Shown here: piece by piece, positions 1 to 64,000 of the stretch | Numbering within the stretch: position 1 is the stretch's first letter | How the letters are laid out: each line of letters opens with the position of its first letter | Made by a program: the position numbers and the translations under genes | The notes under the pieces: generated by a model | The model's input: the letters and a program-made list of their open reading frames with translations, nothing else | Told to the model about the DNA's origin: nothing | Databases searched by the model: none | Origin: Bacillota bacterium | GTDB taxonomy: Bacteria > Sysuimicrobiota > Sysuimicrobiia > Sysuimicrobiales > Segetimicrobiaceae | Direction: 5' to 3' | Length of the DNA stretch: 64,000 nt | Assembly: GCA_021324255.1 (NCBI GenBank) | Contig: JAJPJL010000068.1 | Location: forward strand, 62,001 to 126,000

Positions 1-760
1 CGCGTTCGCGGGCGGCGATCTGCTGCTCGGCGTACGCGGCGATCTCGTCCGCGCTCTGGTCGAGACAGTGCCCAGAGCGCAGGAGCAGCGCGAGCGCGTC
101 GGAGCCGCAGGCGTACTGCTCGGTCGCACGCGCGCGGAGGGCGGTCTCGAGGTGGTGCTGGAACGCCGCGAACGCCTCCGCCGCGCGCGCGGCGGCATGA
201 CGCAGCGCCGGTGCCGCGATGCCCGCGTCGCGGATCCAGAGATCGATGCCGCCGGCCAGCAGGAGACGGGCTCCGGCGCACTCGCGCAGGGCGCGGTCGA
301 TCCACGCGGACGGCGCCTCACGGACGTTACGGCGTCCCTGCTCCAGGAACGCGGGGATCGCGGACAGCCTCGCCGTGGCGCACTCGAGCCGCTCGCCGAG
401 CGGGCGAAACGGCCGGAGCATGAGGCCGATGACGCCGAAGAGCGCCTCGCCCGTGTACACGCATGGGTTTCCGCGATGACCGTGAGCGGACTCGCGCTCC
501 CAGCGCTCGATCGCCAGTACGCCCTCGGCGAGCCGGCGGTCGATCTCCTCGGCGGCCCCAAGCGGCTCCTCCGGGAGGGTGCGCAGCGCCCCGAGCAGCG
601 CGTCCGCCGCGGACGCGGCCTCGTCGACGCCGGCCGGCGAATAGTCCGGGAGCCGGTCATCGTACCCGTGCACGCCGATGAACGTGGCGTTGACGGGATG
701 ATAGCGGTAGTAGGCGCTCAGAAAGCCGTCGAGCCACGCGGCCAGCGCGGGGGCGGGCAC
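1..760 (-). CDS. DUF885 family protein (putative carboxypeptidase-like), 3' part cut by the window edge
   Basis: The minus-strand frame opens with GTG at 760 and stays open to the window edge: MPAPALAAWLDGFLSAYYRYHPVNATFIGVHGYDDRLPDYSPAG... It is absent from the ORF track because it has no stop inside the window. HPVNATFIGVHGYDDRLPD is typical of DUF885 N-termini. Confidence 0.7.
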   Translation of the reverse strand, partial: MPAPALAAWLDGFLSAYYRYHPVNATFIGVHGYDDRLPDYSPAGVDEAASAADALLGALRTLPEEPLGAAEEIDRRLAEGVLAIERWERESAHGHRGNPCVYTGEALFGVIGLMLRPFRPLGERLECATARLSAIPAFLEQGRRNVREAPSAWIDRALRECAGARLLLAGGIDLWIRDAGIAAPALRHAAARAAEAFAAFQHHLETALRARATEQYACGSDALALLLRSGHCLDQSADEIAAYAEQQIAARER

Positions 761-765
761 CGGTC

Positions 766-1905
766 TCAGGCCTCGAGCGGCAGCGAGATCCACCGGGCCT
801 CGCGGTACGAGCGCTCGACCGCGTTGATCACTTCCTGGACCCACGCGCCGTCCTCGAAGTTGCCCTGGTTGCGCGTCCCGCCCGCGCGGATCTCGTCGAT
901 GAAGTCCCGGATCAGGTTGGCGTAGAACAGCGAGCGCCACGACTCGCGCGGGTGGCCGCCCGGCGGGTAGAACCGCTGCGGGATCTCCCGCACGTTGAAC
1001 TCGACCGCGTCCGGTGTGGCGGTTCTGATCGTCTCCGCGACGCCGCCCTCCTCGACGAGCCGGCAGATGACGGCGCCCCGCTCGCCGTACAGCCGCGCCT
1101 CCACGCCGGGGTAGTTGCCGATCGTCACGTAGCTGGTTTGGATCGAGCCGATCGCGCCGTTGACGTACTCGCCGATGAAGATGTCGCCGTCGTCGATGTT
1201 CATCCGCATCGTCCGGCCGGTCGCCCGCACGACGCGCTCGGGGATGAAGTTGCGCATCGTGCCGACGACGCGGGTGTAGTCCGCGCCGACCCACCAGTGC
1301 CCGATGTCGATGATCGGGGCGCCGTACCCTTCGAGCGACGATGTCCTGAGGGCCGTCTGATCCGCGGTGTGGTCGACCTGGCGGAGCGGGACGGCAGGGT
1401 CGAGCCACTGCGAGTTCTGCTCGTACCCGTTGAACACGAACGGCCGGCCGACGAAGCCGTCGTCCAGCAGGGACCTGGCGTAGAGGACCCCCGGGCTGTA
1501 TCGGAACGTAAACCCGAGCTTCGTCTTGAGGCCCCGCCGGCGGGCGAGCGCGGCGAGGTCGCGGGTCTGCCGGAAGTCGTAGGCGACCGGCTTCTCGCAC
1601 AGGACGTGCTTCCCCGCCTCGATCGCGGCCCGCGCCAGCTCGAGATGGGTGTGGGACGGCGTGGCGATGTCGATGACATCGAGGTCCGAACGAGCGACGA
1701 CGTCCTGCCAGTCCGCCGCGGCCTCGGGGACCGCGAACTGCCCCGCGAGATCCCGGGCGCGCGCCGCCTCCGGATCGCAGATGACGGCGATCTCGGCGCG
1801 CGGATCGCGCCGCCACCCGGGAAGATGGGCGGCCCGCGCCCAGTTGCCCGCGCCGAGCACACCGATTCGCAGCACCGAGTTCCGCATACGCACCTCCGAG
1901 GACAT
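766..1905 (-). CDS. Gfo/Idh/MocA family oxidoreductase
   Basis: N-terminal Rossmann motif RIGVLGAGNWARAAHLPGW, DVIDIATPSHTHLELARAAIEAGKHVLCEKPVA. Confidence 0.9.
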   Translation of the reverse strand: MSSEVRMRNSVLRIGVLGAGNWARAAHLPGWRRDPRAEIAVICDPEAARARDLAGQFAVPEAAADWQDVVARSDLDVIDIATPSHTHLELARAAIEAGKHVLCEKPVAYDFRQTRDLAALARRRGLKTKLGFTFRYSPGVLYARSLLDDGFVGRPFVFNGYEQNSQWLDPAVPLRQVDHTADQTALRTSSLEGYGAPIIDIGHWWVGADYTRVVGTMRNFIPERVVRATGRTMRMNIDDGDIFIGEYVNGAIGSIQTSYVTIGNYPGVEARLYGERGAVICRLVEEGGVAETIRTATPDAVEFNVREIPQRFYPPGGHPRESWRSLFYANLIRDFIDEIRAGGTRNQGNFEDGAWVQEVINAVERSYREARWISLPLEA

Positions 1906-2002
1906 CGCCGGTCTCTATTCGAAGAGAACGGCGAGAGTTCCGGCCCGCCGTACGGGGCGCGGCCGCAAGATCCCGGGACGACGACGGGGAGGGAGGGGGC
2001 AC

Positions 2003-3676
2003 ATGACAATGCGCACCGGTCGATCTGCGGAGGGGCCCCGCCGCCGGGACATGCCGGCGCGGATGTCGCGGCGGTCGTTCGTGCGGATCGCCGCGGCCGG
2101 CCTCGCGGTGGGGTTTGGCGGCGTCGCCGGCACGGGCGGCCGCGCCCGGGCGGCGGGCGCTCGGGGGGGCGAGCTGTTCTACGGCCTCACCAACAAGTTC
2201 GACACGCTCGATCCCAACGTCACGACGTTTTCCGACGTGGCCCGCATGGCGTACCACATCTTCGACCCGCTCGTCTGGGAGTCCAAGGCCGGGACGTTCG
2301 TGCCGGGCTTGGCGGAGCGATGGGAGGTCAACCCGGACGCCACCCAGTACACGTTCCACCTCCGGCGCGACGTGAAGTTCCACGACGGCACGCCGTTCAC
2401 CGCCGAGGCCGTCAAGTTCACCTTCGATCGCATCGTGGATCCCAACTTGAAGTCGCAGTCGGCGTTCTCGGCGATCGGACCTTACGACAGCAGCACGGTC
2501 GTCGATCCGTACACGGTGGTGGTCAAGTTCAAGGACCCGTACGCCCCGTTTCTGAGCTCGGTGGCGCAATCGCTGCTCGCGCCGGTGTCGCCGGACGCGG
2601 TCAAGAAGTACGGCAAGGACTTCGGCACGCACCCCGTGGGCACGGGCCCGTTCAAGTTCGACTCGTATACGACGGACAGCGCGGTGCGCATGGTCCGCAA
2701 TCCGGACTATCGATGGGCCCCGTCGATCTTCAAGAATCGGGGGCCGGCGTACCTCGACGCGATCACGTACCGCATCATCCCGGAGTCGTCGACCCGGCTC
2801 GCCGCCCTCAAGTCCGGCGAGGTCCAAGTCATACAGGACGTGCCGACCCAGGAGTACCAAAACGTCCAGCGGGACCCGAGCCTCCAGCTGCTCCAGGGCC
2901 TCATGACGGGCTCCGGCTGGACGATGATGATCAACGTCACGAAGCCGCCGACCGACGACGTGCACGTCCGGCAGGCGCTGCAGTGGGGCATCGACAAGAC
3001 CGCGATGATCAAGGCGGTGTGGCAGGGCGTGTTCAAGCCGGCCAGCAGCATCCTCACGGCCTCGACGTTCGGGTACGATCCCGCCACGCGCAACGTCTAC
3101 CGGTACGATCCCAAGCAGGCCGGCGCCGTGCTGGACGAAGCCGGCTGGAAGATGGGGTCCGCGGGTGTGCGCCAGAAGGGCGGGCAGGACCTCGCGCTCG
3201 ATCTCTATTATCGCGCCGACAACTCCGACTTCACCGCGATGGCGACGTTCCTCCAGAGCATGTACGCGCAGAGCGGGATCAAGATCAACCTCCACGGGCT
3301 GTCCCAGGGCGGCTACTTTTCGGCGGTGCGGGTCGGCCAGCACAACCTGCAGTTCTGGTGGGAGCCCGACACGGATCCGGACGTCGTGCGGATCCTGCTG
3401 TACTCCAAGAACGCCGACGGCGGGACAAACCGGAACCGCTACAAGAACGCGGAGATGGACAAGCTGATCGACCAGGCGGCCGCCACGACGGACCTCGCGA
3501 AGCGCAAGCAGCTCTACTCGCAGATCCAGATGAAGACGCTGCGGGAGTCCGTGATGGTCGGGTTCGCCGACCCGCTCAATCTCTTCGCCTATCAGAAGAA
3601 CCGCGTCGACGGCGTGGTGCTCGACTGGTCGGCCGCGAACGTCTTCTTCCACGGTGCGTCTCTTAAGAAGGGGTAA
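2003..3676 (+). CDS. ABC transporter substrate-binding protein, family 5 (peptide/nickel type), Tat-like signal
   Basis: SRRSFVRIAAAGLAVG twin-arginine leader; WEVNPDATQYTFHLRRDVKFHDGTPFTAEAVKFTFDRI; canonical N-to-C motif order. Confidence 0.9.
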   Translation: MTMRTGRSAEGPRRRDMPARMSRRSFVRIAAAGLAVGFGGVAGTGGRARAAGARGGELFYGLTNKFDTLDPNVTTFSDVARMAYHIFDPLVWESKAGTFVPGLAERWEVNPDATQYTFHLRRDVKFHDGTPFTAEAVKFTFDRIVDPNLKSQSAFSAIGPYDSSTVVDPYTVVVKFKDPYAPFLSSVAQSLLAPVSPDAVKKYGKDFGTHPVGTGPFKFDSYTTDSAVRMVRNPDYRWAPSIFKNRGPAYLDAITYRIIPESSTRLAALKSGEVQVIQDVPTQEYQNVQRDPSLQLLQGLMTGSGWTMMINVTKPPTDDVHVRQALQWGIDKTAMIKAVWQGVFKPASSILTASTFGYDPATRNVYRYDPKQAGAVLDEAGWKMGSAGVRQKGGQDLALDLYYRADNSDFTAMATFLQSMYAQSGIKINLHGLSQGGYFSAVRVGQHNLQFWWEPDTDPDVVRILLYSKNADGGTNRNRYKNAEMDKLIDQAAATTDLAKRKQLYSQIQMKTLRESVMVGFADPLNLFAYQKNRVDGVVLDWSAANVFFHGASLKKG

Positions 3677-3702
3677 GGTTCGCGGGGACGGGACGTGCGT
3701 GC

Positions 3703-3730
3703 GGGGGCCCGGCCATCCGGCCGGGCCCCC
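3703..3730 (+). promoter_or_regulatory. Perfect 12-bp GC hairpin between SBP and permease genes (possible attenuator or RNA-stability element)
   Basis: GGGGGCCCGGCC-ATCC-GGCCGGGCCCCC; no T-tract follows, so it is not a classical terminator. Confidence 0.5.
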
Positions 3731-3801
3731 ACGCCCCCACGCCGCCGGGCGCCCCGCGCCGCGCGCACCCGCGCCGCGTCCCCGATGACGGGGGAACACG
3801 C

Positions 3802-4725
3802 GTGCTGACGTACATCCGCCGCCGGGTCCTGCTCGCCGTGCCGACGGTCGTGCTCACGTCGATGGTCGTGTTCTTGATGCTCTTTCTCATCCCCGGCGAT
3901 CCCGCGTCCATCTACATCGGCGAGCAAACCGCGACGCCCGAGCGCCTCGCGCAGATCCGGCACGTCATGGGGCTCGACCGCCCGATCTACGTTCAGTACG
4001 CGGACTTCGCGTGGCACGCGCTGCACGGCGACCTCGGGCGGTCGCTCCAGACGAGCCGGCCGGTCGCCGTGGAGATCGGCACGCGATTCCCCAACACCCT
4101 GGAGCTCGCCGCCGCCGCGATGGTCATCGCCGTGGCCCTGGGGTTTGGCCTGGGCCTCGTCTCCGCCCTGCACCGGAGCACGGCTGTGGACACGCTCTCG
4201 ATGGTCGTGGCCCTGTTCGGCGTATCGGTCCCGGTGTTCTGGCTGGCGCTCCTCTTGATCATGCTGTTCTCCCTCCGGCTGGGCTGGCTGCCGGCGACCA
4301 GCGAGCCCGGGCTGCGCGGGCTGGTCCTGCCGGCGGTGTCCCTGGCCCTGCTGTCCGCGGCCACGCTCGCGCGGCTCATGCGCTCGAGCATGCTGGAAGT
4401 GCTGCGGCTCGACTACCTCACGACCGCGCGCGCCAAGGGCCTCCGCGGCGCCATCGTCGTGTTCCGGCACGCGCTCCCGAACGCGGTGATCCCCGTGATC
4501 ACCGCCATGGGGCTGCAGTTTGGTGGGCTCTTGAGCGGAGCGGTGCTCACCGAGACGATCTTCGCCCGGCCGGGCCTGGGAAAGCTGGTCGTCGATTCCA
4601 TCCAGAACAAGGACCTGCCGACCGTGCAGGGCGTCATCCTGGTGCTGGCGCTGATCTATGTCGCGATGAACCTGCTCGTCGACCTCTCGTACGCCTTCAT
4701 TGACCCGAGGATCCGCTTCGAATGA
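3802..4725 (+). CDS. ABC transporter permease, DppB/OppB type
   Basis: MLTYIRRRVLLAVPTVVLTSMVVFLMLFLIPGDPA; EAA loop YLTTARAKGLRGAIVVFRHALPNAVIPVITAMGLQFGGLLSGAVLTETIF. Confidence 0.95.
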   Translation: MLTYIRRRVLLAVPTVVLTSMVVFLMLFLIPGDPASIYIGEQTATPERLAQIRHVMGLDRPIYVQYADFAWHALHGDLGRSLQTSRPVAVEIGTRFPNTLELAAAAMVIAVALGFGLGLVSALHRSTAVDTLSMVVALFGVSVPVFWLALLLIMLFSLRLGWLPATSEPGLRGLVLPAVSLALLSAATLARLMRSSMLEVLRLDYLTTARAKGLRGAIVVFRHALPNAVIPVITAMGLQFGGLLSGAVLTETIFARPGLGKLVVDSIQNKDLPTVQGVILVLALIYVAMNLLVDLSYAFIDPRIRFE

Positions 4726-5591
4726 CGGCGGCCCCTCCGGCCCGGCGGCCGCGCGGCCTCTGGTCCGACGCCGCCGCCCGGCTCGTGCAGAACCGGGGAG
4801 CGGCGGCCGGCGGGCTCGTGTTTCTGCTGATCGTGGCGGTGGCCGCGGCGGCGCCGCGGCTCGCCCCCGACAACCCGATCGGCCTCAACGTCTCCGAGTC
4901 GCTGGAGCCGCCGGGGGCGCACCACTGGCTCGGCACGGACCAGTTCGGCCGCGACATCTTGAGCCGGATCATCTACGGCGCCCGCGTCTCGGTCGCGATG
5001 GGGTTTGTGGCCGTCGCGATCTCTGTCGCGGGCGGGTCGATCCTCGGGCTGCTCTCCGGCTACTACGGCGGCAACGTCGACATGGCCATCATGCGCGTCG
5101 TCGACGTCATGCTGGCCTTCCCGGGGATCTTGCTGGCCCTCGTCATCATCGCCGTGCTCGGTCCCAACCTCGGCAGCGCGATGGTGGCCGTGGGCATCTC
5201 CGGGATGCCGGTGTTCATCCGGGTGGTGCGCGGCTCGGCGCTCGCGGTGCGGGAGTTGCAGTACGTGGAGGCCGCCCGGGTCGCCGGCTGCGGCGACGTG
5301 CGCATCATCTTCCGCCACGTCCTGCCGAACGTGCTCGCGCCGGTCATCGTGCTCGTGACGCTCGGCATCCCGGGCGCGATCATCTCGGGCGCCGCGCTCA
5401 GCTTCCTCGGGCTCGGCATCCGGCCGCCCACGCCGGACTGGGGCGCGATGCTCAGCGAGGGCCGGTCGTTTATGAGCACGGCGTGGTGGCTGTCCACATT
5501 CCCGGGTCTCGCCATCGTCACGATCGTGCTCGCGATCAATCTGTTCGGGGACGGCCTGCGGGACGCGCTCGACCCGCGCTTGAAGCTGTAA
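4722..5591 (+). CDS. ABC transporter permease, DppC/OppC type
   Basis: ATGA overlap with the upstream permease; HHWLGTDQFGRDILSRIIYGARVS; ALSFLGLGIRPPTPDWGAMLSEGR. Confidence 0.95.
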   Translation: MTAAPPARRPRGLWSDAAARLVQNRGAAAGGLVFLLIVAVAAAAPRLAPDNPIGLNVSESLEPPGAHHWLGTDQFGRDILSRIIYGARVSVAMGFVAVAISVAGGSILGLLSGYYGGNVDMAIMRVVDVMLAFPGILLALVIIAVLGPNLGSAMVAVGISGMPVFIRVVRGSALAVRELQYVEAARVAGCGDVRIIFRHVLPNVLAPVIVLVTLGIPGAIISGAALSFLGLGIRPPTPDWGAMLSEGRSFMSTAWWLSTFPGLAIVTIVLAINLFGDGLRDALDPRLKL

Positions 5592-5631
5592 CGAGCCGGG
5601 AGCGGCCCGACGCTCCTACCGGGAGGCGGCA

Positions 5632-6447
5632 ATGGACGCAACGTTCGCCGGCAAGGTCGCCATCGTGTCCGGGGCGGCGCAGGGGATCTCGAGCGTCATC
5701 CTGCGGCGGCTCGTCGAGGAAGGCGCCCGGGCCGTGATCGCCGACATCGACGAGGCGCGGGCGCAGGCGCGCGTCCGGGAGCTCGCGGGACGGGGCTGCG
5801 ACGTGCGGTTCGTGCGTACGGACGTTCGCCGGAGCGCCGAGGTCGATGCGATGGTCGAGCGCACGGTGGCGGAGTGCGGGCGCGTCGACATCCTCGTGCA
5901 CGGCGCCGGGGTGGGCGTGCACAAGGAGGTGGTGGACCTGACCGATGAGGAGTGGGACCTACAGCTCGACGTGCAGCTGCGGGGCGCGTTTCTGCTGAGC
6001 CGGGCGGTCGGGCGGCGGCTGATTGCCCAGCGACAGGGCGGGCGGATCATCCTGATCGGGTCGACGTCCGGCAACAACGCGCGTGTCCGGGGGGGTCCGC
6101 ACGCGGCCTCAAAGGCCGGAGAGATTCAGCTTGCGCGCGTGCTCGCCATGGAGATGGGCCGCCACGGGGTGACCGTCAACGTGGTGTCCCCCGGCCTGAC
6201 GGACATCGGCGGCATCTCCCGCTCGACCCAGACGCCCGAGTACCAGCGCGCCTTCGTCGCGCAGGTGCCGCTCGGCCGGCTCGCGACGCCCGACGAAATC
6301 GCCGACGCGGTGCTGTTCTTGGCCTCCGATCGCGCGCGGTTCATCACGGGGCAGGTGCTCTGCGTGGACGGAGGGTATTCCGCGGGCAAGCTGGCCGTGC
6401 AGGGGCCGAGCGTCGACGCGTATTACGGGCAGATCGGCGAGGCCTGA
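5632..6447 (+). CDS. SDR family oxidoreductase
   Basis: GKVAIVSGAAQGIS, DVQLRGAFLLSRAVGRRLI, GGPHAASKAGE, FLASDRARFITGQVLCVDGGYSAG. Confidence 0.9.
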   Translation: MDATFAGKVAIVSGAAQGISSVILRRLVEEGARAVIADIDEARAQARVRELAGRGCDVRFVRTDVRRSAEVDAMVERTVAECGRVDILVHGAGVGVHKEVVDLTDEEWDLQLDVQLRGAFLLSRAVGRRLIAQRQGGRIILIGSTSGNNARVRGGPHAASKAGEIQLARVLAMEMGRHGVTVNVVSPGLTDIGGISRSTQTPEYQRAFVAQVPLGRLATPDEIADAVLFLASDRARFITGQVLCVDGGYSAGKLAVQGPSVDAYYGQIGEA

Positions 6448-6451
6448 CGCC

Positions 6452-7192
6452 CTAGAGATCCCGGGGCGCCGGGCCGCCGCACCGGTCGCACAGCGACGTC
6501 GCGTCGGTGAGGCTGCTCATCACAAAGCCGCCGGCCGTCGCGCGGAACACGCGGATCGGAAACTGCACCGGCCACTTCCGAAGGTCCAGCACCGGGTTGA
6601 TCCGGCGTTCGAGCTGAGCGATCTGCATCGTGGGCACGGGCATCGAGTTCACGGTGATGCGCTCGATGTGGAAGAACAGCTCCGGCGTGTCCTTCGCGGC
6701 GAAGACGCCCTGCAGCCGGACGGGAAGATCCACGCCCTGCCGGGAGACGGTGCCCTGGGCGGTGATCGACTGTCCCGTGCCGGTCAGCGTGATGTGTTTC
6801 GCCGGCCCCACGCGGTCCAGGTATGCCTCCACGTTCGCGCGGCTCACGCGCGTGTACACGGCGCGGCCGCGCAGTCCGAGCACCCGGAGGACGCCCTGCC
6901 GGAGCGCTTTCGGATCAAAGCTCGCGCCGGTGAGCCGGATCCAGGTCTGGTCGATGCGAATCCCGTCGACGCTGGCATTCTCCGCGTACACGTTGATCCG
7001 CGCGTAGCCGCCGTCGTAGAGATCGGGTACAGCGTCCACGCGCAGCACGGGCGGGTTCCCCAGCAGGCGGCCGAAAATCGGCCGGAGGACACCGGTGCTG
7101 GCCACGCGCAGCGCCGCCGTCCCGGGCGAGAGCCCCGCCCACCCGCACACGAGCGCCGCGGACAGGACGGCGGCAAGCAGGCGGCGACTCAC
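6452..7192 (-). CDS. DUF2993 (LmeA-like) exported lipid-binding-type protein
   Basis: Probable GTG start at 7192 (VSRRLLAAVLSAALVCGWAGLSPGTAA signal); GGYARINVYAENASVDGIRIDQTWIRLTGASFDPKAL... The listed 424-aa ORF adds out-of-frame upstream codons. Confidence 0.6.
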   Translation of the reverse strand: MSRRLLAAVLSAALVCGWAGLSPGTAALRVASTGVLRPIFGRLLGNPPVLRVDAVPDLYDGGYARINVYAENASVDGIRIDQTWIRLTGASFDPKALRQGVLRVLGLRGRAVYTRVSRANVEAYLDRVGPAKHITLTGTGQSITAQGTVSRQGVDLPVRLQGVFAAKDTPELFFHIERITVNSMPVPTMQIAQLERRINPVLDLRKWPVQFPIRVFRATAGGFVMSSLTDATSLCDRCGGPAPRDL

Positions 7193-7323
7193 ATTGACAG
7201 CGCTCGTACCGATCACTCCGCGCCGGGCCGGCTGGCCCGGAGGTCGATTGGTACCGATATTTTTCCCTGGGCGGGGGTCGCCGTATCGTTCTGGGCGCGC
7301 TCGACGCCGTGCGGGCCACGGCG

Positions 7324-8136
7324 CTACCCCGCCTGCAGCGCCTTGGCCGGATCGACCTTCGCGAAGTCCTTGGCAAACGCGACGATGTGCTCGACGATGC
7401 GCTCGATCGACTCCTCGCCCCGCCGCCGGAGTGCCTCGAGGGACGCCTTGTCGACCTCGGGCGGGCTCTCCACGTCCACGTCCCAGGAGTCCACGGGGAT
7501 GATCACGGGCGCGCCGCGGTATTCGAAATTGCTGAAGCCGAGCGGCTTGATCTTGTCTCCGAACAGGGGCCTTAGCGGCGGGTTGACGCCCCACTCGCCT
7601 TTGTAGCCGCCGGAGCGCACGTCCGCGATCTCCGTCCCGCCGATGGCCAGAGCCACGGCGAGCTCCCAGATATGGGTGCCCTCGGGAAACGCGTTCGGCG
7701 TGATCTTTTTGCCGATGTTCCACCACTCCAGAACGGCGATGAGCATGCCGAGCTCCCGCACGTTGCGGCCGGTGCGGATCAGGGGCTCGCGATTCCCGCC
7801 GTGGCCGTTGAGAACGACCACCTTGCGCACGCCGTTCCGGTAGAGGCTCTCACAGATGTCGGTGTACACGCCTTCGATCACGTCCGGGCTGATGGTGATC
7901 GACCCGGGATACAGCGCCATCTTATCGTTCTCGCCGTAGGGCAGGGGCGGCAGCGTGACGAGGCCGGTACGCTTGCCCACCTCGTCCGCGATCCGCGCGA
8001 CCGAGCTCGTGTCGATCCCGATCGGCGTGGGCCCGTGGGAATGCAGTGTGCCCACCGCCATGATAACCGTGTCCGATCGCTTGAACGCCTCCTCGGCTTC
8101 CTTCCAGGACATCTCGTCCAGCCGGTGCTTTGGCAA
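7324..8136 (-). CDS. Creatininase family protein (variant metal motif)
   Basis: GTLHSHGPTPIGIDTSSVARIADEVG and VVVLNGHGGNREPLIR. TTG start at 8136 preceded by AGGAGG, chosen by analogy with the paralog at 50504-51391 (LPKHRLDEMSWKEAEEA vs MHKYRLQDMSWMEAEEA). Confidence 0.85.
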   Translation of the reverse strand: MPKHRLDEMSWKEAEEAFKRSDTVIMAVGTLHSHGPTPIGIDTSSVARIADEVGKRTGLVTLPPLPYGENDKMALYPGSITISPDVIEGVYTDICESLYRNGVRKVVVLNGHGGNREPLIRTGRNVRELGMLIAVLEWWNIGKKITPNAFPEGTHIWELAVALAIGGTEIADVRSGGYKGEWGVNPPLRPLFGDKIKPLGFSNFEYRGAPVIIPVDSWDVDVESPPEVDKASLEALRRRGEESIERIVEHIVAFAKDFAKVDPAKALQAG

Positions 8137-8187
8137 TGCCCACCTCCTCGTACGGCGCGGCGCAGATCCGGCGTCACCCGTGCGCAC

Positions 8188-9135
8188 GGCCCGGTCTGGT
8201 TACGTGGTCATTCGATCACACGCGGCAATCTCCCCCGGTCGCTCGCAGCACGGCGGGGCCGGCCGGCGATCCAGCGCGTCGTGTTCCGGGTCGTGCCCAC
8301 CGGCGCGACCCGGCTTGCGGACCTCTTGTCCGGGCAGGCGGATCTCATTTTCCAGGCGTCGCCGGACGACGTACCGCAGATCGAATCGCACGGGCTGCGG
8401 GTGTTCCCGAGCACGACCGAGCGCATCGCGATGGTCGTGCTCAATGCCCTCGACGGCGCGACCAAAAACAAGGACGTGCGCGAGGCGATCGCCCTGGCCA
8501 TCGACCGGCAGGCGATCGACCAGAGCCTGTACGGCGGACGCGAGCCCCTGACGAACGTGGTGCTGATGCCCCAGCACTTTGGGTACTCGACGGTGCCGCC
8601 GTATCCGCACGATCCCGCGAAGGCGAAGCAGCTCGTCGCGTCCGCCGGCACGTCGGGTAGCCTGGAGCTGCAGTGGCCGGCGTCCACGTCGTTTCCCTCG
8701 AACGTGATGCAGGCGATCCAGAGTCAGCTCCAGGACGTCGGCATCACCGCGCGCATTCAGACGTTGGACGGCGCCACATTTCTGAAGACGTGGCAGCGGC
8801 CGGACCGGCAGTGGGGCAATCTCGCGTACTTCCAGTGGTCGTGCGCCTGCCTCGACGCCGACGGCGTGCTGAATCCGGTCTTCCACTCCGGGTCGATCTG
8901 GTCCAGCTACGCGAATCCGGAGGTCGACAAGTTGCTCGACGAGGCGGGATCGTCGCTCAACCCCGCGGTGCGGCGCGCCGACTACGCCAGGATCAACCGG
9001 ATCCTGCACGACGACTACGCCGTTGTGCCGCTGTGGCCGATCGTCCGATTCTACGGAGGCGCGACGCGCGTGGCGTTCACCCCGCGCTCCGACGAGATGT
9101 TCTACGTCTTCGACGGGGTGAAGCTGAGCCAGTAA
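8188..9135 (+). pseudogene. 5'-truncated family-5 ABC substrate-binding protein
   Basis: Only the latter part of an SBP is present: RGRPAIQRVVFRVVPTGATRLADLLSGQADLI... to ...DEMFYVFDGVKLSQ. The usual signal peptide, 'YTFKLRxGVKFxDGTP' region and following lobe are absent. Short decayed homology (GPVWLRGHSITRGN) precedes the break. Confidence 0.75.
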
Positions 9136-9145
9136 GGCCGCGCGG

Positions 9146-10063
9146 TTGGGCAGGTTTCTCGCGGCACGCCTCTGGCAGCTGGTCGTCGCCGTTTGGGGCG
9201 TTTCGACGATCAGCTTCCTCCTGCTCCACCTGTCGGGCGACCCGGCGGCGCTGCTCGCGCCGCCGGGAAGCTCAGCGCAGCAGATCGCAGAGCTGGCCCG
9301 CCGTCTCGGTTTGGACCGGCCGCTTGCGGTGCAGTACGCGGCGTTTCTGGTGCACGCCGTCCGGGGCGACTTCGGGGCCTCGTTCACGCAGGGCGTGCCG
9401 GCGCTGTCGGTGGTGCTGAGCCGCCTGCCGGCGACGCTCCTCTTGACCGTCGCCGCGCTCGCGTTCGGCTGGACGATCGGGCTCGCGCTCGGCGTGATCA
9501 CCGCGGTGTGGAGGCGCGGCGCCATGGAGTTTCTGGCGTCCGCGCTCGCCGTCGTGGGCCAGGGCATGCCGGTGTTCTGGTTCGGGCTCCTCCTGATCAT
9601 CGTGTTCGCCGTGCGGCTGCGCTTGCTGCCGTCGTCTGGCTACGGCGCGCCCGAGAACCTGGTGCTGCCCGCGATCACGCTCGGCGCCGTCTCGATGGCC
9701 GGCGTGGCCAGGATGGCGCGCGCGACGCTGCTCGAGCAGATGGGGCAGGACTATGTCCGGACGGCCGCGTCCAAGGGCCTCGGGTTCTGGACCGTTCTGG
9801 CGCGGCACGTCGGCCGCAACGCCGCGATCCCCGTCGTCACGCTCATGGCCCTCGACCTCGGCGCGCTGCTGGGCGGCGCGGTCGTCACAGAGACGATCTT
9901 CGCGTGGCCGGGGGTCGGCCAGCTCGCCGTCAACTCGATCGGCGCGCGCGACTTTCCCGTGGTCCAGGCCATCGTCGTCGTGGTCTCGGCGATGTACGCG
10001 TGCATCATCATGCTGGCCGACCTCAGCTACGCGTGGATCGATCCGAGGATTCGCGTCGAATGA
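9146..10063 (+). CDS. ABC transporter permease, DppB/OppB type
   Basis: MGRFLAARLWQLVVAVWGVSTISFLLLHLSGDPAALL; VRTAASKGLGFWTVLARHVGRNAAIPVVTLMALDLGALLGGAVVTETIF. Confidence 0.95.
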   Translation: MGRFLAARLWQLVVAVWGVSTISFLLLHLSGDPAALLAPPGSSAQQIAELARRLGLDRPLAVQYAAFLVHAVRGDFGASFTQGVPALSVVLSRLPATLLLTVAALAFGWTIGLALGVITAVWRRGAMEFLASALAVVGQGMPVFWFGLLLIIVFAVRLRLLPSSGYGAPENLVLPAITLGAVSMAGVARMARATLLEQMGQDYVRTAASKGLGFWTVLARHVGRNAAIPVVTLMALDLGALLGGAVVTETIFAWPGVGQLAVNSIGARDFPVVQAIVVVVSAMYACIIMLADLSYAWIDPRIRVE

Positions 10064-10867
10064 AGCTGCGCTACGGGATCGCCGTCATCGCGCTGGACCT
10101 CGTGATGGCGTTGTGCGGGCCCTGGATCTCGCCGCACAATCCCATGACGCAGGCGCTCGCGCTGCGGCTCAAACCGCCGCTGTTCCCCGCGGCGTGGCCC
10201 CCGGCGTGGCTCGGCACCGACGACCTCGGGCGCGACGTCCTCAGCCGCCTGATCGCCGGCGCGCACGTGTCCCTCCTCGTGGGGTTGTGCGGCGCGCTGC
10301 TCGCGGCGGCGATCGGCGTGCCGCTCGGCCTCGCCGCCGGGTTCGCCGGCGAGCGCGTTCGTGCTGCGGATCACGGACATCTTTCTACCGATTCCGTTTC
10401 TGCTGCTCGCGGTGGCCGTCGTCGCGGCGCTCGGCCCGGGCCTCGTCAACCTCTTCCTGGCGCTCGGCCTGACGCGCTGGCCGCGGTTCGCGCGCGTGGC
10501 CTACGCGGCCACGCTCGAAGTCCGGGCGCGGCCGTTCGTCGAGGCGAGCGTGGCGGCGGGCGCGCGGCCGTCGCGCCTGTTGCGCCGCCACGTACTCCCG
10601 AACATCGCGTCGGCGATCCTGGTGGTCGGGACGCTCGAATTCTCCAACATGATTTTGTTCGAGTCGGCGCTGAGCTTCCTCGGACTCGGCGTGCAGTTGC
10701 CGGCGCCGAGCTGGGGCAATATGGTCGCGGAGGGCCAAGACTATATCGCGAGCGCCTGGTGGCTGATCACGTTCCCCGGGCTGGCGATTCTCATGACCGT
10801 TACGGGCGTCAACATGATCGGGGACTGGCTGCGCGATCGGTTCGATCCGCGGTCGCGGACGCTGTAG
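10060..10867 (+). pseudogene. ABC transporter permease, DppC type, frameshifted near 10345-10361
   Basis: MKLRYGIAVIALDLVMALCGPWISPHNPM...GVPLGLAAGFAGE in frame 1 continues as AFVLRITDIFLPIPFLLLAVAVV...ALSFLGLGVQLPAPSWGNM in a shifted frame; ATGA overlap with the upstream permease. Confidence 0.85.
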
Positions 10868-11001
10868 CCGGGAGCCCGCGCTCGAAATTTCCCGCTGCGC
10901 CCGTTCCCGCGCGGCGCCGCGCGCGCGGCCGAGGCGCGGAGGCGCGGCGGCGGCGATCGGCGCCGCACGATCCGCATCGCTCCTCCCTCCGCCGACTGCG
11001 A

Positions 11002-11823
11002 CTACGCCGTCGGGGCGCTCGAGTGTCCACGCCGCTGCGCATCCTGGCTCAGGCGCAGAAACGCGGGCACGAACTCGCGCGCGTACGCGACCAAGCGCTC
11101 CAGGACGCGCCGGCCCCGCTCCTCCGTGGCCACCGTCCAGTCACCGCTGGCGCCGCTCGGGAGCACCGCGGACGCCTCCTGGAACAGGCCGATCTCAAAC
11201 TCCCGGAACTTCCCGCTGCGATACGAGGTGACGGCGATGGGCCCGTCGCCCGACACGTACCCGCGTCGCTCCGTGTGCCCGTCCCGGGTGACGGCCTCGG
11301 GGGCCAGCGCCATCATCACGGAGATCGTGGGCTCGCCTCCGTGCCCGTACACCTGGTCGGGATCGGGTGTGATGTCGCGCGCGACATGGTACGCGAGCTG
11401 CCACGGGTATAGGAGGCTGAGCACGACGCCGTGCCGCCGCTGCATCTCCCTCGCGACCGGCTCGATCGCGGCCTCGTTCGGGCCGTGGTTGTTGACGATG
11501 ACGAGGTGCCGGAAGCCGTGCGACACGTACCCGCCGACCACGTCGTGGACCACGGCGCGCAGCGTCTCGAGCCGGAGCGTGACCGTGCCGGGGAACGCGG
11601 TATACGGCGTGTACCCGAACCACAGGGGCGGCGCCACGTAGACGTGCTCCAGCGCTTCGGCGGTGTGCCGGCACACGTACTCGGCGAGGATGGTGTCCGC
11701 GCCGGTGAACCCGGCCGGACCGTGCTGCTCGACGCAGCCGATCGGCAGGAGCAGGACGGACCGCTCCTTCGGAATCGCGGCAATCTCCTTGTAGCTCATG
11801 AGCGCGAGGCTCCACTTGCGCAT
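11002..11823 (-). CDS. Creatininase family protein
   Basis: VLLLPIGCVEQHGPAGFTGADTILAEYVCRHTAEAL; SHGFRHLVIVNNHGPNEAAIEPVARE. Confidence 0.85.
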   Translation of the reverse strand: MRKWSLALMSYKEIAAIPKERSVLLLPIGCVEQHGPAGFTGADTILAEYVCRHTAEALEHVYVAPPLWFGYTPYTAFPGTVTLRLETLRAVVHDVVGGYVSHGFRHLVIVNNHGPNEAAIEPVAREMQRRHGVVLSLLYPWQLAYHVARDITPDPDQVYGHGGEPTISVMMALAPEAVTRDGHTERRGYVSGDGPIAVTSYRSGKFREFEIGLFQEASAVLPSGASGDWTVATEERGRRVLERLVAYAREFVPAFLRLSQDAQRRGHSSAPTA

Positions 11824-11824
11824 G

Positions 11825-13111
11825 TTATGCCCTCCCGGCCGGCGTCCCGGCCCGCAGGGATGCCGGCGCTCTATACACGACCCCGTCCTTCATCACGAGC
11901 CGAATGCGCTCCGGGTCGGCCACGACGCGGATGTCGGCGAGCGGATCCCCGTGGACCAGGATGAGGTCCGCGAGCATCCCGGGGGCCACGGCGCCGAGCG
12001 CGTCGCCCATGCCGAGCAGCTTGGCCGCCATGCTCGTGGACGCCACGATCGACTGCATCGGCGTCATGCCGCTCTCGGTCATGTAGACGAGCTCGCGGGC
12101 GTTCTCCGCATGCCCGAGCGCGCCGGCGTCCGTGCCCATCGCGATCTTGACGCCGCACTCCAGCGCGTAGCGAAAGTTGCGCCGCTGCGTCCGCAGCACG
12201 GCCGGCAGCTTCGCGGCGGTGTACCATGGCAACGACTGCGGATCCGCGTCGAGGCGCTCCTTCATCCTGGCCGTAACGCTCAGCGTCGGGACGAGCCAGA
12301 TGCCGAGGCGGGCCATCCGCTCGATGTCGGCCTGGTCGGCGACGGCCGCGTGCTCGATCGAGTCCACCCCCGCCTCCAGGCAGATCTTGATGCCGTCGCC
12401 GCCGTGCGCATGCACCATCACGCCCTTTCCGGCCGCGTGCGCCTCGTCCACCATCGCCCGGAGCTCCTCCAGCGTGAACTGCCGGGTCGCCGGCCCCCCG
12501 CGCGGCGAGCCCACGCCCCCCGTGGTGGCGATCTTGACCCAGTCGGCGCCCGACCGGATCACCTCGCGCACCTTCTTCCGGCACTCGTCCGGGCCGTCGG
12601 CGATGCCGTCCGGGATGCCGGGGAGCCGCGGGAAATCGGAGGCCAAGCCGCACGGCTGGATCAGGTCGCCGTGGCCGCCCGTCTGCGTGATGATCACGAG
12701 GCTCAAGAACATCCGCGGTCCCGGGATGACCCCCTGGTCGATCGCCATCTTGAGGCCGAGATCCGCGCCGGCCGCGTCGCGAAACGCCGTGATGCCGGCC
12801 AGCAGCGTCTCCGTCGCCCAGCGCCCGGTTTGCAGCACGGCCAGGCTGGGCGCGGTGTCCATGCGCCGCCGGAGGTCCAGCCCCAGGTGCGCGATGTGGT
12901 CGTGCGCATCGATGAGCCCGGGCAGGAGCGTGAGCGACGGCTGATCGTACACCGCGACGCGATCGCCCACCGGCTCGAGCGTGGCGACCGGGCGCACGTC
13001 CGTGATCCGGTTGCCCTCCACGACGACCGCCATGTCGCGCTGCGGCGGCCCGCCGCGTCCGTCGATCAGCAATCCTGCCTTGATGATGCTCGTGGGTCCC
13101 GCCACCACCAA
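11825..13111 (-). CDS. Amidohydrolase family protein (imidazolonepropionase/prolidase-like)
   Basis: LLPGLIDAHDHIAHLG, GKGVMVHAHGGDGIKICLEAGVDSIEHAA, IAMGTDAGALGH. Confidence 0.9.
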   Translation of the reverse strand: MVVAGPTSIIKAGLLIDGRGGPPQRDMAVVVEGNRITDVRPVATLEPVGDRVAVYDQPSLTLLPGLIDAHDHIAHLGLDLRRRMDTAPSLAVLQTGRWATETLLAGITAFRDAAGADLGLKMAIDQGVIPGPRMFLSLVIITQTGGHGDLIQPCGLASDFPRLPGIPDGIADGPDECRKKVREVIRSGADWVKIATTGGVGSPRGGPATRQFTLEELRAMVDEAHAAGKGVMVHAHGGDGIKICLEAGVDSIEHAAVADQADIERMARLGIWLVPTLSVTARMKERLDADPQSLPWYTAAKLPAVLRTQRRNFRYALECGVKIAMGTDAGALGHAENARELVYMTESGMTPMQSIVASTSMAAKLLGMGDALGAVAPGMLADLILVHGDPLADIRVVADPERIRLVMKDGVVYRAPASLRAGTPAGRA

Positions 13112-13166
13112 GTCCCCCCTCCGCTCGGGCGGAGCGCGCGATCCTCAGCCTCCTCGGGAGCCGGCC

Positions 13167-14015
13167 TCAGGCGGGCGGCGGAAGCGGCACGCCTAAGCCG
13201 TACGCGTTCGTGACGTCCAACGTGGCGAGGTAGCCGTGGACCGTGCGCGCCACGCGGGCGATGAATTGTTCGGACACGGTGCGGTCCGCCGGCCCGTACG
13301 TCGTCATCACGCAGATCGCGTAGGGCCGCCGCTCCTGGTACACGATCGCGGCATCGCACCGCACCCGCTCCATCCCCCCCGGCTTGTTGGCGATCACGAT
13401 GTCCTGCGGCAGGCCCGCGGCCAGGTAGCCGTGTTTGGGCTTTTTGAGGATCGCCAGGGTCTGCTCGCACACAAACGGGCTGAGCCGTTCGCCCCGGTAC
13501 AGGATCTCGAGCAACTCCACCATCTCGATCGGGCTGGCCACGTTCTCGTCGCCACGCCGGATCGCCGCGTCGTCCTGCATCTTGCGGCGCAACGTCGTCT
13601 GCGACAGGCCGAGCTCCCGCAGCATCGCGTTCGTGCCCTCCATGGTCGCCCAGTCGATGCACAGATTCGTCGCAGTATTGTCGGAGACGATGATCATCAG
13701 CACCGCGACGTCCCGCACGGTCAACTCTTCCGGGTCGTCGAGGTAGGCGAGCACGCCGCTTCCCGCCGCATGCAGGTCGCGGTGGATCGCCACCTTGCGG
13801 CGGAGGTCGACGGCTCCCGCCTCGGCGCGCTGCATGAGGTGCGCGAGGATGGGAATCTTGATGCTCGACGCGGTGGGAAACAGCTCCCGCTCGTGCACCG
13901 CCGTCTGCGCCCCGGTCACGAGGTCGCGCACGCAGGCTCCGGCCGCGCCGGGAAACTCCGCGACGAGCCGCCGGAGCTCATCGGACAGCCGTTGCCACAC
14001 CAACTGCTCGGACAT
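13167..14015 (-). CDS. Class A beta-lactamase-like serine hydrolase
   Basis: LFPTASSIKIPILAHLM (SxxK), SDNTATN (SDN), GMERVRCDAAIVYQERRPYAICVMT. Confidence 0.85.
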   Translation of the reverse strand: MSEQLVWQRLSDELRRLVAEFPGAAGACVRDLVTGAQTAVHERELFPTASSIKIPILAHLMQRAEAGAVDLRRKVAIHRDLHAAGSGVLAYLDDPEELTVRDVAVLMIIVSDNTATNLCIDWATMEGTNAMLRELGLSQTTLRRKMQDDAAIRRGDENVASPIEMVELLEILYRGERLSPFVCEQTLAILKKPKHGYLAAGLPQDIVIANKPGGMERVRCDAAIVYQERRPYAICVMTTYGPADRTVSEQFIARVARTVHGYLATLDVTNAYGLGVPLPPPA

Positions 14016-14438
14016 GCGCCGCCTCCGTCAGCGTGTGAACGCAGGAGTGTCCCGGCGTGGATCTGCTCGCCGCGGCCGCGTTTCAGGCGTCCCGGCCGAT
14101 CGGGTCGACCCCAAAAGCGCGCGCCGCGGATGGCCAGCGGGCTTGCGCCTGAACCCGTATGTACCACGCGGCGTTCCTAAAGTCCCCCGCCGCGAGTCTC
14201 GCCGGGCGGCGAACAGCGGCGCGGACTTCAATAGCGCCCTCAAGACGACGTCTCGTGTCCCGTGCGGGCGCGCCTGACCGGGCGGCGTGTGCGTCAGGAG
14301 CGGGCGATTCGAGCGGTTGCCGGCCGCGTCGCCTCGGACGCGTCTCGCCGGCATCGCGCGGGTAGCCCGGCGCCCCGCGGCGAAGCCTTATGGATCTGAT
14401 GGAACGGCGCGCCGCGGCGCGCGTCCGAGGAGGCGGAA

Positions 14439-15515
14439 ATGGCGCGGATTGCGATCGCCGGAAGCGGGGCCATCGGGGGGCTGGCCGGATTCTACATGGC
14501 CCGGGCCGGCGAGGATGTGCTGTTTATCGACCAAAACGCCGAGCACGTCGCCGCGATCCGCGAACGGGGGATTTCGGTAAACGGCGTGTACGGGCCGATG
14601 TCCGTCCCGCCGCAGCGGGCCTGCACGCCCGGGGAAATTCCCGAGCCGCTCGACGGCCTCGTCTTTCTGGCCTGCAAGTCGCAGGCGACGGAGGCGGCTG
14701 TGCGGGCCATCGCGCCGCATCTTGGGCCCTCGGCGTGCGTCGTCTCGCTGCAGAACGGCATGAACGAAGACACGATCGCGGGCATCGTGGGCCGGGAGCG
14801 CACGATGGGGGCGCTGCCCGACTATGGCGGCGCGTACCTGGATCCCGGCGTGCTGGAAGCCGTGCACGAGGGGACCGTCTACGTCGGCGAGCTCGACGGC
14901 AGCCTGACGCCGCGCGTGCGCGAAGCGGCCCGGCTGCTCGGCATCGGTCCCAACAAGTGCGAACTGCTCACCGACATCGTCGGCCGCTTGTGGACCAAGC
15001 ACGTCTACAACTCGCAGATCGTGGTCACGGCGCTCGTCAACGACACGGTCGTCGCGGTGCTGGGCCACAAGGACGTGCAGCGTCTCGGGGGTGCGGCGGT
15101 GCGGGAGGCGATACGGGTCTCCGACGCGGCGGGGGTGCGGCTGCACGCCGATCGGTGGTTCGACCCGGCGCTCTACCGTCCGGTGACGTCCGCCGACACC
15201 GCGCGCCTGCTCGCCGTCTACGACCGGCTCGTGGAGCACCTGGGCGGCCATCAAGTCGGCGACGGGCCCGGCGGCTACAAGTACGTCAAGAGGGCCAGCG
15301 GCATCCACTGGGATCTGGTCTACCGCAGGCGGCAGAGCGAGGCGGCGTACCTCACGGTCTGCACCCACGCGGCCCGGTACGGCGTGGCGGTCCCGCTCAA
15401 CGCGAAGATCGTGTCGATGATCGAGCAGGTCGAGGACGGCAAGCGCGATCTCGGCTGGCACAACATCGCGGAAGCCACCGCGTACGCGAACGAGATCGGC
15501 GCCGCGCTCCCGTGA
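14439..15515 (+). CDS. Ketopantoate reductase (PanE/ApbA) family protein
   Basis: MARIAIAGSGAIGGLAGFYMARAGEDVLFID; VVSLQNGMNEDTIAGIVG. Confidence 0.85.
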   Translation: MARIAIAGSGAIGGLAGFYMARAGEDVLFIDQNAEHVAAIRERGISVNGVYGPMSVPPQRACTPGEIPEPLDGLVFLACKSQATEAAVRAIAPHLGPSACVVSLQNGMNEDTIAGIVGRERTMGALPDYGGAYLDPGVLEAVHEGTVYVGELDGSLTPRVREAARLLGIGPNKCELLTDIVGRLWTKHVYNSQIVVTALVNDTVVAVLGHKDVQRLGGAAVREAIRVSDAAGVRLHADRWFDPALYRPVTSADTARLLAVYDRLVEHLGGHQVGDGPGGYKYVKRASGIHWDLVYRRRQSEAAYLTVCTHAARYGVAVPLNAKIVSMIEQVEDGKRDLGWHNIAEATAYANEIGAALP

Positions 15516-15578
15516 CACGACCCGAGCACGCCGGTATTGGCCGACCCGGGCGGCACGTCGCGGCGCGCCGGAGGACGC

Positions 15579-16745
15579 ATGCCGATTGAATTGACCGACA
15601 ACCAGCGCCTCATTCGCGACGCCGTGCGGGCCCTCTGCGCGAAGTATCCGGATGCGTACTGGCGCGGGCTCGACGAGACCGGCGCGTACCCCGATGCGTT
15701 CATCCGGGATCTGTCGGCGGGCGGCTGGCTCGCCGCGCTCATCCCCGAGGAATACGGCGGGACCGGGCTCGGCGTGGCCGAGGCGTCGTTGATCCTGGAG
15801 GAAATCAACCGGTCCGGCGGCAACGCCGCCGCGTGCCACGCGCAGATGTACATCATGGGCACGCTCCTGCGCCACGGCAGCGAGGCGCAGAAACGCCGGT
15901 GGCTGCCGGCGGTCGCGTCGGGCGAGGTGCGCCTGCAGGCGTTCGGCGTGACGGAGCCCGGGGCGGGGTCCGAGACGACCCGCATCCAAACCACGGCCGT
16001 CCGGCGCGGCGATCAGTACGTCGTGAACGGGCAGAAAGTCTTCATCTCGCGCGCGGAGCACTCCGACCTCATGCTGCTGCTCGCGCGAACCACGCCCTAT
16101 GACGAGACGCAGGACAAGACGCGCGGGCTGTCGGTGTTTATGGTCGACCTCCGGGAAGCCGTGTCGCGCGGCGCCATCCAGATCAAGCCGATCCGGACGA
16201 TGCTCAACCATCACACGACCGAGCTGTTCATCAGCGACCTCGAGGTGCCGGCCGACAACCTCGTCGGGCAGGAGGGCATGGGCTTTCGCTATATCATCGA
16301 CGGGTGGAACGCGGAGCGGATCCTCATCGCGGCGGAATCGATCGGGGACGGGCGCTGGTTCATCGAGCGCGCCGCCCGGTACGCTTCGGAACGGGTCGTG
16401 TTCGGGAAACCGATCGGTGCGAACCAGGGCGTCCAGTTCCCGCTCGCCCTCGCACACGCGCACCTCGAGGCCGCCGACCTCATGCGATTTCGTGCGGCCG
16501 CCCTGTTCGATCAGGGCAAGCGGTGCGGCGCCGAGGCCAACATGGCCAAGCTGCTCGCCGCGGATGCGGCGTGGGAGGCGGCGAATGCATGCCTGGACAC
16601 CCACGGCGGATACGGGTTCGCCGCGGAGTACGATGTCGAGCGGAAGTTCCGCGAAACCCGGCTGTACGCGGTGGCCCCGGTGAGCAACAATCTCGTGCTC
16701 GCGTACCTCGGGCAGCATGTGCTGGGCTTGCCGCGATCGTATTAG
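15579..16745 (+). CDS. Acyl-CoA dehydrogenase
   Basis: QAFGVTEPGAGSETTRIQTTAVRRGDQYVVNGQKVFISRAEHSD; YASERVVFGKPIGANQGVQFPLA; TGG-like DTHGGYGFAAEYDVERKFRETRL. Confidence 0.95.
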   Translation: MPIELTDNQRLIRDAVRALCAKYPDAYWRGLDETGAYPDAFIRDLSAGGWLAALIPEEYGGTGLGVAEASLILEEINRSGGNAAACHAQMYIMGTLLRHGSEAQKRRWLPAVASGEVRLQAFGVTEPGAGSETTRIQTTAVRRGDQYVVNGQKVFISRAEHSDLMLLLARTTPYDETQDKTRGLSVFMVDLREAVSRGAIQIKPIRTMLNHHTTELFISDLEVPADNLVGQEGMGFRYIIDGWNAERILIAAESIGDGRWFIERAARYASERVVFGKPIGANQGVQFPLALAHAHLEAADLMRFRAAALFDQGKRCGAEANMAKLLAADAAWEAANACLDTHGGYGFAAEYDVERKFRETRLYAVAPVSNNLVLAYLGQHVLGLPRSY

Positions 16746-16813
16746 CGGGCGCCCGGCGGCGCGGCTCGGACGCGACGGCGCGGGCGGAGACCCCCGTTGA
16801 GCGGAGGGCGGCC

Positions 16814-17317
16814 ATGACACGCGCGCAGGCGCAGGGGCGGTACTACGAGGACTTTCGCGTCGGGGACGTCTACGAGCATCCCTACGGCCGGACGGTCACC
16901 GACGCCGACAACGTCTGGTTCACCAACCTGACGCTCAACACCAACCCCGCCCACTTCGACTATGCCTTCGCCGCGCAGACGGAGTTTGGGCGGCCGCTGG
17001 TCAACAGCGCCTTCACGCTGGCGCTGGTGACCGGGATGTCGGTCGTCGACATCAGCGAAAACGCGTTTGCCAACCTGGGCTGGGACAAGGTGCGCCTGCC
17101 GGCCCCGGTCTTCGTCGGGGACACGCTGTACGCGGAAAGCGAGGTCCTCGAGATGCGGGAGTCGCGGTCGCGGCCCGGCGTGGGCATCGTGCGGTTCCGC
17201 ACGCAGGGCTACAAGCAGGACGGTACCGTGGTGATCGAGTACGAGCGCACGATCATGGTGTACAAGCGGGGGCATTCGCCGCGCCGCCTGCGCCCGCGTC
17301 CCAAGGGGGCGGAGTAG
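16814..17317 (+). CDS. MaoC family dehydratase
   Basis: YYEDFRVGDVYEHPYGRTVTDADNVWFTNLTLNTNPAHFDYAFA; FGRPLVNSAFTLALVTGMSV. Confidence 0.9.
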   Translation: MTRAQAQGRYYEDFRVGDVYEHPYGRTVTDADNVWFTNLTLNTNPAHFDYAFAAQTEFGRPLVNSAFTLALVTGMSVVDISENAFANLGWDKVRLPAPVFVGDTLYAESEVLEMRESRSRPGVGIVRFRTQGYKQDGTVVIEYERTIMVYKRGHSPRRLRPRPKGAE

Positions 17318-17324
17318 GCGGGCC

Positions 17325-18515
17325 GTGGCCGGCATCCTCGACGGCATCCGCGTCCTCGACCTCACGCGCAACTTCGCCGGGCCGTGCTGCACGCAGATTC
17401 TCGGGGACCTGGGCGCCGACGTCGTCAAGGTCGAACGCCCCGGCACGGGCGACGACACGAGGGAATGGCGCCCGCCGCAGTGGCGGGGAATCAGCACGTC
17501 CTTTCTGAGCTTCAACCGCAACAAGCGCAGCCTCGCCGTGGACCTCGACCATCCCGACGGGCAGGCGATCGTGCGGCGGCTGGCGCTCCGCGCGGATGTG
17601 CTGGTCGAGAGCTTCCGGCACGGGAGCCTGGCCAAACGCGGCCTGGACTACGGGCGCGTGTCACGTGACAACCCGCGGATCGTCTACTGCTCGATCAACG
17701 GGTTCGGCTCCGCGGGACCCCTGCGGGACCGCCCGGGGTACGACCCGGTGGTGCAGGCCTACTCGGGCATCATGAGCCTGACGGGGGAACCCGGCGGGCG
17801 CCCGCTCCGCACCGGGCCGTCGATCGTCGATACCGGCACGGGGATGTGGTGCGGGCTTGCCGTGGTCGGGGCGCTGTACGCGCGCGAGCGGACCGGGCGG
17901 GGCGCCAGAATCGACAGCAGCCTGCTGGAAACCGGCGTCGCATGGGTCGGATACCACTTGATCGGCTACTTCGCCACCGGCCGGGTGCCGGGCCCCGTCG
18001 GCACGAGCGCGTCCATGATCGCACCCTACGAGGCGTTCGCCACCCGCGAGGGCTATCTGCAGCTGGCCGCGGGCAACAACGCGATCTTTGCGCGGCTGTG
18101 CGGTGCGCTCGGCCTGCCGGAGCTGCCGGCCGATCCGCGGTTCCGCACCAACGCCGACCGCGTGGCGCACCGGGACGAACTCCACGAGATCCTGGAGGCG
18201 AAGTTTCTGGCGCGGTCCGCGCTGGAGTGGGAGGAGACGCTCTCGGCCCACGAAGTCCCGTGCAGCTGCGTGCGCAGGCTCGACCAGGTGACCCGCGATC
18301 CGCAGGTGGACGCGCTCGCCATGTTCCCGCGCGTGCCGCATCCCACGATACCGGATCTCAGGCTCGTGGACCAACCCTTTCGGATCGACGGCGGGCGCGC
18401 GGCGCGGCTGGACCCGCCGCCTGACGTGGGCCAGCATACGGCCGAGATTCTCCAAGAGCTTGACTATGATCCCGCGGCCATCGAGGAACTAAGAAAGCAG
18501 CACGTGATCGGGTAG
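17325..18515 (+). CDS. CaiB/BaiF (family III) CoA-transferase
   Basis: GIRVLDLTRNFAGPCCTQILGDLGADVVKVERPGTGDDTREW; NRNKRSLAVDLDHPDG. Confidence 0.95.
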   Translation: MAGILDGIRVLDLTRNFAGPCCTQILGDLGADVVKVERPGTGDDTREWRPPQWRGISTSFLSFNRNKRSLAVDLDHPDGQAIVRRLALRADVLVESFRHGSLAKRGLDYGRVSRDNPRIVYCSINGFGSAGPLRDRPGYDPVVQAYSGIMSLTGEPGGRPLRTGPSIVDTGTGMWCGLAVVGALYARERTGRGARIDSSLLETGVAWVGYHLIGYFATGRVPGPVGTSASMIAPYEAFATREGYLQLAAGNNAIFARLCGALGLPELPADPRFRTNADRVAHRDELHEILEAKFLARSALEWEETLSAHEVPCSCVRRLDQVTRDPQVDALAMFPRVPHPTIPDLRLVDQPFRIDGGRAARLDPPPDVGQHTAEILQELDYDPAAIEELRKQHVIG

Positions 18516-18544
18516 ACGCTGCCATTCGCGGCGGTGTATTATTT

Positions 18545-18561
18545 CGCCGAGAGACTCGGCG
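18545..18561 (+). terminator. Small hairpin downstream of the CaiB gene (weak terminator candidate)
   Basis: CGCCGAG-AGA-CTCGGCG, 7-bp arms; no clear T-tract. Confidence 0.3.
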
Positions 18562-18624
18562 GGCTGCCCCTTCGTTGAGATGAGTTACACGAAGTCGGTT
18601 GGCGCACGCAGCGGAGCCGCCGGT

Positions 18625-19038
18625 ATGCACGCGCGGTCCAACGACGTGATCGTGGTCTTGTTCGATGGCGTGTGCAACCTCTGCAATGCCTGGGTGAACT
18701 TCGTCATCGACCACGACCCGTCCGAAACCTTCGTCTTCGGCGCGCAGCAGTCTGCGCGCGGACGTGCAATGCTCGCCGAGATGGGCCTGCCCGGTCCCGT
18801 CCTCCCGGGCGTCGTCGTGGTTGCGGCTGATCGCATCCTCACCGACTCGGCGGCCATCCTCGAGATTTGCGCACGCCTTGCGCCGCCGTGGCGGTTCTTT
18901 GCGCTGTTCCGCATGATACCGAGACCCCTTCGAGACGCGGTGTATCGATGGGTCGCGCGCCATCGCTACGCGTGGTTCGGGACGTCGGCGGCGTGCCGCA
19001 TACCCACTCCGGAGTTGGCGCATCGTTTTTTGACATGA
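18625..19038 (+). CDS. DUF393 / DCC-family thiol-disulfide oxidoreductase-like protein
   Basis: VVLFDGVCNLCNAWVNFVIDHDP motif; start could also be 18580. Confidence 0.85.
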   Translation: MHARSNDVIVVLFDGVCNLCNAWVNFVIDHDPSETFVFGAQQSARGRAMLAEMGLPGPVLPGVVVVAADRILTDSAAILEICARLAPPWRFFALFRMIPRPLRDAVYRWVARHRYAWFGTSAACRIPTPELAHRFLT

Positions 19039-19119
19039 TCCGGTTCACGGCTTGAAGCGCGATTCGCCGGGATCCCGGGCACACTCGACGGCGGCGCCGC
19101 GCGGCGAGTCCGATCGCCC

Positions 19120-19623
19120 CTACATCTCCGGCTCGAGCACGAGATCCAGCGTCCCTTCGCGGGTGCCGGCCCGAGGCAAAAAGACCGTCACGAGCGGCCG
19201 GAAGCCGGAGACGGCGACGCGGATATGGATGTGCGGTTGGAAGTAGTCGGTGCCTCCCGGGAAGTTGCTCTGGAGGCGGTACCGGCCGGAGGCGTCCGTG
19301 ATCACGGTCGCCCGGTGCGCGTCGTCGTATTGCCCGTCGGGCCCCCGCAGCCAGAGTTCGACGCGCGCGTGAGGGATCGGCTTGCAGTCGATGCCCGACC
19401 GCACGACGCCGGACAGCACGAACCCCGTGCCCACGGACGAACGCACGGGAGCGTTCGGCTTGTACGCAGGGTCGCCGGCGTCGGACGGCGTGAGCGTGCA
19501 CTTCGCCGGAGCCGGCGGGGCGGCGCCGGCCGACCGGATGCCGGGCGCCGCGATCCCGGTGAGCATCGCCGCGGCGAACACGATGAACATCCGTAGCCAT
19601 GGGGCGCCCCGGCGGGTCGTCAC
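19120..19623 (-). CDS. Exported intradiol ring-cleavage dioxygenase-fold protein
   Basis: Signal peptide; GFVLSGVVRSGIDCKPIPHARVELW...DASGRYRLQSNFPGGTDYFQPHIHIRV (HxH). Confidence 0.65.
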   Translation of the reverse strand: MTTRRGAPWLRMFIVFAAAMLTGIAAPGIRSAGAAPPAPAKCTLTPSDAGDPAYKPNAPVRSSVGTGFVLSGVVRSGIDCKPIPHARVELWLRGPDGQYDDAHRATVITDASGRYRLQSNFPGGTDYFQPHIHIRVAVSGFRPLVTVFLPRAGTREGTLDLVLEPEM

Positions 19624-19755
19624 GGTCGCACTCCTCCGTCGTGGTCAGGGTGCCGTGCGCCCGTCGCTTTCCCGATGGCCGCGACCCGGTCCTGCACGCT
19701 CCACGACGTTGGGCGCGTCCCCTGCCGCGCCGATTCCGGCCGTTCGCGGCCGCGG

Positions 19756-20751
19756 CTAGGCGGCGCCACCCCAGCGGATCGTGCATGCGCCCCACGTGTA
19801 GCCGGCGCCGAAGGCCACCATGACGCCCACGTCGCCCGCGCTCACGCGCCCGGCGCCGACCGCCTCGTAGAGCGCGACCGGGATCGACGCCGCCGACGTG
19901 TTGCCGTACCGCTGTACGTTGATGAAAAACTTCTCGGTGGGAACGCCCAGCCGGTCGGAGACGGAGTGAATGATCCGGAGGTTCGCCTGATGCGGAATGA
20001 CGAAGTCGACGTCCTCGGCGACGAGCCTCGCGCGCCGCAGCGCGTCCGCGGCGGCCCTGGGCATCGTTTGGACCGCGACCTTGTAGACCTCCGGTCCGTT
20101 CATCCACAGGAAGTGGTCGCCGCGCTCGACCGTCTCGCGCGAGGCCGGATGACGGCTGCCGCCGGCCTTGAGATGGAGGTGATGCCGTCCCTGGCCGGAT
20201 CCCCCGAGCGCGAACGATAGGAACCCGCTCCCCGGTTTCGCGCGGCGGAGCACCGCCGCGCCCGCGGCGTCCCCAAACAGGACGCACGTCGACCGGTCGC
20301 GCCAATTGGTGATGCGGGAGAGCGTGTCTGCGCCGACGACGAGCACCGTGTCGGCCTGGCCGGACACAATCGCGCCGTGCGCGATGCTCAACCCGTACAC
20401 GAAGCTCGAGCACGCGCACGCGACGTCCAGGCAGCCGACGCTGCGCGCGCCGAGCCGGTCCTGCAGCAGGCACGACACGCTCGGGAACAGCATGTCGGGC
20501 GTGGCTGTGCCGGCGACGATGAGGTCCAAGTCGCTCGGCCCGGCGCCGGCCGCCTCGAGCGCCTCCCTGGCGGCACCGTAGGCGAGATCCGAGCTCGCTT
20601 CATGAGGGGCGGCGACCCGTCGTTCCCGGATCCCGGTATGCCTCCGAATCCACTCGTCGGTCGTGTCGATCGTGCGGGCGAGCTCGCGGTTGGTGATCAC
20701 GCGTTCGGGAACGTACCGCCCCAGGCCGACAATCGTGGATCCGGTTTCCAT
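19756..20751 (-). CDS. fabH: 3-oxoacyl-ACP synthase III family protein
   Basis: GLGRYVPERVITNRELARTIDTTDEWIRRHTGIRERR; LDVACACSSFVYGLSIA (catalytic Cys); VIPHQANLRI. Confidence 0.9.
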   Translation of the reverse strand: METGSTIVGLGRYVPERVITNRELARTIDTTDEWIRRHTGIRERRVAAPHEASSDLAYGAAREALEAAGAGPSDLDLIVAGTATPDMLFPSVSCLLQDRLGARSVGCLDVACACSSFVYGLSIAHGAIVSGQADTVLVVGADTLSRITNWRDRSTCVLFGDAAGAAVLRRAKPGSGFLSFALGGSGQGRHHLHLKAGGSRHPASRETVERGDHFLWMNGPEVYKVAVQTMPRAAADALRRARLVAEDVDFVIPHQANLRIIHSVSDRLGVPTEKFFINVQRYGNTSAASIPVALYEAVGAGRVSAGDVGVMVAFGAGYTWGACTIRWGGAA

Positions 20752-21059
20752 GACCGCCTCCGTCGTGCGTGCGTGTACGGCGCCGTCACGTCGGGGCGCT
20801 CGTGCCAGCGGGAGACTTGCCCCCCGGGTGGGCGGGGCCGGCCCGTTCGTGCTGCTTCCAACGCCCGCCGACCGGTGCGATGGCCAACGGTGCGGCCGTC
20901 TAGCGGTACGCACGGCTCCCGCGGCAGAGGACCGTCCGGTCACCAGGAGAGAAGGGTACCGTAATTCCACCGGGTATACAAGCCGCGATTCGTGCGCCCA
21001 CGATCCGAATCGGCGGCGGTGCCGTATCCGGCGCGCCCGCGAATCCGCGGAGGGATACT

Positions 21060-21512
21060 GTGAGCCTCTACTACGAAGACGTCGAGGCCGGCCAGGTCTT
21101 TGAAACCCCCGGCCGCACGATCACGGAAACCGACGTCGTCGCGTTCGCGTCGCTGTCGAGCGACTGGAATCCCATCCATACCGACGCGGAGTTTGCGAAG
21201 ACGATGCCGTTCGGGCAGCGCATCGCCCACGGGAATCTCGGGATCGCGATCGCCATGGGACTCGTCGTCCGGCTCGGCCTTTTCGGGGAGACGACGATCG
21301 CGGTCCCCGGGCTGACGTGGTCCTTCAAGCGGCCGGTGTTCATCGGCGACACGGTCCACGTCCGGATGGAGATCACCGGGAAGCGCCTGACGTCCGCGGG
21401 CGACCGGGGGCTGGTCGAGCGCCGCATCGAGCTCGTCAATCAGCGCGGCGATGTGGTGCAGGAGGGCAGCGTGCCCCTGCTGATCAAGGTGCGCGCGCCG
21501 AAAGGGGGATGA
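21060..21512 (+). CDS. MaoC family dehydratase
   Basis: SLYYEDVEAGQVFETPGRTITETDVVAFASLSSDWNPIHTDAEFAKTMPFGQRIAHGNL. Confidence 0.9.
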   Translation: MSLYYEDVEAGQVFETPGRTITETDVVAFASLSSDWNPIHTDAEFAKTMPFGQRIAHGNLGIAIAMGLVVRLGLFGETTIAVPGLTWSFKRPVFIGDTVHVRMEITGKRLTSAGDRGLVERRIELVNQRGDVVQEGSVPLLIKVRAPKGG

Positions 21513-21513
21513 C

Positions 21514-22260
21514 GTGGAGCCGTTGCTGCGCGATCGAGTCTCGCTGGTGACGGGCGCGGGATCGGGGATCGGCCGGGCCGTGGCGGTGCTGTTCGCCCGG
21601 GAGGGCAGCGACATCTTCGTCTTCGACGTCAACGAAGCCGGCGCGAACGACACGGTGGAGGCCGTGCGGGCGCTCGGCCGGCGCGCGGGGGCCGCGCGGG
21701 TGGATGTCTCGGACGCCGCGCAGGTGGAGGCCGGCGTGGCCGCCGCGGAGGCGATGTTTGGCCGGATCGACGTGCTCGTGAACAACGCCGGGCTGACCCG
21801 CGACGTCACGATCGCGAAGATGACCGACGAGCAGTGGGATCTGGTGCTGAACGTGCACCTCCGCGGCACCTTTTTGTGCACCCGCGCCGCCGGCGCGCGG
21901 ATGCGCAAGGCCGGGCGGGGGGCGATCGTCAACCTCTCCTCGATTTCCGCGAAGATCGGCAACTTCGGGCAGGCGAACTACGCGTCGGCCAAGGCCGGGA
22001 TCGTCGCGCTGACCAAGGTGACGGCGCGGGAGTACGCGCGGTTCGGCGTGCGGGCGAACGCCATCCAGCCGGGCTTCATCGACACGCCGATGACCCGCGC
22101 GATGGGCGAGGACGCGATGGCCCAGCGCGCCCGGGACACGCCGCTCGGCCGCAACGGGCGTCCCGAGGAGGTCGCGGCGGTCGCGCTGTTTCTCGCCAGC
22201 GATATGGCAAGCTTCGTCACGGGCGCCGTGATCGAGGTGACCGGCGGGCGCAACATGTGA
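21514..22260 (+). CDS. SDR family 3-oxoacyl-ACP reductase-like
   Basis: VSLVTGAGSGIGRAVAVLFAREG; VNNAGLTRD; YASAKAGIVALTKVTAREYARFGVRANAIQPGFIDTPMT. Confidence 0.9.
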   Translation: MEPLLRDRVSLVTGAGSGIGRAVAVLFAREGSDIFVFDVNEAGANDTVEAVRALGRRAGAARVDVSDAAQVEAGVAAAEAMFGRIDVLVNNAGLTRDVTIAKMTDEQWDLVLNVHLRGTFLCTRAAGARMRKAGRGAIVNLSSISAKIGNFGQANYASAKAGIVALTKVTAREYARFGVRANAIQPGFIDTPMTRAMGEDAMAQRARDTPLGRNGRPEEVAAVALFLASDMASFVTGAVIEVTGGRNM

Positions 22261-22339
22261 GCGGCGGAACCGCACAGGGGCGTGCCGCGGCGCCGGAGAA
22301 GGCTATCGGCGGCCGGTGCTCTCCCTCCGAGGTGGCGTC

Positions 22340-23521
22340 ATGTCTGATGTGGATGCGCTGAAGGACAAGGTCTGCGCCCAGGTCGACGCGATGCGGGAGA
22401 CCTTCGTCGGCTTGAGCGCGCGGATCCACGAGACGCCGGAGGTGGGGCTGCAGGAACACCAGGCCGCGCGCTGGCTGACCGGGCTGCTGCGGGAGCACGG
22501 GTTCGCGGTGACGCAGCCGGTCGCCGGCATGGCGACCGCGTTTCGCGCCGAGGTCCAGGGCGAACATGCGCGGCCTCATGTGGCGCTGATCGCGGAGTAC
22601 GACGCGCTCGCAGGCGTCGGGCACGCCTGCGGCCACAACCTGATCTGCATGGCCAGCGTCGGCGCGGCCGTCGCCCTGCACCGCGCGATCCCGACGCTGC
22701 CCGGGACGCTCACCGTGCTGGGCACGCCGGCCGAGGAAACCGTGGGCGGCAAGATCCCGATGGTGGAGCACGGCGTCTTCGAGGGCGTGGACGCCGCGAT
22801 GATGTTTCATCCGTCGCGCAACAACTGGTGGGTCCGGGGGGCGCTCGCCGCGCAGGGGCTCACGATCACGTTCCACGGCAAGTCGTCGCACGCCGCCGCG
22901 GCGCCGGAGAAGGGTGTCAACGCGCTCAACGCCCTGCTCCTCACCTACCACGCCATCGATGCGCTGCGGCAGCACGTCACGAGCGACGTGCGGATTCATG
23001 GGATCATCACGAAGGGCGGGGACGCGCCCAACGTCGTCCCGGCGTTGGCGCAGGGCGAGTTTATCGTGCGCGCCAACACGCGCGCCGCGCTCGCCGGCAT
23101 CATGGCGAGCGTCAAGGGGTGCGCGGAGGGCGCGGCCGCGGCCACCGGCGCCCGGGTGGCGTTTGCGCAGGGGCTCGTGTACGCCGAGCGCAACAACAAC
23201 CCCGTGCTCGCACGTTACTTCGGCGAGAACATGGCTCGGCTCGGCATCCGCGGCGAGGAGCCGCCGGCGCACGGCGGCGTCGGATCGTCCGACATCGGCA
23301 ACGTCAGCCTGGTCGCGCCGACGATCCATCCCTACGTGGCGATCACCGACGACGCGGCGGGACATACGCCCGAGTTTCGGGAGGCGGCGCGGTCCGAACG
23401 GGGGTACGCCGCGATGCTCAACGCCGCCAAGGGGCTCGCCATGACGGCGGTCGACGTGATGTACCGGCCCGGCGCGCCGGACGAGCTGTGGGCCGCGTTT
23501 CGCACGTCGCTCCAGCGCTGA
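22340..23521 (+). CDS. M20 family metallopeptidase/amidohydrolase
   Basis: GHACGHNLICMASVGAAVAL; GTPAEETVGGKIPMVEHGVF; FHGKSSHAAAAPEKGVNALNAL. Confidence 0.9.
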   Translation: MSDVDALKDKVCAQVDAMRETFVGLSARIHETPEVGLQEHQAARWLTGLLREHGFAVTQPVAGMATAFRAEVQGEHARPHVALIAEYDALAGVGHACGHNLICMASVGAAVALHRAIPTLPGTLTVLGTPAEETVGGKIPMVEHGVFEGVDAAMMFHPSRNNWWVRGALAAQGLTITFHGKSSHAAAAPEKGVNALNALLLTYHAIDALRQHVTSDVRIHGIITKGGDAPNVVPALAQGEFIVRANTRAALAGIMASVKGCAEGAAAATGARVAFAQGLVYAERNNNPVLARYFGENMARLGIRGEEPPAHGGVGSSDIGNVSLVAPTIHPYVAITDDAAGHTPEFREAARSERGYAAMLNAAKGLAMTAVDVMYRPGAPDELWAAFRTSLQR

Positions 23522-23623
23522 TCTCCGCGTGCGCCGGCCGGCGTGGGATGCCCCGCCCGCTCGGCGGCGTCTGCCTCGCTGCCGGGCCGAGCTCATCTCA
23601 GGATGTGTGGAGGACGGACCCGC

Positions 23624-24580
23624 ATGCCGACGCTTCCCACCCTGGACGACATCCGGGCGGCCCGAGAGGTCATCCAGGGACGCGTCCACCGCACGCCGCT
23701 CTTGAGCTCGAGGATCCTGGGCGAGCGCGCGGGCGTCCGCCTCTCCCTCAAGGCCGAGAATCTGCAGAAGACAGGATCGTTCAAGCCGCGCGGCGTGCTC
23801 AACAAGCTGCGGCACCTGTCCGCGGACGACAAGCGCCGCGGCCTCGTGACGATCTCGGCCGGCAACCACGCCCAGGCCCTCGCGTACGGTGCGGCGACGG
23901 AGGGGCTGCATGCGACGGTCGTCATGCCGGCGCACGCGAGCGTGCTCAAGGTTGCGGCGTGCCGGGCCTACGGCGCCGAGGTCGTGCTCGGCGGCACGAT
24001 GCACGAGGCGTTTGAACGGGTGCATCGGCTGCGCGACGCCCGCAATCTCACGCTCGTGCACCCGTACGACGACCCGCACATCATCGCCGGCCAGGGCACG
24101 GTGGGGCTCGAGATCGTGGAGGATCTCCCGGACGTGGACGCGGTCGTCGTCGCGATCGGCGGCGGGGGTTTGATCTCCGGCGTGGCCTCGGCTGTGAAGC
24201 TGAGCCGGCCGGGGGCCCGCGTGTTCGGCGTGGAGCCCGAGGGGGCGCCGACGCTGTGGACGGCGCTCCGGCGCCACGCCGTCACCCGGCTCGACTCGAT
24301 CGACACGATTGCCGACGGTCTCACCGCGCCGATGGCCGGGGAGTTGACGCTGGCCGCGGTGCAGCGGTTTGTCGACGAGATCGTCCTGGTCTCCGACGCG
24401 GAGATCCGTGAGGCGATGAAGGCGGTGCTGCAGTACGCCAAGCTCGTCGTCGAGCCGGCCGGCGCCGCGGGGCTGGCGGCGCTCCTGTGCGGGCGTCTCC
24501 GCGTGGAGCCCGGCGCCCGGGTCGCCGTCGTGCTGAGCGGCGGCAACGTGGATTGGCAGGTGCTGCAGAGCCTGCCGTAG
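23624..24580 (+). CDS. Threonine ammonia-lyase/serine racemase-type PLP enzyme
   Basis: RTPLLSSRILGERAGVRLSLKAENLQKTGSFKPRGVLNKL; ISAGNHAQALA; AIGGGGLISGVA. Confidence 0.9.
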   Translation: MPTLPTLDDIRAAREVIQGRVHRTPLLSSRILGERAGVRLSLKAENLQKTGSFKPRGVLNKLRHLSADDKRRGLVTISAGNHAQALAYGAATEGLHATVVMPAHASVLKVAACRAYGAEVVLGGTMHEAFERVHRLRDARNLTLVHPYDDPHIIAGQGTVGLEIVEDLPDVDAVVVAIGGGGLISGVASAVKLSRPGARVFGVEPEGAPTLWTALRRHAVTRLDSIDTIADGLTAPMAGELTLAAVQRFVDEIVLVSDAEIREAMKAVLQYAKLVVEPAGAAGLAALLCGRLRVEPGARVAVVLSGGNVDWQVLQSLP

Positions 24581-24641
24581 CCGCAACCGACCCGCGCCGG
24601 CGGGCTGCCGGCGCCGTCTGCGCGGAAACGGAGGTCGCATC

Positions 24642-26144
24642 GTGGACGACGCACGCCCGGGGCGCCACGACCTGAGAGACCGCTACCGCGCGACCGTGCT
24701 CAAGCCGATCTTCGACGCCTGGAAGGCCGATCTCTACCCGGTCTTGATCGACGCGAGCCGCGCGCACGTGGCGGCGCTGGCTTCCGCGGCCGCGCTCTCG
24801 CCGGAGCACGCGGCCCGCCTCCTCGAGGGGTTGGACGCGCTGGCTGCCGTCCCGGCCGCTTCCCTCGAGTACGATCCCGGCGTCGAGGATGTATACTTTG
24901 CACTCGAGCGCGCCTTGGTCGGGCGCCTCGGCGCCGAGATCGCGGGGAACCTGCAACTCGCGCGCAGCCGGAATGACCTCGACGCCGCCGCCTTCCGGGT
25001 CGTCGTGCGCACCCGGCTCTTGACGGTTGCCGGCGCGACGGTGGCGCTCGGACGCACGGCCGTCTCGCGAGCCCGAGACGGCCGCGACGTGCTCGTCGTG
25101 GCGCGCACCCACGGCCGGCCGGCGCAGCCGACGACCGCCGGGCACGTGCTCGCCGCCTACGCCGGAACGGTGCTCCGCGACCTCGCCCGCTACCGGCTCG
25201 CGTACGAAGAGGCGAACCGATCGCCGCTCGGCGCGTGCGCCCTGGCGGGCACCGCGTTTCCGCTCGACCGGATCGAGCTGGCGCGGTTGATGGGGTTCGA
25301 CGGGTTGGTGGAAAACACGTACGATGCCGTCGCCGGGGCCGACTACGCGCTCACGACGCTTGCCGCGTGCGGCGCGGCCCTCGCCGGCGCAAGCCGCTTG
25401 CTCGCCACGCTCGACCTGTGGGCCGCGGGGTCGCCCCCCGTCGTCACGCTGGATCCGGGGTTCGTCCAGGTGAGCAGCATGATGCCGCAGAAGCGCAACC
25501 TCGTGTTCGTGGAGCACCTGCGCGCGCGCGCCATGCGCGCAGCCGGCGTGCTCGCCGGGCAGGTGGCCGGGGTCGCGGCGACACCGTTCGAGGACGACAA
25601 CCGCGCGACGGCGGAGCTGCAGGCGGACCTGTGGCGCACGTTGGACGACGCCGCGGACACGGCGCAACTCCTCAGCCTGGCGCTGGGATCGATGATCATC
25701 GGTCCCGGTGTGCCGCCGGAGGACGTCGTGGCCTCGGGGGCGACCGCGACGGAGCTCATGGATGCGATCGTGCGCCGGCACGGGGCGTCGCAGCGGCAGG
25801 CGCACGCCGTCGTCTCGGCGATGGTGGAGCGGGCGCCCGACCCGCGCGTGTGGACAGAGTCACTGATGCGGGACATAAGCGGCGCGGTGCTTGGACGGCC
25901 GCTGGCGTTCCCAACCGCGGAGCTGCAGGCGCTTCTCGATCCGCGCGCGTTCGTGGCGGCGAGACAGGGCATCGGCGGTCCCAGCGCCGGCGCGATCGAT
26001 GCCGGCCTCGGCGCGGTCGCGGCCGCGCTCGGGGGCGTCGAGCGGTGGCTGGCCGCGGCCCGGGAGCGTCTCGACGCGAGCCGCGCGGCGCTCGGGAGCC
26101 GGTGCGGTCAGGTGATCGCGGCCGCGGGGCGCGCGTCTTCCTGA
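24642..26144 (+). CDS. Argininosuccinate lyase-like (fumarase/aspartase superfamily)
   Basis: NLQLARSRNDLDAAAFR; RTHGRPAQPTTAGHVL; signature VSSMMPQKRN. Confidence 0.85.
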   Translation: MDDARPGRHDLRDRYRATVLKPIFDAWKADLYPVLIDASRAHVAALASAAALSPEHAARLLEGLDALAAVPAASLEYDPGVEDVYFALERALVGRLGAEIAGNLQLARSRNDLDAAAFRVVVRTRLLTVAGATVALGRTAVSRARDGRDVLVVARTHGRPAQPTTAGHVLAAYAGTVLRDLARYRLAYEEANRSPLGACALAGTAFPLDRIELARLMGFDGLVENTYDAVAGADYALTTLAACGAALAGASRLLATLDLWAAGSPPVVTLDPGFVQVSSMMPQKRNLVFVEHLRARAMRAAGVLAGQVAGVAATPFEDDNRATAELQADLWRTLDDAADTAQLLSLALGSMIIGPGVPPEDVVASGATATELMDAIVRRHGASQRQAHAVVSAMVERAPDPRVWTESLMRDISGAVLGRPLAFPTAELQALLDPRAFVAARQGIGGPSAGAIDAGLGAVAAALGGVERWLAAARERLDASRAALGSRCGQVIAAAGRASS

Positions 26145-26332
26145 CACGCCGGGGCGGCGGCCGAGATCGCCGGCTGCGGGACGATCGATCCCGGCCGGGC
26201 GAGGGCGTGTCCGGCCGCGGGCCTGCCGGGGCGCAGGCGCGCGGCGACGTACAAGCCGGCGGCCACGACGATCGCCAGGAGCGCGAGCACGACCATCATC
26301 TCGACGAGCGTGAATCCGCGCGCCCGCACCAT
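26108..26332 (-). CDS. Orphan type IV (pseudo)pilin-like protein, prepilin cleavage motif
   Basis: MVRARG|FTLVEMMVVLALLAIVVAAG class III signal followed by only ~50 low-complexity residues; overlaps the 3' end of the ArgH-like gene tail-to-tail. Confidence 0.65.
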   Translation of the reverse strand: MVRARGFTLVEMMVVLALLAIVVAAGLYVAARLRPGRPAAGHALARPGSIVPQPAISAAAPACQEDARPAAAIT

Positions 26333-26335
26333 GAC

Positions 26336-26518
26336 TCAGCCCGGCGGTGCGAAGCGGTAGGGCGGCTCCAGCGTCGCGGCGTCCTCGGGCCGTTGGGCCG
26401 CCAGCGCCGTCTTCATTTCGACGAGCCGCACGTAGATCGCGTCGACATCCGTCTCCGTGAGCGCAAGGCCGCAGGAGGCGGCTTCGGCCCGGAGCCACTC
26501 CTTGGTAAGCGCGCTCAC
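26336..26518 (-). CDS. AtzG-like / DUF4089 small amidase partner
   Basis: VSALTKEWLRAEAASCGLALTETDVDAIYVRLVEMKTALAAQRPEDAATLEPPYRFAPPG; GTGA overlap with the amidase stop. Confidence 0.6.
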   Translation of the reverse strand: MSALTKEWLRAEAASCGLALTETDVDAIYVRLVEMKTALAAQRPEDAATLEPPYRFAPPG

Positions 26519-27903
26519 GCCCGCACCTCCAATGCCGGACGGCGCGTGTGCCACTCCGTGGAGCGCTCATAAGCGGCGCCGATCCGGAACAGCATCTCCT
26601 CGTCGAACGCGCGGCCGACCAGTTGCAACCCGACGGGGAGGCCGGCGTCCGTAAAGCCGCAGGGTAGCGTGAGGGCGGGGTGCCCCGTGAGGTTGAACGG
26701 GATGGTGTTCCGCGTCGTGTCCGGCGGCGTGCTGTTTTGCGCCTCGACGGAAATGCCGCCGAACGCCGTCGTCGGCGTCACGATGGCGTCCACGCGCTGC
26801 AACGCCGCGTCGACCTCGCGCATCCAGAGCCCTCGGATCTGCGCCGCCTGCTGGTACTCGGCCGCCGTGAGAAACGCGCCCCCCGCGATCCGCTGGCGCG
26901 CCCGGGCGCCGTAGTCCGCGGAGCGCTTGCGCAGCAGCGCGGCGTGGGCCGCGAACGCCTCCGCGGCCAGCAGCGCCCACCCGATGACGCCGACGTCGGA
27001 CGCCCGCGGCAGGTCCAGCGGCTCCGGCACGGCGCCGAGCGATTCGAGATGCCGCAGCGCCGCGCGCACCGCGTGATCCACCCCGGGATCGAGATGCTCG
27101 TAGAAGTGCTGCCGGGGCACGCCGAGGCGCAGGCCGCGGACGCCGCCCGCGAGGGCGGCCGCATAATCCGGCACCGGGCACGATGAGGACGTGGGGTCGA
27201 GCGGGTCGCGGCCCGCGAGCGCGCCCAGGAGGAGGGCGCAATCCGCGACGGTCCGGCACATGGGTCCCACGTGATCCATGCTGTAACTGAGCGGAAACAC
27301 CCCGTGGCGGCTGACCCGCCCGTACGTCGGCTTGAGGCCCACGATCCCGCACAGGGCGCCGGGGATGCGGATCGACCCGCCGGTATCCGAGCCCGTGGCG
27401 GCCACGGCCAGCCCCGCGGCCAGCGAGCTTCCCGCGCCTCCGCTCGAACCGCCCGAATAGTACGCCGGATCCCAAGGCGTCCGCGAGGTGCCAAAGACGT
27501 CCATCGTGCCGACCGCGAATTCCGTCGTGTTCGTCTTCCCGAGGAGGATCATCCCGGCATCGGCGAGCCGGCGCACCACCGTGGCGTCGGCGTCGGGCAC
27601 CAGGTCGAGCATCGTGCGGGAATGGCACGTCGTCCGCACGCCGCGGGTGAACACGATGTCCTTGTGCGAGATCGGCAGCCCATGGAGCGGGCCGCGCCAG
27701 CGGCCGGCCGAGATCTCGCGTTCGGCCGCACGGGCCGCGGCGACCGCGGCGTCGGCGCAGACCGTGATGTAGCTGCAGAGCATGCCGTTGTAGCGGTCGA
27801 TGCGGTCGAGCAGGGCGGTGACGATCTCGACCGGCGACACGTCGCGCCGCCGGACCCGCTCGCCGAGGGCGGCGGCGGGGGCAAAGCAGAGGTCCGCGTC
27901 CAC
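26515..27903 (-). CDS. Amidase signature family protein
   Basis: GPLHGLPISHKDIVF; YYSGGSSGGAGSSLAAGLAVAATGSDTGGSIRIPGALCGIVGLKPTYGRVS. Confidence 0.95.
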   Translation of the reverse strand: MDADLCFAPAAALGERVRRRDVSPVEIVTALLDRIDRYNGMLCSYITVCADAAVAAARAAEREISAGRWRGPLHGLPISHKDIVFTRGVRTTCHSRTMLDLVPDADATVVRRLADAGMILLGKTNTTEFAVGTMDVFGTSRTPWDPAYYSGGSSGGAGSSLAAGLAVAATGSDTGGSIRIPGALCGIVGLKPTYGRVSRHGVFPLSYSMDHVGPMCRTVADCALLLGALAGRDPLDPTSSSCPVPDYAAALAGGVRGLRLGVPRQHFYEHLDPGVDHAVRAALRHLESLGAVPEPLDLPRASDVGVIGWALLAAEAFAAHAALLRKRSADYGARARQRIAGGAFLTAAEYQQAAQIRGLWMREVDAALQRVDAIVTPTTAFGGISVEAQNSTPPDTTRNTIPFNLTGHPALTLPCGFTDAGLPVGLQLVGRAFDEEMLFRIGAAYERSTEWHTRRPALEVRA

Positions 27904-28037
27904 GGATCCTTCCTCCCGGTCACGGTCATGCCAACGCGCGTTTCTGGATTCTCCACGCGTGGGGACCCATCCCCCAGGAACGCCCCGGCGACTCGTGGAA
28001 ACGTCACCGCCGCGATCCCACTCATCCGCGCGATCTC

Positions 28038-28511
28038 GTGGAGGATGCCGTGTCCCAGATCGAACAGAAGCTCAGCGCCATGGGTCTCGTCCTGCCGGCG
28101 GCGCCCGCGCCCGTCGCGAATTACGTCGGCGCCGTGCGCGCCGGCGACTTGGTGTTCGTGTCCGGTCACGGGCCCGTCAAGGACGGGAAGCTCGCGTATC
28201 GCGGTAAGTTGGGCCGGGATTTTTCCGTGGCCGAGGGATACGAAGCGGCGAAGCTCGTGACCCTCAACTGCCTCGCATCGCTGCGCGAGGTGATCGGCGA
28301 CCTCGATCGGGTGCACCGGGTGGTCAAGCTCCTCGGCATGGTCAACAGCACGCCGGACTTTCTCCAGCAACCCGAGGTCGTCAACGGCGCGTCGGACCTG
28401 CTCGTCCAGGTGTTCGGCGATCGCGGTCGCCACGCCCGGTCCGCCGTCGGCATGGCGGCGCTGCCGTTCGACATCGCCGTCGAGATCGAGATGATCGTGC
28501 ACGTCTCCTGA
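28038..28511 (+). CDS. RidA/YjgF family protein
   Basis: VSQIEQKLSAMGLVLPAAPAPVANYVGAVRAGDLVFVSGHGP; GMAALPFDIAVEIEMIVHV. Confidence 0.9.
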   Translation: MEDAVSQIEQKLSAMGLVLPAAPAPVANYVGAVRAGDLVFVSGHGPVKDGKLAYRGKLGRDFSVAEGYEAAKLVTLNCLASLREVIGDLDRVHRVVKLLGMVNSTPDFLQQPEVVNGASDLLVQVFGDRGRHARSAVGMAALPFDIAVEIEMIVHVS

Positions 28512-28541
28512 CGCCCGGGGTCCCCGGGGCGGACCGCGCCG

Positions 28542-30287
28542 TCAGCCTTCCGCGCCCTCGAGGGCCGCGTGGATCTCCTCCGCGGCGAGAACCGTTTCCA
28601 TCTGCGCGGTGTGCGCGAGGACGAACACGTCGCCGTAGATCGTCTCGTCCGGGAACTCCGTGACGAGCACGAGCGGCGTCGCGGCGGTCGCGTCTTCGGT
28701 GATGTCGCACGGGATATCGTGGTAGATCGGGAACGCCGGCTCGCCCGCGTGGGCCCGATACGCCGCGAGCTGGGTGCGGTTGAACGGCGCGAGGCCGGGG
28801 ACGTCCGCGAGCCTGCGCGTAAGCCGGGCAAGAAACGCGCGGGCGCGGCCGGCCCAGTGCGGGTGGTAGCGGACGATCAGGAAAAACCCCTTGGGGACGC
28901 TCCACCGCTCGAAGCCGCGCGGGAGGTAGCCGGAGAACGGCCGCGTCCACTCGTGGGCGGGGTACCCGTGGAGATTGACATGCAGCGCCGGGCGCGCGCG
29001 CCGCTGCGCCTCGAGCCGCGCGCCTTTCTCGTACCAGGGTTCCTCGGACCTCGCGCCCAGGTCGTCTCCGAGCGCCGTGTATCGCGCGGCGTGGTGCATG
29101 TGCCGCGGATGCACGGCGCAGAGCCGGCGGTGCAGCGCGTAGCCGTCCGGGTTCTCCAGCGGGATCACCGCGAAATGAGCGCCGGCCGCCGCGGCCAGGC
29201 GACGCGCCGCCCGCAGCGCGCCGACCACGCCCGAGGTCTCATTGGCGTGCTGGCCCGCGGTGATCAGGATAGCCGGCCGCGTACCGGGGCGGTAGATGCC
29301 CGCCACCGTCCGGCCCTGCCGCGACGTCGCCGCAAATCGCTCCCCGGGGAGCCGCGCGAGTTCATCCGCGATCTGCGCGATGGGCAAGGCGCGGTCGGCG
29401 CGTTCGAGCGGAACGGCGGACCCCGGTGCCTCCTCCGGGCCGGCGGGCTCCAGCGCCACGCGCACTTCCGGCGTGTCCACGGCGCACCGGATGTCGGGCA
29501 CGATCTGTCCCGGCTGCGCGGCGCGCTCGTCCGGCGCGCGGCCTGCGTGGCGCCGCAGCAGCTCGAGCAGCGAGAAGTAGAGATCCTCATGCAGGGCCTC
29601 GAACGTGCTGATGCACTCGTCGCCGTAGGGCAACCGCTGCTCGGCATCCGGGATGGCTGCCTGGACCAGCAGGCGATCGAAATACGGCTCGCGCTCGCGC
29701 CACGGATACGCGCGCACGGCGGCGATGACCGTGCGGTAGACGGCCTCGTATTCGGTCGCGAGCGGTTCGTCGACATCACGGCGTCCGTTGCGCGAGCCGG
29801 TGATCCGCAGCCACCCGCAGGGCGCGAGCGTGCGCTCGCCCAGATGGTCCTCCCCCGCGCGGCACGGGACCCGAACGTCGCACGCGGTCACGGCGCCGCG
29901 CCGGTCTTCGAGCTCGACGCCATAGCTCAGCGCGGGGCCCGCGGGGATGAAGCGGGCGTCGACGCCGGCCAGCATCGCGGCGAGAGGATACGCTTCGACG
30001 AGGAACCGCTCCGGGCTCGCCAGGTCGTGCACGGGATACCGGACGGTCGCGCGCCGCAGGTCCGAGATCGTGACGTCTTCCGTGAAGTAGTGCACGAGCG
30101 GCTTGTAGGCGCTCCTGAGACGCGCTCGGACGCCGGCCGCCTCGAGCGTCGCCTCGGCGGCGCGTCGCGCCGGCGCCCCCTCGAAGAGCCACGCTTCCAC
30201 CACGGCGCCGCGGAGGTCATCATCGCGCAGGCGCTCGACCAACCGGTCGAGCGTCCTCGGGATCCGCTCGTGCACCAGCAGCGTCAT
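28542..30287 (-). CDS. M14-type zinc carboxypeptidase-like protein
   Basis: AILITAGQHANETSGVVGALRAARRLA (HxxE), VIPLENPDGYALHRRL, LHVNLHGYPAHEW. Confidence 0.75.
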   Translation of the reverse strand: MTLLVHERIPRTLDRLVERLRDDDLRGAVVEAWLFEGAPARRAAEATLEAAGVRARLRSAYKPLVHYFTEDVTISDLRRATVRYPVHDLASPERFLVEAYPLAAMLAGVDARFIPAGPALSYGVELEDRRGAVTACDVRVPCRAGEDHLGERTLAPCGWLRITGSRNGRRDVDEPLATEYEAVYRTVIAAVRAYPWREREPYFDRLLVQAAIPDAEQRLPYGDECISTFEALHEDLYFSLLELLRRHAGRAPDERAAQPGQIVPDIRCAVDTPEVRVALEPAGPEEAPGSAVPLERADRALPIAQIADELARLPGERFAATSRQGRTVAGIYRPGTRPAILITAGQHANETSGVVGALRAARRLAAAAGAHFAVIPLENPDGYALHRRLCAVHPRHMHHAARYTALGDDLGARSEEPWYEKGARLEAQRRARPALHVNLHGYPAHEWTRPFSGYLPRGFERWSVPKGFFLIVRYHPHWAGRARAFLARLTRRLADVPGLAPFNRTQLAAYRAHAGEPAFPIYHDIPCDITEDATAATPLVLVTEFPDETIYGDVFVLAHTAQMETVLAAEEIHAALEGAEG

Positions 30288-30327
30288 GGCAGGGTGTCGC
30301 GCATCGCGCCGCTCGACGAGGCCGCCG

Positions 30328-31800
30328 CTACGAGCGCCTCCCGGGACCCGCCGGGATCTCCGGGCGGCGCCGGTGCCAGTCCGTGGCGCTTTGAAACGCA
30401 CGCCCGAGGTCGATCACCGTCGCATCCTCGAACGGCCGGCCGACGAGCTGGACCGCCACCGGCAGCCCTTCCGTGCTGAATCCGCACGGCAGCGACAGGC
30501 CGGGCAGCCCCGCGAGGTTGCCGGCGGCGGTCAACGCCGCGTTGCCCCGCGCCGGCGGGAACGCCGGCGCCCCGGCCCGGGCGCGGCGGCCCGGGCGGGC
30601 CGGACGCCACTCGGGGTCGATCGGTTCGTCGATCCGCGGAGATGGACCGGGCCGGGCGGGCGCCAGGATGACGTCCACCTCGCGCAGGAGCTGCGCGCAC
30701 GCGTCCTGGAGCAACCGGCGCACGCGCATCGCATTGAGGTAGTCGCGCGCCGGGACCTCGAGCCCCGCGACCAACCCGATGGCCTGACGGCGATCGGCGA
30801 GCTCGTAGACGCGCCCGCTCTCGATGAGATCCTGAAAGATCGTGGACCCCTCGGCGCGGATGATGAGCCGGGCGGCCGAATCGATCGGAAGGCGCGGGAG
30901 CTCCGTCCGCCGCAGCCGGACGCCGAGGCGGCGAAACGCGCGCAGGGCGTCGGCGAGCGCCGCGCGGATCGACGGCTGGGCCGTCTCCTCGAAGTCCACC
31001 GGCGCGTAGCCCACGCGCAGCGCACTCGGCCTGATCGGACGGCGGTGCATGCGGAAGGTGCGGCCGGCCGATCCGGGGTCGCGCGGATCCGGCCCGGCAA
31101 TGGCCTCGAGCACCAACCCGCAGTCCTCGGCGCTGCGGCACATCGGCCCGAGCTTGTCCATCGTCCATGACAGCGCCATCGCGCCGTAGCGGCTGACGAG
31201 CCCGTACGTGGGCCGGAGTCCCGTCACGTTGCACCCCGACGACGGGGAGAGGATCGAGCCGGAGGTCTCCGAGCCGATCCCAAACGGGACCATCCCCGCC
31301 CCCACCGCGGCGCCTGTCCCGCTCGACGAGCCGCCCGTCCAGTGACCGGGATTCCACGGATTTCGGGCAGGACCGGTGAGCGACGCCGACGGATAGCGGT
31401 ACCCGCCGCCGCCGGCGAGCTCGATCATGGCCAGCTTGGCCGCGAGAACGGCGCCGGCCCGGCGGAGCGCCACGATGACCGCCGCGTCGAAGTCGAACAC
31501 CTGGCGCGCATACGGTTTGGCGCCCCACGTGGTCGGCACGCCGCGGAGCGCCACCAGGTCCTTGGCCCCGTACGGGATCCCGGTGAGCGCGCTCGTGTTC
31601 CGCCCGCGCCGCAGCAGCCGGTCCGCGTTGCGGGCCTCCTCGAGGGCGTGCTCGGGGAGCACGCGCGCCACGGCGTTGTACCTCCGCCCCAGCGTGGACA
31701 AGCGGTCCAGCGCGAGGCGCGTCAGCTCGACGGACGAGATGCGGCGGCGTCGCAAATGGGCGTGCAGCTCCCCGATCGTGGCGAAGAGTGGATCGTTCAC
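30328..31800 (-). CDS. Amidase signature family protein
   Basis: GIPYGAKDLVALRGVPTTWG; GHWTGGSSSGTGAAVGAGMVPFGIGSETSGSILSPSSGCNVTGLRPTYGLVSR. Confidence 0.9.
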   Translation of the reverse strand: MNDPLFATIGELHAHLRRRRISSVELTRLALDRLSTLGRRYNAVARVLPEHALEEARNADRLLRRGRNTSALTGIPYGAKDLVALRGVPTTWGAKPYARQVFDFDAAVIVALRRAGAVLAAKLAMIELAGGGGYRYPSASLTGPARNPWNPGHWTGGSSSGTGAAVGAGMVPFGIGSETSGSILSPSSGCNVTGLRPTYGLVSRYGAMALSWTMDKLGPMCRSAEDCGLVLEAIAGPDPRDPGSAGRTFRMHRRPIRPSALRVGYAPVDFEETAQPSIRAALADALRAFRRLGVRLRRTELPRLPIDSAARLIIRAEGSTIFQDLIESGRVYELADRRQAIGLVAGLEVPARDYLNAMRVRRLLQDACAQLLREVDVILAPARPGPSPRIDEPIDPEWRPARPGRRARAGAPAFPPARGNAALTAAGNLAGLPGLSLPCGFSTEGLPVAVQLVGRPFEDATVIDLGRAFQSATDWHRRRPEIPAGPGRRS

Positions 31801-32144
31801 GGGAGCGTCCGAAACACCGCGGCGGGCTCGACCGCGATCGGAATCCGGGCGTCCCGGAGCGCTTTGCCGGAGAGCGTCTGCAGCCGGATGACCTCGCGGA
31901 GTTCGCGGTCTCCGGTGCGCGGGGCTCGCGCCGCGCGGCGGCCTCGCGTCCCCGCTGCGGTCCGCTTCGATCCTCGTGTGCGTCTGCGCGATGTCATGCA
32001 CATCAGTACCACGCCGCGATCGGGGAGTCCTGGATCGGCGACGGGACGATCCGCGCCCCGGCCGCGCCGTCTCGGGACGGCGGATTTCGCCGATGGTTTC
32101 GCGAAGGGACATGCCACGCCGGGTTCGGGAGGGAGACACGGAAC

Positions 32145-33584
32145 ATGTCCGAGATCGAGCTCGTCATCCGGCAGGTCGACACAAAGCGGGAGACCTTTGT
32201 CGCGCTCGCCGACGAGATCTGGCGGCTCGCGGAGTTGCGGTTCGACGAACACAAATCCGCCGCCGCGCACATCGCCGCGCTCGAGGAGGAAGGCTTTGCA
32301 ATCACCCGCGGCGTCGCGGGCATCGACACCGCGTTCGTCGCCGAGTCCGGACGGGGCGGGCCGGTGATCGCGTTCCTCGGCGAGTACGACGGTCTGGCAG
32401 GGTTGAGCCAGGACGCCGGCGTCGCGGAGCCCCGGACGTCGACGCCCGGCGCCGTCGGCCACGGCTGCGGGCACAACTTGCTCGGCGCGGGGGCGGCGCT
32501 CGCCGCCGTGGCGCTGCGCAACCACCTGATGGCCACCGGGCTCAAGGCCACCGTGCGTTTCTATGGATGCCCCGCGGAGGAGGGCGGCTCCGGCAAGACG
32601 TTCATGGCGCGCGCCGGCGCGTTCGACGACCTGGATGCCGCGGTGTCGTGGCATCCCGGATGCTTTGGGGCGGTGATGTCGCGGAGCTCGCTCGCCAACT
32701 TCCAGGTGTACTGGCGGTTCTCCGGGAGGGCGTCGCATGCCGCCGGGGCGCCGCATCTCGGCCGCAGCGCGCTCGACGCCGTCGAGCTGATGAACATCGG
32801 CGTCAACTTCCTGCGCGAACACATGCCGCCCGCCGCGCGCGTGCACTATTCGATCACGGACGCCGGCGGGATCTCGCCGAACGTAGTGCAGCCCAGGGCG
32901 GAGGTGCTCTACCTGATCCGGGCGCCGGAGGTGGAGCAGGCGCGGGCCCTGTTTGCGCGCGTGCGCAAGATCGCCGACGGCGCCGCGCTCATGACGGAGA
33001 CCGAGGGGACGCTCGAGATCGACAAGGCGTGCTCGAACATCATCCCGAACATGACGCTCGCCGCGGCGATGCACGCCAATCTCACCCGAGTCGGCGCGGT
33101 GCCGTTTGACGCGGAGGACATCGCCTTTGCCGAGCGAATCCGCCGGACGCTGACGCCCGACGACATCGCGCACGCCGTGGAGACGTACGGGACGCCGGAC
33201 GCGGCGGGGGCGGCGCTGTACGGCGCGCCGGTGCCGCTCGAGCGCACGCCGCGCGTGCTCGGCGGGTCGACGGATGTCGGCGATGTCAGCTGGATCGTGC
33301 CCACGGTGCAGATGTGGGGCGCGTGCTTTGCGGTGGGGACGCCCGGCCACTCGTGGCAGCTCGTCGCCCAGGGCATGACGCCCGCCGCGCACAAGGGCAT
33401 GGTGCACGCGGCGAAAGTGATGGCGGCGACGGCCCTCGACATGATCCGTGATCCGGAGTTGCTTGCCCGGGCGAAGGCGGAGCTCAAGGAGCGGACCGGC
33501 GACCGCGGCTATCACTGCCCGATCCCCGAGGACGTCGTGCCCGCGCCGCTGCGGCGGGCGGTCGCGGCCGGCGCCTCGCGCTAG
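32145..33584 (+). CDS. M20 family amidohydrolase (AbgB-like)
   Basis: VGHGCGHNLLGAGAALAAVALRNHL; GCPAEEGGSGKTFMARAGAF; FSGRASHAAGAPHLGRSALDAVELMN. Confidence 0.9.
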   Translation: MSEIELVIRQVDTKRETFVALADEIWRLAELRFDEHKSAAAHIAALEEEGFAITRGVAGIDTAFVAESGRGGPVIAFLGEYDGLAGLSQDAGVAEPRTSTPGAVGHGCGHNLLGAGAALAAVALRNHLMATGLKATVRFYGCPAEEGGSGKTFMARAGAFDDLDAAVSWHPGCFGAVMSRSSLANFQVYWRFSGRASHAAGAPHLGRSALDAVELMNIGVNFLREHMPPAARVHYSITDAGGISPNVVQPRAEVLYLIRAPEVEQARALFARVRKIADGAALMTETEGTLEIDKACSNIIPNMTLAAAMHANLTRVGAVPFDAEDIAFAERIRRTLTPDDIAHAVETYGTPDAAGAALYGAPVPLERTPRVLGGSTDVGDVSWIVPTVQMWGACFAVGTPGHSWQLVAQGMTPAAHKGMVHAAKVMAATALDMIRDPELLARAKAELKERTGDRGYHCPIPEDVVPAPLRRAVAAGASR

Positions 33585-33638
33585 CGCCCCGAGTATTTTG
33601 GTAGACTTGCCGGACTTAGGAGGAATCCGGGCTTAGGT

Positions 33639-33652
33639 GTGGTACGTACCAC
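33639..33652. promoter_or_regulatory. 14-bp perfect palindrome GTGGTACGTACCAC, candidate GntR/HutC-family operator
   Basis: TGGT-N4-ACCA dyad at the 5' end of the GntR gene; flanked downstream by direct repeats TATGGACCACACGA / TATGGATCACACGA at about 33665 and 33683. Confidence 0.6.
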
Positions 33653-34517
33653 TTACGAAATCGGTATGGACCACACGACACATATGGATCACACGAACAG
33701 CCTGTCGATTCGGGCCACGCGCCGGCCGGGTGGGGACCGCGGGCGTCCGGGGCGCGCCGCCGCACATGCTCGGGAGGCGCCGCTCTACCGCCAACTGTTG
33801 ACCTCCCTCACCGCGGGAATCCGCCGGGGCGACTGGGAGGCTACGGGGCGCCTGCCCTCCGAGCGCGACCTCTCCCAGCAGTTTGGCGTGAGCCGCTCGA
33901 CCGTCCGCCAAGCCTTGGAGCAACTCTCCGCGTCCGGCCTGCTCAAGAAGGTCCAGGGGCGGGGCACGTTTGTCGCGTCGCGGGGCGCGATCACGCAACC
34001 GCTCGGCCGCGTGACGGCGTTTCGCGAGGCGCTCGCGGCGCAGGGCATCACGCCGGGGCTGCGCATCGTGAGCCGGACGCTGGAGCCGTGTGATGTCGTG
34101 CTGAGCCGTCTCCTCGGTGTGCCGCCGGCGTCGACGCTCCTGCTTCTGGTATGCCTCGGCCTCGGCGACGGCGAACCGCTCGCCATCTACCGCAGCTACT
34201 TTTCCGCCCCCAAGGTGGCCGGCGCCGTGGATGAGTTTTGCCGCGCCGTCGCGGCCGGCGCCTCGCCGCGTATGTTCTGCGATGCCTACGCGGAGCGCGC
34301 CGGGATGCACGAGTTGCGGGCGGAGCAAACGTTCGAGGCGCGCCTGGCGACCGTGGAGGAACGCGCATTGCTCGCCCTCGGCCGGCCGGCCGCGGTGTTC
34401 GATGTGACGTCGCTGGTCTCCACAACGCGGGGCGAGCCGCTGGAGTACCGCCGGGCCGTCTACCGCGGCGACTGGTACAAGTTCAACATCGAGCGGCTGG
34501 CGCACATCGGGCCGTAA
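33639..34517 (+). CDS. GntR (HutC-type) transcriptional regulator with UTRA domain
   Basis: APLYRQLLTSLTAGIRRGDWEATGRLPSERDLSQQFGVSRSTVRQALEQLSASGLLKKVQGRGTFVA; C-terminal YRRAVYRGDWYKFNIE. The true start may be 33666 or 33684. Confidence 0.9.
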   Translation: MVRTTYEIGMDHTTHMDHTNSLSIRATRRPGGDRGRPGRAAAHAREAPLYRQLLTSLTAGIRRGDWEATGRLPSERDLSQQFGVSRSTVRQALEQLSASGLLKKVQGRGTFVASRGAITQPLGRVTAFREALAAQGITPGLRIVSRTLEPCDVVLSRLLGVPPASTLLLLVCLGLGDGEPLAIYRSYFSAPKVAGAVDEFCRAVAAGASPRMFCDAYAERAGMHELRAEQTFEARLATVEERALLALGRPAAVFDVTSLVSTTRGEPLEYRRAVYRGDWYKFNIERLAHIGP

Positions 34518-34530
34518 CGGGAGGCGAATC

Positions 34531-35919
34531 GTGACGGGCAAGACGCTGCGCTTTCTGGTGCCGAACGGACACCTGGGGTTCGCGCCGCTGCAGCCCCGGA
34601 GCTTCGAGCTGGGGGTGGCGGCCCGGCCGGACTTCATCGTCTCGGACTCCGGCAGCGACGATATCGGGCCCGGCCCGCTGGGGTCGGACGCCTGCGCGAG
34701 CCCGCAGGAATGGCAGCGTCACGATCTGGAGCACATCTTGCTCGCGTGCCGCACGCTGGGCGTGCCGATGCTCATCGGCTCGGCGGGCGACACGGGAGCC
34801 AACAGCCGCGTGGATCTCTACGTCGAGATGATCCGGGAAATCGCGGCCCGTCACCGCCTTGCGCCGTTTCGCCTCGGGTATTTTTACTCCGAGGTCTCCC
34901 CGGAGCTGGTGCGTGAGCGCATCGAGGCCGGCGAGCGCGTGGCGGGATTGAACGGCCGCGCCGACCTGACCCTCGAGGATCTCGCGCGCACGGACCGGAT
35001 CGTCGCGCTGGCGGGAATCCACCCGTACAACACGCTGCTCGACATGGGCGCGGACGTCATCATCGGCGGCCGCAGCAGCGATCTCGCGATCTGCGCGGGG
35101 CCGGCCGTCCGCGCCGGCTTCCCGGACGCGCTGGCCTACTATCTCGGCAAGGTGCTGGAGTGCGCGTCGTTCTGCGCCGAGCCGTACGGCGCCAAGGAGA
35201 GCGTGATCGGCGAGATCTCCATGGAGGACGTCAAGGTGACGGCGATGCATCCCGACCAGCGCTGCACCGTCGCGTCCGTCGCGGCCCACGCCATGTACGA
35301 GCGCGCGACGCCCTTCGTCGAGCACGCGCTCGGCGGCGAGCTCGACATGCGGCACTGCCGGTACGAGCAGTTCGACCCGCGCACGACGCGCATCACGGGG
35401 CCGAAGTGGCGCCCCGCCGCCGAGCTCCGGGTCAAGCTCGAGGGCGCCGGCAAGGTCGGCGAGCGCTACATCGGGATCGCGGGCGTCCGCGATCCGTACA
35501 CCATCGCCAACATCGACCGGGTCATCGAATGGGCGCGCCGCGCCGTCGAAGCGCGGTGCGGCCGCACCGGCTACGAGCTGCACTATCAGGTCTTCGGCCG
35601 AAACGGCGTCATGGGCGATTTGGAGCCCGTGCGCACGCCGGCGCATGAGCTCGGGATCGTCGTGCACGGCGTGGCGCCGGACCGCGCGACGGCGGAAGAG
35701 GTGTGCATGATCGGGACGCGCCAGCTGTTCTATGCGCGGCTGCCCGACGTCAAGGGCACCGCCGGCGGCGTGGCGTTCCCCCTGGACGAGGTGGTGCGGG
35801 CGAGCGCCGCCTATCGCTGGACCGTGAACCACACGCTGCGCGTGCGCGATCCGCTGGAGCTGTTCCCGCTGCGTCTCGTCGACGTGGGAGCGCCGACGGA
35901 GACGGCGGGGCGTCGATGA
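34531..35919 (+). CDS. AtuA-like (acyclic terpene utilisation, DUF1446) family protein
   Basis: FIVSDSGSDDIGPGPLGSDACASPQEWQRHDLEHILLACRTLGVPMLIGSAGDTGAN; ALAGIHPYNTLLDMGADVIIGGRSSDLAICAGPAVRAGF. Confidence 0.85.
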   Translation: MTGKTLRFLVPNGHLGFAPLQPRSFELGVAARPDFIVSDSGSDDIGPGPLGSDACASPQEWQRHDLEHILLACRTLGVPMLIGSAGDTGANSRVDLYVEMIREIAARHRLAPFRLGYFYSEVSPELVRERIEAGERVAGLNGRADLTLEDLARTDRIVALAGIHPYNTLLDMGADVIIGGRSSDLAICAGPAVRAGFPDALAYYLGKVLECASFCAEPYGAKESVIGEISMEDVKVTAMHPDQRCTVASVAAHAMYERATPFVEHALGGELDMRHCRYEQFDPRTTRITGPKWRPAAELRVKLEGAGKVGERYIGIAGVRDPYTIANIDRVIEWARRAVEARCGRTGYELHYQVFGRNGVMGDLEPVRTPAHELGIVVHGVAPDRATAEEVCMIGTRQLFYARLPDVKGTAGGVAFPLDEVVRASAAYRWTVNHTLRVRDPLELFPLRLVDVGAPTETAGRR

Positions 35920-36239
35920 AGACCGCCAAGCTGGCGAGCCTGGCCAAGGTCGTGCGCAGCAAGAACGCGGGCGTGGACAAAATCACGTTCGACATCATCT
36001 TCGCGGACCGCGGCACGTACGAGCGGGCGGTGCGGAGCGGCGCGATCACGCGGGCCGCCGTCGCCCGTCTCTACGGGATCCCGGAGGCGCGGATCTCCGA
36101 TTTCGTCACGTTCGATCCCGCGTGCGCGATCAAGTTTACGCTGTACCGCGACCGGCCGAGCGGCAGCCCGGGCGACCCCGATATCTTTGGTGCGCAGCAA
36201 TACGCGCCGTTGCTCGACCTCGAGGTGCCGATCGATTGA
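35916..36239 (+). CDS. DUF4387 family protein
   Basis: KLASLAKVVRSKNAGVDKITFDIIFADRGTYERAVRSGAITRAAVARLYGI; ATGA overlap with the AtuA-like gene. Confidence 0.8.
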   Translation: MKTAKLASLAKVVRSKNAGVDKITFDIIFADRGTYERAVRSGAITRAAVARLYGIPEARISDFVTFDPACAIKFTLYRDRPSGSPGDPDIFGAQQYAPLLDLEVPID

Positions 36240-36304
36240 CCGCCGCGGGGCGGGCGGATGGCGGCGCCCGCGGGAGCCCGGCGGGACGCGATAGGAGGTG
36301 CGGG

Positions 36305-37822
36305 ATGAAGAAGCGGACCGACGTCGTCCTGGCGGCCGTGCTCATCGCGGCCTCGCTGCTCCTCGGCACGCGCACCGACGGCGCGCGCGCCCTCTCGTTC
36401 GTCCTGGACACCACGGCCAACCGGGCCACCGAGGCGCAGGCGATCACCGCGCAGCTGGGCCGCGCCGGGATCACGGCACAGGTGAGGGTCTGGCAGCTGT
36501 CGGCGCTGATCGCTCAGGTCCAGGCCGGCCAGCGGACCGCGTACACCACGGACTGGGGCAGCGCTTACTTCGATCCGTACGACCTGGCCGTGCCGAAGTT
36601 CGTGACCAAGGCCCGCGGCAACTTCTCCTTCTACTCGAATCCGATCGTGGACCGCGACATGGCCGTGGCCTCGAGCACGCCGAACGATGCGCAGCGCAAG
36701 GCGGCCTACGCGGATGCCCAGCGGCGCATCTACCAGGACGCGCCGTGGGCGTTCGGCTACGTGCTGCGGAACATCGAGGCGCAGGCATCCACGGTGTCCG
36801 GGTGGGTGCCCGCGGCCGACAACAGCGAGACGATGTACCCGGCCGGCGTGCGGGGCGGCGACACGGTGGTTGTGGGGCTGCGCAACGACTCGATTGCGCC
36901 GCTCGATCCGGGCATCCCGCCGACCGACCGGGAAGCGGTGCTTCGGAACATCTACGACGCGCTGGTCGGGCACACTCCGGACGGCAAGGTCGTGCCGCAG
37001 CTCGCGACGTCGTGGCGCAAGGTCGGCCCGGCCGTGTACGACTTCACGCTGCGGAGCGGCGTCCGATTCCAAAACGGCGACCCGCTCACCGCGGACGACG
37101 TCGTCTTCACGTTCGAGCGCGTGTTGACCCCCGGCGGCATCAGCGGCGTGTCGAGCACCCGCAAGGACCTGCTGGGGCCGATCCTCCGCGTGCAAAAGCT
37201 GGACCCGTCCCACGTACGCTTCGTCTACAGCGCGTCCTTTCCGGAAGCGCTGGTGCTCCAGTCGCTCGTGCACTTCCAGATCGTGCCGCAGAAGTACGTG
37301 CAGCAGGCGGGCGAGCAGGGGTTCATCGCCAAACCCGTCGGGGCGGGCCCATTTCGCTACGTGCGCGGCGCCCTCAACTCGGAGGTCGTGCTGGAGCGCT
37401 ACGACGGCTACTGGGCCGGACCGGCGAAGCTGCGCCAGGTGGTCTTCCGGATGATGCCGGACCCGTCCAGCCGGATCGCCGCGCTCCTCTCCGGCGAGGT
37501 CCAGGTCATCCAGGAGGTGCCGCCGGATCTCGTGGACCGCCTCCGGGCGAGCCCGAACGTCGAGGTGAAAACCGCGGAGGGCACGCGATCCTACGAAATC
37601 GAGTTCAACACCAAGGCCGCCCCGTTCGACGATCCGCGCGTGCGGCAGGCGGTCAACTACGCGATCAACTGGGATCCGATTCTCCGCGATATCTACCACG
37701 GCTATGCGACGCGGCTGAGCACGGCGTTCCTGCCGAACGGCTTCGGATACGATCCGACCCTGAAGCCGTATCCGTACGATCCCGCCAAGGCGCGGGCGCT
37801 TCTCCAGGACGCGGGGTACTGA
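36305..37822 (+). CDS. Family-5 ABC substrate-binding protein with apparent circular permutation
   Basis: Signal peptide MKKRTDVVLAAVLIAASLLLGTRTDGARA, then the C-terminal SBP block (LSFVLDTTANRATEAQAITAQLGRAGI...YSNPIVDRDMAVAS...DAPWAFGYVLRNIEAQASTVSGWVPAADN), then the N-terminal SBP block (GGDTVVVGLRNDSIAPLDP...VPQLATSW...YDFTLRSGVRFQNGDPLTADDVVFTFERVL...PVGAGPFRYVRG...YPYDPAKARALLQDAGY-stop). RBS AGGAGG upstream. Confidence 0.9.
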   Translation: MKKRTDVVLAAVLIAASLLLGTRTDGARALSFVLDTTANRATEAQAITAQLGRAGITAQVRVWQLSALIAQVQAGQRTAYTTDWGSAYFDPYDLAVPKFVTKARGNFSFYSNPIVDRDMAVASSTPNDAQRKAAYADAQRRIYQDAPWAFGYVLRNIEAQASTVSGWVPAADNSETMYPAGVRGGDTVVVGLRNDSIAPLDPGIPPTDREAVLRNIYDALVGHTPDGKVVPQLATSWRKVGPAVYDFTLRSGVRFQNGDPLTADDVVFTFERVLTPGGISGVSSTRKDLLGPILRVQKLDPSHVRFVYSASFPEALVLQSLVHFQIVPQKYVQQAGEQGFIAKPVGAGPFRYVRGALNSEVVLERYDGYWAGPAKLRQVVFRMMPDPSSRIAALLSGEVQVIQEVPPDLVDRLRASPNVEVKTAEGTRSYEIEFNTKAAPFDDPRVRQAVNYAINWDPILRDIYHGYATRLSTAFLPNGFGYDPTLKPYPYDPAKARALLQDAGY

Positions 37823-37832
37823 GGCGCCGGCG

Positions 37833-38843
37833 ATGCGCTCGCTGCGGATCGCGCATCGGGTCATCCTGGCGGTGCCGGTGGCGCTCGGCGTGGCGGTCCT
37901 GGCGTTCTTTTCGCTGCACCTGCTCCCCGGCGACCCCGTGCAGATCATGCTCGGCGACACCGACGCCAGCGCGGCGACGATCCGCGCGGTCCAGCACGAG
38001 TTGCACCTCGACCGGCCCCTCCACGTGCAGCTCGCGCTGTTCTTCGCCCAGCTCGCGCGCGGGGACCTCGGCACGTCGATCGTCCAGCGCCGCCCCGTGG
38101 CGGCGCTCATCGGCGACGCCCTGCCGGCCACGATCGAGCTGACCGCGGCGGCCCTCGTGATCGCGATCGTGATTGCCGTGCCGATGGGTCTCGCGGGGGC
38201 GCTTCGGCCGCGCTCGTGGTTCGATCGCGCGGTCCTGTCCACGTCGCTGCTCGGCGCGAGCATGCCGGCGTTCTGGTTCGGGCTGTTGCTGATCCTGTTC
38301 GTGGCGGTCGACGCGCGCCTCTTGCCGACGTCCGGGCAGATCGACCCGACCATCGCCGTGCCGCGGGTGACCGGGTTTGTGCTGATCGACGGCGTCCTGG
38401 CCCGCAACGCCGCGGCGGTGGGGAGCGCGCTGCGCCACCTCGTGCTGCCGGCGCTGACCCTGGGCGTGGTCGTCGCCGCGGTCCTCGCACGCACCGTCCG
38501 CGCCTCCATGATCGAGGTGCTGCAGCGCCGGTACGTCACCACGGCGCGGGCCAAAGGCCTGCCCGAGACGGCCGTCGTGGTCAAACATGCGCTGCGCAAC
38601 GCGCTGATCCCGGCGCTCACGGTCATCGGGTTGCAGATCGGGGAGTTGCTGGGAGGCAACATGATCGTGGAGACGGTGTTTGCCTGGCCCGGCCTCGGCC
38701 GGCTCGTCGTCAACTCGATCTTCGCCCGGGACTACCTCGTGGTGCAGGCGGCCGTGATGCTCTACGCCGTGACGTACGTGGCCGCGAACTTGGCGGTCGA
38801 CGTAGCGTACACCATGCTCGACCCGCAGGTGGAAGCGACATGA
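37833..38843 (+). CDS. ABC transporter permease, DppB/OppB type
   Basis: FFSLHLLPGDPVQIMLGDTDASAATIRAVQHELHLDRPLHVQ; YVTTARAKGLPETAVVVKHALRNALIPALTVIGLQIGELLGGNMIVETVF. Confidence 0.95.
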   Translation: MRSLRIAHRVILAVPVALGVAVLAFFSLHLLPGDPVQIMLGDTDASAATIRAVQHELHLDRPLHVQLALFFAQLARGDLGTSIVQRRPVAALIGDALPATIELTAAALVIAIVIAVPMGLAGALRPRSWFDRAVLSTSLLGASMPAFWFGLLLILFVAVDARLLPTSGQIDPTIAVPRVTGFVLIDGVLARNAAAVGSALRHLVLPALTLGVVVAAVLARTVRASMIEVLQRRYVTTARAKGLPETAVVVKHALRNALIPALTVIGLQIGELLGGNMIVETVFAWPGLGRLVVNSIFARDYLVVQAAVMLYAVTYVAANLAVDVAYTMLDPQVEAT

Positions 38844-39763
38844 TGCCGGCCGGCGCGCAATCCGTCCGCGCCGGCCCGGCGCCGTTTCTGTATCCTGTCC
38901 GGCGGCACGGGGTCCGCGCTCTCGGATCACTCCGCCGGGTCGCGGCCCGGCTCGCGGCGGAGCCGGTCGGGGCCGCCGCGGCCGCGGCGGTCCTGGCCTA
39001 TGTTGCGGGCGCCGTGCTCGCGCCGGTGCTCGCCCCGGACAACCCGTCGGCGACCGATCTCGGCGCCCGCCTCGCCGCGCCGTCGGCGGCCCACTGGTTC
39101 GGCACGGACCTCTTGGGCCGCGACATCTTCTCCCGCACGCTCTACGGGGCGCGCGTGAGCTTGCTGGTCGGTGCGCTCACCGTCGGGCTGTCGGCGCTCA
39201 TCGGGACGGCGCTCGGCATGGCGGGGGCCTATTACCGGGGCGCCGTCGATCTGGTCGGCGCGCGGGCGGTCGAGCTGTTGCAGGCGTTCCCGTACCTCAT
39301 CTTCGCCGTGGCCATGATGGCGTTTCTCGGCCCTGGCTTCTGGAACCTGATCTGGGCGCTCGCGCTCAAGGGCTGGATCGAATTCTACCGGCTGGCCCGC
39401 GGCGAGACGCTCACGCAGTCGCACCGCGAGTACGTCGAGGCGGCCCGCGCGATGGGCTATCCGAGCTCGTGGATCCTCGTGAGCGAGATCCTGCCCAACA
39501 TCCTGAACACCGTGACGGTCGTGGCGCTCCTCCGTCTCGGCTATTTCATGGTGCTCGAAGCGTCGCTGTCGTTTCTCGGCGTCGGCATCCCGCCGAGCAT
39601 CCCGGCCTGGGGCTCGATGATCAACGACGGCCGCAACGTCCTCTTCGTCGCCTGGTGGGTGAGCACGATCCCGGGGCTCGCGCTGCTCGTCCTGGTCCTC
39701 GCCGTCAATCTCCTCGGCGACCGCGTGCGCGAGATCCTGGATCCCCACGCCTCGCGCCGGTAG
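38840..39763 (+). CDS. ABC transporter permease, DppC/OppC type
   Basis: ATGATG overlap start; HWFGTDLLGRDIFSRTLYGARVSLLVG; ASLSFLGVGIPPSIPAWGSMINDGR. Confidence 0.95.
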   Translation: MMPAGAQSVRAGPAPFLYPVRRHGVRALGSLRRVAARLAAEPVGAAAAAAVLAYVAGAVLAPVLAPDNPSATDLGARLAAPSAAHWFGTDLLGRDIFSRTLYGARVSLLVGALTVGLSALIGTALGMAGAYYRGAVDLVGARAVELLQAFPYLIFAVAMMAFLGPGFWNLIWALALKGWIEFYRLARGETLTQSHREYVEAARAMGYPSSWILVSEILPNILNTVTVVALLRLGYFMVLEASLSFLGVGIPPSIPAWGSMINDGRNVLFVAWWVSTIPGLALLVLVLAVNLLGDRVREILDPHASRR

Positions 39764-39787
39764 CGCACACCGGGCCGTGCCGCCGGC

Positions 39788-41194
39788 TCATCGCGAGGCG
39801 CCGCCGCGGGCGCGTTGCCGCGGTAAGATGCCCGCCGCCGCCGCGTCCGCGAGCGCCTGAAACACCTGAGCGCTCACATGGATCCCGTCGTAGAATCGCT
39901 CCAGGCTGAGGTTCTCGTTCGGGCCGTGGTTGTTCTCGTCCGCGTTGGCGTAGGGGACCCCGATGTGGTCCGCGCCGAGGTCCCGCGGCCACACGACATT
40001 CGGCAGGCTCCCCCCGCTGGCGGGATTGATGTACGGTGCGGTTCCTCGCACGGCGCGAATCGCCTGCGCGACGACGCGCACGGCGGGGTGGTCCGGGGCC
40101 GTGCGGCTGGCCTCCATCGTGCCGAAGCCGCGCTCCAGCACCTGCACGCGGGGATCCACGGTCGCCACGTGCCGCCGGAGCTTGTGAAGAATGTCGCGCG
40201 TCGTCTGGTCCGCGACCAGTCGGATGTCGATGCGGCACTCGGCCCGGGCGGGGATGATCGTCTTTGACCCGGGCCCCGTGTAGCCGCTCACGAAGCCGTT
40301 GACGTTGAAGTACGGCTCGAGCATGATGCGCTTCCAGTACGTCGGGCCGTCCATGGGCAGCGTCGGAAGGCCCATCGTCGCGCCGAACGCGACCGGGTCG
40401 TAGTCGAGCGTGGCCAGCAACGCCTGTTCCGTAGGCCCGATCGGCCGCACGTCATCGTAGAAGCCGTCGATGAGCACGCGTCCCGAGGGATCCACGATCG
40501 TCGCGAGCAGGTGCGCGAGGATCAGCACCGGGTTCGGGGCCACGCCGCCTTTGTTGCCGGAATGGTTGTCGCGGTCCGCGCCCTGGGCGACGAGCGTGAT
40601 CCCCAGGATGCCGCGATTGCCGAGCGAGATCACCGGCGCGCCGGACGGGTGCAGGCCCCCGTCGGAAATGTACACGAGGTCGGCGGCGAGCCGCGCGCGG
40701 TGCTCGCGGACGAACGCGCCGAGGCTCGGGGAGCCCGACTCCTCTTCGCCCTCGAACACGAACTTGAGGTTGATCGGCGGACCATCCGCGGCCTCGAGCC
40801 AGGCGCGCGCGGCGAGCACGTGCGCCAGCAACTGCCCCTTGTTGTCGCCGGCGCCCCGGCCAAACAACCGGCCGTCGCGGATCGTGGGCTCGAACGGCGG
40901 CGTCTGCCACAGGTCCAGCGGCTCCGGGGGCTGGACGTCGTAGTGCCCGTAGCACAGGAGCGTGTAGCCGCCGGGGTCGCGGATGATCTCGCCGTAGACG
41001 ATCGGCTGCGTCGGCGTCGGAACGACCTCGGCGGCGATACCGAAGCGCCCGAGCAGCGCCGCGAGGTGCGCCGCGCATTCCTTGACGCCCTTGTCCTGCG
41101 CGCTGATGCTGGGACGCGCCACCAGATCCCGGAGGATATCGAGCGCTTCTGACCGGTGCTCGTCGATGTAGCGGTGCACGCCCTCCAACGACAT
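39788..41194 (-). CDS. M20 family dipeptidase
   Basis: LLCYGHYDVQPPEPLDLWQTPPFEPTIRDGRLFGRGAGDNKGQ; KFVFEGEEESGSPSL. Confidence 0.95.
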   Translation of the reverse strand: MSLEGVHRYIDEHRSEALDILRDLVARPSISAQDKGVKECAAHLAALLGRFGIAAEVVPTPTQPIVYGEIIRDPGGYTLLCYGHYDVQPPEPLDLWQTPPFEPTIRDGRLFGRGAGDNKGQLLAHVLAARAWLEAADGPPINLKFVFEGEEESGSPSLGAFVREHRARLAADLVYISDGGLHPSGAPVISLGNRGILGITLVAQGADRDNHSGNKGGVAPNPVLILAHLLATIVDPSGRVLIDGFYDDVRPIGPTEQALLATLDYDPVAFGATMGLPTLPMDGPTYWKRIMLEPYFNVNGFVSGYTGPGSKTIIPARAECRIDIRLVADQTTRDILHKLRRHVATVDPRVQVLERGFGTMEASRTAPDHPAVRVVAQAIRAVRGTAPYINPASGGSLPNVVWPRDLGADHIGVPYANADENNHGPNENLSLERFYDGIHVSAQVFQALADAAAAGILPRQRARGGASR

Positions 41195-41220
41195 GTGGAC
41201 CTCCCGGGTGTGCCGGTCGT

Positions 41221-42411
41221 TCAGTCCGCGTGATGATGGTGGTGCCGGTGCGCCGAGTGCGGCGCCGCCGGCGCGCGGTACACCCGGCCGCCGCGCACCA
41301 CGGTCCGGGGCACGAGGCGCTGCCGGCCGATGCGCACCTCGCCGTGGGAGTCCTCGAGCGCAAACTGTCCCTCGCGCAGCTCGAACGCCACGGCGTCTCC
41401 CCACGCGCCCGCCCGCAGCGTGCCGATGCGACCCGCCATGCCGATGGCCTCGGCCGGCGTCGCCGTCACCTTGCGGAGCGCGTCCTCGAGCGGCAGGCCG
41501 ACGTGCAGGAACTTGCTGACCGTTGTGGCCAGATCGAACGCGGGCCCATTGACATTGTACGCGTGTAGGTCGCTCGAGATCGTCTGCGGCTGCACGCCTT
41601 GCCGCAGGGCGCGCTCGGCCACCCGCCAGCTGAAGCTGCCCCGTCCGTGTCCCACGTCGAAGATGACGCCGCGGTCCATCGCCTCGCGCACCGAGCGCCG
41701 GACGCGGCCGTGCTCGTCGAGGATGCCGTGGGACAACCCGTGGAAGCAGTGCGTCAACATGTCGCCGCCGCGCATCACGGCCAGGATGTCGTCGAGCGAC
41801 TCGCACCACGCCTCCTGGGGGTGCACCATGATCGGCAGCCGCACCGCATCCGCGGCCTCCCGCGCCAGGTACAATGGCCGCATCCCGGCCTCCCGGCTCA
41901 CGATCTGGTGCCGGGTCAACCGCACCTTGACGCCGAGAATGACGTCGCGGTGCTGCTCGATCGGCGCGATCGCTTTGGGCACGCTGGCGTAGCGGAGGTC
42001 GTCCAATTCGCCCACCGCGCCGGTCAGCATGCCCTGGGACGAGATATTGAGCCGCGCAAACAGCCGGGTCGCCGCGACATCGATGACGTATTTGCGGAAT
42101 CCGGGAAACGTGTCCGCGCCCGCCGACCCGGCGTCGACCGCGGTCGTCACGCCCTTGGCCACGCAGTGCGGGTCCGGTTCGATGCCGTAGTGGCTGACGC
42201 CATAGAAGACGTGGACGTGCAGGTCGATCATTCCCGGGGCGATGAGGAGCCCGGAGCAGTCGACCGTCTCGGCGGCGTCGGCGGGCCGAAGTCCGGGGCC
42301 GACGGCGGTGACGCGGCCGTCCGCGAACGCCACGTCCGCGGCCGCCCGTGTGCCCTCCGCGGGATCCAGCACGGTGCCCCCGGTGAGCAGGAGGTCGTAA
42401 CGCGCGGTCAT
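41221..42411 (-). CDS. Amidohydrolase/deacetylase (dihydroorotase-like) with His-rich C-terminus
   Basis: LLTGGTVLDPAEGTRAAADVAFADGRVTAVG; LLIAPGMIDLHVHVFYG; GVTTAVDAGSAG; C-terminus HSAHRHHHHHAD. Confidence 0.9.
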   Translation of the reverse strand: MTARYDLLLTGGTVLDPAEGTRAAADVAFADGRVTAVGPGLRPADAAETVDCSGLLIAPGMIDLHVHVFYGVSHYGIEPDPHCVAKGVTTAVDAGSAGADTFPGFRKYVIDVAATRLFARLNISSQGMLTGAVGELDDLRYASVPKAIAPIEQHRDVILGVKVRLTRHQIVSREAGMRPLYLAREAADAVRLPIMVHPQEAWCESLDDILAVMRGGDMLTHCFHGLSHGILDEHGRVRRSVREAMDRGVIFDVGHGRGSFSWRVAERALRQGVQPQTISSDLHAYNVNGPAFDLATTVSKFLHVGLPLEDALRKVTATPAEAIGMAGRIGTLRAGAWGDAVAFELREGQFALEDSHGEVRIGRQRLVPRTVVRGGRVYRAPAAPHSAHRHHHHHAD

Positions 42412-42694
42412 GCCTGCGTGTTCGTCGCCGCGCCGGCGCGGTTCCTCCGCGCCGGGCTCATCCGGGGGCGTTGTGCATTCGACGCGATCCTCGATCGCTT
42501 CCCGGCACGCGGACAGACGACCATCTGGATCGTGCGGTCCTCGCCGGCGCCCTTGCATCCGCCCCCGCTTCCGCCGGACGAGCACGCCGCCCAGGATGGC
42601 CGCGGGAGCACCAGGACCGCTGCCGCCCCGGACGGAACTTCGTAGGCAGCGCCCACGCGCGGGCAGGACGTGGGGTCCGGTCGGGAGGGACGGC

Positions 42695-44308
42695 ATGGCG
42701 CGGGACAGGGGGATGACGGCGGCCGCCGTGGCCGCGGCGATCGCGCTCGTGGTGGTGGCCGGCGGAGGCGCCCTGGCGGCGCCGGTGACCGGCGGCACGC
42801 TGACCGTCGGGCTGGAGGCGGATCCCACGATGCTGGATCCGCACGCGTCGGCGGCGGCGGCGACCTACCTGCTCGGCAGCCTCAACGTCTTCGAGAGCCT
42901 CCTGTATCAGGCCCCCGACGGCGCGTTCAGGCCGTGGCTCGCGACGAGCTACCGCGTCTCGCCTGACGGCAAGACGTTCACGTTTGCGCTGCGGCAAGAC
43001 GTCCGCTTCTCCGATGGGACACCGTTCAACGCGGACGCGGTCAAGTGGAATCTCGACCGGATCGTGAACCCGAATTTCCGGGCCGGCGGCTCGCTGTCCA
43101 GCCTCGTCGGCTACGCGGGGTCGACCGTGGTCGACGACCATACCGTGCAGGTGCGCTTCAACGCGCCGTACGCGCCGTTCTTGTCGTACGTCGCGGGCGG
43201 GACGCTGGCCATGCTGTCGCCGAAGGCGACGGCCGCGCAGACGGAGGCGCAGACGCAGCACGCGCCGGTGGGGAGCGGGCCGTTCACGGTCGCGGAGTAC
43301 GTGACCAACGACCACGTGACGTTCGTGCGCAACGCCGGGTACAATCGCCGGGCGCCGTGGAGCGATCACCAGGGCGCGCCCTACCTGGATCGGATCGTCT
43401 GGAAGATCGTGCCCGAGGCCGAGACGCGGGCGATCACGCTGTCGTCGGGCGAGACGCAGATGGTCTACATACTCGGGTACGGCACTTCGGGTTCCATCCT
43501 CACCCAGTTACGGCGAGATCCGCGCCTCGTCGAGGACACCCGCCCGTTCCCGGGCACGGCCTACCTGTGGCTGATCAACGTCCGCCGTCCCCCCACCGAT
43601 GACCTGCGGGTGCGCCGGGCGCTCCTCTACGGCATCAATCGCCGGGCGATCATCGCGTCCGTGTACCGCGGGCTCGGTTCGCCGGCGTGCGGCCTGGTGA
43701 GCCACGTGCTGCTCCCGGATCCGAGCGCGTGTTCCTCGTACCCGTACGATCCGCGGCAGGCGGCCGCGCTGTTGGACGACGCGGGGTGGAGGATGGGGCC
43801 GAACCACGTCCGGCAGAAGGACGGCAAACCGCTCACCATCGTCATCAACTCGTTGAACCTCGGCGGCGGCGACCTGCCGGACATCGAGCCCGTGCAGGCG
43901 CAGCTGCTCGAGCTCGGGTTCGACGCCAAGATCAAGAGCCAGGCGTTCGGCCCGCGCACCGAGGACAATTTTCACTGCACCGACAACCTCGGGACCATCT
44001 TCCTCCGGGCCAACGATCCGGACACGCTGTACGCGCTCTTTTCCAGCACCAACATCGGCACGAACTTCAACTGGTCGTGCTACGCCAATCCGAATGTCGA
44101 TCGGATGCTGGCGGAGGGACGCAGTACGCTGGACCCGGCGAAGCGGCGGGCGATCTACCTGCAGCTGGACCGCCTGCTGCTCGATCAAGCGGTCGCGATG
44201 CCGATGATGGACGAGCTGTCGGTGTGGGTGCGCCGGTCGAACGTCCAGGGCGTCAAGTACAACTACTCGACCTATCCCGCGTTCAGCGACGCGTACGTGA
44301 CGAAATAG
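42695..44308 (+). CDS. ABC transporter substrate-binding protein, family 5 (canonical order)
   Basis: GGTLTVGLEADPTMLDPHASAAAATY; KTFTFALRQDVRFSDGTPFNADAVKWNLDRIV; YANPNVDRMLAEGRSTLDPAKRRAIY. Confidence 0.9.
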   Translation: MARDRGMTAAAVAAAIALVVVAGGGALAAPVTGGTLTVGLEADPTMLDPHASAAAATYLLGSLNVFESLLYQAPDGAFRPWLATSYRVSPDGKTFTFALRQDVRFSDGTPFNADAVKWNLDRIVNPNFRAGGSLSSLVGYAGSTVVDDHTVQVRFNAPYAPFLSYVAGGTLAMLSPKATAAQTEAQTQHAPVGSGPFTVAEYVTNDHVTFVRNAGYNRRAPWSDHQGAPYLDRIVWKIVPEAETRAITLSSGETQMVYILGYGTSGSILTQLRRDPRLVEDTRPFPGTAYLWLINVRRPPTDDLRVRRALLYGINRRAIIASVYRGLGSPACGLVSHVLLPDPSACSSYPYDPRQAAALLDDAGWRMGPNHVRQKDGKPLTIVINSLNLGGGDLPDIEPVQAQLLELGFDAKIKSQAFGPRTEDNFHCTDNLGTIFLRANDPDTLYALFSSTNIGTNFNWSCYANPNVDRMLAEGRSTLDPAKRRAIYLQLDRLLLDQAVAMPMMDELSVWVRRSNVQGVKYNYSTYPAFSDAYVTK

Positions 44309-44332
44309 CGCGGCTTCGCTCTGCCCCAAGTT

Positions 44333-44369
44333 CGGCGTGAGGCTTCCGGAATCTGGAGGCCTCTGCCGA
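44333..44369 (+). terminator. Stem-loop after the SBP gene (candidate terminator)
   Basis: CGGC-gtga-AGGCTTCC-ggaatct-GGAGGCCT-ct-GCCG; G-U tolerant stem, no strong T-tract. Confidence 0.4.
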
Positions 44370-44440
44370 GCCGTCCGCTTGCTTTCAGGTGAAGGCCGGG
44401 CGACGGCCCTGCCGCCTCAATCGCTAGCAGTGTGCCGTGT

Positions 44441-44512
44441 GGTATATCGATTACCAATGCAGGAGGATTTTCATTTCTAGCACTTGAAATGTATGGAGAT
44501 ATCGATTTCATA
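44441..44512 (+). promoter_or_regulatory. Two ATATCGATT-containing dyads upstream of the LacI gene (candidate operators)
   Basis: TGGTATATCGATTACCA (from 44440) and GATATCGATTTC (44498-44509), 55 bp apart, both with an ATCGAT core and central CG, in a locally AT-rich stretch. Confidence 0.5.
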
Positions 44513-44519
44513 GATTGGG

Positions 44520-45542
44520 GTGGCTGTGGCGGGCACCGGGATCAAGAGATTCTTGCCGCCGACACTTCGCGACGTGGCCCGCCGCGCGGCCGTTTCGCCC
44601 GCGACCGCCTCTCGTGTGCTCAATGGATCGACCACGGTGTCACCGGCGATCCGGCAGCGTGTCGAGGAGGCGATCCGCGCGGTCGGATACACGCCCAACC
44701 GCGTCGCGACGAGCCTGCGACGTCAGTCCACGCAAACGGTCAGCCTCCTCGTTCCGGACATCACGAACCCGTTTTTTGCAGACGTCGCGCGGGCGGCCGG
44801 GCGGGCCTTTCGGCGGGCTGGATATTCGTGCTTGCTCTGCGACACCGGGGGCGACGTCGCGACCGAAGAGCGCGACGCCGTGCTCTGTCTGCACCACCGC
44901 GTCGATGGGATGTTCGTCATCTCAAACAGCGGCGCGCCGCGGTTCTTCGAGAAGCTCGGACGCCAGGGTCAGGCGATCGTGCTGGTCGATCGGCCGGCGA
45001 GCGACGAGCTGGATTCTGTTCGAGTCGACAACGCGGACGGCACGCTTCAAGCAGTTGCACATCTGGCCGCGCGCGGCCGCAGGCGGCTGGCGATCATCAG
45101 CGGGCCGCTTACGCTCCTGCCCGCCCGGGAACGGTTCGATGCGTTCCGTGCGGGTTTAGACCTTTACAACCTCCGGCGCATCGACCCGTACCTTCATGCC
45201 ACAGGATTCTCCGTGGCCCACGGGTATGCGGCGGCTCGCCACCTCTTGAGCCTGGACCCGCCGCCGGATGCCATCTTCGCCGGCAACAACACGCTTGGGA
45301 TCGGGGCGATTCGCGCCATCAAAGAGCGCGGATGCCGCATCCCGGATGATGTCGCCGTCATCATGTTCGACGACGTGTATCTCGCGGAGTCGCTCGAGCC
45401 ACCCATCACCGTCATCGCCCAACCGACCGGTCAGATTGGCACCGTGGCGGCCCAGTTGCTGCTGGGGCGCTTCAACGAGCCGAATCGGCCGCCCAAGGAG
45501 ATCTTGCTCAAACCGCAACTGGTCGTGCGGAGGTCCACCTGA
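44520..45542 (+). CDS. LacI family transcriptional regulator
   Basis: PTLRDVARRAAVSPATASRVLNGSTTVSPAIRQRVEEAIRAVGYTPNRVATSLRRQ; VSLLVPDITNPFFADVARAAGRAF. Confidence 0.95.
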   Translation: MAVAGTGIKRFLPPTLRDVARRAAVSPATASRVLNGSTTVSPAIRQRVEEAIRAVGYTPNRVATSLRRQSTQTVSLLVPDITNPFFADVARAAGRAFRRAGYSCLLCDTGGDVATEERDAVLCLHHRVDGMFVISNSGAPRFFEKLGRQGQAIVLVDRPASDELDSVRVDNADGTLQAVAHLAARGRRRLAIISGPLTLLPARERFDAFRAGLDLYNLRRIDPYLHATGFSVAHGYAAARHLLSLDPPPDAIFAGNNTLGIGAIRAIKERGCRIPDDVAVIMFDDVYLAESLEPPITVIAQPTGQIGTVAAQLLLGRFNEPNRPPKEILLKPQLVVRRST

Positions 45543-45646
45543 CCGTGGGCGCCGCACGGAGAAGGGGCACCGTCGAATCGCACGGGATCCGATCGCGAGA
45601 TGACCGTCACCGGCGAACCGCGACCAGACGTCGAGGAGGTGCGGAG

Positions 45647-47419
45647 ATGCGTAGAGGCCTTTCCCAATCCGCCGCGTTCTTAGGGTTGTGCGCGCTGATC
45701 GCTCTCGCTGTTACCGCGACGACCTTTGCTCAACCCATGAAGAATCCGGGCTCGTTGGTCATCGTCCGGATCAATTCGCCGGACAGCCTGGACCCGGCGT
45801 GGGCCGACGACATCTACAGCCGCGAGCCGGTCGCCTACATGATGTACGAGCCTCTCATCTTTTTCGACGGCGGCTCGACGAGCCGCTACGTGCCGATGCT
45901 GGCGACGAATGTGCCGTCCGTGCACGAGGGCACGATCTCCAAGGATCTCCGCACCTACACGTTCCACATCCGGCAGGGTGTCCGGTTCCACGACGGCTCC
46001 ATGATGACGCCTGCCGACGTCAAGTACTCGATTATGCGGTTCGCCTTGGTCGACCGGGACAGCGGTGGGTCGTGGATAGTCCTCACGCCGCTGACGGGGC
46101 GCGACGGCACGCGCGATGCCAGCGGCAAGCTCATCCCAACGGTCTTCGACGAGATGGACCGGGCAATTCAAGTGAAGGGCAACGACGTCATATTCACCCT
46201 CAAGGAGCCCTACAGCGGCTTCCTGTCCATCATGGCGTCGTTTTCGCTCGTGCATTCGAAAGCGGCGGTCGTTCGTGCGGGCGGTTGGGACGGGACTCGA
46301 GTCACGCTCGCCAAGTACAACAACCCTGCAGCCCCGGATAAGATGGAGCTCTTTCAGCAGGACGCGGGTACCGGTCCCTTCCGTCTTACCAGCTGGAACC
46401 GGTCGATCAACCAGATTGTGCTCGAACGGTGGGACGGCTACTGGCGCGCGCCGGCGAAGCTCAGGCAGTTGGTGTTCAAAGTCGCCGAGGATTTTCCGGC
46501 GCGCCGGCTGATGCTCACGACGGGCGACGCGGACATTATCGAGGCGGGGTACGCCGACCTTCCCTCGCTTCGCGGCGCGAGCGATGTGCGCATCGTTGAG
46601 AACGTCCCGCAACTCTTTACGCAGTCGTTTTTCATGAACATGAAGATCAATCCCGAGGCGAACCCCGATGTCGGAAGCGGCAAGCTCGACGGCAGCGGCA
46701 TCCCGCCGGACTTTTTCGCCGACATCCACGTGCGGCGGGCCATCGCGTACGCGTTCGACTACGCCACGTATTGGAGCACGGCGTGGAACGGGAAGATGGT
46801 CCCCGGGAATGGGCCGGTGCCGGCTGGCCTGCTGGGCTACGATGTACGCAACCCCTGGTACCGGACGAACCGGGACAAGGCCGTCGCGGAGTTCAAGGAG
46901 GCTCGGGGCGGCCAGGTGTGGGAACGCGGATTTACGTTTACCGAGACGTTCAACGCGGGGAATCCTCACCGGACGATCGGGACGCGGATCCTCAAGCAGA
47001 ATCTCGAGTCCCTCAATCCCAAGTTCCACGTCAACATCCGATCGCTGCCGGGTCCGAGTTACTTCCCCAACATCTCGGCGCATAAGGGCACGCTGTATTG
47101 GCTGGGATTCGCCGTGGACTTCGCGGACCCCGACGACTTCGTGGCCGCATACATGCATACCGGCACCAATTACGCTCCGCAATACGGGTACTCCAACCCG
47201 GCGCTCGACAAACTCATCGAGCAGGCCCGTACGGAGACGACCGAGACCAAGCGCGCCGTCCTGTACCGGCAGATTCAAAGGATTGCCTACGACGACGTCC
47301 CCGTCGTGTATCTCGGCTACGGGACCGTGCCGGTCGTCTACCGAACCTGGGTTCACGGATGGTACACCAACCCGATGTTCGCGCTGCAGTGGTACTACTA
47401 CCCCATCACCAAGCAGTAG
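45647..47419 (+). CDS. ABC transporter substrate-binding protein, family 5 (canonical order)
   Basis: MRRGLSQSAAFLGLCALIALAVTATTFAQ signal; LRTYTFHIRQGVRFHDGSMMTPADVKYSIMRF; GYSNPALDKLIEQARTETTETKRAVLYRQIQ. Confidence 0.9.
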   Translation: MRRGLSQSAAFLGLCALIALAVTATTFAQPMKNPGSLVIVRINSPDSLDPAWADDIYSREPVAYMMYEPLIFFDGGSTSRYVPMLATNVPSVHEGTISKDLRTYTFHIRQGVRFHDGSMMTPADVKYSIMRFALVDRDSGGSWIVLTPLTGRDGTRDASGKLIPTVFDEMDRAIQVKGNDVIFTLKEPYSGFLSIMASFSLVHSKAAVVRAGGWDGTRVTLAKYNNPAAPDKMELFQQDAGTGPFRLTSWNRSINQIVLERWDGYWRAPAKLRQLVFKVAEDFPARRLMLTTGDADIIEAGYADLPSLRGASDVRIVENVPQLFTQSFFMNMKINPEANPDVGSGKLDGSGIPPDFFADIHVRRAIAYAFDYATYWSTAWNGKMVPGNGPVPAGLLGYDVRNPWYRTNRDKAVAEFKEARGGQVWERGFTFTETFNAGNPHRTIGTRILKQNLESLNPKFHVNIRSLPGPSYFPNISAHKGTLYWLGFAVDFADPDDFVAAYMHTGTNYAPQYGYSNPALDKLIEQARTETTETKRAVLYRQIQRIAYDDVPVVYLGYGTVPVVYRTWVHGWYTNPMFALQWYYYPITKQ

Positions 47420-47485
47420 CGATGGGAGCCCACGACGCCCCGCCGGCAGTCGAACACCGCAGCGCCGTCGGAAGGGCGGTGACCC

Positions 47486-48475
47486 GTGCCTGACCGTTCT
47501 GGCCGCGTCGTCTTGGATCGGTTCGACAGCGTCGCCCTGCGCGGTAACCCGCACGGCGACCCTGCCGTACGAACAATCCCTGTGTACCTGCCGCCAAGCT
47601 ACGATACATCCCGAGGCAGGTATCCGGTCATCTACTGGTGCCACGGATTCGCGCAGACGGCCCTTTGGGGAGTCAACGGCAGCCCGGGGATTCCCTCGCT
47701 CGCGATGTGCATGGATCGTGCGATCGCGGACGGCGCGCCCGAGGCGATCCTCGTGATGATCGACGCGTTCACCCGGTTCGGCGGGTCCTTGTACCTCAAC
47801 TCCTTCGCAAATGGGCGGTACGAAGACTACATCGTCGACGAGCTGATCCCCTACATCGACGGCACGTACCGCACACGGCCCGGACGGGAGCACCGGGCGA
47901 TCGACGGGAAGTCGAGCGGCGGTTTCGGCGCCCTGGCCCTGGCCATGCGCCATCCCGCGTGTTTCTGCGCCGTTGGTTCTCACAGCGGCGACATGCATTT
48001 CGAGGCCGCGTATCGGCCGCTCTTCTGGGAGTTTCTCAACCAGGTCCATCGGGCAGGGAGCGTGGATCGGTTCCTCGACAACTACCTCGCGCTTCCCAAG
48101 CGATACGATGGCGCATACATCGCGGCGCTTGCCATGTGTTTCTCGCCGAATCCGGATCGCCCGCCGTACTACTTCGACCTGCCCATGGACATCGTCACCG
48201 GAGAGTTACTCCCCGAGGTCTGGGCCCGGTGGACGGCGCTGGACCCGGTGACGATGGCGGAACCGTGTGCGGACGCCCTGCGGTCCATGCGCGTAATCTA
48301 TCTCGACTGCGGGAATCGCGACCAGTACTATCTGCATTTTGGAGCCCGCTTGCTCTCTCGCCGGCTCACGCATCTCGGGATCGCGCACGAATATCATGAA
48401 TATGACGACGATCATCTCTATGTCAACTACCGGTACCCCGAGTCACTCCGCCGCATCGCCGCAGCGATCGCCTGA
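47486..48475 (+). CDS. Alpha/beta-hydrolase esterase (Fes/XynZ-like)
   Basis: TIPVYLPPSYDTSRGRYPVIYWCHGF; RAIDGKSSGGFGALALAMRHPACFCAVGSHSGDMHFE. Confidence 0.85.
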   Translation: MPDRSGRVVLDRFDSVALRGNPHGDPAVRTIPVYLPPSYDTSRGRYPVIYWCHGFAQTALWGVNGSPGIPSLAMCMDRAIADGAPEAILVMIDAFTRFGGSLYLNSFANGRYEDYIVDELIPYIDGTYRTRPGREHRAIDGKSSGGFGALALAMRHPACFCAVGSHSGDMHFEAAYRPLFWEFLNQVHRAGSVDRFLDNYLALPKRYDGAYIAALAMCFSPNPDRPPYYFDLPMDIVTGELLPEVWARWTALDPVTMAEPCADALRSMRVIYLDCGNRDQYYLHFGARLLSRRLTHLGIAHEYHEYDDDHLYVNYRYPESLRRIAAAIA

Positions 48476-48478
48476 CGC

Positions 48479-49504
48479 GTGACCGCCTACGTTCTGCGCA
48501 GGATCTGCCTGTTCCCCGTTGTGGCGTTCGGCGTCACGATCTTGATTTTCACCCTGCTGCAGGCGCTGCCCCCCGCCGCCCGCGCCATGCTGTTCATTCA
48601 GAATCCGGAACAGGCCACGGCGATTGCCGCCATCATCCGCAAGTACGATCTCGACAAACCGATGTACGTTCAATACGGGCACTGGCTGCGCCAGGTCGTG
48701 CACGGCGATCTCGGATACTCGCAGTCCGCACGCATGCCGGTCGCCCAGGCGATTGCAACGTTCTTTCCGGCCACGCTGGAACTGACAGGCTATGCGTTTG
48801 GTCTCATCATTCTCGTCGGCATCACGCTTGGGACGGCTGCCGCCGTCCACCGCGACGGCGTGGTCGATCACGTCTCCCGAATCTTCTCGATCTGCGGGTA
48901 CTCGCTGCCGGTCTTCGTCTGGGGGTTGCTGCTGTTGCTGGTGTTCTACGGCAATCTGCAGTGGTTCCCGCCTGAGCGGCTGTCGCTCGCGGCGGGTCTG
49001 TACGTTCAATCGCGGGCGTTCCATGCGTATACGGGGCTGGTGACTGTCGATGCGGTGCTCAACGGCAGCTGGTGGGTGCTGTGGGACGCGGCTCGGCACC
49101 TGGTGCTGCCGGTGGTGACCCTGACGTATTTCCTCGCGGCCACCTTGGTCCGGATTACCCGATCCGCGGTCCTCGACTCGCTGAGTCAGGAGTACATCCG
49201 TACGGCACGCGGCAAGGGACTCGCCGAATCAGCGGTGATCGCGCGGCACGCCCGTCGGAACGCGCTCATCCCCGTCATCACGTTGAGCAGTTCCATTCTG
49301 ATCGGATTGTTGGGCGGCGTGGTGATCACGGAGACGATCTTCAATTATCCCGGGATCGGGCGGTGGGGCGCCACCGCCGCCCTGGAGCTCGATGTCCCCG
49401 CGGTCGCGGGGTTTGCGCTGCTCGTCGCCGGCGTCACGGTGCTGGTCAACCTCGCCGCGGACGTGCTCTACGGATACGTCGATCCCAGAGTTCGGCTGCG
49501 ATGA
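48479..49504 (+). CDS. ABC transporter permease, DppB/OppB type
   Basis: MTAYVLRRICLFPVVAFGVTILIFTLLQALPP; YIRTARGKGLAESAVIARHARRNALIPVITLSSSILIGLLGGVVITETIF. Confidence 0.95.
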   Translation: MTAYVLRRICLFPVVAFGVTILIFTLLQALPPAARAMLFIQNPEQATAIAAIIRKYDLDKPMYVQYGHWLRQVVHGDLGYSQSARMPVAQAIATFFPATLELTGYAFGLIILVGITLGTAAAVHRDGVVDHVSRIFSICGYSLPVFVWGLLLLLVFYGNLQWFPPERLSLAAGLYVQSRAFHAYTGLVTVDAVLNGSWWVLWDAARHLVLPVVTLTYFLAATLVRITRSAVLDSLSQEYIRTARGKGLAESAVIARHARRNALIPVITLSSSILIGLLGGVVITETIFNYPGIGRWGATAALELDVPAVAGFALLVAGVTVLVNLAADVLYGYVDPRVRLR

Positions 49505-49517
49505 CGGGGGCTCCGTC

Positions 49518-50492
49518 ATGACGCTCGATGCGCTCGCCCACCGGCTTGGCGCGCGCCCGGACGCCACCGCGACCGCCGCGGCGATCGTCCTCGCCGCCTA
49601 CCTGCTCCAGAAGTCGCCTGCCGTGCGCGGCTTGCCGGCCCTTGCACGCGCCGCCGTGTGGACCGTGGCGTGGTTTGCACTCGTCGCGGCGGCGGCTCCG
49701 ATCGTCGCCCCGCCGCCGGCGTTCCGCGATCCCTACCAGATCCCAACGAGCAGCTTCGCGATCGAGCCTCAGCCGCCCGATGCCGCGCATCCGCTCGGCA
49801 CCACCGAAAACCAATTCGACTTGTACTACGGGATCGTATGGGGCGCGCGCAGCGCCTTCAAAGTGACGCTCAGCATCGTGGGGGTCTCGCTGGCCCTGGG
49901 GCTGGTCTTGGGCACCGTCGCCGGCTATTACGGCGGAGCCATCGACGAGGTCGTGATGCGCGTGACCGACGTGTTCCTGGCGTTTCCCAGTCTCATCCTG
50001 GCCGTCGTGATCGTCGCCGTCCTGGGGAAGGGCATCGACAAGGTCATTCTGGCAATAAGTGCCGTGAACTGGCCGATCTATGCGCGCTTGGTGCGTGGCG
50101 AGGTCCTGTCGCTGACCGGCCGCGAGTTCGTGACGGCGTCGCGAGCGCTCGGCGGCAGCGACATTCGGATCATGCTGCGGCACGTCGTTCCGAACGCCAT
50201 GTTCCCGTTTCTCGTGTACGGTTCCCTCGACATGGGGAACATCGTCATCGTATCGGCTGCGTTGAGCTTCCTCGGTCTCGGGACGGAAATCGGCTACGCC
50301 GATTGGGGGCAGCTGATTGCCCTGTCCCGAAAGTGGATTTTAGGCGCGCCCGGCCATGCGTTCGTGTACTGGTACACGGTTGTCTTCCCGGCCGTCGCGA
50401 TCACGGGCTTCGTCCTGGGATGGAACATCCTCGGAGACGCCATCCGGGACCGCGCGGATCCTCGCTTGAGGACCCGGGGCGGCTTGCCCTAG
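49518..50492 (+). CDS. ABC transporter permease, DppC/OppC type
   Basis: AHPLGTTENQFDLYYGIVWGARSAFKVTLSIVGVSLALGLVLGTVAGYYGG; ALSFLGLGTEIGYADWGQLIALSR. Confidence 0.9.
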   Translation: MTLDALAHRLGARPDATATAAAIVLAAYLLQKSPAVRGLPALARAAVWTVAWFALVAAAAPIVAPPPAFRDPYQIPTSSFAIEPQPPDAAHPLGTTENQFDLYYGIVWGARSAFKVTLSIVGVSLALGLVLGTVAGYYGGAIDEVVMRVTDVFLAFPSLILAVVIVAVLGKGIDKVILAISAVNWPIYARLVRGEVLSLTGREFVTASRALGGSDIRIMLRHVVPNAMFPFLVYGSLDMGNIVIVSAALSFLGLGTEIGYADWGQLIALSRKWILGAPGHAFVYWYTVVFPAVAITGFVLGWNILGDAIRDRADPRLRTRGGLP

Positions 50493-50503
50493 CGGGGCGG
50501 CCC

Positions 50504-51391
50504 CTACGCCTGCGCCGGCTTCCCCTCGGTCGCGCCGGCCGTCGGTGCGACCGGCTGTCCGCGGGCGGCCGTCCCGAGTGCCTTGCTCAGGTCCACCTTT
50601 TGGAACGCTCGGGCGAACGCCGCGATGAACCGCGTCTGGCGCTCCATAATCGCTTCACCGCGCCGCCGCAGCCCGTCGAGCTCGTGCGGGGCGATCTCTG
50701 GTCCGCTCTCCACATCGATATCCCAGGCGTCCATCGGCACCGTGACCTCGGCGCCGGCAAACGCAAACGTGCTAAAGCCCAGCGGCGTGATGTCCTCGCC
50801 GAGCGGCCGGGTGACCCGGGGTGAGGAGCCCCATTCCCCCTTGTACACGCCGGGCCGGAGGTCGGCGATTTGTACGCCGTCCACGGCCACCGCGACGGCC
50901 AGTTCCGCCAGCGCGACCCACGACGTAAAGTTGCCCTCGGCGTACTGGTCCGGCAGCAGGGCGCGTTCGATGTGCCCCCACTCGACGATGGCCGCCAGCA
51001 CGCCGAACTCGCGGGCGGTCCGGCCCGCGCGGAGCAGCGGCTCGTGGTTGCCCCCGTGGCCGTTCAGGAAGATGACCCGTCGGATGCCGTTGGCGCGCAG
51101 GCTGCGGCAGATATCCGTGTAGACGGCCTCGATGACATCGGCGCGGATCGTGATCGAGCCGGGGTAGGCCTTCATCTTGTCGTTTTCGCCGTATGCCTGC
51201 AGCGGCAGGACGACGAGGCCGGTCTCCGCGCCGACGCGGTCGGCCAGCGCTTCGACCGACCTCGCGTCGATGCCGATCGGCGTCGGCCCGTGGGCATGGA
51301 GCGTGCCGACCGGCACGATGACGGTGTCGCACCGACGGAGCGCTTCCTCCGCTTCCATCCAGGACATGTCCTGCAGGCGGTACTTGTGCAC
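50504..51391 (-). CDS. Creatininase family protein (variant metal motif)
   Basis: GTLHAHGPTPIGIDARSVEALADRVG; VIFLNGHGGNHEPLLRAGRTAREF; GTG start with AGGAGG. Confidence 0.85.
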   Translation of the reverse strand: MHKYRLQDMSWMEAEEALRRCDTVIVPVGTLHAHGPTPIGIDARSVEALADRVGAETGLVVLPLQAYGENDKMKAYPGSITIRADVIEAVYTDICRSLRANGIRRVIFLNGHGGNHEPLLRAGRTAREFGVLAAIVEWGHIERALLPDQYAEGNFTSWVALAELAVAVAVDGVQIADLRPGVYKGEWGSSPRVTRPLGEDITPLGFSTFAFAGAEVTVPMDAWDIDVESGPEIAPHELDGLRRRGEAIMERQTRFIAAFARAFQKVDLSKALGTAARGQPVAPTAGATEGKPAQA

Positions 51392-51473
51392 GGTGCACCT
51401 CCTCGGCGCGTGCCGGGAGCCGGCCCCGACGCCACGGCCCGCGCCGGGCGCGGGTCCGCCCCCGGGCGCCGGC

Positions 51474-53084
51474 TCACCGCAGGGAGACGGTCTCCATGTA
51501 TTCGTTGGCCGTCGGCTGCAGCACGAGCCCGGAGACGTTCCTGCGCATCAGCACCGGGACACGGGCGTACGCGATGTAGATATCGCGGACATCCTGGTCG
51601 ATCATCCGCGCGGCCTGCGCGTACATGACGGCGCGCTGCGCTTGGCTCGTGGTGGCGCGCGCGCGGTTGATGAGCGCGAAGAGGTCGGGCTTGTTGTACG
51701 AGAAGTTCGCGCTGTTGGCGTCGTACTTCGCGAAATTGTAGGCCCAGAAGTCGTCAGGGTCGCCGTAGTCCCCCGTGCCGCCGATCATGAAGATCTGAAA
51801 CTTGTTCGTCGCGCGGTCGTTCAGGTACGACGCCCAGTCCTCCGTCATCAGGTGCGCGCGAATGCCGACCTTGGAGAGATCGCTCGCAATCGCGGTTGCG
51901 ATGACCTTCCCATTGGGAAAGTACGTGCGGCTGATGGGCATGTACCAAAACTCGAGCGAGAAGCCGTTGGGATATCCGGCCTCGGTCAGGAGCCGGCGTG
52001 CCCGGTCGGGATCGTACGGCGTGGGCCGGATGTCGGCGCGTCCCCACATGACCGGGGGAAGGAGCTGATCGGCCACCTGTCCGTAGCCGCCGTACAGCGC
52101 CTGCACGATGGACGGGCGGTCGATCGCGAGGGCGATCGCCTCGCGGATCCGGCGGTCCTGGAGCAGTGGGAGGTTCATGTTGAAGCGGAGCCATCCGCTG
52201 TTGAACGCGGGGCGCAGGGCCACCTTCAGGGCGGGATCCGCGAGCGCGGTCTTGACATCGTCGGGATTGGGCAGCTCCATCAACTGGATCTCGCCGGCCT
52301 TGAGGGCGAGGAAGCGCGCCGAGTTGTCCTTGATCACGCGAAAGACGACCCGCTGGACGCGCGGCAGTCCGCGACGGTAATATGACGGGTTCGCCGCCAG
52401 CGTGATGTGATCGTCGCGCACCCATTCCACGAACCGGAACGCGCCGGTGCCGACAGGGTGCTGCGCGACCCCGCTCGCGCCCACCTGCTTCACCGACTGC
52501 GGGCTTGCAAACCCGAACGAGATCGCCGACAGCGCCGACAGCAACGGCGCGTTCGGCGCCTTGAGGACGATTTGGATCGTGTGCGCATCGACGACGCGGC
52601 TCGTCTGGTACGTGTCGGCCACGAAGTCGTCCCATGCTTCGAACGTGCCGCCCTTCGGCCGGTAGGGGTTGTGCGGATCGGCCCACCGGTCGATGTTGAA
52701 CTTGACGGCCTCCGCGGTGAATGGCGTCCCGTCCTGAAACGTCACGCCCCGGCGCAACTTGAACGTCCAGACGAGCCCGTTGGGCGAGGTCGACCAGCCG
52801 GTCGCGAGATCCGGCTCGATCTCGACCTTGCCGGGTTGCGCGCGGGTGAGCGTGTTGTAGAGCTGCGTGGAGACCATCGTGGTCTGCGTGTCCGTCGACA
52901 GCGGCACGTCGAGCGTAAACACGTCCCCGGATCGGCCCCACACGAGCGTGGCAGGCCCGGCGGCCCACCCCGGCACCGACGCGGGCAGCGCCAGGATCGC
53001 CGCGAGCGCTGCCGCGGCGGCGGTGGCGGCCGCTCGCTTCCGTTGTGGCACGTGACCCGCAGTGAACCCTGCGCGACCGATCAT
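51474..53084 (-). CDS. ABC transporter substrate-binding protein, family 5 (canonical order)
   Basis: GLVWTFKLRRGVTFQDGTPFTAEAVKFNIDRW; PYDPDRARRLLTEAGYPNGFSLEFWYMP; SYNKPDLFALINRARATTSQAQRAVMYAQAARMI. Confidence 0.95.
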   Translation of the reverse strand: MIGRAGFTAGHVPQRKRAAATAAAAALAAILALPASVPGWAAGPATLVWGRSGDVFTLDVPLSTDTQTTMVSTQLYNTLTRAQPGKVEIEPDLATGWSTSPNGLVWTFKLRRGVTFQDGTPFTAEAVKFNIDRWADPHNPYRPKGGTFEAWDDFVADTYQTSRVVDAHTIQIVLKAPNAPLLSALSAISFGFASPQSVKQVGASGVAQHPVGTGAFRFVEWVRDDHITLAANPSYYRRGLPRVQRVVFRVIKDNSARFLALKAGEIQLMELPNPDDVKTALADPALKVALRPAFNSGWLRFNMNLPLLQDRRIREAIALAIDRPSIVQALYGGYGQVADQLLPPVMWGRADIRPTPYDPDRARRLLTEAGYPNGFSLEFWYMPISRTYFPNGKVIATAIASDLSKVGIRAHLMTEDWASYLNDRATNKFQIFMIGGTGDYGDPDDFWAYNFAKYDANSANFSYNKPDLFALINRARATTSQAQRAVMYAQAARMIDQDVRDIYIAYARVPVLMRRNVSGLVLQPTANEYMETVSLR

Positions 53085-53346
53085 CACGGTTCCTCCCCCA
53101 CGATGCGAGTCCGGAGTCCGGCCGCGGCTGGTTCGGCGATCGGAGCCCCCGCGTGGATGTTCTCCCCGCCCGAGGCTTACCCCTGGGGCGCGCGGCTGCT
53201 CATCCAAACAACCGCGGCCTCCCGAGGGTGCGCTTCGCCGGGGGCGGCGGCCGGCCTGCGGCGGCATCTTGCCGCTAGGCAGCGTGGCATCGTATCATCG
53301 GCTTGGCGCGGGTGACGGCGTCCTGGCCGCGCGCGGGGGGACGAGG

Positions 53347-54192
53347 GTGCGAGGGGGCATCGCGGTCGTGGTCGCGCTGTGCGCGCTGGCATGGCCATGG
53401 GGGAGTGGGGCCGGGTGGGCCGCGCCCCCGATATCCGCGGTGCTCGTCACCCCCGTGGCGCCGGAAGCTCCGGTCCCGGTCGTCACGCCTCCGCCGCTCC
53501 GCGCTCCCGACCCGGCCGTCTTCGAGTTGATCACGATGACGCGCGACGCGGGTGGCGCCCATTCCGTTTCGGCCGGGACGGCGTTTTTCATCGATGCCAA
53601 CGGGACCGCGCTGACGAACAGCCACGTTGTCTACGCGGCGTTCACCGAGCCCGCGCGCTACCGGCTGCTCGCGATCATCGGCGCCGAGTTCTACAGCGCG
53701 TCCATCGTTTGCGCCAGCGTGCTCGCGGAGGCGTCGGTCAATCGCCTGGCCCCGGCGCCCCTCGGGCGGGATATCGCGGAGATCCGCGTCATGCCTTCGG
53801 CGTTCGAGTTCGTCCGCATCCGGGACCCTCGCGCGGGCGTGACCTACGTGGCGCACCGGGGCCCGGTGCCGCGTTTCGCCGCGCTCCCGTTGGGGCATGC
53901 GCCGGCGGTCGGCGAGGTTGTGCGGATCGTCGGTTACGGCGAGAGCGAAACGCCCGAGGTCGCCGACGTGCAGTGGACGACGACGGGGATGGTCAGCGAC
54001 ATCTCCACGGCGCAGGACGGCACGCCCGTGTTCGGCGTGGAGTCGCAGCACCGCCCGCGGCCGGGCAACAGCGGGTCGCCGGTGCTCGATGACCAGGGAT
54101 ACGTCATCGGGATGTACACGTGGAACGTGGCCGAGAGCGCCACAGCCGGGCTCGCGATCGCGGGCCCGGCGCTGGCCCGCGCCTGCCCCTAG
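53347..54192 (+). CDS. Exported trypsin-like serine protease
   Basis: GTG start, signal peptide; SAGTAFFIDANGTALTNSHVV (His), RDIAEIRV (Asp), HRPRPGNSGSPVLDDQGYVIGM (Ser). Confidence 0.8.
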   Translation: MRGGIAVVVALCALAWPWGSGAGWAAPPISAVLVTPVAPEAPVPVVTPPPLRAPDPAVFELITMTRDAGGAHSVSAGTAFFIDANGTALTNSHVVYAAFTEPARYRLLAIIGAEFYSASIVCASVLAEASVNRLAPAPLGRDIAEIRVMPSAFEFVRIRDPRAGVTYVAHRGPVPRFAALPLGHAPAVGEVVRIVGYGESETPEVADVQWTTTGMVSDISTAQDGTPVFGVESQHRPRPGNSGSPVLDDQGYVIGMYTWNVAESATAGLAIAGPALARACP

Positions 54193-54200
54193 ACACGCGG

Positions 54201-55319
54201 TTATTGGACCCGCGCTCTCGCGGCCACCGCCCAGACGTGCTCTACGCGGCCGTTGCGGGCGAGCACGAGCCGCTCGGCGAGGTTCACGGTTGGGCAGACG
54301 TGCGCCGGGAGCACGTGCACGAGATCGCCGACCCGCAGCCGCCGGGCATCGGCGGTGAGCTGCACCCGACCGTGCTCTTCCCAGAGCCGATCGATCTGAC
54401 AGTCCGGGTAGTCGCGTAGCATGCCGTGGCTGGGGCCGCGGCTGCTGAATGGTCCCGTTTCCGCGGTGAGCACTTTGCTCCCCGCGTCCACAACGGCCAC
54501 GTCCGGCGCCGGCCGGCTGATGACCCGGGTGAGCACCGTCAGGGCGCACTCCTCCGGCCGCGCCACGCCCCAGTGCAGCTGCGTCGCGTCGTTGAACACG
54601 TAGGTCCCCGGCCGGATCTCGGTAATCCCGCGCACGCGCGCGGCGGCGCGACCCGTGGGCGTGGAGCCGACGCTCACGTCGTCGACCCGGATGCCGGCGC
54701 CGCGCAGGCGGTCCGCGGCTGCGACCATGATCTCGCCTTCCTCCCGGCCCGCCGCGTCGGGGTCCGGACGGTATCCGCGATAGGTAAAGATGCCGGCGAC
54801 GCGCAGACCGGGGAGCCGCCCCACGCCGCGGGCGAGCGCGAGGAGCGGTTCGCCCGGCGCCACGCCGCAGCGACCCAGGCCGGTGTCGACCTCGAGCATG
54901 ACGTCCACGGTGCACCCGGCCCCGGCCGCGGCGCGGGCGAGGGGTTCCGCGACCTCGAGGCTGTCGACGCCCACGCGGAGCCGGATCTCGCGCGCGAGCC
55001 GCAGCAACCGGGCAAGCTTTGGCCCTCCGACGATCTCGTAGGCGAGAAAGATGTCGGTGATTCCGGCCTGCGCCATCAGCTCCGCCTCGCCCAGCTTGGC
55101 CAGCGACAGTCCGACGGCGCCCGCGGCCATCTGGCGGGCCGCGATCTCGACGCACTTATGGGTCTTGCCGTGCGGGCGCAGCTTGACGCCGGCGCCCCGC
55201 GCGTACTCCGCCCAGCCGGCGATATTGCGTTCGAGGCGGTCCAGATCCACCACGAGCGACGGCGTGTCCAGCGTACCCACCGCCTGGGACGGCTTGATCG
55301 CGGCCGTATCAACGGTCAT
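54201..55319 (-). CDS. Alanine racemase-fold PLP protein (D-threonine aldolase/DSD1-like)
   Basis: LDTPSLVVDLDRLERNIAGWAEYARGAGVKLRPHGKTHKCVEIAARQMAAGAVGLSLAKLGEAELM. Confidence 0.85.
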   Translation of the reverse strand: MTVDTAAIKPSQAVGTLDTPSLVVDLDRLERNIAGWAEYARGAGVKLRPHGKTHKCVEIAARQMAAGAVGLSLAKLGEAELMAQAGITDIFLAYEIVGGPKLARLLRLAREIRLRVGVDSLEVAEPLARAAAGAGCTVDVMLEVDTGLGRCGVAPGEPLLALARGVGRLPGLRVAGIFTYRGYRPDPDAAGREEGEIMVAAADRLRGAGIRVDDVSVGSTPTGRAAARVRGITEIRPGTYVFNDATQLHWGVARPEECALTVLTRVISRPAPDVAVVDAGSKVLTAETGPFSSRGPSHGMLRDYPDCQIDRLWEEHGRVQLTADARRLRVGDLVHVLPAHVCPTVNLAERLVLARNGRVEHVWAVAARARVQ

Positions 55320-55439
55320 GCATCACCTCGCTGTCGGGCGGCGGCGCGGAAACGGCAGCCGGTCCCGCATGGGGTTGTCACAGGACCCTCCCGTGGCGTG
55401 ATCCGCCGAGCCGTCCGGGCACGGAACCCCCGGCGGCCG

Positions 55440-56768
55440 CTAGATCGCGGACGGCTGCGCCCGCATGTGGTTCAGGTGCTGCTTGACGATGGGCTCCAAC
55501 TCTTCCCACTCGATGCTAGTCTGCCGCCCGGCGTCGAACTCCCGCAGCATCCAGTCATGGATCTCCTGCAGCCCGGGATCGTCTTTGGCCGGCTCGATGC
55601 CGAGGTGCTGTTTGATCAGGAAGATCAACCCGGCGATCCCGGAATCCTTGGTGAGCGACACCTCCAGCGGCCGCCCCAGGAGGGTCGGCACGTCGAACGG
55701 CGCGTACATCCACCAGAACTTGTTCAAGCCGTCCGCGTGGATGCCCGCGCGGGTGCGATGGGCGTCGCGGCCGTACAGCGGATACTTGGGCGGCAGGGGT
55801 TCGCCCATCTCCGCGTACAGCGCGGCGAGGGCGTTGAGCGCGGTGAAATCCGGCCGCGCGCCGGGGAAGTATCCCATGCCGATCAGGTGGACCAGCACCT
55901 GCTCCAAGGGCGCGTTGCCGGTGCGCTCTCCCTTGCCGAGGCACGTGCCGTTGATGACGCTGCACCCCTCGCGCACCGCGCTCAGGCAGTTCGCGACGAC
56001 CAGCCCGGTGTCGTTGTGGGGATGAAACTCGAGATCGTCGGGGCGCAGCCCGAGGCGCCGCAACTCCCGGAAGATCATGGGTACGCTGCGCGGGAGGGCG
56101 ACGTCCTCGTACGGGAGTCCGAGCCCCATCGTGTCGCACACGCGAAACTTCGGCCGCTGCGCGCCTCCGTACGGGGCGGCGGTCTCCAGCACGGTTTCGA
56201 TGAAGGCGAGCATGAACGCCATCGGCGCGCGCGTGGCGTCCTCCAGATGGAGCCGCGGCCGGATCCCGGCATCGAGCGTGATCTTGACCGCATCGAGATA
56301 CGTCCGCGCCGCCTGGACGCGGCCCCCGGGCTTGAACTTGTGGAACGTATGATAATCCGAGGCGGATGCGAGCATCCCCGTCTCGCGCACGCCGAGCGTC
56401 TTGATCAGCTCCACGTCCTTGGCGGTGGCGCGGATCCACGTGGTCGGTTCGATCGAGGCGCCCGCCCGGTAGCGGTCCAAGGCGCCCTGCAGCGCCGCGC
56501 GGTCGGACGCACGGTACACGAAGAACTCCGCCTGGCGGATCGCGCCGGACGTCCCGGTGAACCGGCAGAGCAGGTCGTAGATCTTCAGCCCCTGCTCGGC
56601 GCTGAGAGGCAGCCCCCCCTGCTGTCCGTCACGATGCGTCGTTTCCGTCGTCCACGCCTCGGGCGGCAGGGTGTCCGGGCGCCGGGTCCACGCGAAGCGC
56701 GGGAAGTCATCCCGCGGAAAGCTTTCGAGGCAATAATCCGGGGCGCTTGGATCGCTGATCTTCGCCAC
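55440..56768 (-). CDS. HMGL-like/2-isopropylmalate synthase-like acyltransferase or lyase
   Basis: AWTTETTHRDGQQGGLPLSAEQGLKIYDLLCRF; LEFHPHNDTGLVVANCLSAVREGCSVINGTCLGKGERTGNAPLEQVLVHLIGMG. Confidence 0.8.
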   Translation of the reverse strand: MAKISDPSAPDYCLESFPRDDFPRFAWTRRPDTLPPEAWTTETTHRDGQQGGLPLSAEQGLKIYDLLCRFTGTSGAIRQAEFFVYRASDRAALQGALDRYRAGASIEPTTWIRATAKDVELIKTLGVRETGMLASASDYHTFHKFKPGGRVQAARTYLDAVKITLDAGIRPRLHLEDATRAPMAFMLAFIETVLETAAPYGGAQRPKFRVCDTMGLGLPYEDVALPRSVPMIFRELRRLGLRPDDLEFHPHNDTGLVVANCLSAVREGCSVINGTCLGKGERTGNAPLEQVLVHLIGMGYFPGARPDFTALNALAALYAEMGEPLPPKYPLYGRDAHRTRAGIHADGLNKFWWMYAPFDVPTLLGRPLEVSLTKDSGIAGLIFLIKQHLGIEPAKDDPGLQEIHDWMLREFDAGRQTSIEWEELEPIVKQHLNHMRAQPSAI

Positions 56769-57050
56769 GACACCCTCCTACGCGGCCGGGTCTCGCTTCG
56801 AGTATACTGCCGCGTCTCCGGAGCCGCCAGGCCCCGGGGCTGGAGCCCGACGCGCGTGCGGTCGAGCACGGCTCTCCGACTCCTACGGCTTCGGCACGAT
56901 CACCTGCTCGGTGGTGTAAAAGCCCTCATCTACGCTGCACTCGAGGGACGCGATCCGCCCGTCGGCCGCGTCAAGACGCTTGTCGCTGTGCTCGGAGGTA
57001 CTTTCGAGATGCGCGATCCCGGCCCGGGGTGTGGAGCCCCGCCGGCGTGA

Positions 57051-58649
57051 TCAGTCCGCGGCGGCCGCCGCCTCGCCGCCTCCCTGACGCCGCCGCGCGC
57101 CGCGCAGCAGCAGCGAGATCGGGAGACAGGCAACGAGCACGAGCCCGATCACCGCGAACACGTAGTCGAACGCGACGACCGCCGACTGTTGGTTGATGAG
57201 CGACTGCAGCATCGCGAGGGCCTGCCAGTGCGCGGTGGTCGGGTTGCTGCCCCGCGCCAGAAAGCCCTGCTGGAACGCCTGCCACCATTGGACGAAGGTG
57301 GGATTGTACGGCGACGCGTAGCGGTTGAGGTGCGCGCTCGCGGTCTGGATCTTGTGGTCCAGCAGCGTGACGACGATCGCGGTGCCAAAGCTCCCGCCGA
57401 GTTGCCGGATAAGGTTGTACAGGCCGGCCGCGCTCTGCATCTGCGGCCGAGGGATCGCCGACAGCGTCGCGGTCGAGAGCGGGACGAACATGAACGCGAA
57501 GCCGACGCCCTGGAGCACCTGCGGGATCAGGATCGCGACCTCGGAGGTCCCGAGGTTGAAGCGGGCCATGAGAAAGCTGCTCGCGCCCGACAAGGCGAGG
57601 GCAAACGGGAGCATCACGACCGGTCCCAGCCGGTTGTAGAGGAGCCCCGCCACCGGCATCATGAGCACCATCGTCAGGGAGCGCGGCATGAGCGTCAACC
57701 CGGCGCGCGTCGCGCTGTATCCCAGCAGGTTTTGCAGGAACAGCGGCAGGAGCAGCAGGCTCCCGAACAGCGCCATGCCCAGGATGCCGATGATGAGCGT
57801 CCCGGAGGCGAAGGACACGTTGCGAAGGATGCGCAGGTTGACGGCAGGCTCCGGCACCCGCAGTTCCCACACGAGGAAGACGGCGAGCGCCAAGGCGGCC
57901 ACGATGCCGAGCGCGACGATGAACGTGCTCTGGAACCAGCCGTCGGTCTCGCCCTCTTCCAGCATGATCTGGAGCGCGGCGAGCCCCACGGTCATGAGCC
58001 CGATGCCGACGCCGTCGATGCGGCGGAGTCCCTGTGCGCGCATGTACGGCGGGTCCACCACGAACTGCGCGCCCATGATCAGGCCCATGATGCCGATCGG
58101 GACGTTGACGAAGAAGATCCACGGCCAGGAGAAGTTGTCCGTGAGCCAGCCGCCGAGCGTCGGCCCGATGGCCGGCCCGAGCAGCACGATCATGCCGTAG
58201 AGCCCCATCGCCTGCGCCTGCTGCTCGGGCGGAAAGGTCTCCCGCATGATGGCCTGCGCCGTGGGCTGCAGGGCCCCGCCGCCGAAGCCCTGCAGCACGC
58301 GGAACGCGATGAGCTGGCCGAGATTACGCGACAGCCCGCACAGCACGGAGGCGAGCGTAAAGATCGCCACCGCGAACAGGTACATGCGCTTGCGGCCGAG
58401 GACCGAGGCCACCCACGCTGTGAGCGGCATGATGATCACGAGCGAGATCAGGTAGGAGGTGGTGACCCACGTGACCTCCTGCGTCGTGACGCCGTAGGTG
58501 GCCTGGATGTGCGCCAGCGCGACGTTGACGACGCTCGTGTCGATCGCGCCCATCATCGACCCGAACAGCACGGACACCGTGACCAGCCAGCGGTTGGCCC
58601 CGGCGGGGCGGCCGGCGGCGCCCGCGGTGGACAGAGCCGTTGCGGTCAC
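57051..58649 (-). CDS. MFS transporter, DHA2 family (EmrB/QacA-type)
   Basis: FGSMMGAIDTSVVNVALAHIQATYGVTTQEVTWVTTSYLISLVIIMPLTAWVASVLGRKR; GTGA overlap with the HlyD-family gene. Confidence 0.95.
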   Translation of the reverse strand: MTATALSTAGAAGRPAGANRWLVTVSVLFGSMMGAIDTSVVNVALAHIQATYGVTTQEVTWVTTSYLISLVIIMPLTAWVASVLGRKRMYLFAVAIFTLASVLCGLSRNLGQLIAFRVLQGFGGGALQPTAQAIMRETFPPEQQAQAMGLYGMIVLLGPAIGPTLGGWLTDNFSWPWIFFVNVPIGIMGLIMGAQFVVDPPYMRAQGLRRIDGVGIGLMTVGLAALQIMLEEGETDGWFQSTFIVALGIVAALALAVFLVWELRVPEPAVNLRILRNVSFASGTLIIGILGMALFGSLLLLPLFLQNLLGYSATRAGLTLMPRSLTMVLMMPVAGLLYNRLGPVVMLPFALALSGASSFLMARFNLGTSEVAILIPQVLQGVGFAFMFVPLSTATLSAIPRPQMQSAAGLYNLIRQLGGSFGTAIVVTLLDHKIQTASAHLNRYASPYNPTFVQWWQAFQQGFLARGSNPTTAHWQALAMLQSLINQQSAVVAFDYVFAVIGLVLVACLPISLLLRGARRRQGGGEAAAAAD

Positions 58650-60115
58650 GGATCCTTGAGGCCGGGCTGCGTCGCATCCACGTGGCGCGTGTCGATCGAC
58701 ACCTCGGCCGACAGGCCGATGGGGAGCTGCCGTCCATGCGGAAACTCCCTGGCGTCGAGCGTGATCCACACGGGCACGAGCTGGACCACCTTGACGAAGT
58801 TACCCGTGGCGTTGTCCGGCGGCAGCAGCGCCGTCGTGGAACCGGTCGCGGGCGTGATGCTCGTCACGTGACCGTGAAACACGCGGCCGCGGTAGGTGTC
58901 GACCGTCACGCGCACCGGGTTGCCGACCCGGATGTTGCCGAGTTGTGTTTCCTTGATGTTGGCGATCACCCACAGGCGATGGTCCACGGCCACCGACAGG
59001 AGCGGTTGGTTTGGCTGCACCACGGAACCGATCTGGACGGTGCGGTTCGTCACCCACCCGTCGACCGGGGCGCGTATCTTCGTCCGCGCCAGGTTGACCG
59101 CGGCGATCCTGACCTGCTCCGCCGCCTGGGCGGCCTGCGCCTGGGCGACCGCGAGCTGCTCGGCGCGCTGCCGCACCACGGCGTTGCCGGCTTCGGCCTG
59201 CTGCAGGTTGGCCTCGGCCTGCTCGATCTGTCCGCGGTTGATCGCGATCGCGTTTTGGGTGACCGTGACTTGCTGGCGATTCGCCTCCGCCGCCGCCAGG
59301 TTCGCCCGCGCCTGCCGGAGGCTGTCCTGCGCCGCGCGGTACTGGGCGAGCGCGGTTTCGTACGCGGCTGTGTCCGTGTCGACTTGCTGCTGCGCGATGG
59401 CTCCCTGCGACAGGAGCTGCCGGTCGCGGCTCAGCGTCTTGGTTGCGGTGTCGTAGCCCGCCTTGGTCGATTGCACGTTCGCCTGTGCCGTCGTCACCGC
59501 GGCCTGCGCCTGGTCGACCTGCGTCGCGGTCGTTTGCTGAACCATTTGCAGTTGCGCCTGGGACTGCGGCAGGCTCGGTGTGGTCGCCGCCAGCGCGCCG
59601 CGGGCCGCCGACACGCCGGTCGTGAACTGCTGTTCCTGCGCCACGAGCGCCGCGCGGGCGGCGTCGACCTGGGCTTGATCGGCGGCGAGGTTGGCCCGGG
59701 CCTGGTTCAGAGCCAGCTGGTAGTCCGTCGGGTCGAGCTCGACCAGGACCGTGCCCGCTTTGACGTATTGGTTGTCGGCGACGTCGATCTTGGTGACCGT
59801 TCCCGTCACCTGCGAGCTCACCGGCGCCACGTCCCCGGACGTTTGGGCGTTGTCGGTCTTGACCAGGCCGATATTGAGGCGCCAGTACACCACGCCCGCG
59901 ACGATGACGAGCACGAGCGCCGCGATGGCGACCGGGAGCGCCAGCCGGCGGCCGCTTCGGCGCGGCTGCGGCGGTGGAGAACCCGGCCGCCCGTTGCCGT
60001 CCGCGGCTCCAGCCCCGGTTGGGGTTCGTTTGGCGTCGGCCGAAACCGTGTGCGTCCCCGGCCCGGCGGCCTGGGCTGGCTCGCTGCCGGTTCGGGTCGG
60101 TGCGTCGTCGCTCAT
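58646..60115 (-). CDS. HlyD family secretion protein (EmrA-type)
   Basis: NAQTSGDVAPVSSQVTGTVTKIDVADNQYVKAGTVLVELDPTDYQLALNQARANLAADQAQV; IRAPVDGWVTNRTVQIGSVVQPNQPLLSVAV. Confidence 0.95.
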   Translation of the reverse strand: MSDDAPTRTGSEPAQAAGPGTHTVSADAKRTPTGAGAADGNGRPGSPPPQPRRSGRRLALPVAIAALVLVIVAGVVYWRLNIGLVKTDNAQTSGDVAPVSSQVTGTVTKIDVADNQYVKAGTVLVELDPTDYQLALNQARANLAADQAQVDAARAALVAQEQQFTTGVSAARGALAATTPSLPQSQAQLQMVQQTTATQVDQAQAAVTTAQANVQSTKAGYDTATKTLSRDRQLLSQGAIAQQQVDTDTAAYETALAQYRAAQDSLRQARANLAAAEANRQQVTVTQNAIAINRGQIEQAEANLQQAEAGNAVVRQRAEQLAVAQAQAAQAAEQVRIAAVNLARTKIRAPVDGWVTNRTVQIGSVVQPNQPLLSVAVDHRLWVIANIKETQLGNIRVGNPVRVTVDTYRGRVFHGHVTSITPATGSTTALLPPDNATGNFVKVVQLVPVWITLDAREFPHGRQLPIGLSAEVSIDTRHVDATQPGLKDP

Positions 60116-60681
60116 CGTTCCTCCCTCGCTTGCGGTACCGCCGGATTATGATTGTCGTGGGGCATATCGACGGGCTCGTTCGCGATCTCGCTCAAGAGCT
60201 GCTCGCGCCGAGCGCGCAACCGCCCCAGGCTCTGCTCCAGCTCGTCGTGCAGTTTGGCGAGCCGGGCCATTCGTTCGTTGATGATCCGCACCTGGGACTG
60301 GGCCAAGGCGGCGGCTCGCTCCACGAGGCCGAGCCGCGCCCTCGGATCCGTCGTCTGCTGGTATGCCTGCCGTATCTCCGCGCGCGCCGCGTCCGCCTGC
60401 AGCGTTTCCTTGATCTCCGCCAGCGAGAAGCCGAGAAGCGTCTGGAGCTCCTTGATCCGGAGCAACTGCGAGACTTCCGCATCGCTAAAGAGACGGAAGC
60501 CCCCCGCGGTCCTGCCCGACGGAGCGAGCAGCCCCATTTCCTCGTAGTAGCGTATCGCTCGGGGCGTCAACCCGGTGCGCCGGACAATCTCTTCCATGCG
60601 ATAGCATGGAGGCGACTCGCCGCTGCCGTACTCGGGGGCACCCTGCGATTGCGCCTTGCCCGCCTTTTCAGGGTCGGTCAT
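60112..60681 (-). CDS. MerR family transcriptional regulator
   Basis: CYRMEEIVRRTGLTPRAIRYYEEMGLLAPSGRTAGGFRLFSDAEVSQLLRIKELQTLLGFSLAEIKETL. Confidence 0.95.
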   Translation of the reverse strand: MTDPEKAGKAQSQGAPEYGSGESPPCYRMEEIVRRTGLTPRAIRYYEEMGLLAPSGRTAGGFRLFSDAEVSQLLRIKELQTLLGFSLAEIKETLQADAARAEIRQAYQQTTDPRARLGLVERAAALAQSQVRIINERMARLAKLHDELEQSLGRLRARREQLLSEIANEPVDMPHDNHNPAVPQAREER

Positions 60682-60689
60682 CCGTCACG

Positions 60690-60723
60690 CTCCAACTGGA
60701 GTCACCGGTTTCATCATGAGACA
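60690..60723. promoter_or_regulatory. Two short dyads upstream of the MerR-HlyD-MFS operon (candidate MerR operator region)
   Basis: CTCCA-AC-TGGAG (60690-60701) and GTTTCAT-C-ATGAGAC (60709-60723, one mismatch); near an AT-rich TATAAT at 60731-60736. Confidence 0.35.
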
Positions 60724-61088
60724 ACGATCCTATAATAACACACTCTTCCGTGAGCGTCATATTGATAGGACGGTGATGACGGGCGGCTCTTGCCAGAATT
60801 CCGTGTCATTCAAGCGCCGCAGGACACCCTGCCAAGCCAATCCTGTTACGTAAACGGCAGTCATCAGAGCGCGTATTCCTCCCAATGGCGCATGCAAGCG
60901 ACACTACGTGTGGCTCCTACGTGTCTGCGTCCGTTGAGGCGGCTCGACTGTGTGCCGGTGCGCCCGCGTAGTCATGGCCCCTAACTGAATGGGGCTCGTA
61001 CTGATAGGTCTCGTGGTGCCGGCCTACCTCAATGGGCAAACGCAAAATGGACAAACGCCGCGCCTAAGCCGCTCGGAAGCCAATCCTG

Positions 61089-61114
61089 ACACCTGTCGCG
61101 GTGGGAACAGGTGT
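61089..61114. repeat. Inverted repeat / REP-like hairpin
   Basis: ACACCTGT-CGCGGTGGGA-ACAGGTGT, perfect 8-bp arms in a non-coding gap. Confidence 0.45.
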
Positions 61115-61229
61115 TTGCCTGACCCCCTGAGTGGAGGATGCCCTTGTTGCGCACGCTTCCCTGTGGGTATAGAATCGTCGATGCCCGTGCGGGCCGCTCC
61201 TGCGCCCACCGTCTGGGGGGATTTATCCC

Positions 61230-62099
61230 GTGCGCCCATTCTGGAGAGGCTACATCAGCTTTGGTCTCGTCACGATTCCCGTCAAGCTCTACACCGCGAC
61301 GGAGCAGAAGGACGTGCGCTTCCGCCTGCTCCACACGGAGTGTCACACACCGATCAAGAATCAGCGGTTCTGCCCTCACTGCGAGCGCACCATCGAGTGG
61401 TCGGATGTCGTCCGCGGGTACGAGGTCAGCAAGGGCCGGTTCGTCGTCGTCACCGACGAGGAGATCGACCAGATCCCCATCGATACGAGCGGCAACGTCA
61501 ACATCGCCGGGTTCGTCGAACTCCGCGAGATCGACCCTATCTACTACGAGCGCTCATACTACGTCGTGCCGGACGAGGGAGGCGCCAAGGCGTTTCTGCT
61601 GCTGGGCGAGGCGCTTCGTGACGCGAACCGCGTGGCGATCGGGAAGGTCGTCATCAGGGAGAAAGAGCAGCTCGTCGCGCTTCGGCCCTACGAGAACGCG
61701 CTCATCATGAACACGCTGTACTATGCCGACGAGGTGCGCGCGCTGTCCGCTCTCGAGGAACTGCCGGTGGAGGCGAAGGTGCACCCCAACGAGCGCAAGA
61801 TGGCCGTGCAGCTCGTGGACAACCTCGCGATGGAGTTCTCGGCCGCGGAGTTCCGTGACGAGTACCGCGACGCGTTGCGCGCCATGATCGACGCGAAGGG
61901 AAAAGGCGAGCCCGTGGCCGCCCCCCGAGAGGCCGCCGCGCCCGGCAAGGTGGTCGATCTCATGGAAGCGCTCAGGCGCAGCGTCGAGATGGCACAGGAC
62001 CGGCGCCGCCCGGCGGGCGACGCCAAGGGCCGCCAGGCCGCTCGAGGCGCCGTCCCGCAGCGGCGGGCCGCGGGCGGGATGCAGGAGCGGCCGCGCTAA
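61230..62099 (+). CDS. ku: Ku protein (bacterial non-homologous end joining)
   Basis: MRPFWRGYISFGLVTIPVKLYTATEQKDVRFRLLHTECHTPIKNQRFCPHCERTIEWSDVVRGYEVSKGRFVVVTDEE; GTG start. Confidence 0.97.
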   Translation: MRPFWRGYISFGLVTIPVKLYTATEQKDVRFRLLHTECHTPIKNQRFCPHCERTIEWSDVVRGYEVSKGRFVVVTDEEIDQIPIDTSGNVNIAGFVELREIDPIYYERSYYVVPDEGGAKAFLLLGEALRDANRVAIGKVVIREKEQLVALRPYENALIMNTLYYADEVRALSALEELPVEAKVHPNERKMAVQLVDNLAMEFSAAEFRDEYRDALRAMIDAKGKGEPVAAPREAAAPGKVVDLMEALRRSVEMAQDRRRPAGDAKGRQAARGAVPQRRAAGGMQERPR

Positions 62100-62342
62100 C
62101 GTCTGTCAGCGAGCACGCTCGTCTTCGCCCCGTTGCGGCCGTGCTGAGGTCCCTCGGCGCGAAGATGAGCGCCATGACGGCCGGGACCGCCGCGATGAGG
62201 GATAAACCCCGCGCGGTGCGCGATCCCGACGAACCCGCTGCAACGGCCGGCGAAGACCGTGCTGTCCCGGCGGTACGGGTCAGGCGGCGCCTGACGCCCG
62301 GCGCGGGTGGGCGCAGGTAGGGCGGCGGCCGCGCAAACACGA

Positions 62343-62374
62343 CCGGCGGGCGATCCCGTTCGACCGCCCGCCGG
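62343..62374 (-). terminator. Stem-loop between convergent Ku and SBP genes (terminator candidate for the SBP)
   Basis: CCGGCGGGCG-12 nt-CGCCCGCCGG perfect 10-bp stem; read on the minus strand it is followed by TCGTGTTTG. Confidence 0.5.
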
Positions 62375-62397
62375 CGCGTCTCGCTATCCGCGTCCCG

Positions 62398-64000
62398 CTA
62401 CTTCATCGACGCGTAGATCGCGGCCCACTTTTCGTTCGGCGTGACCGTCACGCCCGTGAGGCGGCTCGAGGTAACCACGTAGAAATCCTGGCTCCAGAGG
62501 AACACCCACGGCGCGTCCTTCCAGATCAACTGCTGCACCTGCTTATAGATCTGCTGGCGCTTCGCGGCGTCCGGGATGGTCTGACCCTGCAGGAGCAACT
62601 GATCGACTGCCGGATCCTTGTAGAACATCGGCGCCAGGCCCTTCGGCGGCCACTGTCCGGAGTAGAACTGGCCGTACAGCTCGCCGTCGGCATCGAGATA
62701 CTGTGTCGCCCATCCAAGGACGAACATCTGCAGGGGGGTCTGCGCCAGCGGCGTGGTCATCCAGTGCACGTACGTAGGCCAGTCCGACGTACTGATGCTG
62801 GCGTGGATGCCGACGTTCGCCAGCTGCGCGGCGACGGCCTGCGCGAACTGGTAGTCTTGGATGTACCGGCCGGTGGGCGTGCGGAAGTCGACGGCAAAGC
62901 CCTGCGGAAACCCCGCTTCCGCAAGCAGCTTCTTGGCCTCCGTGGGGTTGAACGGCCAGCCGCCGGCCTGAACGCGCGTGTAGCCGAAGAGCGCCGGGGT
63001 CGTCGGCGATTCAAGCACGTTTCCCAGGCCGAACAGCACGCTGTGGATGATCGCTTCCTTGTTGACGGCGTAGTTCATCGCCTGCCGCACCCGGACGTCC
63101 TTGAACGGTCCCCACTGGTTGTTGAGCCCGAGGAACACGTCGCGGTCGCTCGGCCCGGACACGACCGTGAGAGACGCGTCCTTGCGCAGCGCCGGAATAT
63201 CCGGGGCCGGCGGCTCGAATGCCATCTGCACGTCGCCCGCGCGGAGCATCGTCTCGCGCGTGCCGGCATTCGGCACGACGCGGAACGTCACCGTGTCGAA
63301 GTACGGCTTGCGTCCCCAGTAGTTCGGGTTTTTGACGAGCGTGATGTGGTCGCCGTGGACCCACTCCTTGAACATGTACGGGCCGGTGCCGGCGTCGATC
63401 GGACCGAGCGGGATCTTGTCGTTGCCGATCTTCTTCACCGCGGCCGGCGACAGCATCTCCCCCACGCCCGAGGCGAGCCGCCCGAGCAGCGTGGGGCTCG
63501 TCTTCGTCAGGTGGAGCACGACCGTGTACGGATCGGGGGTCTCGATGCGGGCGGGATCGATGTCCGTGAAGTAGTACCGGTTCGGGTTGCGGACGGCCGG
63601 GTCCAGCAACCGCTGGATGTTGAACTTCACCGCCTCCGCGTTGAAGTCGGTGCCGTCCTGGAATTTGACGCCCTGGCGGAGCTTGAACGTGTAGGTGAGT
63701 CCGTCCGGGCTAATCGTCCAGGAGGTGGCCAGTTGCGGGACGAGCTTCGTGTACTGCGGCTGTCCCGGCTGCACGCCGGTCCGCTCGTCGTTCGGCCAGA
63801 CCAGCGAGTCGAACATGTAGTCCACCATGTTCGCGACCGTGGTGGTGGTCTGCCCTTCGGGGTCGAGCGTGTCGGCGTCGATGCCGACGGCGATCGTGAT
63901 GCTGGTCGGCGCGGCGGCTTGTCCGCCGCGGGGGATCGCCACCAGCGTCAGCGCAACCACACAAGCGACGAGCAGCGCAACGGCGGGACGTAGAGCCCAT
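62398..64000 (-). CDS. ABC transporter substrate-binding protein, family 5 (canonical order), 5' end beyond window
   Basis: In-frame signal peptide ALRPAVALLVACVVALTLVAIPRGGQAAA runs to the window edge; LTYTFKLRQGVKFQDGTDFNAEAVKFNIQRLL; EAKKLLAEAGFPQGFAVDFRTP; YKDPAVDQLLLQGQTIPDAAKRQQIYKQVQQLIWKDAPWVF. Confidence 0.95.
   Translation of the reverse strand, partial: WALRPAVALLVACVVALTLVAIPRGGQAAAPTSITIAVGIDADTLDPEGQTTTTVANMVDYMFDSLVWPNDERTGVQPGQPQYTKLVPQLATSWTISPDGLTYTFKLRQGVKFQDGTDFNAEAVKFNIQRLLDPAVRNPNRYYFTDIDPARIETPDPYTVVLHLTKTSPTLLGRLASGVGEMLSPAAVKKIGNDKIPLGPIDAGTGPYMFKEWVHGDHITLVKNPNYWGRKPYFDTVTFRVVPNAGTRETMLRAGDVQMAFEPPAPDIPALRKDASLTVVSGPSDRDVFLGLNNQWGPFKDVRVRQAMNYAVNKEAIIHSVLFGLGNVLESPTTPALFGYTRVQAGGWPFNPTEAKKLLAEAGFPQGFAVDFRTPTGRYIQDYQFAQAVAAQLANVGIHASISTSDWPTYVHWMTTPLAQTPLQMFVLGWATQYLDADGELYGQFYSGQWPPKGLAPMFYKDPAVDQLLLQGQTIPDAAKRQQIYKQVQQLIWKDAPWVFLWSQDFYVVTSSRLTGVTVTPNEKWAAIYASMK

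Follow-up and report, generated by a model that had tools for sequence, protein, structure and literature searches.

One ORF of the window, i.e. the whole 64,000 nt stretch of DNA analysed here, encodes what is in all probability a functional, natural, circularly permuted substrate-binding protein (SBP) of family 5 (SBP_bac_5, cluster C), a member of an ancient lineage with one origin; that it binds a ligand and delivers it to an importer is inferred. This reading rests jointly on the order of the sequence blocks, the seams between them, the persistence of this arrangement in three phylum-level groups, the grouping of the permuted sequences in a single clade, purifying selection, and the permease partners. 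The relevant features are given in Table 1.

The family's canonical order, N-terminal part (N-part) followed by C-terminal part (C-part), is reversed in this ORF. SBP_bac_5 (PF00496) is the sole Pfam match of the protein, with residues 228–505 aligned to profile positions 1–278 (278 bits, cut-off 32.4), and the first part, when searched alone, matches further along the same profile (residues 31–97 to positions 292–359). The solved chain 5u4o was also matched in reversed order by phmmer (residues 181–505 to 39–359, and 41–166 to 376–504), whereas the canonical relative L083, used as a control, matches 5u4o in a single unbroken stretch. BLASTP against L083 placed window residues 185–504 on 57–383 (50% identity, E 5e-119) and residues 26–178 on 383–535 (46% identity, E 2e-43), two matches that adjoin each other without overlap or loss. 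The score of the first part against L083 was 350, compared with a maximum of 48 for shuffled sequences, which places it 69 standard deviations above the shuffles. Other SBPs of the window that match both parts do so in N–C order. The ORF is a clean circular permutation from which nothing has been lost, a topological variant that by sequence is still SBP_bac_5. None of the NCBIfam equivalogs DppA, NikA, GsiB, OppA and SapA was reached, the best being GsiB (161 bits, cut-off 594). An initial annotation, made from sequence alone, had proposed the coordinates of the ORF, the reversed order without loss, the canonical order of the other SBPs in the window, and the presence of a ribosome binding site and adjacent permeases, and all of these held (the third for SBPs that match both parts). 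It had also offered as a test the correspondence of residues 30–178 to the C-terminal part of the family, on which profile and pairwise alignments agree.

In canonical relatives the C-terminal end reads ...PSMDSRENMHRVKL and the mature protein starts with GGTIVIALNK; in permuted relatives the two run together without a gap (...PAMDSRINLHDVGLTRGDTIVVGMK), and the window seam reads PAADNSETMYPAGVRGGDTVVVGLRN. Comparison of the seams showed that their position is identical among the permuted relatives. The segment ETMYPAGVRGG, initially annotated as a short linker, is not a new insert and consists of the old C-terminal tail and the old mature N-terminus. The new N-terminus (LxFxLD) lies right behind the signal, and in most standalone permuted copies the new C-terminus is AGY plus 0–3 more residues. 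As expected of an export signal, the hydrophobic N-terminus, read by eye, ends in ARA ahead of residue 30; relatives have either a signal peptide or a lipobox ahead of the same site, lipobox-like motifs being present in several. General knowledge of the family suggests that domain II of DppA-type folds contains the cut and domain I the canonical termini. Residues R383 and D436 bind ligand in DppA (PMC12136057), and by their position, after residue 340 of the DppA chain, both belong to the block that has moved to the front here.

Table 1. Features of the permuted SBP locus in the window, and of two fusion genes in other genomes
Feature	Location (nt)	Strand	Remarks
GntR/UTRA regulator	33639..34517	+	PF00392, PF07702; conserved neighbour
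AtuA-family protein	34531..35919	+	PF07287; conserved neighbour
DUF4387 protein	35916..36239	+	PF14330, E 1e-34; conserved neighbour
AGGAGGT RBS-like box	36293..36299	+	5 nt ahead of ATG; read from sequence
Permuted SBP ORF	36305-37822	+	505 aa; followed directly by DppB, then DppC
Signal peptide, residues 1-29	36305..36391	+	Likely cleavage after ARA; read by eye
SBP C-terminal part, placed first, residues 30-178	36392..36838	+	46% identity to L083 383-535; half-profile and Pfam matches
Fusion seam, residues 179-184	36839..36856	+	Old C-terminal tail and old mature N-terminus; from comparing the seam in permuted and canonical relatives
SBP N-terminal part, placed second, residues 185-505	36857..37819	+	Ends ...ALLQDAGY, at the inter-block EAGY motif; 50% identity to L083 57-383; Pfam
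DppB/OppB-type permease	37833..38843	+	BPD_transp_1; next to the permuted SBP in every standalone permuted neighbourhood examined
DppC/OppC-type permease, start inferred	38843..39763	+	BPD_transp_1, OppC_N; conserved neighbour
Permuted SBP_bac_5-hybrid histidine kinase fusion	L057:2517-7826	-	Permuted SBP N-terminal; Response_reg
Permuted SBP_bac_5-hybrid histidine kinase fusion	L058:6609-12074	+	Permuted SBP N-terminal; Response_reg

Counting the window's own, 38 genomes, spread over three phylum-level groups, have the permuted order; in 28 of these it was checked on extracted ORFs, the other ten each having one collinear profile match. Within the window's phylum (43 genomes searched, all of one order), nine genomes, again counting the window's own, carry full-length or near-full-length collinear relatives, four in family f1 and five in family f6, the others being at 46–87% identity, and a profile search of this phylum gave the same set of carriers. 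The second group comprises four genomes (G043, G398, G620 and G682), of which G043 is a MAG titled Deltaproteobacteria, and the third consists of 25 of the 398 genomes of a Bacillota sample. Genome-sized single contigs bear the permuted gene in G682 (6.9 Mb), G1411, G1594, G1229, G1569 and G1314, and several Bacillota copies are on contigs of 2.5–3.6 Mb. The order in close relatives at this locus had been named at the outset as a possible refutation; relatives in independent assemblies are permuted too, and the claim held. No permuted member scored above threshold in a sample of 399 Pseudomonadota genomes, no permuted form was found in the plasmid collection searched, and no permuted chain was among the sequence matches in the PDB. 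A contig pattern scan likewise returned no permuted relative, yet G043, the genome of L019, later proved to be a carrier.

The neighbourhood GntR/UTRA – AtuA – DUF4387 – SBP – DppB – DppC recurs among the genomes, and the window SBP is accompanied by the DppB/DppC partner permeases expected of the family. Elsewhere the operon also includes a Peptidase_C26 gene and genes for two ATPases. In the window no ATPase gene adjoins the operon, and an M20 peptidase gene, on the opposite strand, comes next. A small peptide or a gamma-glutamyl-type amide is the probable ligand, an inference drawn only from the neighbouring M20 and C26 hydrolase genes, and no ligand is known.

Several further observations concern these loci. 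Peptidase_C26 (gamma-glutamyl hydrolase-like) genes occur in both permuted and canonical operons (L038–L041, L055, L056, L077, L079, L092, L087, L091). Loci L043 and L044 represent a second operon, SBP–DppB–DppC–AtuA–DUF4387, with an SBP in canonical order, and in G016 this operon occurs together with the permuted one. The window genome (G000, 3.7 Mb) has an unusually rich set of family-5 SBPs, with roughly 75 matching loci, and elsewhere in the window an SBP open frame of 689 aa (nt 45350–47416) has its N-part match interrupted by about 100 residues.

In G620 and G682 the permuted SBP forms part of single ORFs of 1770 and 1822 aa, in which it is followed by three SBP_bac_3 domains, a membrane segment, HisKA, HATPase_c and a receiver domain. 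To judge from this architecture, the permuted SBP also serves as the sensory head of hybrid histidine kinases in these two genomes.

A single ancient event is the probable source of the permuted lineage, because all 26 permuted sequences in the N-part tree cluster among canonical proteins, as one clade with a support of 100/98. The nearest canonical sets in this tree are L082–L085 (Bacillota sample) and L017/L018 (window's phylum), with an unresolved branching order. The C-part alignment is short (147 columns) and resolves weakly; the tree of all rows was unresolved and did not place the permuted rows together (2 changes), and with the long-branch rows left out the permuted rows fell on one side (94/95). 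Of the canonical rows in the comparison, L082–L085 have the highest identity to both parts. In the permease tree the subgroups match those of the SBPs, for example the window's family with G043/G398 (100/99), and the partner permeases of the permuted SBPs do not form one clade. Canonical and permuted genes alike adjoin dppB and dppC. The simplest history that can be inferred runs in three steps: a canonical SBP gene next to dppB would have been duplicated in tandem at its own site, the two copies would have fused, joining the old C-terminal tail to the old mature N-terminus, and the outer halves (the N-part of the first copy and the C-part of the second) would then have been lost, with retention of the signal peptide. 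None of the loci read showed a duplicated intermediate.

Among the four f1 copies dN/dS is 0.06–0.15, in the C-part and N-part alike, and the permuted gene is under purifying selection. Two relatives have irregular reading frames: the permuted SBP of G037 (L042:4378-6164) is split across two frames close to its end, and that at L067:1441-3045 has one in-frame TAG in the C-part, either a nonsense mutation or a sequence error.

The permuted chain would still be expected to close into a two-lobed Venus-flytrap binder that would pass its ligand on to the neighbouring DppBC permease, with the termini and the signal or lipid anchor leaving from the lobe of the cut site instead of that of the canonical termini. 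All of this is inferred, without a confident model or binding data. The two models made with AlphaFold2 have pLDDT values of 69 and 66 (pTM 0.56 and 0.50), and are weak because the alignments used, made of window proteins and L019–L024 only, with subsets chosen that align the C fragments correctly, took in only distant relatives of canonical order. Prediction of a complete two-lobed fold had been a further test put forward in the initial annotation, and the better model (pLDDT 69, pTM 0.56) is subject to this same restriction. Foldseek searches with the model returned only family-5 SBPs (E down to 8e-24), but the matches span no more than about 340 columns, with an rmsd near 9 Å. Being of medium confidence, the models are not evidence; the result fits family 5 yet says nothing on a closed fold.

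An assembly artefact, in which similar SBP genes, numerous in this genome, were wrongly joined and the order thereby shuffled, has in its favour that the window genome, with its dozens of family-5 SBP loci, was assembled into 142 contigs. It is rejected, and can be regarded as practically ruled out, because the permuted order is seen in independent assemblies and on genome-sized contigs; 37 other genomes share the identical order and seams, several of them on single contigs of genome size. Nor is there much room left for a decaying gene without function, despite the frameshift in the L042 relative and the in-frame TAG in that of L067, since the dN/dS values speak against it; in addition, the ORF is intact in nearly all genomes and the operon has been retained.

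A hybrid origin, with C-part and N-part taken from two different SBP genes, would make the protein a domain-shuffled fusion and not the permutation of one gene. The separation of the permuted rows in the all-row C-part tree is compatible with this, given how weakly 147 columns resolve, but the tree without long branches unites them and both parts are nearest in identity to one canonical group, L082–L085, so that a hybrid seems highly improbable. Much the same can be said of a chain that cannot close on itself and acts only as a domain-swapped dimer or a partly opened binder. The C-part and seam have low confidence in the models, which would allow for it; however, no fold element is missing, the seam retains the full old tail as a linker, and the analogous permuted protein TpMglB-2 is reported to be monomeric and to bind glucose (PMC4990184). 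A functional permuted binder of single origin remains the preferred reading. A bolder version is doubtful: that chain topology is itself the selected trait, the permutation having been kept because it shifts the membrane or signal anchor and the free C-terminus to the other lobe, a shift that changes how the protein docks to DppBC and has allowed it to head multi-domain histidine kinases as an N-terminal sensor.

As far as could be searched, the permuted family-5 lineage is real, widespread, apparently of single origin, and previously unremarked: the literature searched, which left most subscription papers outside, contained no report of a permutation in family 5, OppA or DppA, in agreement with the initial annotation, the known case of TpMglB-2 belonging to an unrelated cluster. 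A natural permutation of single origin in one of the largest families of binding proteins, with canonical relatives of about 60% identity available for comparison and contigs of genome size to draw on, makes the role of topology in folding, export, lobe anchoring and docking to ABC importers testable, and provides a natural scaffold with relocated termini for biosensor design. It also carries a warning, as annotation that depends on order (single-stretch profiles, Foldseek) covers only about two-thirds of the length of such proteins.

The window protein shares with DppA, OppA, GsiB, HbpA and 5u4o (cluster C) the sequence family, the full set of blocks, a signal peptide and DppBC-type permeases, but differs from them in having the C-part ahead of the N-part, with its termini inside what is usually mid-chain. 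The canonical proteins L082–L085 of the Bacillota sample are about 60–62% (N-part) and 52–56% (C-part) identical to the permuted L073 and L077, and occupy the same place in the operon, ahead of dppBC and two ATPases; they differ in their canonical order and in the lipobox-type signal ahead of the N-part. TpMglB-2 (Tp0684) of cluster B ('Cluster Bc') is likewise a natural circular permutation, and a conformational change of this glucose-binding protein has been described (PMC4990184). Both are natural permutations of ABC binding proteins that characterize a whole lineage and have both termini in one lobe. TpMglB-2, however, belongs to the unrelated cluster B, binds sugar, and has a smaller fold and another cut site, and the window protein does not have a cluster-B (type I) sugar-binding sequence. 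Compared with TpMglB-2, the permuted family-5 form is traced by trees to what was probably one event, beside close canonical relatives.
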